In this document: positions 1 to 48,681 of the stretch, in pieces
Layout: each line of letters opens with the position of its first letter
How positions within the stretch are numbered: the first letter of the stretch is position 1
Assembly (NCBI GenBank): GCA_001871165.1
Contig: MNUT01000027.1
Location: 1-48,681, forward strand
Reading direction: 5' to 3'
Origin: Candidatus Falkowbacteria bacterium CG1_02_37_21
GTDB lineage: Bacteria > Patescibacteriota > Patescibacteriia > Patescibacteriales > UBA12465
Length of the DNA stretch: 48,681 bases
Notes under the pieces: generated by a model
Told to the model about the DNA's origin: nothing
Databases searched by the model: none
What the model saw: only the letters and a program-made list of their open reading frames with translations
Translations under genes and position numbers: made by a program

Positions 1-1217
1 TCCATACTGTCCGATACTGAAGCAGAATGATAACTACCGGAAACCTGATCCCAACCGGTGATACCCGGCTTGATAAGTAGCCGAGTTTTATAGAAAGGAA
101 TTTCTTTTTCCAACTCCGCTACTATTTCCGGACGTTCCGGTCGCGGTCCGATAAAACTCATCTCACCCCTGAGAATATTTAGAACCTGAGGAATTTCATC
201 CAGTCTAGTTTTACGTAGAAATAAGCCTAAGCCGGTAATCCGATTATCAGCTTCTTCCGTCGGCTCCTGATTATTATTTTCTACCCGCATAGTGCGAAAT
301 TTAATGATGTTAAATACCTGCTCATCTTTACCCAAACGTTCTTGCGTAAAGAAGACCGGTCCACGACTGCTGAGTTTAATCAGAATAGCGATTAAAGGCC
401 AGAGCGGGAGGGAAACGATAAACACTATTAGGGCTAGAATAAAATCCAGCAGTTGTTTTAATAAATTAAAATAATTTTTACTGCGAGTTTGCAGATTCTT
501 TAAAAACCAATCAGGACCAATCGCTTCTACCGGTACTTTACCGGTCAGCATTTCATAAAACTCCGGATAATTAAAGAAGGTGACGTTAAGAGGCAGACAG
601 GCAAACAAAGCTTCGCGCACGATATCGCCTTGCGAAAAATCGTCGCAAATTACAATAGTGCTAATGTGTTTGCTTCTAATTTGTTCTGGTAGAGATTTTA
701 CTTCATCGGAATTTTTAAAAATTAAAGCGGCTAAGTAACCGGCGCCGGGATTATTTTGTAGTTCCGCCACTAACTTCTCACTTTTGGTATTAAAACCAAT
801 AATGGCTAAGTTGTCGCGACGGATAAAAGAGTGAATTGCAATTTGATAAAACCAACGCCACAAGAAAAAGATGCCCAGGAAAATAACAATAAAGAGTAGA
901 AGGTTAGTTTTCGGGGAAATGCTGGTGGCGGGATTGAGATAGAAATATATAATAGAGAGCGTGCTGGCGACAAAGGCGGTATTGAGAATTAAATTAAAAA
1001 ATTTACGACTGATGGTCTTAATGTTTAAGTTATAAAGATCGTTGATATAAATTAATAATATCCAAATGAGAAATATGACTAAAAAATTAGGCCAGTGTTG
1101 CGACCAGTTTACTTCCCACGAGCTACGCGGATAGCGAATAGTAATAACCAAGAAAAGAGCTAGCCATAGTCCGACTAAGTCTCCGAGCAGTAGAATAAAT
1201 TTTTTAAGCTTGTTCAT
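1..1217 (-). CDS. Polyprenyl-phosphate sugar-1-phosphate transferase (WcaJ/PglC superfamily), 3' end cut by window edge
   Basis: This enzyme transfers a sugar-1-phosphate from a nucleotide sugar to undecaprenyl phosphate, the first membrane step of polysaccharide or glycan assembly. I translated it by hand from the ATG whose complement is at 1215-1217; the frame stays open to the window edge (about 405 codons). The N-terminal part has about four hydrophobic segments (residues 1-115), then a soluble Rossmann-like stretch. From about residue 245 a membrane helix leads into the catalytic bacterial sugar transferase domain, with KFRTM, RKTRLDEIPQ, GEMSFIGPRP and KPGITGWDQVSG in family order. Only the last few tens of residues are missing. 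The start follows TAT directly, with no Shine-Dalgarno sequence. The glycosyltransferase upstream (1281-2009) is on the same strand, which suggests a shared glycan pathway. The exact sugar substrate cannot be read from the sequence. Confidence 0.9.
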   Translation of the reverse strand, partial: MNKLKKFILLLGDLVGLWLALFLVITIRYPRSSWEVNWSQHWPNFLVIFLIWILLIYINDLYNLNIKTISRKFFNLILNTAFVASTLSIIYFYLNPATSISPKTNLLLFIVIFLGIFFLWRWFYQIAIHSFIRRDNLAIIGFNTKSEKLVAELQNNPGAGYLAALIFKNSDEVKSLPEQIRSKHISTIVICDDFSQGDIVREALFACLPLNVTFFNYPEFYEMLTGKVPVEAIGPDWFLKNLQTRSKNYFNLLKQLLDFILALIVFIVSLPLWPLIAILIKLSSRGPVFFTQERLGKDEQVFNIIKFRTMRVENNNQEPTEEADNRITGLGLFLRKTRLDEIPQVLNILRGEMSFIGPRPERPEIVAELEKEIPFYKTRLLIKPGITGWDQVSGSYHSASVSDSM

Positions 1218-1280
1218 ATAGTGCAGGCTCTTGCCTAATGTTATTTTAAGGCCTTATTTATGTTTTACTTTTACTTCGCT

Positions 1281-2009
1281 TTACTTATGTCGCCAATAAA
1301 TTTTGATTAAATCTGCGAGCGAGCGGAAACTTTCTTTTATAACCCCGACTCTAGTATTAGCGTCATCAGCCCAATTAATGCCGACCTCCCGTATTTCATA
1401 GCCATATTTTTTAGCCAGAAACAAAATTTCCGTATCCCAAATCCAACGATCTATAATAGCGGGGGCAAATACTTTTTGAGCGGCCTCATAAGAAAAAACT
1501 TTAAAGCCACAGCCGAAATCTTTAATTTTTAAACCGGTAATAAACTGAGCCAGATAAGAATATATTTCTCCCATTTTCTGGCGATGCCAGGGTTGTTTTT
1601 TAATCAGGACGGCGCCGTGTTCTTTACGGGTGCCAATGATAACAGGTAAGCCTTGCGCCATGAGTGGTAAAAATTTTTCCAGTTCAAACAGGGAGGTGGA
1701 CATATCGGCGTCGGCTATCAGATAATAATCGGGACTGGCAGCCATAATACCCTGTTTGACTGCATAGCCTTTGCCGTGGTTGGGCGAGTAGTTAATGAGG
1801 CGTACCTTAGGACTTATCCCAGAGCTTAGTACAAAATCATTAATAATATTAGCGGTATTATCAAGACTGCCATCGTCAACAAAAATAATTTCTAAGTTTA
1901 ATTCCGGATGGGCGGGTAGGAAACGGTGTATTTCCGCAAAAGCCTGGTCCAAGCGGCTAGCTTCATTGTAAGCCGGAATGATTACGGCTATATTTTTATT
2001 CCAGGACAT
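1281..2009 (-). CDS. Family 2 glycosyltransferase, dolichyl-phosphate beta-glucosyltransferase (Alg5)-like
   Basis: This is a 242-residue GT-A fold glycosyltransferase that probably moves a sugar from a nucleotide donor to a polyprenyl phosphate. Visible motifs are IPAYNEASRL (11-20), the nucleotide-binding VDDGS (44-48), the metal-binding DAD (100-102), and a GCGFKVF segment followed by RWIWDTE, the arrangement typical of Alg5-like enzymes. There is no C-terminal membrane domain, unlike many DPM1/GtrB fusions. It is transcribed toward the sugar transferase at 1-1217, 63 bases downstream. The start is supported by a -10 box that places transcription initiation almost on the ATG. The donor could be UDP-glucose or GDP-mannose; family resemblance favours the Alg5 type. 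Confidence 0.87.
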   Translation of the reverse strand: MSWNKNIAVIIPAYNEASRLDQAFAEIHRFLPAHPELNLEIIFVDDGSLDNTANIINDFVLSSGISPKVRLINYSPNHGKGYAVKQGIMAASPDYYLIADADMSTSLFELEKFLPLMAQGLPVIIGTRKEHGAVLIKKQPWHRQKMGEIYSYLAQFITGLKIKDFGCGFKVFSYEAAQKVFAPAIIDRWIWDTEILFLAKKYGYEIREVGINWADDANTRVGVIKESFRSLADLIKIYWRHK

Positions 2010-2015
2010 AAATTA

Positions 2016-2044
2016 AATATATCAATATATTAGCTAAAAATCAA
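2016..2044 (-). promoter_or_regulatory. Promoter of the Alg5-like glycosyltransferase, near-leaderless
   Basis: On the minus strand a -35 TTGATT (2044-2039), a 17-base spacer and a -10 TATATT (2021-2016) lie so that only six bases separate the -10 from the ATG at 2009. Transcription would therefore start at or next to the start codon. It overlaps the divergent promoter of the gene at 2067. Confidence 0.5.
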
Positions 2045-2052
2045 TTTTATGT

Positions 2053-2058
2053 TATAAT
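2053..2058 (+). promoter_or_regulatory. -10 box TATAAT of the secreted repeat protein, near-leaderless
   Basis: A consensus TATAAT ends eight bases before the ATG at 2067, so the transcript would have a leader of at most a few bases. The -35 region 17 bases upstream (TTAGCT) is a poor match. It faces the minus-strand promoter at 2016-2044. Confidence 0.5.
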
Positions 2059-2066
2059 AAATTCAT

Positions 2067-4691
2067 ATGTTTATACTATTTAATCGTTTGACAAGGGAGC
2101 GTCAAACTCTGTGGTTAATAGCTCCAATTATCGCAGTATTGTTTATTTTACCACTGGGAGTGAAAGCTTCGGTGTGTGATCAAAACACTATTTTGACTTT
2201 TGTAGCCAATGATCCGGGCGGTTCTTATATTGCCGGCGCCAAAATTGATATATATGAACAAACTATTGACGCTAACGGTAATACCAAGCCAGATAAGCGT
2301 TTTACGGGGGGCACGACCGACGCAGTTTTAGGGCGAGCCAAACTTAGTTGGCGTAATTCCGCGGAGGATTCTGCTACTTATGCTATCCGGGTGCGAACGG
2401 TTAATAAAGATAATGCCAGTTTCTGGTTCTATGATATTAATCTAGCATGTGGAGAGACTACAAGTTTAAGTAAGACTTTAAGTGGATTTAATATTACTTT
2501 CCGTGATTCTAATGGTGATGTTTTAACTAAAACTAATTTTAGTATTTATTCTCAGTTACGAAACAGTAGCGGTGGTTTGGAAGCGGCTAAAGATGAGCTC
2601 CTCGTGTCCGGTAATTCCGGTAATTCCGGTCGCGTTAAAGTTTATTTACCGCAGGGGAGTGTCCGTAGCTTAGACAATTTCGGCGCGGATGTTTATGTCT
2701 TGGAAGTTAATCATGGTGGCATGAAGTCTTATTTCTACGGTTTAACTGCACATGATGGTCAGCTAACTAATGTTGATTACTATTTAAGCGTGTTAAAAGT
2801 GCGCCTAAAAGACGCTAATGATAAATCGGCGGTTGGTGTGAAAGTGGAAGTCTTTAATCAGGATGTTGATTTGAATAATGAATATAAAAAAGGATCTAAA
2901 GTGGGAGATTTTATCATCGCCGATAATGGTTATGGTTCCATGGAAATTTCTAGTGGTGTTTTTGCCATAGGAGTGAAGGGTTCAGACGGACAGTATCAAT
3001 ATTTCTGGGACATTAGTGTCGCTGATGGTCGTACTACCGAATATCTTTTGAATTTAAATGAGTCCGCGGCTGGTTTTTCTGCTTGTAGTGATAAGGCCAG
3101 CGTCACGGTTGCTTTACGCACGATTAAAGGCGATATTATTCCTGGCCTGAAATTTGAATTATACGAGCAGAATGTTGATGCTAATGGTTTGCCTTATGTC
3201 GGAGCTAAAGTAGCTGGGGCTACTATTCCTAGTAGCGGTTTCTCAACTGTCAGTTTTAAGCCGAATGCGGATAAATATTATGCCCTAAAAGTCTGGGATA
3301 AACGTTCTGATGTAGGAGACTTTTGGTTTTTTAGTGCTTTGAAGTTAGATTGTGGCGCTGCCAAAAGTTTAACTAAAACTATTCCGGCCGTGCAAGTTAT
3401 TTTACGGGATGGGGCTGGTAATTTAAAGAATAACTATAGTTTTTCTTTATCGGCTCAGGCTTATGATGCCGATAATAATCCGGTGATTGCGGATAACGGC
3501 TTGATTGCTAATTTAAAAACTAATTCCGGCGGGCAAGCTTGGGTTTATGTCTCTCCTTATAATCCTTATCGTCGTGGTCAGTCTGGTATTTATGCTTTAA
3601 GCACTAAGGATGGCAATAATAATGTTGTTAATTTCTTTAATATTACTCCGACTGATAGCGCCGACTACGTTTTTGAAGGGCAAACTAGTGGTGTGAGTGG
3701 TGTATTGCATGATGGCCGAGGGCGAGCGATGGCCAATAAAACCGTGGCTCTTTATTCTTATAGTTTGGATGGCGGGGTTAAGCGCTTAGGTTCTTCTTTG
3801 GTCACGGCTAAGACCGATGCCGGTGGCAGTTTTAGTTTTGAATATCCGACCGGAACTTATGCTTTAGTGACTGATGATGACTTCGGTCAAAAAAATATTT
3901 TTTGGGGTATTGGCGTTAAAACCGGTTCTTCCTCACAGACATTAACCATGAATCTGACTAATTTTAGTTTATCCGATACTTTAGGCGAAGGTGTGTCCAG
4001 CAATCCTTTGATTAAACTGTATGCTCTCAGTCTGGGTTCTTCCGGTCGTTATTTTCGCGACAGAGAAGTCGGTAATTTTAAACTTAGTAACGGGAGTGGT
4101 TCTAAAATTTTAGCGGCCGGACCTTATTTGGCAGTTTATACCGGTAAAGGTAATAAAGAATATGCTACCGCCTTTTATGCTTCTAACGGTAAGTCACAAA
4201 ATATTTCTATTATTATCGGCAGTAAATATGTTATCAACTCAGGACAAACTTTTAATGTGAGTGTTTCGGGTGCTACCGGTGTGAGTGGTGGTTCTGCTCC
4301 GACGAGTAGTGGTTCATCTTTGCCTAATTTAAGAGGACGTATTTTATTACAGGTGGAAGGACATGGTGAAGCCTGGTATGTTGATACAGCGAGTGGCTCC
4401 AAATATTACTTAGGTCGTCCAGCTGACGCTTTCAAGATCATGCGTTCTTTAGCGCTAGGAATTTCTAACTCTGATTTCGCTGCGGTTTACAATAATCCTT
4501 ATTCTTGGAGAAATCTAGCCGGGAAGATTTTGTTAAAGACTCAAGACAGTGGTAAAGCTTATTACTTTGATCCAATAAAATTACAGTTATATTATTTAGG
4601 TCGTCCGGCTGATGCTTTTAATGTGATGCGTTCCCTCGGCCTGGGAATTACTAATAGTAATTTAGATAAAATAGCTACCGGCAATAAGTAA
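2067..4691 (+). CDS. Large secreted or membrane-anchored beta-rich repeat protein with C-terminal YLGRPADAF modules
   Basis: This is an 874-residue extracytoplasmic protein of unknown function. A hydrophobic segment at residues 15-34 acts as a signal peptide or anchor. The body is a long tandem duplication: unit 1 begins at Cys37 and unit 2 at Cys340. The units share segments such as IYEQTIDANG / LYEQNVDANG and SFWFYDINLACG / DFWFFSALKLDCG, and each has a second Cys (Cys128 in unit 1), suggesting a disulfide per unit. These look like carboxypeptidase-regulatory or Cna-B type beta-sandwiches (inference). A Ser/Gly-rich linker (about 735-755) leads to two 48-residue copies of a module with the core YYLGRPADAF (757-804 and 819-866). 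I recall this module from proteins of Patescibacteria, but I know no function for it. A surface-layer or adhesin role is plausible but unproven. holB follows 20 bases downstream. Confidence 0.75.
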   Translation: MFILFNRLTRERQTLWLIAPIIAVLFILPLGVKASVCDQNTILTFVANDPGGSYIAGAKIDIYEQTIDANGNTKPDKRFTGGTTDAVLGRAKLSWRNSAEDSATYAIRVRTVNKDNASFWFYDINLACGETTSLSKTLSGFNITFRDSNGDVLTKTNFSIYSQLRNSSGGLEAAKDELLVSGNSGNSGRVKVYLPQGSVRSLDNFGADVYVLEVNHGGMKSYFYGLTAHDGQLTNVDYYLSVLKVRLKDANDKSAVGVKVEVFNQDVDLNNEYKKGSKVGDFIIADNGYGSMEISSGVFAIGVKGSDGQYQYFWDISVADGRTTEYLLNLNESAAGFSACSDKASVTVALRTIKGDIIPGLKFELYEQNVDANGLPYVGAKVAGATIPSSGFSTVSFKPNADKYYALKVWDKRSDVGDFWFFSALKLDCGAAKSLTKTIPAVQVILRDGAGNLKNNYSFSLSAQAYDADNNPVIADNGLIANLKTNSGGQAWVYVSPYNPYRRGQSGIYALSTKDGNNNVVNFFNITPTDSADYVFEGQTSGVSGVLHDGRGRAMANKTVALYSYSLDGGVKRLGSSLVTAKTDAGGSFSFEYPTGTYALVTDDDFGQKNIFWGIGVKTGSSSQTLTMNLTNFSLSDTLGEGVSSNPLIKLYALSLGSSGRYFRDREVGNFKLSNGSGSKILAAGPYLAVYTGKGNKEYATAFYASNGKSQNISIIIGSKYVINSGQTFNVSVSGATGVSGGSAPTSSGSSLPNLRGRILLQVEGHGEAWYVDTASGSKYYLGRPADAFKIMRSLALGISNSDFAAVYNNPYSWRNLAGKILLKTQDSGKAYYFDPIKLQLYYLGRPADAFNVMRSLGLGITNSNLDKIATGNK
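4335..4664 (+). repeat. Two in-frame copies of a 48-residue YLGRPADAF module
   Basis: Copy 1 is 4335-4478 and copy 2 is 4521-4664, separated by 14 codons. Both follow the order G(R/K)ILL, a charged turn, (W/Y)YVD or YFD, YYLGRPADAF, MRSL(A/G)LGI. The nucleotide sequences have diverged more than the proteins, so the duplication is not recent. Confidence 0.85.
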
Positions 4692-4711
4692 ACAAGCTTA
4701 ATTATATTTTT

Positions 4712-5689
4712 ATGGCAGAAGCATTTATCTGGCCGGCCATTGGTAACGAAAAAGTGATTGAGTTTCTGGAGCGCGGCTTACAGAATAATAAAATCGCGCA
4801 GACTTATATTTTTTCCGGTTTGGATGATTTGGGCAAGTCTACCATTGCCTTAGCTTTTGCTCGTCGTTTACAAAATAACGAAGAGGGAAACAGTAGTGAT
4901 TTACATATTTTAGAGCCCGAAGAAGATAGCAAAAACATCAGTATTGCCGCTACTCGTGAGTTTATAAAAATGTTGAGTTTGAGTTCTTTTCTAAATTCCT
5001 ATAAGATAGGGATTATTAAAGAGGCGGATCGTTTGAGTGAAGAGGCTAAAAGCGCCTTATTAAAAACTTTGGAAGAGCCGCGTGATAAAGTTATTATTAT
5101 TTTACTCGTTTCCGAGGCTGACAAATTACCGGCCACAATTTTATCTCGCGCGCAAATTCTGTATTTTTATCCCGTACCAGCCGCCGCGACTTATGATTAT
5201 TTGATTGCTAATTATCAAGTTAATCGTTCTTTGGCCAAAGATTTAGCTAATTTGTCTCTAGGACGACCTTTGACCGCTTTAAAATTTTTGGAGCATCCGG
5301 AAGAATATAAAGCTTATTTAGAACGAGCGGAAAAATGGTTATCCTTAGTTAGCTTAGATATTAATGGACGTTTAAAAGTTTTAGATGAAATATTTAACGA
5401 CAGAAGCTGGAGTCAGCAAGCGCGCGACACAGTGGGGACGATTATTTTTTTAGCAGAAGGACTGGCTCGCGATTCATTGTTATTAAGCTTAGGAGCACCT
5501 GATCGTTTACAGCATTCCACTTTACTACCAGCCTTAGAAAAAACCTTAGCGTTATTAGCGAAAAAAGACGGCGAGGGAGGCGGTCCCAGTGCCTTAGAAC
5601 AACTTAAAATTTGCGCCCAAGCTAAGGAATATTTGGATGCTAATGTGAATCCTCGCCTGGTTTTAGAGCAAATGGTCATTAATTGGTAA
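4712..5689 (+). CDS. holB: DNA polymerase III delta prime subunit
   Basis: This is a clamp-loader subunit that helps load the sliding clamp on DNA. In the 325-residue protein, the N-terminal AAA+ domain shows a P-loop-like GLDDLGKST (about residues 35-43), then IGIIKEADRLSEEAKSALLKTLEEP (split here as the typical sensor/box VII region), and LSRAQ in the position of the conserved SRC arginine-finger motif. The four-cysteine zinc module usual after the P-loop in delta prime and tau is absent: the stretch at residues 50-65 has no cysteines. The C-terminal helical collar domain is present. It lies 20 bases after the secreted repeat protein and 10 bases before a lipoprotein gene, with an AT-rich start and no Shine-Dalgarno. 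A generic AAA+ clamp-loader subunit is the only alternative. Confidence 0.85.
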   Translation: MAEAFIWPAIGNEKVIEFLERGLQNNKIAQTYIFSGLDDLGKSTIALAFARRLQNNEEGNSSDLHILEPEEDSKNISIAATREFIKMLSLSSFLNSYKIGIIKEADRLSEEAKSALLKTLEEPRDKVIIILLVSEADKLPATILSRAQILYFYPVPAAATYDYLIANYQVNRSLAKDLANLSLGRPLTALKFLEHPEEYKAYLERAEKWLSLVSLDINGRLKVLDEIFNDRSWSQQARDTVGTIIFLAEGLARDSLLLSLGAPDRLQHSTLLPALEKTLALLAKKDGEGGGPSALEQLKICAQAKEYLDANVNPRLVLEQMVINW

Positions 5690-5699
5690 TTATAAAAAT

Positions 5700-6812
5700 A
5701 TGAAGACAAAAATTTTGAGAGTATTGGTGGTGTTACCGGTGCTGGCGATATTTGCCGCCGGTTGTTCTATTACTACTACCGGCACTCCCGGTAATGCTAC
5801 TAGCGACGCCAGTATTTATTTATCCACGGATAGTGGTGCTACTTGGCGCATCATGACTAATGTCCCGTCCTTAGACGCGCGACCGCAAAATATTACTGAT
5901 GTTAATGTTAATTTGATGAGTGTCGATCCGGAAGATAGTATGGCCGTCTACCTGGCTACTTTTGATCAAGGCTTATATTACACTTATAACATTACTAATG
6001 GTTGGAATCATGTCACGAGTTTGCCGTCGGCAACTATTAATGATGTAAAAGTTGATCCAAAAAATAAATGTATTATTTATGCCGCTACTGCCAATAAATT
6101 ATATAGATCTAGTGATTGCTCCCGTACTTGGACAGAGGCTTATTATGACAATAACGCTAACGTGGCGGTGACTTCCATAGTGATTGATCACTATAATTCG
6201 CGTAATGTTTATATTAGTACTAGCCGTGGCGATATTATCAAGAGTATTAGTTCCGGTACGGCTTGGCGGACTATTCAGCGCTTGGATGAGGGTATTAATC
6301 AATTAATTATCTCTCCTTTAGATAGTCGTAAAATTTTTGTGGCCACTACAAAAAATAATATATATAGTTTTTTTTCTAATACTGATACCAATGCTAATAA
6401 CTCTGATGATTTAGAACAAAATTTCTTGGTGTCTGATTGGACAGATTTAAATGCTGTGTTGAGAGATTATGACTTGGGTTCTAATTTTAAGGATATTATT
6501 ATTAACCCTAAAGACGGTGTGATGTATTTAGCGACAGCAAAATTAATTTTGCGTTCTCCTGATAATGGTATTACCTGGGAGAATATTAAACTCTTACCAC
6601 CGGAAAAAGATGCTGTTATTAATGCCTTGGCAATTAATCCTCAGGATTCCAGTGATTTGTATTATGTTACCAATACCGCCTTTTTTCACTCTAAAGATGG
6701 GGGCGCTACTTGGCAGACAAAAAATTTGCCGACTAAGCGTGCTGGTCGGGAGTTAATTTTAGACTTTAATCATCCTAATAATGTTTATTTAGGCACAGTT
6801 AAATTAAAATAA
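5700..6812 (+). CDS. Lipoprotein with BNR/Asp-box beta-propeller repeats (Ycf48/sortilin-like fold)
   Basis: This is a 370-residue lipid-anchored protein of unknown role. The signal peptide ends in a lipobox AAGC with the lipidated Cys22. The body is made of BNR/Asp-box turns: STDSGATW, SSDCSRTW, SPDNGITW and SKDGGATW, spaced as in six- or seven-bladed propellers such as Ycf48 (photosystem II assembly) or sortilin-like domains. There is no photosynthesis context here, so I infer only a protein- or glycan-binding propeller on the cell surface. It sits between holB and frr with 10- and 11-base gaps, so it is probably co-transcribed with housekeeping genes. No enzymatic sialidase residues can be assigned. 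Confidence 0.8.
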   Translation: MKTKILRVLVVLPVLAIFAAGCSITTTGTPGNATSDASIYLSTDSGATWRIMTNVPSLDARPQNITDVNVNLMSVDPEDSMAVYLATFDQGLYYTYNITNGWNHVTSLPSATINDVKVDPKNKCIIYAATANKLYRSSDCSRTWTEAYYDNNANVAVTSIVIDHYNSRNVYISTSRGDIIKSISSGTAWRTIQRLDEGINQLIISPLDSRKIFVATTKNNIYSFFSNTDTNANNSDDLEQNFLVSDWTDLNAVLRDYDLGSNFKDIIINPKDGVMYLATAKLILRSPDNGITWENIKLLPPEKDAVINALAINPQDSSDLYYVTNTAFFHSKDGGATWQTKNLPTKRAGRELILDFNHPNNVYLGTVKLK

Positions 6813-6823
6813 TTAAATTATAT

Positions 6824-7378
6824 ATGAGTCCATATTTACAGATTAAACAGAAAGATTTTAACGCTGCTTTAGACTTCTTTAAAAAAGAAATTGCGACTTT
6901 ACGTACTGGTCAAGCTAATCCCGGTTTATTAGAGTCAGTGCAGGTGGAAGCTTATGGTACTATGAATCCTTTAAACGCGGTTAGTAATATAGCGGTCTCC
7001 GATTCCCGCAGTATTATAATTGCTCCTTGGGATAAAGGTGTTATGAAATCTATTGAAAAAGCGATTGTGACGGCTGATTTAGGCTTTGGCGTGGTGAATG
7101 AGGGCGATAAAATACGTTTATCTGTTCCACCGCTCACCGAAGAAAATCGTAAAGAATTGGTAAAAAAGTTGAATGAAAAAATGGAGAAGACGCGTATTAT
7201 TTTACGTAGTCTACGTGATAGTGTTAAAGTTATTATTGAAGATGCCGAAGGAGAAAAAAGTATCAGTGAAGATGATAAGTTTCGTTTTATCAAGGAACTG
7301 GATGAATTCTCCGCCAAACAGAACGAAGAGTTGAAAAATATTCGTGAGCGCAAAGAGAAGGATATAATGACCGTTTAA
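6824..7378 (+). CDS. frr: Ribosome recycling factor
   Basis: RRF splits post-termination ribosomes together with EF-G. The 184-residue length matches the family (about 185). Diagnostic stretches are LRTGQANPGLLE near residue 25, PLNAVSNI, IIAPWDKG, and IRLSVPPLTEENRKELVKK followed by the basic RSLRDSV of the long helical domain. The gene is complete. The start follows TTATAT directly with no Shine-Dalgarno. It is between a lipoprotein and a site-2 protease, 9 bases from the latter, in the same transcription unit. The usual tsf-pyrH-frr arrangement is not seen here. Confidence 0.97.
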   Translation: MSPYLQIKQKDFNAALDFFKKEIATLRTGQANPGLLESVQVEAYGTMNPLNAVSNIAVSDSRSIIIAPWDKGVMKSIEKAIVTADLGFGVVNEGDKIRLSVPPLTEENRKELVKKLNEKMEKTRIILRSLRDSVKVIIEDAEGEKSISEDDKFRFIKELDEFSAKQNEELKNIRERKEKDIMTV

Positions 7379-7387
7379 TTTTATATT

Positions 7388-8548
7388 ATGTCATTTACCG
7401 CTATCATTTTTATTGTTGTCTTATCAATCTTAGTTCTTGCCCATGAATATGGACATTTTTTTGTCGCGCGACGCTTTGGCGTTAAAGCGGAAGAATTTGG
7501 TTTAGGTTTTCCGCCGCGCGCTATTGGTTGGTATAAGAATAAGAAGGGCAAATGGCTGATGATTACCGGCAGTCGTAGCGTGGAAAGTTTGGTCACTAGC
7601 AATAAAGAAGAAGAACAACCGGCGCCGCAGGCCACGGTTTATTCGTTAAATTGGTTACCTTTGGGCGGTTTTGTAAAAATTAAAGGTGAAAATGGCGAAG
7701 GAGAGAATGACACGGACAGTTTTGTCGCGAAAAGCATTGGTCGTCGGGTATTAATTCTGACGGCGGGAGTGTTTATGAATATCGTCTTGGCCTGGTTCCT
7801 CTTGTCCGTTGGTTATGTTATCGGCTTGCCACAGTCAATGGATACCTTGGGTTCTAATGCTACGTTAAGTGATTCCCAGGTTATTATTGCGCAAGTTCTC
7901 CCAGATTCTATTGCCGCTAAGGCTGGCTTAGAAATGGGAGATGTTATTATGAGTGTTAATGGTAGTCTGGTCACAACGGAGAAAAATTTACAGGATCTTG
8001 TTGCTAATAGTAACGGACAAGAAGCAAATCTTCTAGTTGAGCGTAATAATAAAGAGCAGACAATTACTGTTGTCCCGCAAGCGAGCGAGGGCGAACGTGC
8101 GGTTATTGGTGTCGCTATTTTTTCTTCCGGTTTGGTTAGTTATCCTTTTTTCTCGGCTTTCTGGGAGGGAGCCAGAACTACGGCTTGGATTTTAGGACAG
8201 ATTTTTGTCGCTTTCTATGACTTGTTCTTATCAATTTTCCAGGGCGCTGCGGTTGGTGATCAGTTTGCCGGTCCGGTTGGTATTGCCACGATTACCGGTC
8301 AGGCGGCTCGTCTCGGCTTTAGTCACCTTTTGCAGTTTATGGCTCTTTTGTCTTTAAACTTGGCGGTACTTAATATTATACCTTTTCCGGCTTTAGATGG
8401 GGGACGGGTTTTGTTCTTATTAATTGAGAAGATAAAGGGCAGCCCGGTGCGTCGGGAAGTGGAAGCCATTTTTCATAATATTGGTTTTCTCTTGTTGATT
8501 GCCTTAGTAATATTTATTACCTATAGAGATATAATTAAAATATTTTAA
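7388..8548 (+). CDS. rseP: Site-2 intramembrane zinc metalloprotease (RseP/M50B family)
   Basis: This protease cleaves transmembrane substrates such as anti-sigma factors or remnant signal peptides within the membrane. In the 386-residue protein, the first helix carries the zinc site HEYGH (residues 19-23), the third core helix carries the NxxPxPxLDGG motif as NIIPFPALDGG (about residues 334-344), and a single PDZ domain lies between them (about 160-240), as in RseP/MmpA. A short acidic insert (residues 70-80, with EEEQ) precedes the membrane re-entrant LPLGGFVKI segment. It is five bases upstream of hpf. No partner anti-sigma factor is in the window, so its substrate is unknown. Confidence 0.95.
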   Translation: MSFTAIIFIVVLSILVLAHEYGHFFVARRFGVKAEEFGLGFPPRAIGWYKNKKGKWLMITGSRSVESLVTSNKEEEQPAPQATVYSLNWLPLGGFVKIKGENGEGENDTDSFVAKSIGRRVLILTAGVFMNIVLAWFLLSVGYVIGLPQSMDTLGSNATLSDSQVIIAQVLPDSIAAKAGLEMGDVIMSVNGSLVTTEKNLQDLVANSNGQEANLLVERNNKEQTITVVPQASEGERAVIGVAIFSSGLVSYPFFSAFWEGARTTAWILGQIFVAFYDLFLSIFQGAAVGDQFAGPVGIATITGQAARLGFSHLLQFMALLSLNLAVLNIIPFPALDGGRVLFLLIEKIKGSPVRREVEAIFHNIGFLLLIALVIFITYRDIIKIF

Positions 8549-8552
8549 TAAT

Positions 8553-8876
8553 ATGAATATCAAAATTAAGGCCACACGAATAGAAATGACTAAGGCTCTT
8601 AAAGATTATGTGGAAGCTAAAATTTCTTCGGTCTCTAAGTATTTGGGAAAAATTAAATCTGCTAATTGTGAGGTAGAAATATCTAAGTCGGTTGGTGGCC
8701 AAAATAAGGGAGAAATTTATCGAGCGGAAGTTAATTTGGATGTCCCCGGCAAGTTACTGCGAGTAGAGAAGACGGAAAAAGATTTATATAAAGCGATTGA
8801 TAAGGTTAAAGATCATTTGGAGATGATAATTAAGAAGTATAAGGAAAAAATGATTGATAGTGCGCGGGGGAAATAA
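8553..8876 (+). CDS. hpf: Short ribosome hibernation promoting factor
   Basis: HPF/YfiA proteins bind the 30S decoding centre and stabilise idle ribosomes. This 107-residue protein is of the short type: it has the N-terminal S30AE domain with ATRIEMTKALKDYVE near the start, and the DLYKAIDKVKDHLEMIIKKYKEK helix at the end, but no C-terminal dimerisation domain. Short forms generally rely on a partner such as RMF, or act as protection factors. A hairpin terminator follows at 8928-8960. The proximity of hpf to secA, here interrupted by one opposing gene, is also seen in Firmicutes (known gene order). Confidence 0.93.
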   Translation: MNIKIKATRIEMTKALKDYVEAKISSVSKYLGKIKSANCEVEISKSVGGQNKGEIYRAEVNLDVPGKLLRVEKTEKDLYKAIDKVKDHLEMIIKKYKEKMIDSARGK

Positions 8877-8927
8877 AAATGATTATGATAAGACGGTAAT
8901 AGCATCTAAGAATCAGATATAAAAATA

Positions 8928-8960
8928 AAAAAGACTGTCATGATTTTGACAGTCTTTTGT
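8928..8960. terminator. Bidirectional hairpin terminator between hpf and the unknown minus-strand gene
   Basis: A perfect stem GACTGTCA (8933-8940) pairs with TGACAGTC (8947-8954) and is extended by flanking A and T runs on both sides (AAAAA before, TTTTGTTTT after). It lies between convergent genes ending at 8876 and 8969, so it can serve both strands. Confidence 0.85.
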
Positions 8961-8968
8961 TTTAAAAT

Positions 8969-9379
8969 TTAGCCATGAGATGGCGATGTTATTTTATCGC
9001 CGATTACCCAACAATATTTTTTGAATTTGTTGCGGCTGTTTAATATTGTGGCCAGTTCTTCGTGAGATACGCAGTCCCCGGCTATTTCTATTAGATATTT
9101 TTTATTTTCTTTTATCTCAGAAATAAAAACCTCTTTATCTATCTTATTAGACAATAGACCGTCCGGATTAATAAATTTAATTAGCTGATTTCCCGTGAAG
9201 ATTAGTCTTTTTGGTTTGCCGGGATTGATGAGTTTTATAAATTCCTCATCAGTTGTATTGCTTAGTTTTAATAAAAAAATTTTTGTATCCCCGTCCTCAA
9301 GGATTAACTCAAGTATTGGAGTAGTAAAGATTTTTTTAATAAAATTAATGACAGATAAAAAATAATTTTTTGTTCGCAT
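8969..9379 (-). CDS. Protein of unknown function, isolated between hpf and secA
   Basis: This is a 136-residue protein that I do not recognise. It has no clear signal peptide or membrane helix; the start is basic (MRTKNYFLSVINFIKKIF), followed by alternating beta-like hydrophobic stretches (LELILEDGDTKIFLLKL, KRLIFTG, KKYLIEIAGD) and a C-terminal part with two cysteines (CVSHEE and YCWVIGD). It runs against both neighbours, has its own strong promoter at 9436-9464 and its own terminator, so it is an independent unit. Its codon use looks more AT-rich than that of the flanking core genes. A small regulatory or toxin/immunity-type protein is conceivable, but nothing in the sequence decides it. 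Confidence 0.65.
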   Translation of the reverse strand: MRTKNYFLSVINFIKKIFTTPILELILEDGDTKIFLLKLSNTTDEEFIKLINPGKPKRLIFTGNQLIKFINPDGLLSNKIDKEVFISEIKENKKYLIEIAGDCVSHEELATILNSRNKFKKYCWVIGDKITSPSHG

Positions 9380-9435
9380 AGCTTGACCTCGGTTATTTGT
9401 GAATGTTAATTGGAAATGTTCTATTTAATGTTGCT

Positions 9436-9464
9436 AACATATCACGTTAATCGTTATGTGTCAA
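9436..9464 (-). promoter_or_regulatory. Strong sigma-70-type promoter of the unknown gene 8969-9379
   Basis: On the minus strand a perfect -35 TTGACA (9464-9459), a 17-base spacer and an extended -10 TGA-TATGTT (hexamer 9441-9436) drive the gene starting at 9379, leaving a leader of about 50 bases. Confidence 0.7.
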
Positions 9465-9491
9465 TAGCTTTATTTATTAAACAATCCGTAT

Positions 9492-9497
9492 TATACT
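9492..9497 (+). promoter_or_regulatory. Possible -10 box (TATACT) upstream of secA
   Basis: TATACT lies about 72 bases before the secA ATG in the 189-base divergent gap. The -35 position 17 bases upstream (TTTATT) is a weak match, so this is only a candidate. No hairpin or riboswitch-like structure is evident in the leader. Confidence 0.3.
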
Positions 9498-9568
9498 AAG
9501 CTTAGAGCTAAAATCATATTTAAGCTTGTTTGTTTTTATATAAAATTAGGTAAATTCAGTAAATAGTT

Positions 9569-12358
9569 ATGAATATTTTTGACTTTTTTGGCGATGCCAA
9601 TGAAAAAATTATAAAATCTCTACATCCCCTGACGCTCAAGGTTGATGGTTTTGAGGCGGAAATTAAGAAATTATCGGACGATGAGCTGAAAAATAAGACA
9701 GCGGAATTCAGGGATCGTCTGTCTAGGGGCGAAACTTTAGATGATTTATTACCGGAAGCTTTTGCGACTATGCGTGAAGCGGCTTGGCGTATTCTTAAAC
9801 AGCGACATTTTGATGTTCAATTAATTGGTGGCATTGTCTTGCACCGCGGGCAAATCGCGGAAATGAAAACTGGTGAAGGAAAAACCTTGGTAGCCACTTT
9901 GCCCCTTTATTTAAATGCTTTAGCCGGTAAGGGTGCACACTTGGTAACAGTGAATGATTACTTGTCACGTTTGGGAGCTGGTTGGATGGCCCCGGTTTTT
10001 CACGCCTTGGGAATGTCCACCGGAGTTATTGTTCATGACAATGCTTATGTTTATGATCCGGAACATAATGACGAGACTCAGTATGATAAACGCTTACAGC
10101 ATTTTCGTCGGATTCCTCGTCAAGAAGCTTATCTTTGTGATGTCACTTATGGTACCAACAATGAATTTGGTTTTGATTATTTGCGCGACAATATGGTCTA
10201 TTCTCTAGATCAAGCCGTCCAGCGTCCGCTTTATTATGCCATTGTTGATGAAATTGATTCTATTTTAATTGATGAAGCTCGTACCCCTTTGATTATTAGT
10301 GCGCCGGCGGAAGAATCTACCGATAAGTATTTTAAATTTGCGCAGATTGTCAGTCAGTTGAATGAACAGGATGACTATAATATTGACGAGAAAATGAAAG
10401 CTGCCACTTTAACTGAAGGAGGAATTAATAAAGTGGAGAAAATACTCGGTCTGGGTAATATTTATGTGGAAGCTGGTATTAAAGAAGTTCATCACTTAGA
10501 AGCGGCTCTTAAAGCTCGCGTTTTGTTTAAGAAAGATAAAGATTATGTAGTTAAGGACGGCGAGATTGTGATTGTGGATGAATTTACTGGTCGCATGATG
10601 CCGGGTCGTCGTTATAGCGAGGGCTTACATCAGGCGATTGAAGCTAAGGAAGGCGTGAAGGTTCAGAAAGAATCGCGGACCATGGCGACTATTACTTTTC
10701 AGAATTTGTTTCGTCTCTATACTAAATTATCTGGTATGACCGGTACGGCGGCTACGGAAGCGGAAGAATTTCATAAGATTTATAATTTGGAAACTATTAT
10801 TATTCCGACCAATAAACCTAATGACAGAAAAGATTTGAATGATTTAATTTATCGCACGGAAGAAGATAAGTTTTTAGCAGTGATTCGTGATATTAAGGAG
10901 CGGAGTGCTAAAGGCCAGCCGGTTTTAGTTGGTACAATTTCCATTGAGAAAAATGAAGTTTTGGCTGAACTGATGGAACGGGAAGGTTTGCGTCCGCAGA
11001 TGTTGAATGCTAAAAACCATCAAAGGGAAGCGGAAATTATTGCTCAGGCGGGACGAAAAGGGGCGGTTACTTTAGCGACTAATATGGCCGGCCGTGGTGT
11101 TGACATTATTTTAGGCGGTAATCCACCTGTAGAAGAGGAACAAGCGGAAATTAGAGCTGCGGGGGGCTTACACGTTGTTGGTACCGAGCGACACGAATCA
11201 CGTCGTATTGATAATCAGTTGCGAGGTCGCGCCGGTCGTCAGGGTGATCCCGGTTCTTCGCAGTTTTATGTTTCCACTGATGATGATTTAATGCGTATTT
11301 TTGGTGGCGATAGGATGAAGTCCTTGATGTCTACCTTGCAGGTGCCGGATGATATGCCAATTGAAAATAAAATGATTTCTAAATCTATTGAATCCGCCCA
11401 GAAAAAAGTGGAAGGAAATAATTTTGATATTAGAAAACATTTGGTGGAATATGATGACGTTATTAATAAGCATCGCATGGCGATTTATAAATTACGTCGA
11501 GAAATTTTAGAAACTTCGGAACAGGATGATACTATTGTGTTGGGTCAAGTAGTAGAAGAAAAAGCTCAAGAGCCGGTAGAAAAAGATAAAGCCATTGCGG
11601 AAAATAACACGGAGCCAGCTAATCGCAGTTTAGCGGAGATTGTTTTGGATATGGTGCGGGAGGAAATAACTAATGTGGTTAGTTTTCATAGCGCCGCCGA
11701 TCGACCTAGTGACTGGAATTTCAAAGAAATAGCAGAAACTATGCGAACGATTTGGACTACTAGTCCAGACTTGGAAGTTAAATTAAAAGAATTTGGTGAG
11801 AGCCCTAAGGCCCTAGAAGTTATTAAGAAAGATATTATTGATTATTTAGTGACGCTGGCTAAAGAAAAGTATGATACTCTGTCGGCTAGCTTTAAAGCCG
11901 CTAACTTAGAGTTTAAAGAAGTAGAAAAAGGAATCTTAATTCGTTCTATTGATCAGTTGTGGGTGGAACATTTAGAGACTGTGGACTATCTTCGTCGTGG
12001 TATTGGTTTGCGCGGTTACGGTCAGCGTAATCCTTTAGTGGAATATAAAAAAGAAGCTTTCCGTTTATACCGTGAACTTAATGGCCTGATTCATAAACAG
12101 GTGGTTTACTCTATTTATAAAACCGGTGACGCTTTAGTGATGGCCAAAGAACAGGAAATAAAATCTTTCGCTGAAGCTCCAGTAGAAAAATTAAATTTCA
12201 GTGGCGCCGTTAAGGAAATGCATAAGGAAGCGGCCGGACGCAATACCGTTGATCTCGTCCATGAAAAAGTGAAAGATGAAAGCGGCGAAAAAGTGGGTCG
12301 CAACGACCCTTGCCCTTGTGGTAGCGGTAAAAAATTTAAGCGCTGTCATGGCGCGTGA
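9569..12358 (+). CDS. secA: Preprotein translocase ATPase SecA
   Basis: SecA drives secretory proteins through SecYEG. The 929-residue protein has the full family layout: Walker A TGEGKT (about residue 100), DEID and the ILIDEARTPLIIS stretch (about 225-245), TGRMMPGRRYSEGLHQAIEAKE (split across about 338-358), the second nucleotide fold with TNMAGRGVDI and RRIDNQLRGRAGRQGDPG, and the C-terminal SEC-C zinc motif CPCGSGKKFKRCH at the very end. A Glu/Lys-rich insertion of about 35 residues (near 650-690) interrupts the helical scaffold region. Monocistronic placement is suggested by a 189-base upstream gap and a long hairpin just after the stop. It serves the secreted protease, lipoproteins and repeat protein seen in this window. 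Confidence 0.98.
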   Translation: MNIFDFFGDANEKIIKSLHPLTLKVDGFEAEIKKLSDDELKNKTAEFRDRLSRGETLDDLLPEAFATMREAAWRILKQRHFDVQLIGGIVLHRGQIAEMKTGEGKTLVATLPLYLNALAGKGAHLVTVNDYLSRLGAGWMAPVFHALGMSTGVIVHDNAYVYDPEHNDETQYDKRLQHFRRIPRQEAYLCDVTYGTNNEFGFDYLRDNMVYSLDQAVQRPLYYAIVDEIDSILIDEARTPLIISAPAEESTDKYFKFAQIVSQLNEQDDYNIDEKMKAATLTEGGINKVEKILGLGNIYVEAGIKEVHHLEAALKARVLFKKDKDYVVKDGEIVIVDEFTGRMMPGRRYSEGLHQAIEAKEGVKVQKESRTMATITFQNLFRLYTKLSGMTGTAATEAEEFHKIYNLETIIIPTNKPNDRKDLNDLIYRTEEDKFLAVIRDIKERSAKGQPVLVGTISIEKNEVLAELMEREGLRPQMLNAKNHQREAEIIAQAGRKGAVTLATNMAGRGVDIILGGNPPVEEEQAEIRAAGGLHVVGTERHESRRIDNQLRGRAGRQGDPGSSQFYVSTDDDLMRIFGGDRMKSLMSTLQVPDDMPIENKMISKSIESAQKKVEGNNFDIRKHLVEYDDVINKHRMAIYKLRREILETSEQDDTIVLGQVVEEKAQEPVEKDKAIAENNTEPANRSLAEIVLDMVREEITNVVSFHSAADRPSDWNFKEIAETMRTIWTTSPDLEVKLKEFGESPKALEVIKKDIIDYLVTLAKEKYDTLSASFKAANLEFKEVEKGILIRSIDQLWVEHLETVDYLRRGIGLRGYGQRNPLVEYKKEAFRLYRELNGLIHKQVVYSIYKTGDALVMAKEQEIKSFAEAPVEKLNFSGAVKEMHKEAAGRNTVDLVHEKVKDESGEKVGRNDPCPCGSGKKFKRCHGA

Positions 12359-12417
12359 AATTGCTTCGCTCGCCTCAGACGCAAGCTCCGCTTGCGCCTG
12401 TAGGCTCGCTAGCAATT
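12359..12417. other. Long GC-rich hairpin after secA, possible terminator or palindromic repeat element
   Basis: An inner perfect stem CGCAAGC (12380-12386) / GCTTGCG (12390-12396) with a three-base loop is enclosed by imperfect outer arms beginning AATTGC and ending GCAATT. The palindrome of about 59 bases starts directly after the secA stop. It lacks a T-tract, so a classical intrinsic terminator is not certain; a REP-like element is the alternative. Confidence 0.6.
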
Positions 12418-12479
12418 ATAATAAGTGTTGTGGGAAGTAAAGCTTGTAGAATAAAGTCTATTTTAGGTTATAATTGAAT

Positions 12480-12508
12480 TTGACAATCGTCTAATATTCG
12501 TCTATAAT
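12480..12508 (+). promoter_or_regulatory. Full consensus sigma-70-type promoter of the Fic gene
   Basis: TTGACA (12480-12485), 17 bases, TATAAT (12503-12508). Both boxes match consensus exactly, and the transcript would have a leader of about 22 bases before the ATG at 12538. Such a strong promoter suggests that the gene is held down by a repressor, probably through the direct repeats that overlap it. Confidence 0.8.
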
Positions 12509-12515
12509 GTGTCTA
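12487..12515 (+). repeat. Three direct repeats (TCGTCTA type) at 11-base period over the Fic promoter, operator-like
   Basis: TCGTCTA occurs at 12487-12493 and 12498-12504, with a third variant GTGTCTA at 12509-12515. The 11-base period is one helical turn, so all copies face the same side of the DNA. The array covers the spacer, the -10 box and the expected transcription start. Confidence 0.55.
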
Positions 12516-12537
12516 TAAGCACTAAGTAGATAATCTT

Positions 12538-13569
12538 ATGTTTAAGCCTAAATATACAATAACTAACACACTTTTGGGGAATATTAAACGCATAGCGGAA
12601 ATTGTTACTGATCTTAATAGCCGCAGTTTTCCCAAGCTTGTGCTCTTGGAAATGGAACGTCGCGCTCGGGAAATATCCGCCTATTCTTCTACTAGCATTG
12701 AAGGCAATCCTTTACCGTTAACGGATGTAAAAAGAATTCTGAAAAATAGACCAGAATATGTACGCGACTCCGAGAAAGAAGTGTTGAATTATAATAAGGC
12801 TCTAATAGAATTGAATGAACTGATAAATACGGAAAAAATTTCTTTTGACAACAATTATTTGGAAAAAATTCACAAAATAGTTATTGATGGTCTGATTGAA
12901 AAAAATCGTGCGGGCCATATTCGTCAGGAACCGGTTTTTGTTAATGATCCGAGTGCCGGGAAAACTATATATTGGCCACCCGATGAGCAAGACGTGATAT
13001 CTTTGCTTAATGACTTGTGGGAATTTTTGGAAAAAAATAAACAATCAATCGATCCTTTGATTTTGGCCGGTATTTTTCATAAACAGTTTGTGATTGTTCA
13101 TCCGTTTATTGATGGTAACGGTCGTACGGCACGATTGGCGACTAAAGTGTTGTTGGCAAAAATGGGCGTGAATACCTTTAATTTGTTCAGTTTTGAGAAT
13201 TATTATAATCAGAATGTTGCGCGTTATTTTAAGGAAGTCGGCCTGTTGGGTAATTATTATGACCTAAAAGATAAGGTTGATTTTACTGCTTGGCTGGAAT
13301 ATTTCACGGACGGAATTATTGATGAATTATTGCGGGTAGAAAAAGAGTTGGAGAAAGAAGCGGTTAATCCTGATACAGCACTGAAAGAATATCATCAAAA
13401 GATGATTAATTTTATTAAAGAAAAAGGTTTTATTACCGACAAGGATTATTCTAAGTTGACTGCTCGCGCTAAGCCGACCAGAAATTTAGATTTCAGAAAA
13501 CTTATTGACCTAGGAATTATTATCAAGATTGGTAAAGGCAAGGCGACTTATTATAAATTGCAATTATAA
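12538..13569 (+). CDS. Fic-domain protein AMPylator with N-terminal inhibitory motif and C-terminal winged-helix-like domain
   Basis: Fic enzymes transfer AMP (or another nucleotide group) from NTPs to hydroxyl side chains of target proteins. In this 343-residue protein the active site is intact: HPFIDGNGRTAR at 188-199, with catalytic His188. The class II N-terminal inhibitory motif (S/T)xxxE(G/N) is present as SSTSIEGN, with Glu55 expected to block the gamma-phosphate. The C-terminal 60 residues (YHQKMINFIKEKGFITDKDYSKL and on) look like a winged helix, as in Fic proteins that may bind DNA. It has its own consensus promoter with direct repeats, so autoregulation is plausible (inference). 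No antitoxin gene is adjacent; inhibition appears to be in cis. Confidence 0.93.
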   Translation: MFKPKYTITNTLLGNIKRIAEIVTDLNSRSFPKLVLLEMERRAREISAYSSTSIEGNPLPLTDVKRILKNRPEYVRDSEKEVLNYNKALIELNELINTEKISFDNNYLEKIHKIVIDGLIEKNRAGHIRQEPVFVNDPSAGKTIYWPPDEQDVISLLNDLWEFLEKNKQSIDPLILAGIFHKQFVIVHPFIDGNGRTARLATKVLLAKMGVNTFNLFSFENYYNQNVARYFKEVGLLGNYYDLKDKVDFTAWLEYFTDGIIDELLRVEKELEKEAVNPDTALKEYHQKMINFIKEKGFITDKDYSKLTARAKPTRNLDFRKLIDLGIIIKIGKGKATYYKLQL

Positions 13570-13599
13570 GTGCTGTCATGAGAAGTAAAATAACAGAGT

Positions 13600-14109
13600 A
13601 TGAAATTAAATTTAGGTTGCGGTCTAACTAGAATTCCTGATTTTACCGGCGTGGATATTATTAAAACTCCGGCGACCGATATTGTTCATGATTTGAATGT
13701 TTTTCCTTATCCTTTTCCCGATAATTCGGCGGAGGAAATAATCTTAGACAATGTTTTAGAACATCTGGACGATACAATTAAGGTGATGGAAGAATTATAT
13801 CGTATCGCTCAGCCTGCTGCTCTTATCAAGGTTTATGTCCCATACTTTAAGAGCAACAGCGCTTTTACCGATCCGACTCATCAGCATTTTTTTACCGAAA
13901 CAAGCTTTAAATATTTTGCACCCGACCATCCTTTTCATTTTTATACTCACGCCAATTTTAAGGTATTGCAAACAAAATTAATAAATCATACCCAGTATCG
14001 TGACGCTAAACATTTACTGCGTAATTTGTTACCATGTAAGAAGATATTAAATTACTTTTTGTTTAATATCTATGATGAAATACACTTTGAATTAGAGACC
14101 CTTAAATAG
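13600..14109 (+). CDS. Class I SAM-dependent methyltransferase
   Basis: This is a 169-residue enzyme with a SAM-binding loop NLGCGLTRIPDFTGVDI at the very start, and an acidic strand-end then DNVLEHLDD in the motif II region of the Methyltransf_11 group. A PYF..NSAFTDPTHQHFFTE segment follows, seen in methyltransferases that sit in glycan clusters. The N-terminus lacks the usual helix before motif I, so it is a compact form. It lies 30 bases after the Fic gene and 11 bases before ileS, and may share the transcript with ileS. The substrate is unknown; a sugar or small molecule is more likely than RNA, from similarity of the C-terminal part only. Confidence 0.82.
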   Translation: MKLNLGCGLTRIPDFTGVDIIKTPATDIVHDLNVFPYPFPDNSAEEIILDNVLEHLDDTIKVMEELYRIAQPAALIKVYVPYFKSNSAFTDPTHQHFFTETSFKYFAPDHPFHFYTHANFKVLQTKLINHTQYRDAKHLLRNLLPCKKILNYFLFNIYDEIHFELETLK

Positions 14110-14120
14110 TTTTAAATTAT

Positions 14121-17063
14121 ATGACTGAATTAGAAACAAATCAGCCCAGCGCCGTGTCCCAGAGAGAAGAAGATGTTTTGAAATTTTGGGACGAGGCTGA
14201 TATTTTTAATAAATCTTTAAATAAAGAAGCGCCCTTGGGTGATTATGTTTTTTATGACGGCCCGCCTTTTGCCACGGGTACACCGCACTATGGTCATATT
14301 GTCGCTAGCGTTATGAAGGACGTAGTACCACGTTATCAAACTATGCGCGGTTACCACGTAGAGAGAAAATGGGGTTGGGATTGCCACGGTTTGCCGATTG
14401 AGAATATTGTTGAGAAAGAGCTCGGTACTAAAACTAAAAAAGAAATTGAAACTTTGGGCGTGGGAAAATTCAACGAACTTTGTCGTTCTAAAGTTTTAAC
14501 TTATGTGGATGAATGGCAGAGAGTTATTCGTCGTCTCGGTCGTTGGGTGGATATGGAAAATTCCTACAAGACCATGGATCTAAGTTTCATGGATTCTATT
14601 TGGTGGGCTTTTAAGGAATTATGGTCTAAGGATTTGATTTACAAGGATTATCGTTCCATGCATATTTGTCCGCGTTGCGAAACTACTTTATCACAGTCGG
14701 AAGTAGCGGAGGGTTATCGTGATATTAAAGACTTGTCGGCGACGGCTAAGTTTGAATTAGTTGATGAGCCGGGAACTTATGTCTTGGCTTGGACTACTAC
14801 TCCTTGGACTTTAATCGGTAATGTCGCTTTGGCAGTGGGAGAAGATATCGGATATGTAAAAGTTAAGATGGAAGGTGGTAATTATATTTTAGCTAAAGAT
14901 CGTCTAAGCGAAGTCATGTCCGAGCAGAGCTATGAAATAGTGGCTGAGTATAAGGGTAAAGATTTAGCCGGTAGAGCCTATCAGCCTATTTTTAATTATT
15001 ACTCCGCTGATGAGACATTACTGAATCGTGCCAATGGTTGGAGAATATATACCGCTGATTTTGTCACTACCGAGGAAGGAACGGGCGTGGTCCATATTGC
15101 TCCGGCTTTTGGTGAAGATGATATGAGTCTAGGAAAAAATAATAATTTGCCTTTCGTTCAGCACGTGGCTATGGATGGAACTTTTAATAAAGAAGTCAAA
15201 GATTTTGCCGGTTTACACGTTAAGCCAATCGGTGACCATACCGCGACTGATATAGAAATTATTAAATATTTAGCACATAACAATTTTTTGTTTAGTAAGC
15301 TGAAGTATGAACATAGTTATCCGCATTGTTGGCGTTGCGATACGCCCTTAATTAATTATGCGACCTCTTCTTGGTTTGTGGCGGTGACTAAAATTAAGGG
15401 ACAGTTACTGAAAGAAGCTACTAAAATTAATTGGTCGCCAGATTATATTAAAGAAGGGCGTTTTGGTAATTGGCTCAGCGGTGCGCGTGATTGGTCTATT
15501 TCTCGTCAACGTTTTTGGGCGAGCGCTATTCCGATTTGGGAATGTAGTTGCGGTGAACGAAAAGTGATTGGCGGTGTGAAGGAGTTGGAAGAATTAACCG
15601 GCCAAACTATTACTGATATTCATAAAGATAAAATAGATGGTTTAATCATAAAGTGTGATAAGTGTCAGGGTAATATGAAGCGTATCCCGGATGTTTTGGA
15701 TTGCTGGTTTGAGGCCGGTTCCATGCCTTTTGGACAACTTCATTATCCTTTGGAGAATAAAGAAAAATTTGAGAAGAATTTCCCGGCGGCTTTTATTGCC
15801 GAAGGAGTAGATCAAACTCGCGCTTGGTTTTATTATTTACATGTTATTGCCGGTGGCTTATTTGGTCAGCACGCTTATAATAATGTTATTGCTAACGGTA
15901 TTGTTTTAGCTGAGGATGGGAAGAAAATGTCTAAGCGTTTGCAAAATTATCCCGATCCGTCTTTAGTAATGGAGAAGTATGGTTCGGATGCTTTACGCGC
16001 TTATTTATCCGCTTCACCCGTGATGCAGGCGGAGAATTTAAATTTTTCCGAGAAAGGGGTGCAGGAATCACTGCGTAAAAATATTATGATTCTTTGGAAT
16101 GTTTATAAATTTTATGAAACATTTGCTCCGGAGAGAAATGAAAAAACTAGTGAGGCCAGTGATAATGTTTTGGACCATTGGATACTAATTAAGTTGGATA
16201 ATTTAGTAAATGAAGTAACGGGGGCAATGGATAGCTATAACTTAGTGCGGGCTGTCAGACCGATTACCGAATTTATTGATGAACTCTCTACTTGGTATTT
16301 GCGGCGCAGTCGGGAGCGTTTTAAATCTGATGATGAGAGTGATAAGCAAAAAGCTTTAGCCACCATGCATCATGTTTTGTTACGCTTATCTAAAGTCATG
16401 GCACCTTTTATGCCTTTTATTGCCGAGAGTTTATGGCAAAATGTTAGTGCTTATAATTTTAACGATAAAGATAAATCGGTACATTTAGAACGTTGGCCGC
16501 TGGTAGCGCAAAAGGGTTGGAGAAAAATGTTTAGTAAGCTGAGTCGACGTAATAGTGATGAAGTTCTAGAAAGAATGGCACTGGCTCGCCGTATCGTAGA
16601 ATTATCTTTAGCGCAGCGTGATTTGGCCGGTATTAAGATTAGGCAAATGCTGAATAAGATTGATGTGAGCGGCACGGCAGCTCTGCCGGCTGAATATGTT
16701 TCTCTCATTACCGATGAATTAAATATTCGCACGGTGGAATTTGCCAATACGACTGACGATCAGTTGAATGTGAAATTAGATATTAACATTACACCGGAAT
16801 TAAAAGAAGAGGGGACGAAGCGGGAAATAATTCGTTTGATAAACATGTTACGGAAAGACGCTGGCTTGAATCTAAACGATGAAGCCTCGGTCTATTTCTC
16901 TAACTTGAATGATGAGTTAAAAGATTTGTTGACCAAGATGGAAGTAGATATTAAGCACGATACGAGAAGCTCGTCTTTAGAAATAGTAGCGGAAATTAAT
17001 ACAGAACATCAGAAGGAAGCGCTTATCTCCGGACATAAGTTTTTACTTGGTTTAAAAATATAG
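14121..17063 (+). CDS. ileS: Isoleucyl-tRNA synthetase, type 2 (eukaryote-like)
   Basis: This enzyme charges tRNA-Ile. The 980-residue protein has the class I HIGH motif in the form GTPHYGHI (about residues 52-59) and KMSKR near 602. The CP1 editing domain carries TTTPWTL (about 224) and GTGVVHIAPAFGEDD (about 320), so hydrolytic proofreading should be intact. The HYGH form and the overall layout match IleRS2, the eukaryal/archaeal-like type that in known cases resists mupirocin, rather than the E. coli type with a C-terminal zinc finger. A CSCGE and CDKCQG pair (residues about 475 and 515) may bind zinc in the insertion domain. It starts 11 bases after the methyltransferase and is complete. 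Confidence 0.96.
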   Translation: MTELETNQPSAVSQREEDVLKFWDEADIFNKSLNKEAPLGDYVFYDGPPFATGTPHYGHIVASVMKDVVPRYQTMRGYHVERKWGWDCHGLPIENIVEKELGTKTKKEIETLGVGKFNELCRSKVLTYVDEWQRVIRRLGRWVDMENSYKTMDLSFMDSIWWAFKELWSKDLIYKDYRSMHICPRCETTLSQSEVAEGYRDIKDLSATAKFELVDEPGTYVLAWTTTPWTLIGNVALAVGEDIGYVKVKMEGGNYILAKDRLSEVMSEQSYEIVAEYKGKDLAGRAYQPIFNYYSADETLLNRANGWRIYTADFVTTEEGTGVVHIAPAFGEDDMSLGKNNNLPFVQHVAMDGTFNKEVKDFAGLHVKPIGDHTATDIEIIKYLAHNNFLFSKLKYEHSYPHCWRCDTPLINYATSSWFVAVTKIKGQLLKEATKINWSPDYIKEGRFGNWLSGARDWSISRQRFWASAIPIWECSCGERKVIGGVKELEELTGQTITDIHKDKIDGLIIKCDKCQGNMKRIPDVLDCWFEAGSMPFGQLHYPLENKEKFEKNFPAAFIAEGVDQTRAWFYYLHVIAGGLFGQHAYNNVIANGIVLAEDGKKMSKRLQNYPDPSLVMEKYGSDALRAYLSASPVMQAENLNFSEKGVQESLRKNIMILWNVYKFYETFAPERNEKTSEASDNVLDHWILIKLDNLVNEVTGAMDSYNLVRAVRPITEFIDELSTWYLRRSRERFKSDDESDKQKALATMHHVLLRLSKVMAPFMPFIAESLWQNVSAYNFNDKDKSVHLERWPLVAQKGWRKMFSKLSRRNSDEVLERMALARRIVELSLAQRDLAGIKIRQMLNKIDVSGTAALPAEYVSLITDELNIRTVEFANTTDDQLNVKLDINITPELKEEGTKREIIRLINMLRKDAGLNLNDEASVYFSNLNDELKDLLTKMEVDIKHDTRSSSLEIVAEINTEHQKEALISGHKFLLGLKI

Positions 17064-17086
17064 TTTAATTCATTAATTATTATTGT

Positions 17087-17842
17087 ATGACTCTCTTTAT
17101 TAACATCTTAGTCGTCGTAGGCATTATTGTGTTAAGTAGTTTGAAACAGATTAATCAATATGAACGTGGCGTCAAGTTTACCATCGGTCGTTATGCCGGA
17201 ATTATGGAACCGGGCTGGCGTTTAGTTTTTCCAATTTTTCAGAGTTATAAGAAAGTAGATATCCGCGTGAAGGCGGTAGATGTTCCTGACCAGAAAGCCA
17301 TTACTCGTGATAACGTTTCCGTGACCGTTAATGCGGTTATTTATTATAAAGTTGCCTTTGCGGAAAAAGCGGTGATTGAAGTAGAAAATTTTTATTATGC
17401 TATTTCTCAATATGCTCAGACGACTATGCGTAATATTGTCGGCTCAGTTACTTTAGATGAACTTTTGAGTAAGCGTGATGAAATTGCCGATCGTATTAAA
17501 GATATTGTAGACAGAGAGACTGATGAGTGGGGAATTAAAGTAAATAATGTGGAGTTAAAAGACGTTTCTCTGCCGGAGTCCATGGAGAGAACTATTGCTA
17601 AGCAGGCGGAAGCGGAGAGAGAGAAGCGGGCAGTTATTATTAATTCCGAAGGAGAACTGGCCGCCGCGGACAATGTCGCTAAAGCGGCTGCCATATTATC
17701 TCAATCCGATGGTGCTTTGCATTTGCGCACTCTACAATCTCTCAATGACATTTCTAGCGATAAGTCCAACACAATTGTTTTTGCGATGCCAGTCGAGATT
17801 CTAAAAGCCTTTACCACCTTTGCTCAGAAAAATAATTCATAA
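17087..17842 (+). CDS. Slipin / stomatin-like SPFH-domain membrane protein
   Basis: This is a 251-residue protein with an N-terminal membrane segment (residues 3-19) and an SPFH (band 7) domain starting at QYERGVKFTIGRY. It includes EPGWRLVFPIFQ and VPDQKAITRDNVSVTVNAVIYYKV, which are hallmark slipin stretches, then a coiled-coil region rich in Glu/Ala/Lys (about 175-205). Slipins form oligomeric membrane scaffolds. Bacterial slipins are often beside an NfeD partner protease or OB-fold gene; none is seen here. It ends five bases before the Nif3-like gene. Its membrane-organising role is inferred from the family. Confidence 0.92.
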   Translation: MTLFINILVVVGIIVLSSLKQINQYERGVKFTIGRYAGIMEPGWRLVFPIFQSYKKVDIRVKAVDVPDQKAITRDNVSVTVNAVIYYKVAFAEKAVIEVENFYYAISQYAQTTMRNIVGSVTLDELLSKRDEIADRIKDIVDRETDEWGIKVNNVELKDVSLPESMERTIAKQAEAEREKRAVIINSEGELAAADNVAKAAAILSQSDGALHLRTLQSLNDISSDKSNTIVFAMPVEILKAFTTFAQKNNS

Positions 17843-17846
17843 AATT

Positions 17847-18803
17847 ATGATTACCAAACAAATTTATGACTTAGCCATTCAACTTGGTATCAAGTATGAT
17901 TTGCGTGGCGTCGCTCGAGTTAAAAAAAATTTGGAACGTTTACAAAAAAAGTACGATGAACTCGGCCAGAAAGCGCAAGAAACTTTTGATAAAGATAAAT
18001 TGACTAATCCCTATTCTGATTCTTTGATTTTAGTTGATAATAATAAAAAACAAATCAAGAAAGTTTTGGCTGGCATTGATATGGAGGGAACAGAATTATT
18101 ATTAGCTAAGCAATTAGGTGATATAGATTTAGTAATTGCCCATCATCCCGAAGGACCGGCCTTAGCTGATTTGCATGACGTTATGCATTTACAGGCCCAG
18201 GTTTTGGCTGATTATGGAGTGCCAATTAATATTGCCGAATCAGTGATTCGTTCTCGTATTAGTGAAGTTCATCGCGGTATTTCTCCTATTAATCATAATC
18301 GGGCGGTAGATACCGCTAAGTTATTGGACTTAGACTTTATGTGTCTACATACTCCGGCTGATAATATGGCGGCTGATTTTATTATTAAATTACTCAAGAA
18401 GAATGAGAAAAATTTGGAAACCGTAGGTGATGTTATGGAGATGTTGAAAACTGTTCCGGAATATCAAGAAGCAGTTAAACGTAAAGTTGGGCCAATGATT
18501 TTTAGCGGCACGCCGGATTCTAGTTGTGGAAAAATCGTTGTGACGGAATTTACCGGCGGCACTAATGGCTCTAAAGATATGTTTGAGAAGATGGCCCAAT
18601 ACAGCTTTGGCACCATTATCGGTATGCACATGTCAGAGGAGCATCGCAAAGAGGCGGAAAAATATCATCTTAATGTTATTATCGCCGGTCACATGGCTTC
18701 GGACTCCCTGGGTATGAATTTATTGTTGGATGAAGTGGAGAAAAAAGGTGTAGAGGTAGTACCAGTCTCCGGTTTAATTAGAGTGAAACGTTTTAAAAAA
18801 TAA
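17847..18803 (+). CDS. Nif3-like dinuclear metal-centre protein
   Basis: This is a 318-residue protein of the NGG1p-interacting factor 3 type. Metal-ligand candidates are the AHHPEG motif in the first half and the GHMASDSLGMN stretch near the C-terminus, the two His-rich signatures that build the di-metal site in Nif3/YbgI. The biochemical role of the family is unsettled (hydrolase or metal trafficking have been proposed). I chose the ATG at 17847, five bases after the slipin stop, instead of an in-frame ATG at 17820, because the latter overlaps the slipin and adds a basic tail not typical of the family. ruvA begins two bases after its stop. Confidence 0.8.
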   Translation: MITKQIYDLAIQLGIKYDLRGVARVKKNLERLQKKYDELGQKAQETFDKDKLTNPYSDSLILVDNNKKQIKKVLAGIDMEGTELLLAKQLGDIDLVIAHHPEGPALADLHDVMHLQAQVLADYGVPINIAESVIRSRISEVHRGISPINHNRAVDTAKLLDLDFMCLHTPADNMAADFIIKLLKKNEKNLETVGDVMEMLKTVPEYQEAVKRKVGPMIFSGTPDSSCGKIVVTEFTGGTNGSKDMFEKMAQYSFGTIIGMHMSEEHRKEAEKYHLNVIIAGHMASDSLGMNLLLDEVEKKGVEVVPVSGLIRVKRFKK

Positions 18804-18804
18804 T

Positions 18805-19386
18805 ATGATTGTTTTTTTACGCGGTAAAGTCAGAGACAAAGGTTTAAATTACGCTATTATTGAAACTGGCGATATTGGTTATCGTGTTTTTGCCGGTGAA
18901 AATTTTTTAGCTGAGTTAAAAATTGGCACAGAGGCGGAAGTTTATACTTCCCATCAGATTCGTGAAGATGCCAGTGATCTTTATGCTTTTGCCAACAAGG
19001 AAGATCTGGAACTTTTTGAGTTGCTTTTAAGTGTTTCCGGGGTCGGTCCGAAATCCGCTCTCGGCGTTTTATCTATGGCCACTGCTAGTGATATAAAAGA
19101 AGCGATTATTCGTGGCGACGCTAACTTGCTGACTAAGGTTTCCGGTATTGGTAAAAAAACAGCAGAACGTTTAGTCTTGGAATTAAAAAATAAAGTCATT
19201 CGGATCGGTGGGGTCGGTATTAGTTTCGAGACCGCGACTTTATCGGGTGGTGATGAGTTGGATGCTTTGATATCGCTTGGTTATACTTTAAGTGAAGCGC
19301 GGACCGCTTTGAATGCGGTCGGGTCGGAAATTACGGATAGTGGTGAACGAGTTAAAGCGGCCCTTAAAAAAATCGCAAAAAAATAA
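18805..19386 (+). CDS. ruvA: Holliday junction branch migration protein RuvA
   Basis: RuvA binds four-way junctions and recruits the RuvB motor. At 193 residues it has the N-terminal OB fold (IVFLRGKV start), the two helix-hairpin-helix motifs VSGVGPKSALGVLS and VSGIGKKTAERLVLELK, and a C-terminal domain ending in the three-helix UBA-like unit (ALISLGYTLSEARTAL) that contacts RuvB. ruvB and ruvC are not adjacent in the window. It is two bases from the Nif3-like gene, so they are likely co-transcribed. Confidence 0.96.
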   Translation: MIVFLRGKVRDKGLNYAIIETGDIGYRVFAGENFLAELKIGTEAEVYTSHQIREDASDLYAFANKEDLELFELLLSVSGVGPKSALGVLSMATASDIKEAIIRGDANLLTKVSGIGKKTAERLVLELKNKVIRIGGVGISFETATLSGGDELDALISLGYTLSEARTALNAVGSEITDSGERVKAALKKIAKK

Positions 19387-19456
19387 ATTTTTAGGTCCGG
19401 CCAGCGTTTTGTCCGACTTTACAAGTGCTTATTTTTTGGATAAGATAAAAATAATT

Positions 19457-20701
19457 ATGAGACAATCTAAACTTTTTACAAAAACAGTTAAAGAGCTACC
19501 AAAAGATGAGGGTAGTTATAATGCTCAAGCGCTAATTCGTGCCGGTTTTATTGATAAAGTCGCAGCTGGTGTCTACTCTTATTTACCCTTAGGAAAGAGA
19601 GTTATAGAGAATATTTGTCAGATTGTGCGCGAAGAAATGAATTCCGTCGGCGGTCAAGAAATTTCCATGACAGCGCTTATCCCTAAAGAAAATTTGGAGA
19701 GCTCTCAGCGTTGGGATAATTTTGATGTATTATTTCGCTTGACCGGTCAAGACCAGCGTGAATACGCTTTAGGAGCAACGCACGAAGAAATTGTTGCCCC
19801 CTTAGCTAAGAAATTTATTTCTTCTTATAAAGATTTGCCTTTTGCCGCTTATCAAATTCAAACTAAGTTTCGTAATGAAAAAAGAGCTAAAGCCGGTTTA
19901 TTGCGCGGTCGGGAATTTTTAATGAAAGATTTATATTCTTTTCATACCGATCAGGCAGATTTAGATCTTTATTATGATCAGGTTACTGAGGCTTATTGGC
20001 GTATTTTTGATCGCTTGGGTTTGAAAGATAAAACTTATCTTACTTACGCTTCCGGCGGTTCCTTTGCTAAATATTCTCATGAATTTCAAACGCTTGCGGA
20101 GTCGGGGGAAGATTTGATTTATATTTGTGAGAAATGCCGGGTGGCGGTTAACCGAGAAATTATCGCTGAACAAGATTCTTGCCCGCTTTGTGGTCAAAAA
20201 GAGTTGATAGAGAAAAAAGCCATTGAAACCGGTAATATTTTTAAATTAGGTACAAGATTCTCTGCACCCTTTAACGTTCAATATAAAGATAAGGAAGGCG
20301 TGGAGAAACCGGTAATTATGGGTTGTTATGGTTTTGGCCCCAGTCGGGTTATGGGTACTATTGTAGAAATTTTTCATGATGAGAAGGGAATGATGTGGCC
20401 GGAGAATATTGCCCCATTTTCTGTCCAATTAATTTCTTTGAATACACCGGAAGAGTCGGATAAATTATATCAAGAACTAGAAGATGCGGGCATTAAGACT
20501 TTATATGATGATCGTGATATTTCCGCCGGCGGAAAATTTGCTGACGCCGATTTAATTGGTTGTCCTTATCGTTTGGTGGTCAGTTCAAAAACTTTAGCGG
20601 CTGATAGCGTAGAGTTGAAAGCTCGCACTGAAGAAAACAGTGAACTCATCAAACTACAAGATATATTAAAAAATTTAATGGCTCGTTTAAGTAAATCTTA
20701 G
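19457..20701 (+). CDS. proS: Prolyl-tRNA synthetase, short form without editing insertion
   Basis: This is a class II synthetase of 414 residues, against roughly 570 for the usual bacterial ProRS. Motif 2 (TKFRNEKRAKAGLLRGREF) and motif 3 (GCYGFGPSRVMG) are intact. Where bacterial ProRS carries the INS cis-editing domain of about 180 residues between motifs 2 and 3, this protein has only a short segment with a CEKC...CPLCG zinc-ribbon pattern. The C-terminal anticodon-binding domain (YDDRDISAGGKFADADLIGCP) is shortened but present. I start at the ATG at 19457, which begins MRQSKLFTKT as in the family; the upstream in-frame extension overlaps ruvA. Ala-tRNA-Pro proofreading would have to be done in trans. 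Confidence 0.94.
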   Translation: MRQSKLFTKTVKELPKDEGSYNAQALIRAGFIDKVAAGVYSYLPLGKRVIENICQIVREEMNSVGGQEISMTALIPKENLESSQRWDNFDVLFRLTGQDQREYALGATHEEIVAPLAKKFISSYKDLPFAAYQIQTKFRNEKRAKAGLLRGREFLMKDLYSFHTDQADLDLYYDQVTEAYWRIFDRLGLKDKTYLTYASGGSFAKYSHEFQTLAESGEDLIYICEKCRVAVNREIIAEQDSCPLCGQKELIEKKAIETGNIFKLGTRFSAPFNVQYKDKEGVEKPVIMGCYGFGPSRVMGTIVEIFHDEKGMMWPENIAPFSVQLISLNTPEESDKLYQELEDAGIKTLYDDRDISAGGKFADADLIGCPYRLVVSSKTLAADSVELKARTEENSELIKLQDILKNLMARLSKS

Positions 20702-20717
20702 AAGTTAGGTAATTGTT

Positions 20718-21761
20718 ATGTTTAAAAATTTTTTAGGAAAATTTAGCCATGATTTAGGGATTGATCTCGGTACTAAAAATACTTTGGTTTATGTTAATGA
20801 CAAAGGCATTATTATTAATGAGCCGAGTGTGGTAGCGATTAACAAACGTACTAATGAAATTTTGGAAGTGGGTGAAGCCGCTAGAAAAATGGTTGGTAAG
20901 ACTCCCGGTCATATAGAAGCTATTAAACCTTTGGTAGACGGCATTATTTCTGACTTTGAAGTTACGGAAAAAATGTTAAAGTATTTTATCAATAAAGTTC
21001 ATCAGGAAAATTTTACTTTACTGGCTCGGCCACGAGTGGTTATTGGTATTCCTCTGGACCTGACTGAAGTAGAAAAGAAGGCTGTAGAAGATGCGGCTAA
21101 ATCAGCGGGAGCGAGAAAGGTTTATCTAATTGATGAGGCGATGGCGGCCGCTATCGGTGCACGTTTACCGGTCACGGAAGCGACGGCCACCATGATTGTT
21201 GATATTGGCGGTGGTACGACCGAGATTGCCGTTATTGCTTTGGGCGGTGTTGTAACTTGGAAATCTCTCAAGTCGGCCGGTAATGAATTTGATAATGATA
21301 TCATTGAATATGTTCGCGAAGAGTTCAATATTTTAATCGGCGAACAGCTAGCGGAAAGTATTAAAGTAGCTGTCGGTTCGGCCGTAGCTTTGGAGACCCC
21401 CAGTGAAATAGAAGTACGCGGTCGTGATCTTTTAACCGGTTTACCTAAAGCGTTGATGGTTAGTGATAAGCAAATTAGAGAGGCCTTGAGTCACACCGTT
21501 ATTAAAATTATTGATAACATTAAAACTATTTTAGAAACGACGCCGCCGGAATTAGTTTCCGATATTTATGAACGGGGTTTATTTCTGTCGGGTGGTGGTG
21601 CTTTATTGCGTGGTTTAGATCAGGCGATTTCCATGGCGACACGTATCCCGGTAAAAATTGTTGACGATCCTTTAACTTGTGTAGCGCGCGGAACCGGTAT
21701 CCTGCTTGGTAATCCGGAATTATTAGAAAAGGTTATTTTGCCAAACGGCAATTCTGATTAA
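20718..21761 (+). CDS. mreB: Rod shape-determining actin homologue MreB
   Basis: MreB polymerises under the membrane and guides cell-wall synthesis. At 347 residues, the nucleotide-binding motifs are clear: phosphate-1 GIDLGTKNT, phosphate-2 VDIGGGTTEIAVIALGG, and adenosine LSGGGALLRGLD. A hydrophobic or amphipathic N-terminus (MFKNFLGKF) precedes the fold, as in membrane-binding MreB. It heads an mreB-mreC-mreD set with a 2-base gap to mreC, 16 bases after proS. A second MreB lies at 26510-27517. Confidence 0.96.
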   Translation: MFKNFLGKFSHDLGIDLGTKNTLVYVNDKGIIINEPSVVAINKRTNEILEVGEAARKMVGKTPGHIEAIKPLVDGIISDFEVTEKMLKYFINKVHQENFTLLARPRVVIGIPLDLTEVEKKAVEDAAKSAGARKVYLIDEAMAAAIGARLPVTEATATMIVDIGGGTTEIAVIALGGVVTWKSLKSAGNEFDNDIIEYVREEFNILIGEQLAESIKVAVGSAVALETPSEIEVRGRDLLTGLPKALMVSDKQIREALSHTVIKIIDNIKTILETTPPELVSDIYERGLFLSGGGALLRGLDQAISMATRIPVKIVDDPLTCVARGTGILLGNPELLEKVILPNGNSD

Positions 21762-21763
21762 TT

Positions 21764-22567
21764 ATGATTAAGATTAAAAAGAACAATCCGTTTATTGTGG
21801 CTGTAGTAGTCGCCGGACTGCTGCTTTTTTTTCAAGCCCTTGGCTGGTTACGTCCTTTGGAAAATATTTTAACGAACGCGGTTAAACCTTTAGCTGGCGT
21901 TTTATATAATTGGGGTTCTGATCTTGAAGTTAGCTCTAGTGATGGTGTTAATCCGGCTGAATTAGAGGCTAAGATTGTTGATTTACAAAAAGAAGTGGCC
22001 ACCTTAATAGTCGCTAATTCTAAGTCGGTTGAAACTGTCAGTGAAAATAAAAAATTACGGTCTTTGCTTGATTTTAGCGCATCTTCTGATTGGCAGGTTG
22101 TTAGCGCCGGCGTTATTGCTCGTGATGAAACAGCAGAAGACGGCAGTGGTTTACTCATTAATCGGGGTATGCGTGATGGTTTGCGTGTTGGTTTGGCTGT
22201 CGTGAATGAAGAGGGTATTGTGGTTGGACAGATTGTAGAAGTAAAAGATACTATCGCCAGAATTTGTTTAACTACCAGTCCTGGTTGTCAGTTGGCAGCC
22301 GCTATTCAAAATGAAAGTAAAACCCAAGGTTTAACGGATGGAAATTTAGGTTTAACTATTAAAATGAGTTATATTCCCCAACTAGAAAAAATTAACGTTG
22401 GCGATACTATTATTAGTTCTGGCTTGGGTGGCAATATTCCACGTGGTTTAGTTATTGGTCGTGTCGCTAGTATCTTTAATGAGAGTAACGAAGTTTGGCA
22501 AGAGGCTACGATTGAGCCTTTAGTGGACTTAAATCGTTTGACTATTGTCGCTGTCATTATCCCTTAG
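21764..22567 (+). CDS. mreC: Cell-shape protein MreC
   Basis: This is a 267-residue bitopic protein with a membrane helix at about residues 11-27, a coiled coil (about 60-95, with KKLRSLLDF at its end) and the two beta-barrel domains of MreC (VVSAGVIARD, LLINRGMRDGL, VVNEEGIVVGQIVEV, VGDTIISSGLGGNIPRGL). The last motif is a clear MreC hallmark. It acts in the periplasm or outer face, where it bridges MreB/MreD to penicillin-binding proteins. It is translated two bases after mreB, so the two are coupled. Confidence 0.95.
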   Translation: MIKIKKNNPFIVAVVVAGLLLFFQALGWLRPLENILTNAVKPLAGVLYNWGSDLEVSSSDGVNPAELEAKIVDLQKEVATLIVANSKSVETVSENKKLRSLLDFSASSDWQVVSAGVIARDETAEDGSGLLINRGMRDGLRVGLAVVNEEGIVVGQIVEVKDTIARICLTTSPGCQLAAAIQNESKTQGLTDGNLGLTIKMSYIPQLEKINVGDTIISSGLGGNIPRGLVIGRVASIFNESNEVWQEATIEPLVDLNRLTIVAVIIP

Positions 22568-22604
22568 TTTTATTAGCAGAAATATTTTTTAGAAAATTCA
22601 TTTT

Positions 22605-23141
22605 ATGAAAGTAAAAAAAATAGTCAAATTTATTTTTTTTATTATTCTGATTTTTGTTATCACTTTAGTTCAATTTTCTTTTATTCCTGCTCTCGCGCCA
22701 TTACCAGCCGCCGCTAATTTATTTTTAGTGGTGGCTATTTTTATTTTATTTTTTTTCGATTTACGTTTGGCGACGGCAGCCGTTATTTTAGGTGGATTTT
22801 TTTGGGATATTTTATCTTTTAATTTCTTTGGTTTTTATTTATTTTCTTTAGTTTTAACTCTGTTGGCGGCTTATTGGATTATGCGCGCCTGGCTGACTAA
22901 TCGTTCTTTTTATGCTTGGCTTATCTTAATGACTATCATGACAATTATTTATAGTCTGATTGCCTCTTTATTACTTTATTTCTTTATTTATAGCGGTCAA
23001 ACTTTCTTTTTAATGAACGGTAATTTTTGGCAGCAGCTTTTTTATCAGTTAGTAGATAATTTTATTTTAGCCTTATTTTTGGGCTTGTTAGCTGCGGCTG
23101 TCACAAAACGTTTACGGCCATTTTTTTTGGAGAAGTCTTAG
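22605..23141 (+). CDS. mreD: Rod shape-determining membrane protein MreD
   Basis: This is a 178-residue integral membrane protein with about five hydrophobic helices and almost no soluble part. Residues such as LAPLPAAANLFLVVAIFILFFFDLR and GGFFWDILSF match the general MreD pattern, in which family sequence conservation is low, so the assignment also relies on its place directly after mreC (37-base gap). Its expected role is in the MreBCD elongation complex. Confidence 0.85.
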   Translation: MKVKKIVKFIFFIILIFVITLVQFSFIPALAPLPAAANLFLVVAIFILFFFDLRLATAAVILGGFFWDILSFNFFGFYLFSLVLTLLAAYWIMRAWLTNRSFYAWLILMTIMTIIYSLIASLLLYFFIYSGQTFFLMNGNFWQQLFYQLVDNFILALFLGLLAAAVTKRLRPFFLEKS

Positions 23142-23155
23142 CTTTGTGTTATTAT
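23127..23155 (+). promoter_or_regulatory. Candidate promoter of the PfkB kinase gene
   Basis: A weak -35 TTGGAG (23127-23132), 17 bases, and an extended -10 TGT-TATTAT (hexamer 23150-23155) overlap the mreD end. Transcription would begin about 14 bases before the ATG at 23176. Confidence 0.38.
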
Positions 23156-23175
23156 TAAAGACATAATTATTATTT

Positions 23176-24156
23176 ATGACTTACGATTTTATAACAGTGG
23201 GGGGCACTACGCGTGATATTTCTTTCTTTACCGATCAGGGAATTATTATTAATAATCGGAAAGATATTTTGCGCCAGAAAGTCTTAGCTTTTGAATCTGG
23301 TGCTAAGATTAAAGTTGATCATTTCTATTATTCTTATGGTGGTGGGGCGGCCAATGCTGCTGTCTGTCTGTCTAATTTCAGCTTAAAAACTGCTTGTCTG
23401 GCTCCTATTGGCGATGATGAAGACGGTGGTCATATTGTTAAAAATCTGCGTCAGCATAGTGTTGACGTCAGCCTAATACAAAAAATAAAAAATACTGAAA
23501 GCGGCTCTTCTTTTATTTTAGTGGCACCGAGCGGAGAACGTATTATTTTTGCTCAGCGCGGAGCGAATATTAAGTTTAGTATTAATGCTTCCACCCTAAC
23601 CGCTCTAGAAAAAACTAATAATATTTATATTGCTTCTTTATCGGGGGACTGGTTGAATACTTTGCGCAAAATTTTTGCGGTGGTTAAAAAGAGTGGACAA
23701 AAAGTTTTTTGGAATCCGGGTACGACTCAACTCTTGGGCGGTGTAAATAAACTCTCTCCTTTTATTAAACATACTACGGTCTTAGCTATGAATCATGACG
23801 AAGCGATTGAACTGGTTGTGCGTTCCGGGCAGTATAAACATTTAAAGGCTTTTTTTTTGAACAAGCCTGAGAATTTATTAAAATTACTACATACTTTGGG
23901 TCCAAAAATTGTGGTCATTACTTTAGGACAAGATGGCGTGGTGGCTTGGGACGGACAGAAACTGTATCATCAGCCGATTATTAAATCTAAAAATAGAGTT
24001 GACGCTACCGGCTTGGGTGATGTTTTTAATTCTACTTTTGCTGCCGGCTTAACTTTATATGCCGGTAATATTGATCAGGCTATTAACTTGGCTCTGCGCA
24101 ATACGGCTGCCAAAGTATCCCATATTGGCGCGCAGACCGGTTTAATTAAATTTTAA
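23176..24156 (+). CDS. PfkB-family carbohydrate kinase
   Basis: This is a ribokinase-fold sugar or nucleoside kinase of 326 residues. The N-terminal glycine motif is SYGGGAANAAVCLSNF (substrate-binding), and the C-terminal signature is VDATGLGDVFNSTFAAG, with the catalytic Asp in the GLGD anion hole. GDDEDG in the middle is also typical. The substrate cannot be assigned; its place before RmlC-like and RmlB genes suggests a role in preparing sugars for nucleotide-sugar synthesis. It has a possible promoter of its own and is nine bases upstream of the cupin-fold epimerase gene. Confidence 0.9.
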   Translation: MTYDFITVGGTTRDISFFTDQGIIINNRKDILRQKVLAFESGAKIKVDHFYYSYGGGAANAAVCLSNFSLKTACLAPIGDDEDGGHIVKNLRQHSVDVSLIQKIKNTESGSSFILVAPSGERIIFAQRGANIKFSINASTLTALEKTNNIYIASLSGDWLNTLRKIFAVVKKSGQKVFWNPGTTQLLGGVNKLSPFIKHTTVLAMNHDEAIELVVRSGQYKHLKAFFLNKPENLLKLLHTLGPKIVVITLGQDGVVAWDGQKLYHQPIIKSKNRVDATGLGDVFNSTFAAGLTLYAGNIDQAINLALRNTAAKVSHIGAQTGLIKF

Positions 24157-24164
24157 ATTTTTTT

Positions 24165-24617
24165 ATGATTAAAGATGTTATTATCAAAAATTTAACTCGC
24201 TATAATGATGAACGTGGTTGGTTGACGGAAATATTTCGTCGCGATGAATTAAATTTTACGCCGGCCATGTCTTACGTTAGTATGACTAATCCGGGAGTAG
24301 TGCGCGGGCCGCATGAACATGTTAGTCAAAGCGATTGTTTTGTTTTTTTAGGGCCGGGTAGTTTTCGTTTATATTTGTGGGACAGACGGGATGATTCATC
24401 TACTAAAGGAGAAGCGATGGATTTGGAAGTGGGAGAAAATAATCCGAGTCTGGTGATTGTGCCCCCTGGCGTTGTGCATGGTTATAAATGTATTTCCGAT
24501 GTCGCGGCTCTGAGCATTAATTTACCCGATCAACTTTATAAAGGTGAGGGTAAAAGCGAGGAAATAGATGAAATTCGCTGGGAAATAGACCCGGAATCTC
24601 CCTATAAGATTAATTAA
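24165..24617 (+). CDS. RmlC-like dTDP-sugar epimerase/isomerase (cupin fold)
   Basis: This is a 150-residue beta-barrel protein resembling dTDP-4-dehydrorhamnose 3,5-epimerase. It retains NDERGWLTEIFRRDE near the start, the active-site His pattern GPHEH with SQSDCFVFLGPGSFRLYLWD, and PPGVVHGYK. It is shorter than RmlC (about 180 residues), so it may be an RmlC-related epimerase rather than the canonical enzyme. A dTDP-glucose 4,6-dehydratase gene lies two genes downstream, consistent with a dTDP-deoxysugar pathway; a rmlA and a rmlD are not in the window. Confidence 0.8.
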   Translation: MIKDVIIKNLTRYNDERGWLTEIFRRDELNFTPAMSYVSMTNPGVVRGPHEHVSQSDCFVFLGPGSFRLYLWDRRDDSSTKGEAMDLEVGENNPSLVIVPPGVVHGYKCISDVAALSINLPDQLYKGEGKSEEIDEIRWEIDPESPYKIN

Positions 24618-24630
24618 AATTTTAAAAGCT

Positions 24631-25032
24631 ATGGATAATTGTATTTTTTGTAAAATTGTTGCCGGGGAATTACCATCGTATAAAGTTTATGAAGATGACA
24701 AGGTTTTAGCTTTTTTAGATATTAAACCGGTTAATCCTGGTCATACTTTAGTTGTGTCTAAGGCTCATTATCAAAATTTAGAAGAGATTCCGGAAGATGA
24801 GTTGATCGCCATAACTATCGTTATTAAGAAATTAGGAAAACTATTAAAAGATAAGCTAGCGATTGAAGGCTATAATGTTTGTGAAAATAACGATTCAGTG
24901 GCGGATCAGGAGGTCCCGCATTTACATTTTCATGTTATACCACGTCATGTCGGCGACGGTTTGCGAACTTGGAAACATGTAGATTATCAAGCGGGAGAAG
25001 CGGAGGATATTATTAAGAAATTACAGAATTAA
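24631..25032 (+). CDS. HIT-family (histidine triad) nucleotide hydrolase
   Basis: This is a 133-residue protein of the HinT/Hit group, which cleaves nucleoside phosphoramidates or AMP conjugates. The triad HLHFHVIPRH lies near the C-terminus, and the N-terminus CIFCKIVAGE is typical of this group, with a CxxC. A DIKPVNPGHTLVVSK segment supports the assignment. It sits within the sugar-nucleotide genes, 13 bases after the epimerase and 1 base before rmlB, and is probably co-transcribed. Confidence 0.94.
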   Translation: MDNCIFCKIVAGELPSYKVYEDDKVLAFLDIKPVNPGHTLVVSKAHYQNLEEIPEDELIAITIVIKKLGKLLKDKLAIEGYNVCENNDSVADQEVPHLHFHVIPRHVGDGLRTWKHVDYQAGEAEDIIKKLQN

Positions 25033-25033
25033 T

Positions 25034-26008
25034 ATGAAAATATTAGTGACTGGCGGCGCCGGTTTTATCGGCTCAAATTTTATACATTATTGGCTACAGA
25101 CTCATCCTGGTGATCAGATTATTAATTTTGATCTTTTAACTTACGCCGGCAACATCAAAAACTTAGAAGATATTTCTTCTAACCCTAATTATACCTTTGT
25201 TAAGGGGGATATTGCCGATGCCGAACAGGTTAATTCTTTAATGCCTGGTGTAGACTTGATAGTTAATTTTGCGGCCGAGACTCATGTTGATCGCTCCATT
25301 AAAGATAGCGCTGATTTTATTCGGACTAACGTGGAAGGAACGCGAGTTCTTTTGGAAGCCGCTAAAAATAATGGGGGTATTCGTTTTCATCATATCTCCA
25401 CTGATGAAGTGTTTGGTTCTTTAGGGAAAGAGGATGAACCTTTTAATGAATTAACTCCTTATGACCCTCGTTCTCCTTATAGTGCCGCTAAGGCCTCTAG
25501 CGACCACTTAGTGCGCGCCTATTATCATACTTATGGCTTGTCCGTGACGATTTCCAATTGCTCCAATAATTACGGGCCGTATCAATATACGGAAAAAATG
25601 ATACCTTTGTTTATCACTAATTTATTGCAAGGAAAAAAAATCCCCTTGTATGGTACGGGGGAAAATGTGCGAGATTGGATTCATGTTGATGATCATAATC
25701 GCGGCGTGGCTATGATTATTGAACAGGGAAAAATTGGTGAGACTTATTGCCTTGGGGGCGGGAATGAAAAAAATAATTTATCCCTCACGAAATTTATTTT
25801 AGGTTTAATGGAGCAATCGGAAGATATGATTGAATATATTGCCGATCGCCCGGGGCATGATTTAAGATATGCCATTAATTTTAGTAAGGCCAAAAGGGAA
25901 TTGGGCTGGCAGCCGCAAGTTGATTTTATCGCCGGCTTACGGGCGACGGTGGAGTGGTATAAAAATAATCAGGCTTGGTGGCAGAACATAGATGAAATAA
26001 ATAAATAA
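25034..26008 (+). CDS. rmlB: dTDP-glucose 4,6-dehydratase
   Basis: This enzyme converts dTDP-glucose to dTDP-4-keto-6-deoxyglucose in activated deoxysugar synthesis. At 324 residues it has the NAD-binding GGAGFIGSNF at the N-terminus, LTYAGNIKNLED (typical RmlB), the catalytic HISTDEVFGSL and YSAAKASSDH (YxxxK), and NCSNNYGPYQ with EKMIPLFI. These match RmlB better than other extended SDRs. It begins one base after the HIT gene. With the RmlC-like protein it forms part of a rhamnose-type pathway; other steps must be encoded elsewhere. Confidence 0.93.
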   Translation: MKILVTGGAGFIGSNFIHYWLQTHPGDQIINFDLLTYAGNIKNLEDISSNPNYTFVKGDIADAEQVNSLMPGVDLIVNFAAETHVDRSIKDSADFIRTNVEGTRVLLEAAKNNGGIRFHHISTDEVFGSLGKEDEPFNELTPYDPRSPYSAAKASSDHLVRAYYHTYGLSVTISNCSNNYGPYQYTEKMIPLFITNLLQGKKIPLYGTGENVRDWIHVDDHNRGVAMIIEQGKIGETYCLGGGNEKNNLSLTKFILGLMEQSEDMIEYIADRPGHDLRYAINFSKAKRELGWQPQVDFIAGLRATVEWYKNNQAWWQNIDEINK

Positions 26009-26020
26009 AATATTAAATAT

Positions 26021-26437
26021 ATGGATAGTAAAAAAATTTTTATTATTGAAGACGATGCTAATATTTTATACGGGCTGGAATCGCAGTTTGTCGCCGATGA
26101 GTATGTAGTGGAGACTTCCGACGGCGATGAAGAAATAGGGGAGCTTTTGGATCGTTTACGAAATTTTTCTCCCGATTATATTATTTTAGATTTGATTCTG
26201 CCTAAAATTGACGGTTTTGATGTTATAAAAAAAATCAAAGCTGACGATGAATTAAATGATAGACAAATTTTTATTTTTACGGATTTGAGTGATGAAGATA
26301 CCCGTCAACGCAGCTTAACCGTCGGGGCCGACTATGTTTTTTTTAAGGATGAGTTTGAAACTTTTGAATTTTCGGAAAAGGTAAAAAAAATTATATCCAA
26401 TCAAGGCAAAAACCTCGATCGCGATTATGACGCCTAG
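26021..26437 (+). CDS. Stand-alone response-regulator receiver domain
   Basis: This is a 138-residue CheY-like protein without an output domain. The acidic pocket is EDD (10-12), the phospho-acceptor is Asp57 in ILDLILPKIDGF, and the switch Thr87 and Lys109 are present (IFTD, FFKDEF). It lacks a DNA-binding domain, so it should work by protein-protein contact. No histidine kinase is in the window. It lies between rmlB and a second mreB, 72 bases before the latter. Confidence 0.92.
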   Translation: MDSKKIFIIEDDANILYGLESQFVADEYVVETSDGDEEIGELLDRLRNFSPDYIILDLILPKIDGFDVIKKIKADDELNDRQIFIFTDLSDEDTRQRSLTVGADYVFFKDEFETFEFSEKVKKIISNQGKNLDRDYDA

Positions 26438-26459
26438 ATTTTGTTATGGCTGACTATAA

Positions 26460-26488
26460 TTGACTAATCGCCTAAAAAATTCTAAGAT
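26460..26488 (+). promoter_or_regulatory. Promoter of the second mreB
   Basis: TTGACT (26460-26465), 17 bases, TAAGAT (26483-26488). Transcription would start about 15 bases before the ATG at 26510. A nearby TATAAT (26455-26460) lacks a -35. Confidence 0.5.
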
Positions 26489-26509
26489 AGATGAGTATTA
26501 AATTTTTCT

Positions 26510-27517
26510 ATGTTTATTAAGAGAATTGGTATTGATCTCGGTACAACTTACACTTTAATTCATCTGCCTCGGCGCGGTATTGTTATTAATGAGCCAAGCG
26601 TGGTGGCGGTATCCGTGGATGATAAGAAAATTTTAGCGGTCGGTAATGAAGCTAAGGATATGATCGGGCGTACTCCGGATACAATTATGGCCGTTCGTCC
26701 TTTGAAGGATGGAGTTATTGCCGATTATCGGGCGACGGAAGCAATGATTCGTTATTTTATTAATAAAACTTTGGGCGGTATACGTCTTTTTCGTCCGGAA
26801 GTAATGGTCGCGGTGCCGGCCGGTATATCTTCTACCGAGCGTCGGGCGGTTATTGAGGCGACTATCGCCGCCGGAGCGAAGGCCGCTTATATTATTAAAG
26901 AGCCGGTGGCGGCTGCTATTGGCGCCGATATTCCGATTGGCTCTTCTACCGGGCACATGGTAATTGATATTGGTGGCGGCACGGCAGAGATGGCGGTTAT
27001 TTCTTTAGGAGGAATTGTCGCCTCAACTTCAGTTCGCGTTGGCGGCAATAAATTTGATGCGGCGGTTTTAGAATATGTTCGGAAAAAATATAATTTAGCT
27101 ATTGGTGAAAGAACGGCGGAAGAAGTAAAAATTAATATTGGTTCTGCTCTGTACATGGAAGATAAATTATATATGGAAATTCGCGGTCGCGATATTGTGA
27201 CCGGTTTGCCCCGTAGTATTACTGTTTCCAGTGATGACGTTACAGAAGCTATCCAAAATGAATTGGAAGCTATTATCGCCGCCGCTAAAAAAGTTTTGCA
27301 TAAGACTCCACCGGAATTATCGGCTGATATTATGGATAAGGGTATAGTTTTGACGGGGGGTAGTAGTTTACTTCGTAATATTGATCAATTGATTTCTCGG
27401 ACGACCGGAGTAGCGGCTTATGTTGCCGATGACGCTATGCTCTGTGTAGTGAAAGGAACCGGCATCGCGTTAGATAATTTGGATTCCTATAAACGTAGTA
27501 TTTTAGCTACAAGATAA
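26510..27517 (+). CDS. Second MreB/Mbl-type actin homologue
   Basis: This is a 335-residue paralogue of the MreB at 20718. It has GIDLGTTYT (phosphate-1), IDIGGGTAEMAVISLGG (phosphate-2) and LTGGSSLLRNID (adenosine loop), so it should bind nucleotide and polymerise. It differs from the first copy in the N-terminal membrane-binding stretch (MFIKRIGIDLG, no amphipathic extension) and lacks adjacent mreC/mreD. It has its own promoter and is preceded by a receiver-domain gene. It could be Mbl- or MreBH-like, but the subfamily cannot be read from motifs alone. Confidence 0.93.
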   Translation: MFIKRIGIDLGTTYTLIHLPRRGIVINEPSVVAVSVDDKKILAVGNEAKDMIGRTPDTIMAVRPLKDGVIADYRATEAMIRYFINKTLGGIRLFRPEVMVAVPAGISSTERRAVIEATIAAGAKAAYIIKEPVAAAIGADIPIGSSTGHMVIDIGGGTAEMAVISLGGIVASTSVRVGGNKFDAAVLEYVRKKYNLAIGERTAEEVKINIGSALYMEDKLYMEIRGRDIVTGLPRSITVSSDDVTEAIQNELEAIIAAAKKVLHKTPPELSADIMDKGIVLTGGSSLLRNIDQLISRTTGVAAYVADDAMLCVVKGTGIALDNLDSYKRSILATR

Positions 27518-27556
27518 TTGGCGGATTCTCAACTGGAATCGGCTAATTTTATTTAT

Positions 27557-28768
27557 ATGGTTATTGGCATTGACGCTTCACGCGCCAACTTAAAATATAA
27601 AACCGGTACCGAGTGGTACTCTTTTAACCTAATTAAGAATTTTGCGGAATTAGATCAGACTAATACTTATTGGTTATATCTTAATCGGGCACCAGCTCCG
27701 GAATTAATTGCGGCAATTAGTTCTAATACTAATTTTTCCTTCAAAGTTCTGTATTGGCCATTTCAGGCTTTTTGGACTTTAGGTCGCCTTACTTTGGAAA
27801 TGTTGTGGCATAGTCCCGATGTTCTTTTTGTGCCGGCGCATACTTTACCTTTGTTTAGCCCGCGCAAAACCGTTAATACAATTCATGACATCGCTTTTGA
27901 GTATGACAAAACCTTATATCGTTCCTTGAAAGTAAAAACCGATAAGGCGGCGTTACGACCCTTGATTGATTGGTTGGTGCATTTTATTACCTTAGGCCAT
28001 TATCGCTCCGGCTCAGTTGATTATTTAGATTGGTCAACATCCTTTGCCCTGCGTCACGCGAAAAAAATTATTGCTGTTTCAGAAATTACTAAACAGGATT
28101 TACTGCAGTCTTATCCGGAGGCCCGTGCGGAAAAAATTAGAGTTATTCATAATGGTTTTAACGACGAACTATATCACCCAGTGGATGATGAACAAAAAAT
28201 TACTGAGGTCTTGAATAAATATGACTTAGACAGACAATATTTATTATATGTTGGTCGCTTGGAAAGAAAAAAGAATACAGCCGCTCTTGTGGAAGCCTTT
28301 GCCTTATGGAAGGAAAATAATCCAGACAGTAATTTAAAACTTCTTTTAGTTGGTAATGCTGGTTTTGGTTTTGATGAAATTAATTATATTATTGAAGAAT
28401 TTAATTTAAGCAAAGAAGTCTTGATGCCCGGCTGGGTGAGCGCTGTGGATTTGCCTTATATTGTCGCGGCTGCCAAGGCTTTTATTTCTCCTTCCCGTTA
28501 CGAGGGCTTTGGTATTACTTTACTGGAATCTTTGGCTTGTGGTGTGCCAACGGCAGTTAGTAATTTACCGGTTTTTAAAGAAGTGGCGGGAGATGCGGTT
28601 CTGTATTTTGATCAAAATGATAAAAAGTCTATGGTGATGGCCATTGACAGGGTAGTAAATGATGAGGGTTTACGGCAGGAATTAAAGACTAAGGGTCTGG
28701 CCCGTGCCCATCAGTTTAGTTGGCGAAAATGTGCCAGTGAAACTAAGGATTTGCTAACAAGTTTATAA
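27557..28768 (+). CDS. Family 4 glycosyltransferase (GT-B fold)
   Basis: This is a 403-residue retaining glycosyltransferase that elongates a lipid-linked or surface glycan. The C-terminal donor domain has YVGRLERKKNTAALVEAF, GYEGFGITLLESLACGVPTAVSNLPV (split across about 310-335; the EX7E motif is EGFGITLLE), and VFKEVAGDAVLYFD. The N-terminal acceptor domain includes NTIHDIAFEYD, which is typical. I start at the ATG at 27557 (MVIGIDASRAN), preceded by TTTATTTAT; an upstream TTG at 27518 adds 13 unconserved residues and abuts the mreB stop. It lies 39 bases after the second mreB. Confidence 0.91.
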   Translation: MVIGIDASRANLKYKTGTEWYSFNLIKNFAELDQTNTYWLYLNRAPAPELIAAISSNTNFSFKVLYWPFQAFWTLGRLTLEMLWHSPDVLFVPAHTLPLFSPRKTVNTIHDIAFEYDKTLYRSLKVKTDKAALRPLIDWLVHFITLGHYRSGSVDYLDWSTSFALRHAKKIIAVSEITKQDLLQSYPEARAEKIRVIHNGFNDELYHPVDDEQKITEVLNKYDLDRQYLLYVGRLERKKNTAALVEAFALWKENNPDSNLKLLLVGNAGFGFDEINYIIEEFNLSKEVLMPGWVSAVDLPYIVAAAKAFISPSRYEGFGITLLESLACGVPTAVSNLPVFKEVAGDAVLYFDQNDKKSMVMAIDRVVNDEGLRQELKTKGLARAHQFSWRKCASETKDLLTSL

Positions 28769-28785
28769 AAAACCTAGAATTGTGA

Positions 28786-28791
28786 TATTAT
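28786..28791 (+). promoter_or_regulatory. Extended -10 of the subtilisin-like protease gene, near-leaderless
   Basis: TGA-TATTAT (hexamer 28786-28791) ends 11 bases before the ATG at 28803, so the leader would be about five bases. The -35 (TTATAA, 28763-28768) is weak. Confidence 0.4.
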
Positions 28792-28802
28792 TAAGATGTT
28801 AT

Positions 28803-30821
28803 ATGAAAAAATTACTAGCATCTTTTTTTGTTATTTGGCTGCTCAGCGCCGGTGCGGCGGAGGCGGCTACTATTCCTAATGACCCTTATTATAATCAGGA
28901 ATGGTATATCGGTAAGATCAAGGCTGATAGTGCTTGGGATAAAATAAATTCCAGTCCGGATATTGTTATTGCGGTGATTGATTCTGGGATTGCTATTAAG
29001 CATCCAGATTTGCATGACAACATCTGGTATAATAATAAAGAAATTCCTAACAATAATATTGATGACGATCATAACGGCTTTATTGATGATGCCGTTGGTT
29101 GGGATTTTGTTAGTAACACGCCTGACCCAACTCCAAAATTTAACGCGGGTTGGACTGAGGCCGGTATTTCACATGGCACGATGGTGGCCGGTGTTATTGC
29201 GGCGCGTGGTAATAATGGCATTGGAGTGTCCGGGCTTACCTGGCAAGCGCAAATTATGGCTTTACGAGTTTTGAATGACAGAGGGGAAGGAAAGATTAAT
29301 GATGTTATTAGAGCGATTGATTATGCTATTAACAATGGTGCCGATATAATCAATCTAAGTTTTGTAAATTTTAGTTATAATGAAGGTTTACAAGAAGCGA
29401 TTCGTCGGGCTCATGGTGCTGGAGTTATAATTGTAGCGGCTGCCGGTAACGAACAAGCCGCCGGAGTTGGCTATAATACCGATAAGACTCCAGTTTATCC
29501 GGCTTGTTATGATGGTGATTTGGGGGAGAATATGGTAATTGGTGTGGCGGCTACCGACGCTTTAGATCAAAAAGCTAGTTTTTCCAGCTATGGCCATCGT
29601 TGTGTGGATATTAGCGCACCCGGTATTAGTTTCTTTAGCACGGTTACGGCCGGTAGCGTTAGTAATGACGTTCAGCGCATTTATGACGGTTATTGGTCAG
29701 GGACTTCGCTCGCCACGCCTTTAGTTTCGGCTACTTTATCTTTAATTATGCAGGCTAACCCCGAACTTAGTCAGCGAGAAATAGTTAATATTTTGTTTGC
29801 CGCTACCGATAACATTAGTCGTTTAAATCCGGATTATCCTGATCAATTGGGTAATGGACGCTTAAACGTGAGTCGGGCTGTAGATTTAGCTAAAGACCGT
29901 CTTTATAGTCGCTGGGGACGCCTTGTAGTTAGCCAGGAGAATGGTAATGAGACTAAGTTGACATCAGCGGCCGGAGATTTAGTGTCAGAATATTCAGATA
30001 TTAATTTTAAAGTTGGCAGTTTGGTGGCCGGTGATATTAATGGTGATGGAACAGATGAAATAATTATTGGGGCGGCTGCTGGTTTTGAGCCGCGTATTAA
30101 GATATTTAGTGCCGCCGGTAAATTAGTAAAAGAGTTTTTGGTTTTTGATAAAAATTTTCGGGGCGGGGTTAACGTGGCCAGCGGAGATTTAAACGGTGAC
30201 GATGAACCAGAAATTTTAGCAACTGCTGCCGGTAATGGTAACGGACAGGTTCGTATTTTTAATGTTAAGGGAAAACTGATAAGACAATTTTTAGTTGATA
30301 ATAATTCTTGGCGGGGCGGTTTGACTGTGGCTATTGGAGACGTCGATGGCCGCGGTTTGTCCGAAATTATTGTCGGTTATGGCGCGGGCGGTGAACCGCA
30401 AATTAGAATCTTTACGGCTGAGGGAAAATTAACCAGTATTTTTTTGGCTTATGAAAAAAGTTTTCGGGGGGGGATTACCGTAGTGGCTGCTAATTTAGAG
30501 GGTCGTCGTAATAGAAATAAAGCGGAAATTGTGGTTGTCCCTGGCGTAGGACGTGATCCCTTGCTTAAAATTTTTGATAACCGGGCTGTTTTGAAAAATA
30601 GATTTTTAGCTTACGGGAAAAATTGGCGGGGAGGTATTAATTTAGCGGTTGGAGATCTGAATAATGATGGTTTACCGGAGATAGCTATGGGAGCAAAACC
30701 AGGAGCGGCACCGCATGTTAGAGTCTTTGATCCTACCGGTGAACTTTTGGATTCTTTTTATGCCTGGGAGACGGACTGGAATGGTGGCGTACATGTTGGT
30801 ATAATAAATATAGAAAATTAA
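28803..30821 (+). CDS. Secreted subtilisin-like serine protease (S8) with C-terminal FG-GAP/VCBS-like repeats
   Basis: This is a 672-residue exported protease. The signal peptide is MKKLLASFFVIWLLSAGAAEA. The catalytic triad is complete: Asp60 (VIDSG), His124 (SHGTMVAG) and Ser302 (SGTSLATP), with oxyanion Asn216 (AAGNE). From about residue 400 follow roughly five units of about 50 residues of the form GDINGDGTDEIIIG, then a charged (R/H)(I/V)(K/R)(I/V)F strand, resembling FG-GAP or VCBS beta-propeller blades with Ca-binding DxNGDG loops. The start at 28803 gives the signal peptide; an upstream GTG at 28782 would add seven unhelpful residues. It is between a glycosyltransferase and a nucleotide-sugar enzyme, possibly maturing surface proteins (inference). 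Confidence 0.92.
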   Translation: MKKLLASFFVIWLLSAGAAEAATIPNDPYYNQEWYIGKIKADSAWDKINSSPDIVIAVIDSGIAIKHPDLHDNIWYNNKEIPNNNIDDDHNGFIDDAVGWDFVSNTPDPTPKFNAGWTEAGISHGTMVAGVIAARGNNGIGVSGLTWQAQIMALRVLNDRGEGKINDVIRAIDYAINNGADIINLSFVNFSYNEGLQEAIRRAHGAGVIIVAAAGNEQAAGVGYNTDKTPVYPACYDGDLGENMVIGVAATDALDQKASFSSYGHRCVDISAPGISFFSTVTAGSVSNDVQRIYDGYWSGTSLATPLVSATLSLIMQANPELSQREIVNILFAATDNISRLNPDYPDQLGNGRLNVSRAVDLAKDRLYSRWGRLVVSQENGNETKLTSAAGDLVSEYSDINFKVGSLVAGDINGDGTDEIIIGAAAGFEPRIKIFSAAGKLVKEFLVFDKNFRGGVNVASGDLNGDDEPEILATAAGNGNGQVRIFNVKGKLIRQFLVDNNSWRGGLTVAIGDVDGRGLSEIIVGYGAGGEPQIRIFTAEGKLTSIFLAYEKSFRGGITVVAANLEGRRNRNKAEIVVVPGVGRDPLLKIFDNRAVLKNRFLAYGKNWRGGINLAVGDLNNDGLPEIAMGAKPGAAPHVRVFDPTGELLDSFYAWETDWNGGVHVGIINIEN

Positions 30822-30846
30822 GATTTATAAATAAAGTCCATAATTT

Positions 30847-31869
30847 ATGTCCAAACAAGTAATTTTTGATAAAAAAAATGTTTTGGTGGCTGGTGGGGCC
30901 GGTTTTATAGGTTCGCATCTTTGTGATGAACTTATTAAAACCAATAAAGTCATCTGTATTGATAATTTTAGTTCCGGTAGTGAAAGAAATATTGACCACC
31001 TTTTATCTAATCCTGATTTTGTTTTTATTAATCATGATTTATCACAACCTTTGGATTTGGAGAAATTGCTGGATTTAAAAAGTTTTAAAATAGAGTTTCA
31101 GAGCGTACAAGAGATTTATAATTTAGCTTGTCCGATGTCGCCTCGCAATTTTTTGACTAATCGTTTGGCGACTATTTCTGCTAATTCTTATGTTGTTAAG
31201 AATTTATTGGATATAGCCCTTAAGTATAACGCTAAGTTTTTACAATTTTCTTCTTCCGTCGTTTATGGGCCACGTCAGGAATTAGGCCTCGGTAAACTAC
31301 AGAGAGAAGATGATTTAGGTTCGGTTGATCAGTTGTCAGACCGGAGCGCTTATGATGAAGGAAAAAGATTTGCGGAAACTATAGTTGCCAATTATCGGGC
31401 TGCTTATAATGTGGACGCCAGAATTATACGTTTGTTTAGAACGTATGGACCGCGTTTAGAGGCGGATGACGATCAGATGATTCCCGATTTTATTTCTGCG
31501 GCTCTAGAAAATAAGGATATTATTATTTCCGGTGACGCTAATTTTGCTTCCTCCTTTTGTTATATTGATGATGTTATTGACGCTGTATCTAAATTTATGA
31601 AATCAGAGTTGGCTGGCCCGGTTAATGTCGGTTCGGATGTTGACGTGAAACTGAGTGACTTAGTGCAGATAATTATTAAAGAAACTAAGTCTAAATCTAA
31701 GATAATTTATGGTGACCGTAAACTATTTTTCAGTGAATTGACTTTACCCGATATTCATTTAGCAAAAAATGAATTAGGTTGGATGCCGGTTGTTACTCTG
31801 GAAAATGGTTTAAAGAAAACAATCTTTGATATCAAAGCTCATAAAAAATTACAGGGTTTTGGCTCTTAA
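30847..31869 (+). CDS. UDP-glucuronate decarboxylase-like extended SDR
   Basis: This is a 340-residue NAD-dependent nucleotide-sugar enzyme. It has the Rossmann motif GGAGFIGSHL, IDNFSSGSERNIDHLL, the YNLACPMSPRNF stretch that matches the CPASP segment of UDP-xylose synthases, the catalytic SSSVVYG, and YDEGKRFAE (YxxxK). The FRTYGPRLEADD part also fits UXS-like enzymes. The product would be UDP-xylose or a related 4-keto sugar. It follows the protease by 25 bases. Confidence 0.85.
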   Translation: MSKQVIFDKKNVLVAGGAGFIGSHLCDELIKTNKVICIDNFSSGSERNIDHLLSNPDFVFINHDLSQPLDLEKLLDLKSFKIEFQSVQEIYNLACPMSPRNFLTNRLATISANSYVVKNLLDIALKYNAKFLQFSSSVVYGPRQELGLGKLQREDDLGSVDQLSDRSAYDEGKRFAETIVANYRAAYNVDARIIRLFRTYGPRLEADDDQMIPDFISAALENKDIIISGDANFASSFCYIDDVIDAVSKFMKSELAGPVNVGSDVDVKLSDLVQIIIKETKSKSKIIYGDRKLFFSELTLPDIHLAKNELGWMPVVTLENGLKKTIFDIKAHKKLQGFGS

Positions 31870-31890
31870 GCTAATACATATTGAATTTTC

Positions 31891-31919
31891 TTGCCAAAAA
31901 AGCAGGAAAACGCTATATT
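31891..31919 (+). promoter_or_regulatory. Promoter of aspS
   Basis: TTGCCA (31891-31896), 17 bases, TATATT (31914-31919). The leader would be about 50 bases. An imperfect inverted repeat (TTTTCTTGC 31886-31894 and GCAGGAAAA 31902-31910, one G-T pair) overlaps the -35 box and could be an operator or the end of the upstream unit. Confidence 0.6.
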
Positions 31920-31974
31920 TATATGACTCTTATATAAATTGTCGCTCGCCATCATTTTTAAATAATCATTTTTT

Positions 31975-33762
31975 ATGTTGAGGACTCATACTTGTGGTGA
32001 ATTAAATGTCTCTCATATCGGTCAAGAAGTTACTTTAGCGGGCTGGGTGCACAGCCTGCGTAACTTAGGCGGTCTTATTTTTATTGATTTACGTGATCGT
32101 TACGGTTTGACTCAGATTAAAATTGATTTGCTCCAAAATAAAGAAGCGGCGGCTATTGGCGAAAAAATACATACGGAATGGGTATTACAGATTAAAGGCC
32201 GCGTGGAAGCACGTCCCGTTGAAACGCAGAATAAAAAAATCAGTACCGGTGAAATTGAAATAATTATTTCCGAGCTTATTGTTTTGAGTCAATCACAGGT
32301 CATTCCGTTTGAGATTAATGAAGATAAAGTATCCGAGGCTAGTGAAAGTTTACGTTTAAAATATAGATTTATAGATTTGCGTCGGCCGAAGTTACAAAAG
32401 ATGTTAGCGACTAAAGATGCTTTTATTACTTATTCTCGGGAGTATTTCCATAAACAAGGTTTTGTAGAAATTCAAACGCCTATTTTAGCTAATTCATCTC
32501 CGGAGGGCGCACGTGATTTTTTAATTCCTTCTCGTATCTATCCCGGCAAGTTTTATGCCTTGCCACAGGCGCCGCAGCAATTTAAACAATTACTAATGGT
32601 GGGTGGTGTTGATAAATATTTTCAGATTGCTCCTTGTTTTAGGGATGAGGATCCGCGGATGGATAGGCATTACGGCGAATTCTATCAACTTGATATGGAG
32701 ATGAGTTTTGTGGAACAGGATGATATCTTTGCTGTTATGGAACCCTATATGAAGGAGTTAGTTGTGAAATTTAGTGAAAAGAAAACTGTTAATCTGGATG
32801 AAAAAGGTAATTTTAAACGTTTATCATGGCTGGAGGCGATGAATACTTATGGTATTGATAAACCGGATTTGCGTTTTGATATGAAAATTGTTGATGTGAG
32901 TGAGAATGTTAAAGATTGTAAATTTTCTGTTTTTAGCGAAGCGGTTAGCAAGCCAGGTGTAGTCAAAGCTTTACGAGTAGAAGGTGGTGCTAAATTCAGT
33001 CGTAAAGAAATAGATGAGCTGGTAGAATTTGCTCGACAGAAAGGCGCCAAAGGTTTGGCCTATCTCAGTGTTAAAGAGGGGGTGGTCGCTGCGTCTTTTG
33101 CTAAATTTTTTAGTCCTGAAGAATTATTGTCTTTGGCTGAGGCTTGCAGTGCGGTGAGTGGTGACTTGGTATTTTTTGCCGCTGATGCTTGGCGTCAGGC
33201 TTGTTCAGTCTTAGGAGCGGTGCGTAACGAGGTGGCGACAAAATTAGGGCTCAAAGATAATGGTTTGGCCGCTTTTGCCTGGATTGTAGATTTTCCCATG
33301 TTTGATTTTTCCGAGATTGAAGAGGGTCGGATAGATTTCGCTCATAACCCTTTCTCTATGCCGCAGGGCGGTTTGCAAGCTTTACAAGAAAAAGATCCGC
33401 TTGATATTTTAGCTTATCAGTATGATTTAGTTTTGAATGGTTTTGAAATTTCCAGCGGAGCGATTAGAAATCATGAACCGGAAGTAATGTATGCCGCCTT
33501 TAAAATTGCCGGTTATACTCATGAACAGGTTGATGTTAAATTTGGCGCGATGATTAAGGCTTTCTCTTACGGCGCTCCGCCTCATGGCGGTAACGCTCCC
33601 GGTATTGATCGTATTCTTATGATTCTTAATGACTGGAATTCCATTCGTGATATTTATGCTTTCCCTAAAGATGGCCAAGGTCGGGATTTAATGACGGATT
33701 CTCCTAGCGCAGTTGATGAGAAACAATTAAAAGATCTATCTATAAAAATAGATAAAAAATAA
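31975..33762 (+). CDS. aspS: Aspartyl-tRNA synthetase, bacterial type with GAD domain
   Basis: This is a class IIb synthetase of 595 residues. The N-terminal OB fold binds the anticodon (TLAGWVHSLRNLGGLIFIDLRDRYG). The catalytic core has FVEIQTPIL, motif 2 as FRDEDPRMDRHYGEF, motif 3 as GNAPGIDRILMIL, and an inserted GAD domain around residues 300-400 (KALRVEGGAKFSRKEIDEL), which is a bacterial AspRS trait. Motif 2 departs from the usual FRDEDLRADRQPEF: RHYGEFYQLDMEMSF replaces it. It has a separate promoter and 105 bases of upstream gap. Whether it also charges tRNA-Asn cannot be told from the sequence. Confidence 0.96.
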   Translation: MLRTHTCGELNVSHIGQEVTLAGWVHSLRNLGGLIFIDLRDRYGLTQIKIDLLQNKEAAAIGEKIHTEWVLQIKGRVEARPVETQNKKISTGEIEIIISELIVLSQSQVIPFEINEDKVSEASESLRLKYRFIDLRRPKLQKMLATKDAFITYSREYFHKQGFVEIQTPILANSSPEGARDFLIPSRIYPGKFYALPQAPQQFKQLLMVGGVDKYFQIAPCFRDEDPRMDRHYGEFYQLDMEMSFVEQDDIFAVMEPYMKELVVKFSEKKTVNLDEKGNFKRLSWLEAMNTYGIDKPDLRFDMKIVDVSENVKDCKFSVFSEAVSKPGVVKALRVEGGAKFSRKEIDELVEFARQKGAKGLAYLSVKEGVVAASFAKFFSPEELLSLAEACSAVSGDLVFFAADAWRQACSVLGAVRNEVATKLGLKDNGLAAFAWIVDFPMFDFSEIEEGRIDFAHNPFSMPQGGLQALQEKDPLDILAYQYDLVLNGFEISSGAIRNHEPEVMYAAFKIAGYTHEQVDVKFGAMIKAFSYGAPPHGGNAPGIDRILMILNDWNSIRDIYAFPKDGQGRDLMTDSPSAVDEKQLKDLSIKIDKK

Positions 33763-33771
33763 TATTAAATT

Positions 33772-34890
33772 ATGAAAAAGATTTTAATTTTATTGCCAAT
33801 TTTGGCATTGCTAATAGCGGGTTGTTCTTTATCGCAAAAGGCCACGAATGATAATTCTGCATCAAATCAATCAGCTTCTTTATCTCAAGAACAAATTAAT
33901 AATTTAAATGCTCAAGTTCAAGATTTAGAAGAGCAAAATAGTGCACTTGTAAAGGAAAATGAGGCTATAAAAACAAATTTAGCTGATAAAAATGGTAATA
34001 GTTTAACCGCTTCTAATCAAGTTGATAATGATTGGCAAACTTACAATAATAAAACATACGGTTACGAAATAAAATATCCAGCAGATTGGAAGGTGTTTGG
34101 TTCTGCAACGTCGGCCAGAGTATCTTTCGGAAAAAATAATCAAGACCCAAATAATGACGGCGAGTTATTTATTAATGTTGATACCAAAAAATCTGCGGCA
34201 CAGCTAATTGCTGATCAAAAATTAGCAGAGAAAAATCGTGCCGGGAATACTATAATTAAAACATCAAAAGTGGTAATTGATGGCTTGCCTGGAACATTAT
34301 TAATTGCGACTAATGATGAGATAAAGAATGATATTCCGACTTGGGAGTATAACGCTGTGTTGGTGGAAAAGGACGCGGTAACTTATGTGTTGTCAAACGG
34401 GGCTATTAAATCCAATAATTTTGAAGAATTTTATAAGAGTTTTCGATTTTCCACGGATTGGCTCCCATTTAGTTCATCATATTTTACCCTTTCATTTAAA
34501 TTTCCTTCCGGGTTTGAAGTGAAGGAGGCTCAAAATCATATTCTTATAGCAAAATCTCCATACTATACGGTAGATATTGGGGGCAATAACTCATTTCTTT
34601 ATCTAAACAGATATGACGAGCGTAATACTCGTGAAAGCATGATAGCTTATTATAAGAAATCATTAAAGAACTGGAAAGAATCACAAATTGTTGTTGATGG
34701 TTCATCATTTCTTACTATTAAGGGAACTGATATCGGCGGTTTTGAGGGCGATAGCGCCGGCCGAATTATGGCGGTATTTTTTGACGCTTCCTGGTTACGA
34801 ATAATGGAGCGCCCATTAAATAAAGACCAGGACTTTGACCCTATTGCAATTGGCAATGAAATACTGGCAACATTCAAATTTTCAAAATAA
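33772..34890 (+). CDS. Lipoprotein with coiled coil and PsbP-like domain
   Basis: This is a 372-residue lipid-anchored protein of unknown function. The signal peptide ends at lipobox IAGC with Cys18. Residues 40-75 form a short coiled coil (QEQINNLNAQVQDLEEQN). From about residue 88 comes a WQTYNNKTYGYEIKYPADWKV segment, a PsbP-like pattern common in bacterial lipoproteins. A second, weaker unit seems to begin near residue 232 (FSSSYFTLSFKFPSGFEV). Serine codon choice (many TCA) looks different from that in neighbouring genes, which might reflect recent acquisition. It starts nine bases after aspS. Confidence 0.78.
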   Translation: MKKILILLPILALLIAGCSLSQKATNDNSASNQSASLSQEQINNLNAQVQDLEEQNSALVKENEAIKTNLADKNGNSLTASNQVDNDWQTYNNKTYGYEIKYPADWKVFGSATSARVSFGKNNQDPNNDGELFINVDTKKSAAQLIADQKLAEKNRAGNTIIKTSKVVIDGLPGTLLIATNDEIKNDIPTWEYNAVLVEKDAVTYVLSNGAIKSNNFEEFYKSFRFSTDWLPFSSSYFTLSFKFPSGFEVKEAQNHILIAKSPYYTVDIGGNNSFLYLNRYDERNTRESMIAYYKKSLKNWKESQIVVDGSSFLTIKGTDIGGFEGDSAGRIMAVFFDASWLRIMERPLNKDQDFDPIAIGNEILATFKFSK

Positions 34891-34898
34891 GATTTTAA

Positions 34899-34926
34899 AA
34901 ATAGGCCTTAAATAGGCTCTATTTCT
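34899..34926 (+). terminator. Hairpin after the lipoprotein gene
   Basis: AAATAG-GCCT (34899-34908) pairs with AGGC-(T)-CTATTT (34914-34924) with a single bulged T and a five-base loop. The T-run after it is short (TTTCTT), so it is only a moderate terminator. Confidence 0.5.
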
Positions 34927-34934
34927 TACTACCT

Positions 34935-35123
34935 CGTGCTAGCACGATGTTGCGATGGGGGATTTGAACTAGTTGGAAGCGAGACACGAGAGACGGCGGA
35001 AGCCGGAGCGAGTGGACGAGCGTCGGACGAAGCTCCGGGGGAGCTTTGGACGCCAACTTTGGACAAGTGAGCTCCGCCCGTTAGGGGGCGGAGCGAGCGC
35101 GCAAATCCCCGCCTTCGCCACCA
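34935..35123. other. GC-rich structured non-coding element in a 327-base gene-free gap; ends resemble tRNA 3' halves
   Basis: The gap 34891-35217 holds no open reading frame that I would call a gene. Its core is clearly more GC-rich than the surroundings and full of inverted repeats: the palindrome CGTGCTAGCACG (34935-34946), CCGGAGC/GCTCCGG (35003-35009 and 35032-35038), GCTCCGCCC/GGGCGGAGC (35071-35079 and 35086-35094), and AGTTGG/CCAACT (34971-34976 and 35053-35058). The two ends are imperfect inverted repeats of each other (TTGCGATGGGGGATTTG at 34950-34966 against the complement of the stretch ending TTCGCCA near 35121), and each looks like a tRNA T-arm plus acceptor 3' half. It reads as a structured RNA, a tRNA-derived remnant or a MITE-like element. 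It lies just before the promoter of the DUF5320 gene. Confidence 0.6.
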
Positions 35124-35125
35124 AT

Positions 35126-35154
35126 TTGACTTAATATAGTTATGGGTATATACT
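35126..35154 (+). promoter_or_regulatory. Promoter of the DUF5320 gene group
   Basis: TTGACT (35126-35131), 17 bases, TATACT (35149-35154). The -10 lies inside a 20-base near-perfect palindrome. The leader to the ATG at 35218 is about 57 bases. Confidence 0.7.
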
Positions 35155-35159
35155 CATAA
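35140..35159. promoter_or_regulatory. Operator-like palindrome on the DUF5320 promoter
   Basis: TTATGGGTATATACTCATAA is a palindrome with nine of ten base pairs matched (only G45/T54 fail). It covers the -10 box, so a dimeric repressor bound here would block transcription. It is unlike the palindrome at 35551-35564. Confidence 0.55.
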
Positions 35160-35217
35160 TAGGCAATAGATTAGAAAGGTCGTATTGTCCATTATTAATA
35201 ATTTAAAATATAAACAT

Positions 35218-35484
35218 ATGCCTAACTTAGATGAAACTGGTCCTATGGGCCAAGGTGCCGGAATGGGCCGGAGAATGGGTAATTGCGGAACTGGTCAGGG
35301 AATGGGCTTCGGTAGTGGAATGGGAAGAGGGCAAGGTTGTCAGACTGGCTACGCTTTCGGTTCTCGGAGATTTATCTCTAATAAAAATGAAATGGCCTCT
35401 CTGGAATATAGAGAGAAAGCTCTTGAAGAAGAGTTAGCCTTTATTCGCGAGGAAAAGTCCGCCCTCAAAGGCCAAGAAAAATAA
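35218..35484 (+). CDS. Small Gly/Met-rich protein of the DUF5320 type
   Basis: This is an 88-residue protein. The N-terminal half is a low-complexity series of Gly-Met-Gly units (TGPMGQGAGMGRRMGNCG, GMGFGSGMGRGQGCQTG) with two cysteines; the C-terminal third is a charged helix (EYREKALEEELAFIREEKSALKG). This matches the DUF5320 pattern, usually found beside DUF134 and iron-sulfur or NifX-like genes, as here. Its function is unknown; metal or redox sensing or binding is only suggested by context. I use the ATG at 35218 (MPNLDETGPM) in place of an upstream TTG at 35185. A long terminator hairpin immediately follows. Confidence 0.8.
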   Translation: MPNLDETGPMGQGAGMGRRMGNCGTGQGMGFGSGMGRGQGCQTGYAFGSRRFISNKNEMASLEYREKALEEELAFIREEKSALKGQEK

Positions 35485-35538
35485 AAGAAGGCTTGGGAAC
35501 CGGCCTCTTAGGAAAAAGAGGTCGGACAGCCTTCTTTT
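35483..35538 (+). terminator. Long two-part hairpin terminator after the DUF5320 gene
   Basis: Outer stem AAAAGAAGGCT (35483-35493) pairs with AGCCTTCTTTT (35528-35538), enclosing a second stem CCGGCCTCTT / AAGAGGTCGG. The stem runs into a T-run (TTCTTTTA), so it is a good intrinsic terminator. It ends two bases before the next promoter. Confidence 0.85.
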
Positions 35539-35539
35539 A

Positions 35540-35568
35540 TGGAGATATCTTAGCAAATTTGCTATAAT
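35540..35568 (+). promoter_or_regulatory. Promoter of the DUF134 gene, near-leaderless
   Basis: TGGAGA (35540-35545), 17 bases, TATAAT (35563-35568). The -10 ends ten bases before the ATG at 35579, so the leader is only a few bases. Confidence 0.6.
35551..35564. promoter_or_regulatory. Perfect 14-base palindrome on the DUF134 promoter, operator candidate
   Basis: TAGCAAATTTGCTA is a perfect palindrome that fills the spacer and touches the -10. Because the gene encodes a small helix-turn-helix protein, negative autoregulation is a reasonable inference. Confidence 0.6.
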
Positions 35569-35578
35569 TTGAATATAT

Positions 35579-35854
35579 ATGTCTAGACCAAGGCTTAATC
35601 GAAAAATAGGATTTAATCCCGCCGTTACTTATTTTAAACCTCAAGGAATACCTATGAGGAATCTTGAAATTGTAGAACTCACTACTGAAGAAATGGAGGC
35701 TTATCGTTTGCGCCATAGTCGTGGTCTTGATCAAAAACAAGCTGCCGAAAAAATGCACACTTCAGCTAGTACTTATCAAAGAATATTGTATTTAGCTTAT
35801 GAAAAAATAGCAGATGCTCTCGTGAATGGTAAGGCCATTAAAATAATTAAATAG
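35579..35854 (+). CDS. DUF134 family helix-turn-helix protein
   Basis: This is a 91-residue DNA-binding-type protein. It has the family arrangement: an Arg-rich start MSRPRLNRKI, then YFKPQGIPMRNLEIVELTTEEMEAYRL and the helix-turn-helix GLDQKQAAEKMHTSASTYQRIL (split over about 47-69), ending in ADALVNGKAIKI. DUF134 proteins are sigma-like or HTH regulators often beside DUF5320 and NifX/iron-sulfur genes. It is likely to control this small group, with the palindrome over its promoter as a candidate binding site. The next gene (cupin) begins 21 bases downstream. Confidence 0.88.
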   Translation: MSRPRLNRKIGFNPAVTYFKPQGIPMRNLEIVELTTEEMEAYRLRHSRGLDQKQAAEKMHTSASTYQRILYLAYEKIADALVNGKAIKIIK

Positions 35855-35875
35855 CTTTAAATTAATTTTAAATGT

Positions 35876-36274
35876 ATGAATGGATTTAATGCAAATATTG
35901 AAGAAGCTACTTTAGATAACAATTACTTTCGTAAAGTCTTATACTCAGGCCAGCATAGTCAATTAGTTTTGATGTCGTTACGTCCAGGAGAAGATATTGG
36001 CTCAGAAATTCATGCCGACAATGACCAGTTCTTTCGTTTTGAAAAAGGACAGGGGAAATGTATAATTGACGGCCATGAATATTCGGTACAGGATGGCTCA
36101 GCCGTAATTATTCCAGCCGGATCAGAACATAATATTATTAATGTTTCGGAAACGGAAGATTTAAAATTATATACTATTTATTCCCCGGCTCATCATAAAG
36201 ATCAAATAATACATAAGACAAAAGAAGAGGCGGAAGCCAATGATGAAGAATTTAATGGTCAGACAACGGAATAA
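35876..36274 (+). CDS. Cupin-domain protein
   Basis: This is a 132-residue single-cupin protein. The two cupin motifs are visible: GEDIGSEIHADNDQFFRFEKGQG (first, His ligand in EIH, with Asp/Gln following and Glu) and DGSAVIIPAGSEHNIIN (second, His in EHN). The metal site is therefore mostly intact. Small cupins of this type bind a metal and may isomerise, oxidise or sense small molecules; no function can be fixed. It probably shares a transcript with the DUF134 gene. Confidence 0.9.
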   Translation: MNGFNANIEEATLDNNYFRKVLYSGQHSQLVLMSLRPGEDIGSEIHADNDQFFRFEKGQGKCIIDGHEYSVQDGSAVIIPAGSEHNIINVSETEDLKLYTIYSPAHHKDQIIHKTKEEAEANDEEFNGQTTE

Positions 36275-36296
36275 GTCGTCTTAATGGATAGTCTGG

Positions 36297-36317
36297 AATT
36301 TAGAGAGTCTAATTTTT
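36297..36317. terminator. Weak hairpin between the cupin and DUF389 genes
   Basis: AATTTAGA, three-base loop GAG, TCTAATT with a bulged T, followed by a run of T's. It partly overlaps the end of the minus-strand gene, and the stem is short, so it is a weak candidate. Confidence 0.35.
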
Positions 36318-37010
36318 TTCTTCCAGCTTTATTTCTTCTACAATTTTTTTGGTAGATTTATAAAAACCCATAACCATAAAGATTATCCAACTTCCGATAA
36401 TAATACCAAGAACGTTAAGAAAATAAACGTGTAGAGCTTCTTGAAATACTATAAAATTTTGGACCGATAAAGCTAAGCCCATAACTGTTAGAGGGGGGAG
36501 TAAAGCAACAGTGATGGCTACGCCCGGTAGGGAGCTATTTAAATCTTTTTTGACCCAGGTAAAGCTACCGGCCGCCCCAGCGGCGATAGGAATGAAAAAG
36601 GCTGTGTAATCCACGGCTTTCATTATTTCAATGAGATTAATTTGTGTTAGAGAAAAATTGGCGATGAGACCCAGTGTATACGAAACAATTAAAGAAACTA
36701 AAGCAGAAACTATAAAAATTCTTATTGATCTAAAAAATACTTTTAAATTAAAAATGGTGAGTGATAGAGAAATTGATAGAATCGGAGATAAGAGAGGGGC
36801 AACTAACATACCGCCGATAGTCAGGATAATATTATTTTTTAACAAACCAATAGTCACGATAAAAGTGGAGAGCACTATAAGTAAATAAAATCCTGCCTTT
36901 AAAGATGAGGAATCTATAATTGTTTTGCATAATTCATCGCGTTCGTTTTTACTGGCTCCCAGAGAGTTACTGTGGTTATTACTAAAAATGAGGGTTTTTA
37001 CATTGAACAT
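36309..37010 (-). CDS. DUF389 family integral membrane protein
   Basis: This is a 233-residue membrane protein with about six hydrophobic helices. GGMLVAPLLSPILSISLSL near the start and AAGAAGSF and PGVAITVALLPPLTVMGLAL in the middle are the DUF389 signature. Its function is unknown. I start at the ATG at 37010 (MFNVKTLIF), because a further upstream in-frame ATG at 37061 coincides with the -35 box of its promoter. It is transcribed toward the cupin gene and separate from the glycosylation operon that lies behind it. Confidence 0.88.
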   Translation of the reverse strand: MFNVKTLIFSNNHSNSLGASKNERDELCKTIIDSSSLKAGFYLLIVLSTFIVTIGLLKNNIILTIGGMLVAPLLSPILSISLSLTIFNLKVFFRSIRIFIVSALVSLIVSYTLGLIANFSLTQINLIEIMKAVDYTAFFIPIAAGAAGSFTWVKKDLNSSLPGVAITVALLPPLTVMGLALSVQNFIVFQEALHVYFLNVLGIIIGSWIIFMVMGFYKSTKKIVEEIKLEEKN

Positions 37011-37032
37011 ATTTATATAATATTTTTCTTTT

Positions 37033-37061
37033 ATTCTATCATTTTTGCTGGAAATAAACAA
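37033..37061 (-). promoter_or_regulatory. Promoter of the DUF389 gene
   Basis: On the minus strand TTGTTT (37061-37056), 17 bases, extended -10 TGA-TAGAAT (hexamer 37038-37033). The leader to 37010 is about 16 bases, and the position rules out the earlier start at 37061. Confidence 0.55.
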
Positions 37062-37099
37062 AAAATAGCCAAATCCTATTTTTATTTTTTTAGATGTTT

Positions 37100-38155
37100 T
37101 TAGATTAGTTTGCTTATTACTCGGATTAAGTCTTGTTTGTCTCCGGGTTGGAAAAATTCATCTTCTGGTTTCATGAGCTCCGGAATGCCGCCGAGCTTAG
37201 CCGCGATTATCTTCAAGTCAGCCGCTTGACCGCCGTAGATGACGGTAGGAGAGTTTTCATAGCATAAGGAGGGAACAATCAGACAATCATTTAATTTTTT
37301 AATTTTGTCAGTTTCTTCGTAGCTGAGGGGACCTAAAAATTTAATTCTTGAGTCGTTGGCCGCTAATTGGCGGGCGGTTGCCAAATCTTTACCGCCGCCT
37401 CTAATAGCAATGTTTAGAGTTAGCTCGGCGCCCGGTATTTTTTTAAAACTATCAATCAAAAAGAGAATACCTTTTTGTTCTTCGATTTGGCCGATGAAGA
37501 GAAAATTTTTGGCCGGGTTATTTTTAGTTGTAATAGCATTAGTGCTTTGAGGCCAAACAAAAGGTTTGAATAAGAGTTCGGAGTTCTTAAAAAAACCGTT
37601 ATTACTATGCATGTCCAGTAGCCAGCGGGAAGGTGAAATCACGCGCTGAGGAGAGCCGATAATATTTTTACTCCAGTATTGATACAGACGAGCAGTCGGA
37701 CTAGAAATTTTTTTTTCTTGGCCCCAAATCATTAAACCGGAGGGATGGAGAAGTTGTATATCATGCAAAAAATGTTCGTGTCTTATTTTTAAACTATGTA
37801 TGGCGCGGACACTAAGCAAGCCGAGTCCCATTAAATTATGGGTAATTGCTAAGTCCGGTTTTTCTTGCTCTAATATTTTTTTGATTTTGTAATATTTGGC
37901 GACAGAAAAGAGGTTGGCAATTTGCCAGACCAGGCGATAAGCTAGGGAATGTTGTGATAAATTATAAAATTCGGAAGCTAGGTGATAGATTTTTAATTTA
38001 TTGTCTGCTTGCGGTTTTTGACTAGCCGGACAAGTACTGATTAAAAAGACTTTATGCCCCTGTTCTTGGTAATTATTTGCCATCATAGCGACCGCTGTTT
38101 CTGCGCCGCCGTGACTAAATTCCCCGTAAAGATTATGTAGAATTACAATTTTCAT
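37100..38155 (-). CDS. Family 4 glycosyltransferase
   Basis: This is a 351-residue GT-B enzyme. The N-terminus has HNLYGEFSHGGAETAVAMMAN, a common acceptor-domain start, and the donor domain has FLFIGQIEEQKGILFLIDSF, then CYENSPTVIYGGQAADLKIIAAKLGGIPELM in place of the usual EX7E region (Glu and the second Glu are weakly conserved). It overlaps the upstream GT4 gene by four bases (ATGA), so translation is coupled. The sugar and acceptor are unknown. It is the last gene of the minus-strand glycosylation operon. Confidence 0.9.
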   Translation of the reverse strand: MKIVILHNLYGEFSHGGAETAVAMMANNYQEQGHKVFLISTCPASQKPQADNKLKIYHLASEFYNLSQHSLAYRLVWQIANLFSVAKYYKIKKILEQEKPDLAITHNLMGLGLLSVRAIHSLKIRHEHFLHDIQLLHPSGLMIWGQEKKISSPTARLYQYWSKNIIGSPQRVISPSRWLLDMHSNNGFFKNSELLFKPFVWPQSTNAITTKNNPAKNFLFIGQIEEQKGILFLIDSFKKIPGAELTLNIAIRGGGKDLATARQLAANDSRIKFLGPLSYEETDKIKKLNDCLIVPSLCYENSPTVIYGGQAADLKIIAAKLGGIPELMKPEDEFFQPGDKQDLIRVISKLI

Positions 38156-39285
38156 ACCTTAAACAATTTTTTCAGATTTTTTTGCATTAAGTGCCAGTCG
38201 TATTTATTTTTTGCTAAAAGTCGGGCCGCTTGTGCCATTTCTCGGCGCTTATCCTCATTATCTAGAATATAGTCCAATTTATTTTTTAAATCGGCGGCAC
38301 TGCCCGGTGCTACTAATAAGCCCTCTTTGTTATTATTAAAGACACGACGCACTCCCGTTAAATCGGAGGCAATCACCGGTACACCACAAGCGAGGGCCTC
38401 AATTAAAACCAAGCCAAAAGCTTCATTGCTGTTAATTGAGGGAAGAAGTAATAAATCGGAATTTTGGTAGGAACGAATTAGCTCGGTTTCGCTCAGTCGT
38501 CCGGCAAATTCAATTTTTTTGCTTAGTCCTAGGGTGTCCGCCATTTTTTCATAGTCGGCGCGGCGATTACCGTCACCGATTATTTTTAAGCGCCAACTTT
38601 TAGCCGTTAGGCCGGATAAGGCACGAAACATGACGTCAATTCCTTTGAAATAATGGGCGTCGTCTAAACCGCCGACGAATAATAAATCCAGGCGGCTTTT
38701 TTTAATGAAGTGGTCATTAATATAATGAATAATTTCTTTGGTCTGTTGTAAAAGAGGATTAGTACTTGTTTGGTTGATAATTTTAGGTTGAAATTTTTTC
38801 AAGTCAATACCGAAGGGAATTTCCCGAAATTTTTCCGGATAAGAATGATAATATTTCTTGATGTTACTGGTTTTTATATAGTCTAAACTGGCGCTAACAA
38901 TATATTCTGCTTGGCTAAACAGGGAACGTCTAATTAAACGGCTGGGCCAAGAGGCAATCTTAGCAAAAAGGCTAAGATTTTTAACATCCATGTGGTAGTG
39001 AATGATAAGTTTGGGACGTTTGGGGGCGAAAGATTTTAATAACCAAATTATTTCTGCCGTACCAAAGAAGGGATAATGTAAATAAATATAATCAAAGCGG
39101 GGTAATAGCCAAAGCAATTGTGGCAAAAAAGCGCCGTAGCCGTATTTGAGCCAAGGCGAAACGGAATCGGGATTAAAATTTACAATTTCATGTTCGTCGC
39201 CGAGGAGTTGTTCCGTTAGGCGCGCGCCGGTGGCGATACCGCCGGTGGCGAGAGGCGAAACACAAGCGACCTGAGCAATACGCAT
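38152..39285 (-). CDS. Family 4 glycosyltransferase
   Basis: This is a 377-residue GT-B enzyme with a standard donor site: FAGRLSETELIRSYQNSD, then NEAFGLVLIEALACGVPVIASD (EX7E as EAFGLVLIE). The N-terminus MRIAQVACVSPLATGGIATGA fits the acceptor domain. It starts immediately after the DUF2304 gene stop and ends in a four-base overlap with the next GT4 gene. Two successive GT4 enzymes suggest two sugar additions in the same glycan. Confidence 0.94.
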   Translation of the reverse strand: MRIAQVACVSPLATGGIATGARLTEQLLGDEHEIVNFNPDSVSPWLKYGYGAFLPQLLWLLPRFDYIYLHYPFFGTAEIIWLLKSFAPKRPKLIIHYHMDVKNLSLFAKIASWPSRLIRRSLFSQAEYIVSASLDYIKTSNIKKYYHSYPEKFREIPFGIDLKKFQPKIINQTSTNPLLQQTKEIIHYINDHFIKKSRLDLLFVGGLDDAHYFKGIDVMFRALSGLTAKSWRLKIIGDGNRRADYEKMADTLGLSKKIEFAGRLSETELIRSYQNSDLLLLPSINSNEAFGLVLIEALACGVPVIASDLTGVRRVFNNNKEGLLVAPGSAADLKNKLDYILDNEDKRREMAQAARLLAKNKYDWHLMQKNLKKLFKV

Positions 39286-39609
39286 TTATTTTTTATTTAA
39301 AGTTAATTGTCGAACTACTTCTGTTAAATTTTTATCAAGCTTAGCTAGGTTGAGGCGAAGACGGAAAACTAAATAGAAGAGGGCGAGGACGGATAAGTAC
39401 AGTAAAAAGTTGATACCACTCATGGAAAAACCGAAATAGGCGACAAAGCGATCAATAAATTTAATAAAGATAATGGAAATAGCGGCTAAAATCCAGAAAG
39501 ATAGCCATAAGTAAAGTTCGTTACTACCAATTTCTTGACGATTTTTTTGACGGACAAGACGAGAAATAAACAAGAAAATTATAATTAAGGCGATAATTTG
39601 TTGTAGCAT
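39286..39609 (-). CDS. DUF2304 family small membrane protein
   Basis: This is a 107-residue protein with three hydrophobic helices (residues 1-16, 30-48 and 62-83) and a basic/coiled tail. Together with the GT2 gene directly upstream, this is the usual DUF2304 arrangement, in which the two are adjacent and may form a membrane complex. It is not enzymatically characterised. The gap to the GT2 gene is two bases. Confidence 0.83.
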   Translation of the reverse strand: MLQQIIALIIIFLFISRLVRQKNRQEIGSNELYLWLSFWILAAISIIFIKFIDRFVAYFGFSMSGINFLLYLSVLALFYLVFRLRLNLAKLDKNLTEVVRQLTLNKK

Positions 39610-39611
39610 AT

Positions 39612-40274
39612 TTATTTGATTATTTTATGGATGAGGAGGTCTTTGACGATTTTTAAACCGCCGGAAAATTTTTGTCCGAATTCGTGATAAAGAACAGTAA
39701 CGGAAATTTCTTTAATTTTTAATTGAGCGGCCTGAGCTTTAGCTTGTATTTCGGTGGCATGAGCCATTTCACGGTTGCTAATTTTTATTGCTTGAGCGGC
39801 TTGGCGATTTAAAGCTCGAAAACCATTTTGGGGGTCGCTAAGTTTTAAGCCTAAAAAAAGACGATTAAAAATTCGCGCCAAGGGGAGAAGCAGCTGTTGT
39901 TTTAAAAATGGTAGCTGTGATTTTTTTTTCAGAAAACGAGAACCGAAGACAATATCGGCTTGACCACTGATAATCGGGGCGGCCATTTCTGGAATTTCTG
40001 AGGCTAGAAACTGATCATCGGCGTCAAAGTGAATAATGATGTCACTGCCGTGTTCTAGAGCGTAGTCATTGCCGGTTTGCAGGGATGCGCCTTGACCGCG
40101 GTTAATCGGGTGACGTAAGACTGTAGCCCCGGCAGCAGTCGCCAGCTGAGCGGTGTTATCAGAGGAACAATCGTCTACCACAATAATTTCCGCGACGTAA
40201 GGTCGGACATCAGACACGACTTTGACGATGTTTTTAGCTTCGTTAAAAGCCGGGATAACACAACTGATCTTCAT
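39612..40274 (-). CDS. Family 2 glycosyltransferase, DPM1/GtrB-like
   Basis: This is a 220-residue GT-A enzyme with VIPAFNEAKNI at the N-terminus, VVDDCSSDN (33-40; Asp34 and Asp35), DADDQ (84-88) and FGSRFL, and LSDPQNGFRALNR in the acceptor region. There is no C-terminal transmembrane domain, so the adjoining DUF2304 protein may anchor it (inference). It likely makes a polyprenyl-phosphate sugar. It is 10 bases after the ATPase-like gene. Confidence 0.9.
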   Translation of the reverse strand: MKISCVIPAFNEAKNIVKVVSDVRPYVAEIIVVDDCSSDNTAQLATAAGATVLRHPINRGQGASLQTGNDYALEHGSDIIIHFDADDQFLASEIPEMAAPIISGQADIVFGSRFLKKKSQLPFLKQQLLLPLARIFNRLFLGLKLSDPQNGFRALNRQAAQAIKISNREMAHATEIQAKAQAAQLKIKEISVTVLYHEFGQKFSGGLKIVKDLLIHKIIK

Positions 40275-40284
40275 AAAATTTCTT

Positions 40285-41325
40285 TTACAATATTCCTGCG
40301 CGAGTCTTTTTCTGGCGATCCGTTTCCAGGGTCGGCCAATCTTCTTTTAGTAGTCGTGCCTGTAGTCTCTCTTGAAATTTTGTTGCCGTCAAGTCTTTTT
40401 CCTTAGAGTCTAATAAGAATTTTTTTATTTTTTTTGATAAACTAAAAGTTTCAAAAATTCCGATATTTTGTCTGAGTCCTGATTTTATGAGGCGGGATTT
40501 TTTTAGGGGGACTAATTTTTGGTTAATAATTAGTTTAAGAGTATCTAATTTTAGGCGTAATGGTAGCTGGATTTTAAAAATTTTATTAAGAGTAGAGAGG
40601 GAGTCTGGTGCGGTGAGTGTGATTATCACTAGGCGGCCACTAGTAGCGACTTGGATAGCTTCAGTCAGCATATTTTTTTCATCACAGTCATCTACCGCAA
40701 TAATATCTACGTCATGTTGCCTAATTTTATTCCAATTAGAGATATTAAGGTTTAAATAATTTATACCGGCTAGAGAGGCACTAATATTTTTTGCTTTTTC
40801 AGTATTTTTTACTTCTTTGTCAAATAAATATATGTTTTTGTCCGTTTGCTTGATATCAGACAAAATGGCGTGCAGAGTAGCGCTTTTTCCATTACCGGCC
40901 GGGGCACTAATAACTATTAAACCGCGGCCGCGACGAATAGTTTTTTCAATTTTTTGGCGGTCAGTGGTTTGTAGGCCCAGTTGTTTAAAATACCAAGTAG
41001 GCGTGGAACGTCGGATAATATCAATAATTATTTTTTCCCCTTCAGCGGCCGGTAAAACACTGAGATAAAAATTTAAACGAAATTTAGGGTCATTAATCTT
41101 ATAATATTTTTTAGCGAGTAATTCTCCCTCCGTTAAACCCAAAATTTGTCGTAAATTTTCCAAAAAAGACTTCTCCAATTTCTTTGGGAAAGATAAGTCA
41201 CGTCGGATTTCATTAGGGAAGTTATAATGCAAAGCGACGCGATCTTTCTGGCTGGTGATTACCAGGCCGCTCGCCCCCTCGGCGTGTGCGTAATGAAAAA
41301 TATTGTTGACAATTTTTTTACTCAT
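40285..41325 (-). CDS. Degenerate PilB/GspE-like secretion ATPase paralogue
   Basis: This is a 346-residue protein with the architecture of type II/IV secretion ATPases but eroded motifs. The Walker A is present as APAGNGKSAT (Lys147), and an AVDDCDE segment (around 212) stands where the Walker B MVGEIRD would be. The N-terminal part has AHAEGASGLVI in place of the usual ASDIHIEP Asp box. The tetracysteine zinc site of PilB is absent, and the C-terminal region is short. It may be an inactive or altered ATPase. It heads a glycosylation operon rather than a pilus operon, which is unusual, and its promoter lies at 41335. Confidence 0.8.
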   Translation of the reverse strand: MSKKIVNNIFHYAHAEGASGLVITSQKDRVALHYNFPNEIRRDLSFPKKLEKSFLENLRQILGLTEGELLAKKYYKINDPKFRLNFYLSVLPAAEGEKIIIDIIRRSTPTWYFKQLGLQTTDRQKIEKTIRRGRGLIVISAPAGNGKSATLHAILSDIKQTDKNIYLFDKEVKNTEKAKNISASLAGINYLNLNISNWNKIRQHDVDIIAVDDCDEKNMLTEAIQVATSGRLVIITLTAPDSLSTLNKIFKIQLPLRLKLDTLKLIINQKLVPLKKSRLIKSGLRQNIGIFETFSLSKKIKKFLLDSKEKDLTATKFQERLQARLLKEDWPTLETDRQKKTRAGIL

Positions 41326-41334
41326 ATTGTTATA

Positions 41335-41340
41335 ATTATA
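41335..41340 (-). promoter_or_regulatory. Extended -10 of the PilB-like / glycosylation operon, near-leaderless
   Basis: On the minus strand TGC-TATAAT (hexamer 41340-41335) stands nine bases before the ATG at 41325. The -35 (TTTAAA, 41363-41358) has four matches to consensus. Confidence 0.55.
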
Positions 41341-41369
41341 GCATAGTTTTGTATTGTTTTAAAATGTGA

Positions 41370-41375
41370 TAAACT
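41370..41375 (+). promoter_or_regulatory. Possible extended -10 for the plus-strand cell-wall cluster
   Basis: TGA-TAAACT (hexamer 41370-41375) is preceded by a poor -35 (TTTTGT). It is the only candidate seen in the 78-base divergent gap before the gene at 41404. Confidence 0.3.
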
Positions 41376-41403
41376 AAAAATAAGCTCTTAATAAGCATTT
41401 TTT

Positions 41404-41817
41404 ATGGTTTATTCTAATTTTTACGCTTGTTTTCATACTGCTCGTCAAAAAGTGGGTGTAGTTTTTCGTTCTGTAGGGAATTTGCGGGTTGCTCGCTGGT
41501 ACTTAGCGGCTGCTAGCGCTTTACAATTACTGGCTTGGGTACAGGCTCTATATATTTACCGTAATTTGGCTGGAGCTTTATTAGTGCGTCATTATAACGT
41601 AGATCTTGGTATTGATTTAGTGGGAGACGCAGGACAAATTTTTTATTATCCCTTGTTTGCTTTAGTGGTACTCATTCTTAATTTTGTAGTTGCCGCCCTT
41701 AACAGAGAACATCGTAATTTTAGAATTTTTGTGCAGCTGCTTTTGGCGGCGGCCTTAGTTTTTACATTGCTAATTAATGTCACTCTTTTCTTTGTTTACT
41801 TAATTAATTTTAGATAG
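41404..41817 (+). CDS. Small integral membrane protein upstream of mraY
   Basis: This is a 137-residue protein with three hydrophobic helices (about 32-52, 78-97 and 106-133) and an amphipathic, basic N-terminus. I cannot assign a family. Its place four bases before mraY makes it probably part of the peptidoglycan-precursor operon; a cofactor or regulatory role near MraY is only a guess. Confidence 0.7.
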   Translation: MVYSNFYACFHTARQKVGVVFRSVGNLRVARWYLAAASALQLLAWVQALYIYRNLAGALLVRHYNVDLGIDLVGDAGQIFYYPLFALVVLILNFVVAALNREHRNFRIFVQLLLAAALVFTLLINVTLFFVYLINFR

Positions 41818-41821
41818 TCAT

Positions 41822-42871
41822 ATGGCGGAATTTTACGTTGTAAAAATTTTATTTTTTTCTACTCTAGCTTTTATTTTTGCCATTGTCGTTACCCCGCTTT
41901 TATCGCATTTTTTATATAAATATAAATTAGGTAAAAAAATTCGTAGCGATGGCACTACCCCAATTTTTACTAGTTTACATGCGCACAAGGTTGGTACGCC
42001 GACCATGGGCGGAGTTTTAATTTGGAGCACGGTTTTGATATTTATTTTGTTATTTGCCTTATTGAATAATTTATTTCCCGACACTATTTTTCAACATTTA
42101 AATTTTTTGTCTCGTTCGGAAACATTGCTGCCTTTGGGCGCCTTGGTTAGTGCCGCTTTAATTGGTCTGTTTGATGATTGGTTGGATGTTCGTGGTAAGG
42201 GGGCGGCGGGTGGCGGTGGTTTAAAAATGTATCATCGCCTTTTAATTTATTTAGTTATTGCACTAGCGGGAGCCCTGTGGTTCTACTATAAATTAGATTG
42301 GACAGTTTTTCATGTGCCATTTTTAGGAAACTTTGAGATTGGCGCCTGGTATATTCCTATTTTTATTTTTATCGTAGCTGCTACTTCTTTTTCGGTTAAT
42401 GAAGCCGATGGTTTAGACGGCTTGGCGGGTGGGACTTTATTGATTGCCTTTTTAGCTTACGCCATTATTGCTTTTACGCTCGGTCGCTATGAACTGGCTA
42501 CTTTTTGCGGTGTTATTATCGGTGCCCTGTTAGCTTTTATTTGGTTTAATATTCCCCCAGCCCGTTTTTACTTGGGCGATACCGGCTCCATGAGTTTAGG
42601 TATCACGTTAGGTATTATAGCCATGCTTACCAATAGTTCGCTTCTGCTTATTTTTATTGGTTTGGTATTTTTAATAGAGTCTTTATCTGTCATTTTGCAG
42701 ATAGTCTCCAAGAAATTATATCATCGTAAAATTTTTCTTTCCGCTCCAATTCATCATCATTTTCAAGCTGTAGGCTGGCCCGAGTCTAAAGTGGTTATGC
42801 GTTTTTGGGTCGTTCAGGCTATTGGCGCTTTTCTTGGTTTGATAATTTTTTTACTAGATCAAAATTTTTAA
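41822..42871 (+). CDS. mraY: Phospho-N-acetylmuramoyl-pentapeptide transferase
   Basis: MraY transfers phospho-MurNAc-pentapeptide to undecaprenyl phosphate (lipid I). The 349-residue multi-spanning protein has the family's hallmarks: HAHKVGTPTMGGVLI, LFDDWLDVRGK (catalytic Asp pair), NEADGLDGLAGG, FYLGDTGSMSLG, and APIHHHFQAVGWPESKVVMRFW. It is complete. ftsW starts directly after the stop. Confidence 0.97.
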   Translation: MAEFYVVKILFFSTLAFIFAIVVTPLLSHFLYKYKLGKKIRSDGTTPIFTSLHAHKVGTPTMGGVLIWSTVLIFILLFALLNNLFPDTIFQHLNFLSRSETLLPLGALVSAALIGLFDDWLDVRGKGAAGGGGLKMYHRLLIYLVIALAGALWFYYKLDWTVFHVPFLGNFEIGAWYIPIFIFIVAATSFSVNEADGLDGLAGGTLLIAFLAYAIIAFTLGRYELATFCGVIIGALLAFIWFNIPPARFYLGDTGSMSLGITLGIIAMLTNSSLLLIFIGLVFLIESLSVILQIVSKKLYHRKIFLSAPIHHHFQAVGWPESKVVMRFWVVQAIGAFLGLIIFLLDQNF

Positions 42872-44023
42872 ATGTTTAAACGTTTAAGCAGAAAAATTAG
42901 TAATCCCGCGGCTAATGAACATGAGGCCGATAAAAGTTTGCTGACCGCTTTGGGCATTCTCTTGGTTTTTGGCTTAGTTATGCTCTTTAGTGCTTCTTCG
43001 GTAGTGTCTTATTCTCGTTTTGGTAATACTTATCATTATTTTTTACGCCAATTGTGGGGGCTGGGGGCCGGTTTAATTTTCTTCTGGTTAGCCTTTAGAA
43101 TTAATTATCATCAATGGCGAAAGTTTGCCGGATTTTTTTTGTTCATTTCCATAATACTTTTACTCTTGGTATTTGTTCCCGGACTGAGAACAGAATACGG
43201 CACGGCGCGCAGTTGGATTAATATTTTTGGTTTTTCTTTCCAGCCTTCGGAGCTGGTAAAAATTTCTTTTTTAATTTATTTAGCTACTTGGCTGGAGGCC
43301 AAAAAGGATGGTTTGGGAAGTTTTACGCAAGGTGTTTTACCATTTTTAATAATTTTGGGAGTTATCAGTGGCTTGATGTTGGCCCAACCGGACTTGGGTA
43401 CTTTGTTTATTATTGCGGTCAGCTCGGTAGTGGTTTTTTTTGCCGGCGGCGGAAAGGTGACTCATATTGTGATGGCCGGTTTATTAGCTGCCCTGGCGTT
43501 AGCGGTTATGTTAAGCATGAATTCTTCTTATCAAAGTGATCGCTTTAAGTGTTTGCAGGATCCCAGTTATAGTGTTCTGAAACATTGTTATCAGGTTAAC
43601 CAGTCCATGATAGCCGTTGGCTCCGGTGGTTTATTCGGCCGCGGTCTTGGCGAGAGTCGTCAAAAATTTTTATATTTGCCGGAAGTATGGGGCGATGCTA
43701 TTTTCCCGGTGATTGCCGAAGAAACCGGTTTTATCTTTAGCACTCTTTTAATCTTATTATATTTATTTATATTTTATCGGGGCTTATTAATTGCTCGCGG
43801 TGCGCCGGATATTTACGGCAGTACTTTGGCGATGGGGATTATAGTTTGGTTGGCTTTACAGACTTTTTTAAATATTGGCGGTATGATAAATTTAATTCCC
43901 ATGACTGGTGTTCCTTTACCTTTTGTATCCGCCGGTGGTTCTTCGGCTCTGTCTGCTCTTCTGGCAATGGGTATTCTGGCCAATATTAGTAAGCAGACTA
44001 AAGGTAACTGGCGAGCCAGGTAA
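42872..44023 (+). CDS. ftsW: SEDS-family glycan polymerase FtsW (or RodA)
   Basis: This is a 383-residue protein with about ten membrane helices. SEDS motifs visible: FSFQPSELVKISFLIYLA, LAQPDLGTLFI, GRGLGESRQKFLYLPEVWGDAIFPVIAEETGF (split), and GVPLPFVSAGGSS near the end. It lies between mraY and murG in the dcw order, so I call it FtsW; the RodA alternative would be expected beside mreBCD but is not present there. It is a lipid-II polymerising peptidoglycan transglycosylase working at the division septum. Confidence 0.92.
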   Translation: MFKRLSRKISNPAANEHEADKSLLTALGILLVFGLVMLFSASSVVSYSRFGNTYHYFLRQLWGLGAGLIFFWLAFRINYHQWRKFAGFFLFISIILLLLVFVPGLRTEYGTARSWINIFGFSFQPSELVKISFLIYLATWLEAKKDGLGSFTQGVLPFLIILGVISGLMLAQPDLGTLFIIAVSSVVVFFAGGGKVTHIVMAGLLAALALAVMLSMNSSYQSDRFKCLQDPSYSVLKHCYQVNQSMIAVGSGGLFGRGLGESRQKFLYLPEVWGDAIFPVIAEETGFIFSTLLILLYLFIFYRGLLIARGAPDIYGSTLAMGIIVWLALQTFLNIGGMINLIPMTGVPLPFVSAGGSSALSALLAMGILANISKQTKGNWRAR

Positions 44024-44029
44024 TATTGT

Positions 44030-45223
44030 ATGAAAGAATTAAAGACTAAAAAAATTATTTTATCGGGTGGCGGCAGTGGCGGACCGGTTACGCCGCTTTT
44101 AGCTGTGGCGGAAGAGTTGTTAAAAAATGAAGATGTGTCGGCGCCGAAATTAATTTTTGTCGGTACTTATGACGGTCCGGAGAGGGAAATGGTCGCTTTT
44201 TTTAATAAACGCTTAACTGACGAGAAGCTGCCCGGCGCAACTAGCATTAGTTCCCAGTCTTCAGATTATTTAGAGTTTATTCCTATCTTGAGCGGAAAAT
44301 GGCGTCGTTATTTTTCTCTATTTAATTTTTTGGATATTTTTAAAATTATTGCTGCTTATTTTCAAACTTTATTTTTATTATTATCAGAACGTCCGGATTT
44401 AATCATTAGTGCCGGGGGTTTTGTGAGTGTGCCTTTAGTATGGGCGGCGGCGGGAACTAAAACTAAAGTTTTAATTCATCAGCAAGATGTCCGTCCCGGA
44501 CTAGCTAATAAATTAATGTCCCCGGTAGCGCGAGTTATTAGTGTTACCTTTGAAAAATCATTATTGGACTATGGCCACCGTGCTGTTTGGCTTGGTAATC
44601 CTACTATTGACTTATCGGGACTGGAGTTTATTGATAGTGTAGCTGAAATAAAAAACAAATATTATATTACCGCTTCGCGTCCCTTAGTTTTGTTTATTGG
44701 TGGGGCTGGTGGTTCGTTGTTTATTAATAATTTAGTGGCGGAAGCAGCCCCGGAATTAATAAAGTTTTGTCGGGTTATTCATTTTACCGGACACGAAAGA
44801 TTAGCGACGGATGTATTAGCGCGGACGGCTGGCAGCGAAATTACTGATGACCGATCGGATTATGTCGTCAAAGAGTTTGTTTCTCATGACGAGCTTTTGG
44901 CTTTAATAGCGGCCGCTGATTTAGTGGTTTCTCGTGCCGGATTATCGGCTCTAACGGAATTGTCTGCTCTTAACAAATCTGCTATTCTCATCCCTATGCC
45001 CGGTTCGCATCAGGAAGATAACGCCGCTGTTTTTGCTAAAGCCCAGGCCGCTATTGTTTGGAAACAAAATGAGCTGAGCAGGGAAAAATTGGTGCCGGAG
45101 CTTAAGCGGATATTAGGTGATGCGGATTGGCTAACTAAGTCTAGTAATAATATTTCTAAAATCATTAAACGCGGGGCGGCGAAGTCTATGGCCGGAATTG
45201 TTTGGGAGATTCTAGGGGAATAG
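44030..45223 (+). CDS. murG: UDP-GlcNAc transferase MurG (lipid II synthesis)
   Basis: MurG adds GlcNAc to lipid I at the inner face of the membrane. At 397 residues, its N-terminal glycine loop is GGGSGGPVTPLLAVAEELL, a variant of the usual GGTGGHIxPAL with Ser/Pro/Val replacing conserved residues. It continues with SAGGFVSVPLVWAA and IHQQDVRPGLANK. The C-terminal donor site has LFIGGAGGSLFINN and SRAGLSALTELSAL then PMPGSHQEDNA. The core is well conserved, so I expect activity despite the altered G-loop. It is six bases after ftsW. Confidence 0.94.
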   Translation: MKELKTKKIILSGGGSGGPVTPLLAVAEELLKNEDVSAPKLIFVGTYDGPEREMVAFFNKRLTDEKLPGATSISSQSSDYLEFIPILSGKWRRYFSLFNFLDIFKIIAAYFQTLFLLLSERPDLIISAGGFVSVPLVWAAAGTKTKVLIHQQDVRPGLANKLMSPVARVISVTFEKSLLDYGHRAVWLGNPTIDLSGLEFIDSVAEIKNKYYITASRPLVLFIGGAGGSLFINNLVAEAAPELIKFCRVIHFTGHERLATDVLARTAGSEITDDRSDYVVKEFVSHDELLALIAAADLVVSRAGLSALTELSALNKSAILIPMPGSHQEDNAAVFAKAQAAIVWKQNELSREKLVPELKRILGDADWLTKSSNNISKIIKRGAAKSMAGIVWEILGE

Positions 45224-45232
45224 AATTTTTAT

Positions 45233-46717
45233 ATGAATAAAACTGTTATCAAAAAACAAAATATTTATTGTATCGGCATTAAAGGTGTTGGCTTGACGAT
45301 GTTGGCGCAATTTTTAGTTAAACAAGGTCATCAAGTATCGGGTTCTGATATTTCTGATGTTTTTTTAACTGATAAAGTTTTACGGGCTTCTAAAATTAAA
45401 GTTAAAACACCTTTTGCTGTTACAAATATTCCTGCTCAGCTTGATATGATAATTTATTCTTCCGCTTATAATAAAAAGAATAATGTAGAAATGAAATTTA
45501 TTGCTAGTAATCCGGAGCGTTTTAAAAATATCAAGTTATTGTCTTACGCCGCTGCTTTAGGCGAGGTTTTTAATAATCATGATGGTGTGGCGGTTTGCGG
45601 TAGTCACGGTAAAACCACCACTTCTGCTTGGCTAGGCTACGTTTTATGGAAGTCCGGCAAAAAACCTAATGTGTTAGTCGGGTCACGCGTGCCTCAGTTT
45701 GCCGGAAGCGGATTGAGCGGTGCCTCGTCTTATTTGATTGCCGAAGTAGATGAATATCAAAATAAATTACAATATTTCCAGCCACGAGGAGTGGTGCTTA
45801 ATAATATTGACTACGATCATCCGGATTTTTTTAAAACTAAGGCGGCTTATCTTAAAGTCTTTGCGGATTTTTTAAAAAAAGTCCCTCCGACCGGATTTTT
45901 GGTGATTAATAATAGTGACCGGGAAATTAAAAAAATTAAAAAGCTTTGTCGCGGGAAAATTATTTCTTACGAAATAGCGTCGGAGAATAAAAAGCAGGCT
46001 TCGGTCACGCCGGCTAGAACGACTGCCAAGCTCGGGGATGAGCCGGCTAATTATGTGGCGACCGACTTAAAGTCCGCTGGCGACCATCAGAGTTTTCGTC
46101 TCGGCTATAACAAAAAAGATTTAGGTGTATTTCAAATTTCCTTATTGGGTCGTCATAATATTGCTAATGCCCTGGCGGTGATTGCGGCGGCGCGGGAAAT
46201 GAAAGTATCTAGTGCTTTAATTAAAAAACATTTAGCCGGTTTTCGCGGTACGGAAAGGCGAGCGCAAATTTTAGGATCTTACCAAGGTGCGACTATCATT
46301 GACGATTATGCTCATCATCCGACGGAAATTAAAGCGACTTTAGCCGGCCTCATAAGTCGTTATCCTAAGCGGCACATATGCGCAGTTTTTCATCCGCACA
46401 CTTTTACTCGCACTAAGGCACTATTTAAAGATTTTGTGAGTAGTTTTAGCGAGGTGGATGAATTAATTATTTTAGATATCTATGGTTCCGCTCGAGAAAA
46501 GCAGGGTGGTGTTTCTAGTCGGGAACTGGCCATGGCCATAACGAAATTCAATCAGCTCCATAACATAAAACAAGCGATTCATTACATTCCTAGCATAGCC
46601 CAAGTAGTCACTTATTTGCGTCGTCAGCTAGTTAACGAGGATATTCTTTTACTAATAGGGGCGGGCGATGTCTTTCGCGTGGCAGAAAATTTATTAAAAA
46701 AAGTAAAAAAATTGTAA
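45233..46717 (+). CDS. murC: UDP-N-acetylmuramate-L-alanine ligase (MurC), with Mpl-like traits
   Basis: MurC adds L-alanine to UDP-MurNAc. The 494-residue protein has the N-terminal GIKGVGLTMLAQFLVKQGHQVSGSD, the ATP loop GSHGKTTTSAW (about 121), a central VDEYQNKLQYFQPRGVVLNNIDYDHPDFF, and DDYAHHPTEIKATL with FHPHTFTRTK in the C-terminal domain. The N-terminal loop deviates from the usual GIGGAGM form. The VDEY.LNNIDYDH pattern resembles Mpl (murein recycling ligase). The C-terminal features favour MurC. It is followed by 46 bases without a strong promoter. Confidence 0.9.
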   Translation: MNKTVIKKQNIYCIGIKGVGLTMLAQFLVKQGHQVSGSDISDVFLTDKVLRASKIKVKTPFAVTNIPAQLDMIIYSSAYNKKNNVEMKFIASNPERFKNIKLLSYAAALGEVFNNHDGVAVCGSHGKTTTSAWLGYVLWKSGKKPNVLVGSRVPQFAGSGLSGASSYLIAEVDEYQNKLQYFQPRGVVLNNIDYDHPDFFKTKAAYLKVFADFLKKVPPTGFLVINNSDREIKKIKKLCRGKIISYEIASENKKQASVTPARTTAKLGDEPANYVATDLKSAGDHQSFRLGYNKKDLGVFQISLLGRHNIANALAVIAAAREMKVSSALIKKHLAGFRGTERRAQILGSYQGATIIDDYAHHPTEIKATLAGLISRYPKRHICAVFHPHTFTRTKALFKDFVSSFSEVDELIILDIYGSAREKQGGVSSRELAMAITKFNQLHNIKQAIHYIPSIAQVVTYLRRQLVNEDILLLIGAGDVFRVAENLLKKVKKL

Positions 46718-46763
46718 CACTCTATTAGTTTTTTCGTATTCTATTATAGGCATTCCCCTGATT

Positions 46764-48557
46764 ATGACTAAAAATGAAAACACGAAAATTTCTTCAACGC
46801 CGATTATTAGCTGGAAAACATTCTGGGTAGAGTTATGGCGTCTTTTGGCACCCTTTAGAGAATTTTTTAGTGCGATTAGCGGCTTAATTATTATCTGTGC
46901 TATTTTAAATGTCGCCTCGCCTTATCTTTTGAAGTTAGTGATAGATAGCTTACAGAGTTTTGATATTACTAATGTCTTATTTTTATTAGAATTAATCATT
47001 TTATATTTTGTTATTGAAGAGCTTAGCTCTATATTACATTATTTTAGTGATCGTAAAATTTTACGTTTATTAGTAGAGCTGGAATATTTCTTAGGCTTAA
47101 CTGCTCAGAAGAAATTAGTTTCTTTAAGTCTCGGTTATCACGAGCGAGAAAATACCGGCGGCAAGATAATTAAAATTGAAAAAGGGGTTGATAAAATTTC
47201 TCGCTTCTTAAATGATATTTTTTGGGAAGTGATGCCGACTTTTATTCAGTTACTGTTAACATTCGGAGCTTTGTTTTGGGTGGATTGGCGTATTGGCTTA
47301 TCATTTTTAATTATGGCTCCGGCCTATATTATAATCACTTATTTTGCCAATAAACGTTTATATCCGATTAGAAAACAAATTTATCGTGATTATGAAATTG
47401 CTTCCGGTAAAATGGGGCAGTCCATTATTAATATTAACGCCGTTCAGTCGTTTGTTCAGGAGCGTCGAGAAATTTCGGAATTTGATAAGATTAAAATTAA
47501 GATTAGGGAGAATGAAGATACCCAGTGGGGCTGGATGATGAAGGTTGGTTTGGGCAGAAATTCTCTTGTCAACATCGGTCGTATAGCAGTTTTATTCCTT
47601 GGTGTTTATTTGGTAGCTCAGGGAAATATAGGTATTGGTACCTTTATTTTCGCTTTTACTCTCAGTGAACGTGCTTATGTTTCTTTGTTCCGTATTTCTC
47701 GTTTTTATGATCGTATGGAAGAGGGGCGAGTGGGGGTTAATCGTTTATTAGCTTTGTTTAATACTCCGTCGGATATTATTAATAAAAAGCGTGGCCTAAA
47801 GCCTAAACATATTATTGGAGCAATCAAATTTGAAGATGTTTCTTTTTATTATGGCGTCAACAAGAAACCGGCCATCAAAAAACTTAATCTAAAAATTAAT
47901 TCCGGAGAAGTGACGGCTTTAGTGGGACCATCAGGAGGTGGAAAAACCACTGTGGCTCGCTTGATTTATCGTCATTATGACCCGCAAGAGGGTCGTGTAC
48001 TCTTGGATAATACAGATTTAAGAGATTATGACGTCCGAAGTTTTAGAAAATTCTTGGCAATTGTCCCGCAAGAAGTAGAAATTTTTGATTTAAGTGTGGC
48101 GGAAAATATTGCTTATGCTTCTCCCGGCGCGAGTATGAAGGAAATTAAGGCGGCGGCCCGGGTTGCTAATGCGGAAGAGTTTATTGATAAACTTGATAAG
48201 GGTTATGATACTTTAGTGGGAGAGCGGGGAATTAAGTTGTCGGGCGGACAAAGACAGCGCTTAGGAATCGCTCGGGCGGTCTTAGCTAATCCTCGCGTTT
48301 TAATTTTTGATGAGGCAACTTCTAACTTAGACAGTACTAGTGAAGTTTTAATTCAAGAGGCGATAGAAAAGATTAGTCGGGGACGCACGATGATTATAAT
48401 TGCGCATCGTTTAAGTACTATTAGAAAAGCGGATAAAATTATTGTCTTAAAGAATGGCCAGGTGGCGGAGGAAGGCAATCATGCCTCTTTAGCGCAGACT
48501 GAAGGTGGTTTATATGCCGAATTATTAAGGTTGCAGTTCTTAGGAGACATTGAATAA
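46764..48557 (+). CDS. ABC exporter half-transporter (fused membrane and ATPase domains)
   Basis: This is a 597-residue transporter of the MsbA/LmrA type. The N-terminal membrane domain (about residues 30-310) has six helices, and the C-terminal ATPase has Walker A GPSGGGKTT (about 388-396), the Q-loop IVPQEVEIFD, the signature LSGGQRQRL (about 491), Walker B VLIFDEATSNLDS and the H-loop IAHRLST. A single-chain half-transporter would work as a homodimer. Its substrate may be a lipid-linked wall or glycan precursor because of its position after murC, but this is not shown. It is complete. Confidence 0.94.
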   Translation: MTKNENTKISSTPIISWKTFWVELWRLLAPFREFFSAISGLIIICAILNVASPYLLKLVIDSLQSFDITNVLFLLELIILYFVIEELSSILHYFSDRKILRLLVELEYFLGLTAQKKLVSLSLGYHERENTGGKIIKIEKGVDKISRFLNDIFWEVMPTFIQLLLTFGALFWVDWRIGLSFLIMAPAYIIITYFANKRLYPIRKQIYRDYEIASGKMGQSIININAVQSFVQERREISEFDKIKIKIRENEDTQWGWMMKVGLGRNSLVNIGRIAVLFLGVYLVAQGNIGIGTFIFAFTLSERAYVSLFRISRFYDRMEEGRVGVNRLLALFNTPSDIINKKRGLKPKHIIGAIKFEDVSFYYGVNKKPAIKKLNLKINSGEVTALVGPSGGGKTTVARLIYRHYDPQEGRVLLDNTDLRDYDVRSFRKFLAIVPQEVEIFDLSVAENIAYASPGASMKEIKAAARVANAEEFIDKLDKGYDTLVGERGIKLSGGQRQRLGIARAVLANPRVLIFDEATSNLDSTSEVLIQEAIEKISRGRTMIIIAHRLSTIRKADKIIVLKNGQVAEEGNHASLAQTEGGLYAELLRLQFLGDIE

Positions 48558-48562
48558 TATTT

Positions 48563-48591
48563 TAGACTTTTTAAGCATTTTTCTTTATAAT
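48563..48591 (+). promoter_or_regulatory. Promoter of the gene at the right edge, leaderless
   Basis: TAGACT (48563-48568), 17 bases, TATAAT (48586-48591). The GTG start lies six bases after the -10, so transcription should begin at the start codon itself. Confidence 0.55.
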
Positions 48592-48597
48592 TACATT

Positions 48598-48681
48598 GTG
48601 TTAAAAATAGAAAAAAATAAAAATATCAAAGCTTATACCACTTCACAGCTAAGCGCTCGAGTGGAGTTTTTTGCCGTCATG
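48598..48681 (+). CDS. N-terminal fragment resembling MurB, cut by the window edge
   Basis: The last 28 codons, from GTG at 48598, read LKIEKNKNIKAYTTSQ and on to LSARVEFFAVM at the edge. The KNIKAYTTSQ...AxxFF pattern resembles the start of UDP-N-acetylenolpyruvoylglucosamine reductase (typically ...LAPYTTFKIGGPAxYF), which would fit with murG and murC upstream. Only 28 residues are visible and the GGPA motif is not preserved, so this remains tentative. Continued sequence would decide. Confidence 0.45.
   Translation, partial: MLKIEKNKNIKAYTTSQLSARVEFFAVM

What the first reader, a model, noticed from the sequence alone, without database searches (positions are those of the whole stretch)
12480..13569. 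Fic gene under a perfect consensus promoter with three in-phase direct repeats
The promoter is exactly TTGACA-17-TATAAT, among the strongest in the window, and three TCGTCTA-type repeats at an 11-base period lie over it. The Fic protein carries both an inhibitory SxxxEG motif and a C-terminal winged-helix-like domain, so it may bind its own promoter, coupling AMPylation to autoregulation.
Basis: partly seen in the sequence, partly recalled or inferred. Interest (0 to 1): 0.58.

Follow-up and report, generated by a model that had tools for sequence, protein, structure and literature searches.

The report
Self-regulated Fic gene with own operator
A gene for a protein-modifying enzyme of the Fic family travels between bacterial groups together with three evenly spaced DNA repeats over its own promoter, and the enzyme's tail changes in step with those repeats, so it very probably reads them to control its own production.

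Summary
A 343-aa Fic protein (12538-13569) sits behind an exact TTGACA-17-TATAAT promoter. Repeats TCGTCTA, TCGTCTA and GTGTCTA start at 12487, 12498 and 12509, exactly 11 bp apart, over the spacer, the -10 and the expected start site. The array is upstream of 83 of 85 distinct orthologues (0 of 295 control ORFs) and 13 of 18 further ones found without regard to DNA. The C-terminal domain is predicted to be a winged helix (pLDDT 95.5). In 60 genomes all 13 exact copies lie at fic or a fic remnant. Residue 316 in the predicted recognition helix predicts base 4 of the repeat in 78 of 78 unambiguous orthologues: N/A/S with T, T/R/I/V with A, C or G. Best reading: a stand-alone, inhibitable (class II) Fic enzyme that represses its own promoter through its own winged helix. 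Autorepressing Fic-HTH proteins are known (Yersinia CccR), but with a different operator. New here: three direct repeats, the one-residue/one-base rule, and the breadth across candidate phyla. A link between DNA binding and AMPylation was not tested.

The parts
12480..12485 (+). -35 hexamer TTGACA
   Evidence: at least 5 of 6 letters in 54 of 84 orthologous arrays
12487..12493 (+). operator unit 1, TCGTCTA, inside the promoter spacer
12498..12504 (+). operator unit 2, TCGTCTA; its last two bases are the first two of the -10
12503..12508 (+). -10 hexamer TATAAT
   Evidence: at least 5 of 6 letters in 71 of 84 orthologous arrays
12509..12515 (+). operator unit 3, GTGTCTA (imperfect), over the expected transcription start
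   Evidence: third unit direct or inverted with at least 5 of 6 letters in 52 of 83 arrays
12538..13569 (+). fic gene, 343 aa, Fic AMP-transferase with N-terminal inhibitory motif and C-terminal winged helix
12688..12705 (+). codons of the inhibitory motif S51TSIE55G56
   Evidence: S51, E55, G56 invariant in 84 of 84 aligned orthologues
13099..13134 (+). codons of the catalytic Fic motif HPFIDGNGRTAR (188-199)
   Evidence: H188, P189, D192-R196 and R199 invariant in 84 of 84
13387..13566 (+). C-terminal winged helix, residues 284-343
   Evidence: AlphaFold2 models; PDB winged-helix matches
13471..13509 (+). predicted recognition helix, residues 312-324
13483..13485 (+). codon of Asn316, the residue that covaries with base 4 of the repeat

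Best explanation
This is a stand-alone, self-repressing Fic gene. The protein is a class II Fic AMP-transferase (active site plus N-terminal inhibitory Glu55). Its C-terminal winged helix reads the three in-phase 11-bp repeats of its own promoter. Bound side by side on one face of the DNA over the spacer, the -10 and the start site, it shuts out RNA polymerase, so the strong promoter fires only while the protein is scarce. Shown by sequence: anatomy, conservation, near-uniqueness of the site, one-residue/one-base covariation, no conserved partner gene. Inferred: actual binding, repression as its sign, binding as three head-to-tail subunits. Not tested: target, catalysis, any link between DNA binding and enzyme state.
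For: (1) Array score of at least 10 of 12 upstream of 83 of 85 distinct orthologues (52-100% identical to the window protein), against 9 of 1700 shuffles and 0 of 295 other ORFs in the same loci. Best spacing is 11 bp in 85 of 85. (2) Among members found by protein profile alone in 379 phylum genomes, 13 of 18 new ones have it at the same threshold and 16 of 18 at 9 or more. (3) The site is near-exclusive: 13 of 13 exact copies in 60 genomes lie at fic or a fic remnant; 38 of 40 copies of the relaxed pattern in 35 orthologue genomes. (4) Residue 316 of the predicted recognition helix classifies repeat base 4 in 78 of 78 (next best column 92%); 9 changes each on a tree built without the winged helix; no column reached 100% in 281 and 61 trait simulations on that tree. 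(5) Units overlap the promoter elements in the window, and the start codon lies within 3 nt of, or overlaps, unit 3 in 44 of 84. (6) No conserved neighbour: 164 neighbours form 150 clusters, largest 3. (7) A sister clade has another word, TTGCGCGATTC, three times at 11 bp. (8) Precedent: CccR autorepression (PMC9755527, passages read).
Against: No binding or expression data. Independent pairs on well-supported branches number only 4 (4 of 4 concordant, sign test p 0.125). Five mixed arrays were left out of the 78, and at unit level the rule is not strict: 147 of 163 units with N/A/S have T; 0 of 53 with T/R/I/V have T. One of 12 scorable held-out arrays is mixed (L385). Two of 85 fall below the threshold: L088 lacks the normal gene start near a contig end, L096 scores 9. 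In two Melainabacteria (L068, L082) and the sister clade the array lies farther upstream, over the -35 region, where activation is not excluded. Most records are metagenome-assembled, so some organism labels may be wrong.
Confidence: 0.87

Rival explanations
1. The repeats are read by another, unlinked regulator of the host, and the Fic protein's own winged helix has a different job.
For: Binding was not measured; only one gene per genome carries the array, which a dedicated unlinked regulator could also produce.
Against: The array accompanies the gene into many candidate phyla, Chloroflexota, Melainabacteria and two Deltaproteobacteria-labelled MAGs with no conserved neighbour. Residue 316 inside Fic tracks the operator base.
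Confidence: 0.06
2. The protein binds the array but activates, or does both depending on occupancy or AMPylation state.
For: In the sister clade and in L068/L082 the array lies over and upstream of the -35, where an activator could sit.
Against: In the window and most members the units cover the spacer, -10 and start of a near-consensus promoter, where bound protein would block polymerase. CccR, the measured relative, represses.
Confidence: 0.1
3. The repeats act in RNA or translation (leader of the mRNA), or are only promoter letters.
For: The start codon often directly follows unit 3 (44 of 84).
Against: The distance from array to start codon varies widely while the spacing within the array stays 11 bp. 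Bases outside -35 and -10, such as TCG of units 1 and 2, are conserved in 95-100%. Base 4 covaries with a DNA-binding helix.
Confidence: 0.03
4. A classical type II toxin-antitoxin operon in which a separate antitoxin represses.
For: Many bacterial Fic proteins are toxins of such pairs (recalled; Campylobacter example PMC5651007, passages).
Against: No conserved neighbour of 70 aa or more; the inhibitory motif is inside the same chain and invariant.
Confidence: 0.02

Closest known systems
CccR of Yersinia pseudotuberculosis (PMC9755527; passages read)
   Same: Class II Fic protein with C-terminal HTH that represses its own promoter near -35/-10.
   Different: CccR binds two inverted repeats 26 bp apart as a dimer and is a secreted T6SS effector that AMPylates FtsZ. 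Here there are three direct repeats at 11 bp; no secretion or target is known.
CbFic2 of Coxiella burnetii (PMC10628234; abstract, passages and first part of Discussion read; structure 8cil)
   Same: Fic with inhibitory Glu and C-terminal HTH; fold match.
   Different: CbFic2 was studied with random DNA and no cognate operator was defined; it dimerises on DNA and switches from AMPylase to deAMPylase, untested here.
SoFic (SO_4266, 3eqx/3zcn/3zec) and Fic Dde_2494 (4rgl)
   Same: Among the closest full-length folds (4rgl Z 30.4 over 309 residues, rmsd 9.4; 3zcn Z 27.1 over 288, rmsd 4.6).
   Different: Only 16-22% identity. NCBIfam SoFic model 69 bits against a cut-off of 550. DNA binding of SoFic was stated as not yet demonstrated (PMC10628234).
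FICD/HYPE
   Same: Fic core with inhibitory helix; Z 26-28 over about 240-250 residues, rmsd about 2.1-2.5.
   Different: The match covers only residues up to about 280, not the winged helix; eukaryotic ER enzyme (recalled).

Membership tests
Class II Fic AMP-transferases | HPFx[D/E]GNGRxxR catalytic motif | tested here: met
   188-199; Pfam Fic 66.8 bits, cut-off 24; invariant residues in 84 of 84
Class II Fic AMP-transferases | [S/T]xxxE[G/N] inhibitory motif N-terminal of the Fic core | tested here: met
   S51-G56; invariant in 84 of 84
Class II Fic AMP-transferases | AMP transfer and its inhibition by the Glu | not testable with these tools
   no assay
CccR-like autorepressing Fic | C-terminal winged helix | tested here: met
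   predicted structure
CccR-like autorepressing Fic | repeated operator-like site over its own promoter | tested here: met
CccR-like autorepressing Fic | two inverted repeats with a 26-bp spacer | tested here: not met
   three direct repeats, 11-bp period; third unit inverted in 8 of 83
CccR-like autorepressing Fic | measured repression | not testable with these tools
   no assay
SoFic (NCBIfam NF046030) | model cut-off 550 bits | tested here: not met
   69.1 bits
Type II toxin-antitoxin (fic with antitoxin gene) | adjacent conserved antitoxin gene | tested here: not met
   164 neighbours (ORFs of 70 aa or more), 150 clusters, largest 3; smaller ORFs were not examined

The most novel reading that the evidence does not exclude
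The operator is not only a brake on transcription but an assembly platform. Three Fic subunits lined up head to tail on the 11-bp repeats hold the enzyme in a silenced or deAMPylating state, so one gene with its promoter forms a portable switch that senses its own amount and couples protein AMPylation to transcription. The same plan, with clade-specific operator words, recurs across Fic-winged-helix families.
Probability: 0.22. Interest if true: 0.8.

Novelty: new variant of a known kind. Interest (0 to 1): 0.62.

Why it matters
Why so many Fic proteins carry a winged helix is largely unanswered; few have a defined DNA site. Here comparative sequence alone gives the site, its period, its position on the promoter and a one-residue/one-base recognition rule that can be tested with short DNA duplexes and one small protein. 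Because the site travels with the gene and is nearly exclusive to it, it looks like a self-contained one-gene circuit that works in many hosts, mostly uncultured Patescibacteria, and it offers a clean system for asking whether DNA binding controls AMPylation.

Tried and rejected
A profile search of viral contigs gave one close but contig-edge-truncated member (L281, residues 180-342, 69%) whose upstream is missing, otherwise distant Fic proteins. Plasmids: 892 records with distant Fic proteins, none at 60% identity or more. Empty-site comparison: in G011 the neighbouring methyltransferase and ileS lie side by side, and neither fic nor secA matched in the stretch upstream of the methyltransferase; this did not give an insertion boundary and was dropped. 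Sequence search of the winged-helix profile in the PDB gave only weak hits (best E 0.011). Foldseek with the domain alone gave nothing at E <= 0.001, best 2.4e-3 (DIP2311), though VIA-align gives Z up to 10.8. Pfam Fic_N and DIP2311-like_C were below cut-off.

In the control set ORFs were purely mechanical (150 aa or more, first ATG), so it contains some false genes. In one search the loop over three rates shared one try counter, so only the lowest rate produced simulations (281); with other rates gave 61. Rows dropped before counts: 8 duplicate proteins, L111 from the protein alignment (internal stop), 5 mixed arrays and L088 from the 78 (L111 is absent there too), 9 of 27 loci that repeated earlier proteins.

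Searches of print, all in the held open-licence library: Fic with winged helix, AMPylation, autoregulation, operator; SoFic with DNA binding (29); Fic, helix-turn-helix, own promoter, AMP (32); Fic, direct repeats, promoter, AMPylation (55, none); Fic domain and Patescibacteria (56, none); the repeat letters themselves (57, none); Fic protein, transcription, wHTH, adenylyltransferase (64); Fic proteins, self-regulation, helix-turn-helix, single gene, toxin (68). No report of this array was seen in their listings; subscription papers are not covered.

Full report
What is there. The window carries secA (9569-12358), then a 343-aa Fic ORF (12538-13569), then a methyltransferase-like ORF and ileS (secA and ileS named from the sequence by recall, not scanned). 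The genome is a 0.70-Mb assembly in 32 contigs; by its relatives (Falkowbacteria, Uhrbacteria and other Patescibacteria) it is a candidate-phyla-radiation bacterium (inference). The promoter is exactly TTGACA-17-TATAAT (12480-12508). TCGTCTA, TCGTCTA and GTGTCTA start at 12487, 12498 and 12509. Unit 1 fills part of the spacer, unit 2 overlaps the -10 by two bases, unit 3 covers the expected start point.

Orthologues. A genome-contig scan gave 80 loci and relatives' genomes gave 12 more full-length ones at 63% identity or more. After removing 8 identical proteins and adding the window there are 85. The upstream regions show the array almost everywhere. Scored on two units, 83 of 85 reach 10 of 12 fixed letters, against 9 of 1700 dinucleotide shuffles and 0 of 295 other ORFs in the same loci. 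When the spacing is left free between 8 and 14 bp (ties given to 11), 11 bp is the best in 85 of 85. The two below the threshold are L088, which has no normal gene start and lies near a contig end, and L096, which scores 9. The consensus is TTGAcAATCGTCTAaTAaTCGTCTATaATtaGtCTA, so the promoter of the window is one instance of a conserved promoter-operator. The start codon overlaps or lies within 3 nt of unit 3 in 44 of 84, which suggests leaderless messages in those; in the window it is 22 nt away. The third unit matches in direct orientation (5 or 6 of 6 fixed letters) in 44 of 83, and better in inverted orientation in 8 of 83; L107-L111 (Anaerolineae and other Chloroflexota) show the inverted form.

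Independent set. A profile of the protein searched against 379 genomes of the phylum, without regard to DNA, gave 29 genomes with members. Of 27 loci beyond the window and L005, 18 were new; 13 of the 18 score 10 or more, 16 of 18 score 9 or more. One of the two low ones, L394, shows by eye three 11-bp units of a changed word (TTAGTCA, TTAGGCA, TTAGTCA) before its ATG. Its helix has Ser where the 84 aligned orthologues have invariant A311 and T314.

Exclusiveness. In the own genome the exact two-unit pattern occurs once; at two mismatches there are 6 sites against 3 for the reversed control, two of them this array. In 60 genomes (own included) the exact pattern occurs at 13 places in 12 genomes. 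Eleven genomes have it at the fic orthologue, and G015 has two overlapping copies beside a broken fic remnant. In 35 orthologue-bearing genomes the relaxed pattern TCGNCTA-N4-TCGNCTA occurs at 40 places, 38 of them directly upstream of fic.

Who reads it. AlphaFold2 gives a confident model (pLDDT 89.7), with helices 284-296, 301-307 and 312-324 and strands 328-331 and 338-341. Residues 280-343 alone fold the same way (pLDDT 95.5) and match winged helices of ArsR, MarR, MecI and DIP2311 types (Z about 9.4-10.8, 59-64 residues, rmsd 1.6-2.4). Foldseek's best E was only 2.4e-3, as can be expected for a small common fold. In orthologues base 4 of the unit is T, A, C or G. Of all 343 residues, 316 is the best predictor: N (36), A (16) or S (7) with T; T (10), R (6), I (2) or V (1) with A/C/G; 78 of 78, with five mixed arrays and L088 set aside; the next column reaches 92%. 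On a tree built from residues 1-276 both traits change 9 times. On strongly supported branches 4 of 4 independent pairs agree, too few for significance by themselves (p 0.125). In 281 plus 61 simulated traits on that tree, of like frequency and number of changes, no column of the protein reached 100% (highest 96%). In the independent set 11 of 12 scorable members follow the rule and one is mixed; a thirteenth lacks the winged helix in its frame. At unit level: 147 of 163 units with N/A/S have T, 0 of 53 with T/R/I/V have T. This is the pattern expected if residue 316 contacts base 4. I infer contact; no complex was modelled.

One gene, many hosts. The immediate neighbours of the 85 genes (164 ORFs) form 150 clusters, none larger than 3, so no partner gene travels along; ORFs under 70 aa were not examined. 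The hosts named in the records include many Patescibacteria candidate phyla, 11 Chloroflexota, 2 Melainabacteria, 2 assigned to Myxococcota (titled Deltaproteobacteria), a WOR-1 and one labelled Woesearchaeota. Metagenome binning errors cannot be excluded for single odd labels.

Sister clade. Fic proteins at about 35% identity to the window's (L016, L017, L251-L258) carry three copies of TTGCGCGATTC-like words, again at about 11 bp. Their scores in a fixed register are 20-30 of 30, with shuffle maxima of 18-22; L252 exceeds its shuffles narrowly and L258 does not exceed them. More distant clades (L268-L280) show no such array. So the plan of three 11-bp repeats is shared by two sister clades with different words.

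Enzyme. H188, D192-R196, R199, S51, E55 and G56 are invariant in 84 of 84, so selection keeps both the catalytic and the self-inhibitory residues. Activity, target and nucleotide were not tested.

Mechanism and place among known systems. The simplest account is negative autoregulation by the protein's own winged helix. CccR of Yersinia does this by inverted repeats 26 bp apart (PMC9755527, passages). CbFic2 of Coxiella shows that DNA can switch a Fic enzyme between monomer AMPylase and dimer deAMPylase (PMC10628234, abstract, passages and Discussion part 1). The present system differs in operator plan: three direct repeats one helical turn apart, implying side-by-side subunits rather than one two-fold dimer. 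I therefore call it a new variant of a known kind. Whether the array changes the enzyme is the open and most interesting question.

Noticed in passing
G000:C24:7539-7847 (L002): The own genome has a second, distant Fic protein (409-aa frame); its upstream shows CTAGACCGATTA-like words two to three times, about 12 bp apart.
   Followed up: no
L020, L021, L023, L029, L031 (upstream of Fic genes of another clade): Upstream regions hold repeated ATATAATC-like or TTGGATATA-like words, in part inverted, over the likely promoter (by eye). Fic-winged-helix clades may each have their own operator.
   Followed up: no
L026, L028 upstream of Fic: Possible inverted repeat GATATAAACTA...TAGTTTATATC over the promoter (by eye).
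   Followed up: no
G015:C62:24119-24274 (L247): A fic remnant: three perfect repeat units remain next to a piece of the winged-helix coding region whose ATG frame is broken.
   Followed up: partly
L083 and L091, upstream of fic: About 40-50 extra bases separate the array from the start codon, and a copy of the third unit (TACGTCTA) lies again at the ATG, as if a short insert duplicated its target.
   Followed up: no
L107-L111 (Chloroflexota) upstream of fic: Third unit is inverted, making a palindrome TCGTCTA-TAAT-TAGACGA with unit 2.
   Followed up: partly
L111: This orthologue has one in-frame stop inside the Fic domain although array and winged helix are present.
   Followed up: no
window 41306-41336: The other exact TTGACA/TATAAT pair of the window, with a 19-bp spacer.
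   Followed up: no

Follow-up and report, generated by a model that had tools for sequence, protein, structure and literature searches.

Behind the tRNA genes of Patescibacteria, Candidatus Falkowbacteria included, sits what appears from sequence comparison to be a hitherto undescribed family of mobile elements that are folded and non-coding and whose ends are derived from the neighbouring tRNA gene: on the left an 11-nt inverted copy of its T-loop, on the right a 15-nt direct copy of its 3′ end. With something close to an even chance of being right, we propose that each element is a non-coding integration cassette of about 200 bp, or folded recombination site, that would use the inverted copy as a guide and be inserted in the T-loop (between tRNA positions 58 and 59) by a recombinase supplied in trans. 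Should the guide direct insertion, base pairing would be steering DNA integration in a new way; failing that, the element still marks gene-cassette arrays and allows tRNA-anchored gene capture in this group to be searched for with a single covariance model. How Patescibacteria, with their tiny genomes, acquire genes is poorly known; what emerges here is a recurrent tRNA-gene platform that gathers single genes and, with it, a non-coding element that mirrors its host tRNA at the ends.

The window, meaning the whole 48,681-nt stretch analysed (contig C14 of the 0.70-Mb genome G000), holds a copy at 34958-35110 on the plus strand, a non-coding unit of the family's ~200-bp kind. Its GC content is 0.63-0.64 vs 0.39 for the whole window, and no second 166-nt stretch in the window equals that richness. 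It beats dinucleotide shuffles in folding on both strands (z -3.4 and -3.0), and the open reading frames listed over it overlap one another and are short, at 44-53 aa, which bears out the first-pass annotation of a GC-rich, structured, non-coding element, although the element proper starts at about 34958, to the right of the 34935 given there. The T-loop-like sequence noted at both ends without a complete tRNA is likewise real: the right end contains AAATCCCCGCCTTCGCCACCA, the left end, on the minus strand, GTTCAAATCCCCC, and ARAGORN found zero tRNAs over the window. Rfam gave no match to the element, even with the local stretch tried at E up to 1. The parts of this copy and its flanks are as follows.

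34958..35110, plus strand: element proper, comprising guide, folded core and the first bases of the right tRNA-3′-end copy (cmsearch with covariance model R1, 159 bits, E 1.6e-46, model positions 1-154 of 154; 21-sequence alignment A1).
34959..34969, plus strand: guide GGGATTTGAAC, the reverse complement of T-loop positions 53-63 (GTTCAAATCCC), from sequence; the same relation to the neighbouring tRNA holds in 59 tRNA-adjacent copies.
34971..35055, plus strand: core domain, closed by an AGTT/AACT stem (covarying helices 1-3 of A1 and 1-4 of the larger alignment A2).
34995-35004, plus strand: cap GGC-GGAA-GCC of a helix with tandem G.A motifs, inside the core domain.
35030-35046, plus strand: hairpin AAGCTCC/GGAGCTT, inside the core domain.
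35071..35094, plus strand: 3′ hairpin GCTCCGCCC/GGGCGGAGC, flanked by a TGAG/CGAG tandem G.A motif (covarying helix 4 of A1, helix 5 of A2).
35105..35123, plus strand: right tRNA-3′-end-like segment ATCCCCGCCTTCGCCACCA, in normal copies the exact tRNA 59-73 (sequence; profile over 50 copies).
34925..34957, minus strand: displaced left flank, a degenerate tRNA-Ser 3′ end plus the conserved tRNA-Ser 3′ flank CGCAACATCGTGCTAGCACGAGG (100% matches of 25-30 nt in relatives).
35126..35154, plus strand: promoter-like site TTGACT-17-TATACT, just behind the element and ahead of a DUF5320 gene (consensus scan, 2 found vs 1.0 expected by chance).

The window copy has the full core, the guide and the right tRNA-like end, but lacks an upstream tRNA, and none of the 35 tRNAs found in its own genome has the 3′ end of its right segment. 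The usual tRNA, terminator and linker are replaced by the left flank, whose sequence lies directly behind tRNA-Ser at loci L024, L025, L027 and L036. This copy is evidently displaced and probably inactive, and its inverted left flank is the leftover that one would expect from an inversion between the tRNA-Ser T-loop and the guide. The genes downstream are DUF5320 and DUF134; as a real promoter, the site ahead of them is weak on its own. A near-palindrome, ACCTCGTGCTAGCACGATGT, is conserved behind tRNA-Ser (34930-34949 in the window, and the same four loci). It may be a serine-recombinase attachment site, since G000 (contigs C20 and C21) and G002 have genes for large serine recombinases close to tRNA-Ser.

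The element is not alone in its genome. BLAST found three more copies there, one of them 97% identical over 87 nt, and R1, a covariance model built from A1 (21 full copies), raised the count to about ten (9-11), at least eight of them additional to the window copy. BLAST among relatives gave copies in 21 of 60, R1 in 25 of 39 family genomes (up to 12 per genome), and a phylum-wide draw searched with R1 yielded copies in 15 of 380 genomes, other classes included. Both sides change in 30 of the 46 base pairs proposed in A1, where compensatory cells number 125 vs 37 ± 5 when shuffled, a value that 0 of 500 shuffles reached. A2, whose 89 copies were fitted to the model and which is hence biased towards the proposed fold, has 922 such cells vs 298 ± 15, and the signal is lost when the partner is slid by one column. 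The helices carry tandem G.A motifs that hardly vary, and a C(GGAA)G loop. The core is under selection, because compensatory change conserves it across many genomes and in other classes.

These results bear out part of what the first-pass annotation had offered as alternatives, either a mobile palindromic element of tRNA origin or a structured RNA not yet described. The lack of a second copy, which it had named among its grounds for refutation, does not apply. The compensatory substitutions it proposed to look for exist, far above shuffles; neither Rfam nor a tRNA search assigns the element to a known RNA class; and "undescribed" and "structured" both gain support, the choice between RNA and single-stranded DNA leaning to DNA. 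Mobility is supported as well. Derivation from tRNA holds for the ends and fails for the ~130-nt core, in which no relation to tRNA was detectable, and several covarying hairpins take the place of a simple palindrome. A search of the open-access literature, with subscription papers and preprints outside its scope, found no description of the element.

Of 97 copies, 59 follow a complete tRNA gene in the same orientation at a distance of up to 80 nt, and none has one there on the opposite strand; the hosts span 19 tRNA species, including Glu, Gly, Gln, Ser, His, Trp, Asp, Asn, Val, Ala, Lys, Tyr and Met. The normal order is an intact tRNA, a near-perfect, bidirectional palindromic terminator that begins where the tRNA ends, a short linker hairpin, the 11-nt guide, the core and the copy of tRNA 59-73. 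In each case the guide is complementary, in reverse, to positions 53-63 of its own neighbouring tRNA, and the match drops to 2% at position 52 and 49% at position 64. At position 59, the most variable between tRNAs within the segment, 57 of 59 guides match (97%; A 21/21, C 4/4, G 3/3, T 29/31) vs 39% with shuffled neighbours. The right copy agrees with its own tRNA at 94-100% over most of positions 59-73 (84% at 71, 92% at 60); where tRNAs differ from one another, shuffling the neighbours lowers the agreement to 31-48%. Since guide and right copy both match their own tRNA, the host tRNA sets the ends, whereas the core is specific to the family. The right repeat ends with the tRNA, a profile of 50 copies giving no clear signal further on; an extended target-site duplication, from a staggered cut past the tRNA, was rejected on this ground.

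A direct repeat of 59-73 is also what tRNA-site integrases leave, and the elements could be passive left-overs: attachment arms of ordinary tRNA-integrating islands, their inverted repeats perfected by template switching (quasi-palindrome correction) and their guide functionless. Tandem copies and islands between copies do occur, perfect palindromes are common here, and inverted copies sometimes reach into the acceptor stem (L189, L230), all of which would suit such an origin. We nonetheless consider it quite unlikely: a core maintained by compensatory change in many genomes and in other classes points to selection, and the guide match is sharp-edged at 53 and 63, with no gradual decay.

Several patterns support mobility of the family, as judged from genome comparison. 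Orthologous tRNA genes may be filled or empty (for tRNA-His, the G000 gene is filled and the G002 gene empty; for tRNA-Gly-gcc, the reverse), near-identical cores stand behind different tRNAs with altered ends, identical units occur in tandem (G000, contigs C8 and C10), and contig ends frequently fall at element copies. Separately, an island that bears an integrase lies at tRNA-Gly-gcc (G000:C13:13551-20942) and has apparently displaced an older element copy, now 7 kb from its tRNA.

In the scheme we favour, the sense strand of the element would fold as single-stranded DNA, its guide would pair with the T-loop of a target tRNA gene across the 58/59 junction and thereby direct insertion, and a recombinase acting in trans, presumably of the tyrosine type, would join the element there; the tRNA would stay whole because positions 59-73 are present twice. 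After a jump, the guide would be re-copied or corrected from the new target. The scheme builds on what the copies display (their anatomy and orientation, a fold that covaries, a guide and a repeat specific to each tRNA, patchy and tandem occurrence, and co-residence with integrase-less gene cassettes) and adds an enzyme, a strand and a chemistry of insertion that we infer. Against it, the guide is inverted relative to the tRNA, and ordinary tyrosine-recombinase attachment sites need no such thing; recombination alone cannot explain how guide, left 59-73 and right 59-73 all match the new tRNA; G002 also carries one large serine recombinase; and the better fold of the sense strand and its G.A motifs suit RNA equally. 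Guide-directed DNA integration in the full sense, whereby the 11-nt guide pairs across the insertion point, accepts any matching tRNA T-loop and is rewritten from its target, alongside integrase-less cassettes sharing the anchor, is put forward as a possibility well short of an even chance.

Covariation shows one strand to be folded, and the tRNA-sense strand folds better in 74 of 78 copies with RNA parameters and in 75 of 78 with DNA parameters. Hairpins form in 33 of 91 linkers vs 15 in shuffles, and 20 of the 33 have C(GNA)G or C(GNNA)G loops, including GTTA, GCTA and GTA, which are not the GNRA loops of RNA; loops of the GNA/GNNA type are exceptionally stable in DNA. Tandem G.A pairs and the GGAA loop are classic RNA motifs. 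We lean towards single-stranded DNA rather than RNA, because the bidirectional terminator parts the element from its tRNA and because the linker loops are non-GNRA. The opposing view is of a structured RNA, transcribed by terminator read-through or from its own promoter, whose 11-nt antisense T-loop segment binds unfolded tRNA, for example controlling its maturation. Massive covariation and numerous symmetric tandem G.A motifs together with a C(GGAA)G loop, all typical of RNA, speak for it, as does a strand that is always that of the tRNA. However, tRNA and element are separated by a bidirectional terminator that is nearly perfect, linker loops are mostly non-GNRA, and the T-loop is hidden in folded tRNA; moreover, most tRNAs and many related genomes are without the element and orthologous tRNAs differ in it, which would be odd for a tRNA regulator. 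We regard such an RNA as unlikely.

RNA might instead be the vehicle, in a retro element whose RNA finds the tRNA gene through its guide, much as the internal guide of group I introns spans both exons, and is copied into DNA at that gene. In reaching from -6 to +5 across the insertion point, the guide resembles the combined P1 and P10 of group I introns, and target-matched ends fit copying at the target. Yet the tRNA is always intact, leaving nothing to splice, Rfam gave no intron match, and the ~130-nt core is smaller than any group I intron known; we know of none that small. A search for reverse transcriptase drew a blank in G002, G008, G016 and G026, each of which has several element copies, a further difference from retroelements and retrons, and this route strikes us as decidedly improbable. 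The P1/P10-like layout is equally the one argument for a group I or II intron or another self-splicing tRNA insertion, an idea we find barely credible: the upstream tRNA is complete, and Rfam, negative at E up to 1, recognised no conserved P3-P7 core. A group I intron as a required splicing element is refuted, the host tRNA never being interrupted.

As to an enzyme for the DNA scheme, closed G002 and G008 have one tyrosine recombinase each, that of G002 being Xer-like and 318 aa long (named from sequence by eye). Y1 transposase was not found in G000, G002, G006 or G008, Cas1 was absent across 39 genomes, and one large serine recombinase was found in G002 and none in G008. Reverse transcriptase, Y1, Cas1 and serine recombinase were rejected as helpers because they are not present in all carriers. 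With these alternatives missing from G002 and/or G008, the Xer-like protein would be the only shared candidate, an argument from absence in genomes that are mostly drafts. The genome of the window itself has two short (~337 aa) reverse transcriptase genes, at G000:C3:1715-2326 and G000:C7:11886-12497.

Cassette arrays form a larger system than the element itself. Behind tRNA-Ser-cga in G006 follow an element, a gene, a site, a HAD-like gene, a site, a gene, a site and a second element (genes named by eye). The sites, of which CCGTTCCAACTACGTCCCGTCCTCTCCGC is one, resemble tRNA-Ser 3′ ends whose T-loop is altered, and similar ones lie behind tRNA-Ser-gga and tRNA-Gln-ttg in closed G002. Repeated ends such as GTTCCAACTACGTCCC...CTCTCCGC in the tRNA-Ser and tRNA-Gln arrays are candidate recombination sites. 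Two elements behind tRNA-Gln in G008, 99% identical over 238 nt, bracket 5.9 kb of cargo (ArsR and MarR regulators, a DsbD-like protein and an FtsX-type permease). No integrase was seen in these stretches of G006, G002 and G008. Copies without a tRNA often come after a cassette site, as though cassettes that arrived later had taken the place beside the tRNA.

Integrase-less, tRNA-anchored arrays of mostly one-gene cassettes were seen at L162 3900-7100 (G006), L163 5850-10400, L160 5000-11300, L161 3000-17000 and G002:C1:450700-453916, with cassette ends resembling GTTCCAACTACGTCC followed by the 3′ end of the host tRNA. L161 also has, at 9105-13554, two metal (copper-type) P-type ATPase-like genes between two element copies at tRNA-Ser, with thiol/disulfide proteins near them. 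A genome-wide scan for the cassette-end motif at 3 mismatches gave 10 matches in G002 and 10 in the shuffled genome, no excess; only in-array matches at 2 mismatches with a tRNA-like tail are meaningful.

Among known systems, integrons come close: their arrays too consist mostly of one-gene cassettes without their own recombinase at a fixed anchor, and attC is likewise a non-coding site that folds as a single strand and conserves structure over sequence. The anchor here, however, is many kinds of tRNA gene rather than attI, the element is ~200 bp with a multi-helix core and ends matched to the host tRNA, and no IntI-type integrase was identified in the tyrosine-recombinase search, which gave the Xer-like protein alone in closed G002. 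Islands that tyrosine integrases insert at tRNA genes (T-loop or 3′-end sublocation) share the direct repeat from T-loop to tRNA 3′ end and the intact tRNA, whereas the element has no integrase gene, measures only ~200 bp, carries an inverted T-loop copy matched per tRNA, and spreads one core family over 19 tRNA species. Tycheposons of Prochlorococcus and other tRNA-anchored cargo islands are similar in being small tRNA-site cargo islands, some without mobility genes, but are not known to have a guide or a folded 200-bp core. REP/REPIN and IS200/IS605 also involve non-coding hairpin elements mobilised in trans as a single strand, and IS200/IS605 use base-pairing guide sequences; the present fold is much larger, its 11-nt guide is matched to the target, its targets are tRNA T-loops only, and Y1 transposase was not found in most carriers. 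Casposons differ by their Cas1-type integrase. Integration at tRNA sites and cassette arrays are known kinds of system; we know of no family that joins an 11-nt tRNA-matched mirror guide to a covarying, non-coding core that changes tRNA hosts.

A second, apparently unrelated core type, a GTGCACTTGTGCAC-like palindrome, occupies the same place behind tRNAs: in G000 behind tRNA-Asp (C19, 13551) and tRNA-Ala-ggc (C11, 7991), in G002 behind tRNA-Ser-gct (526830), and at L161 3208 and 16777.
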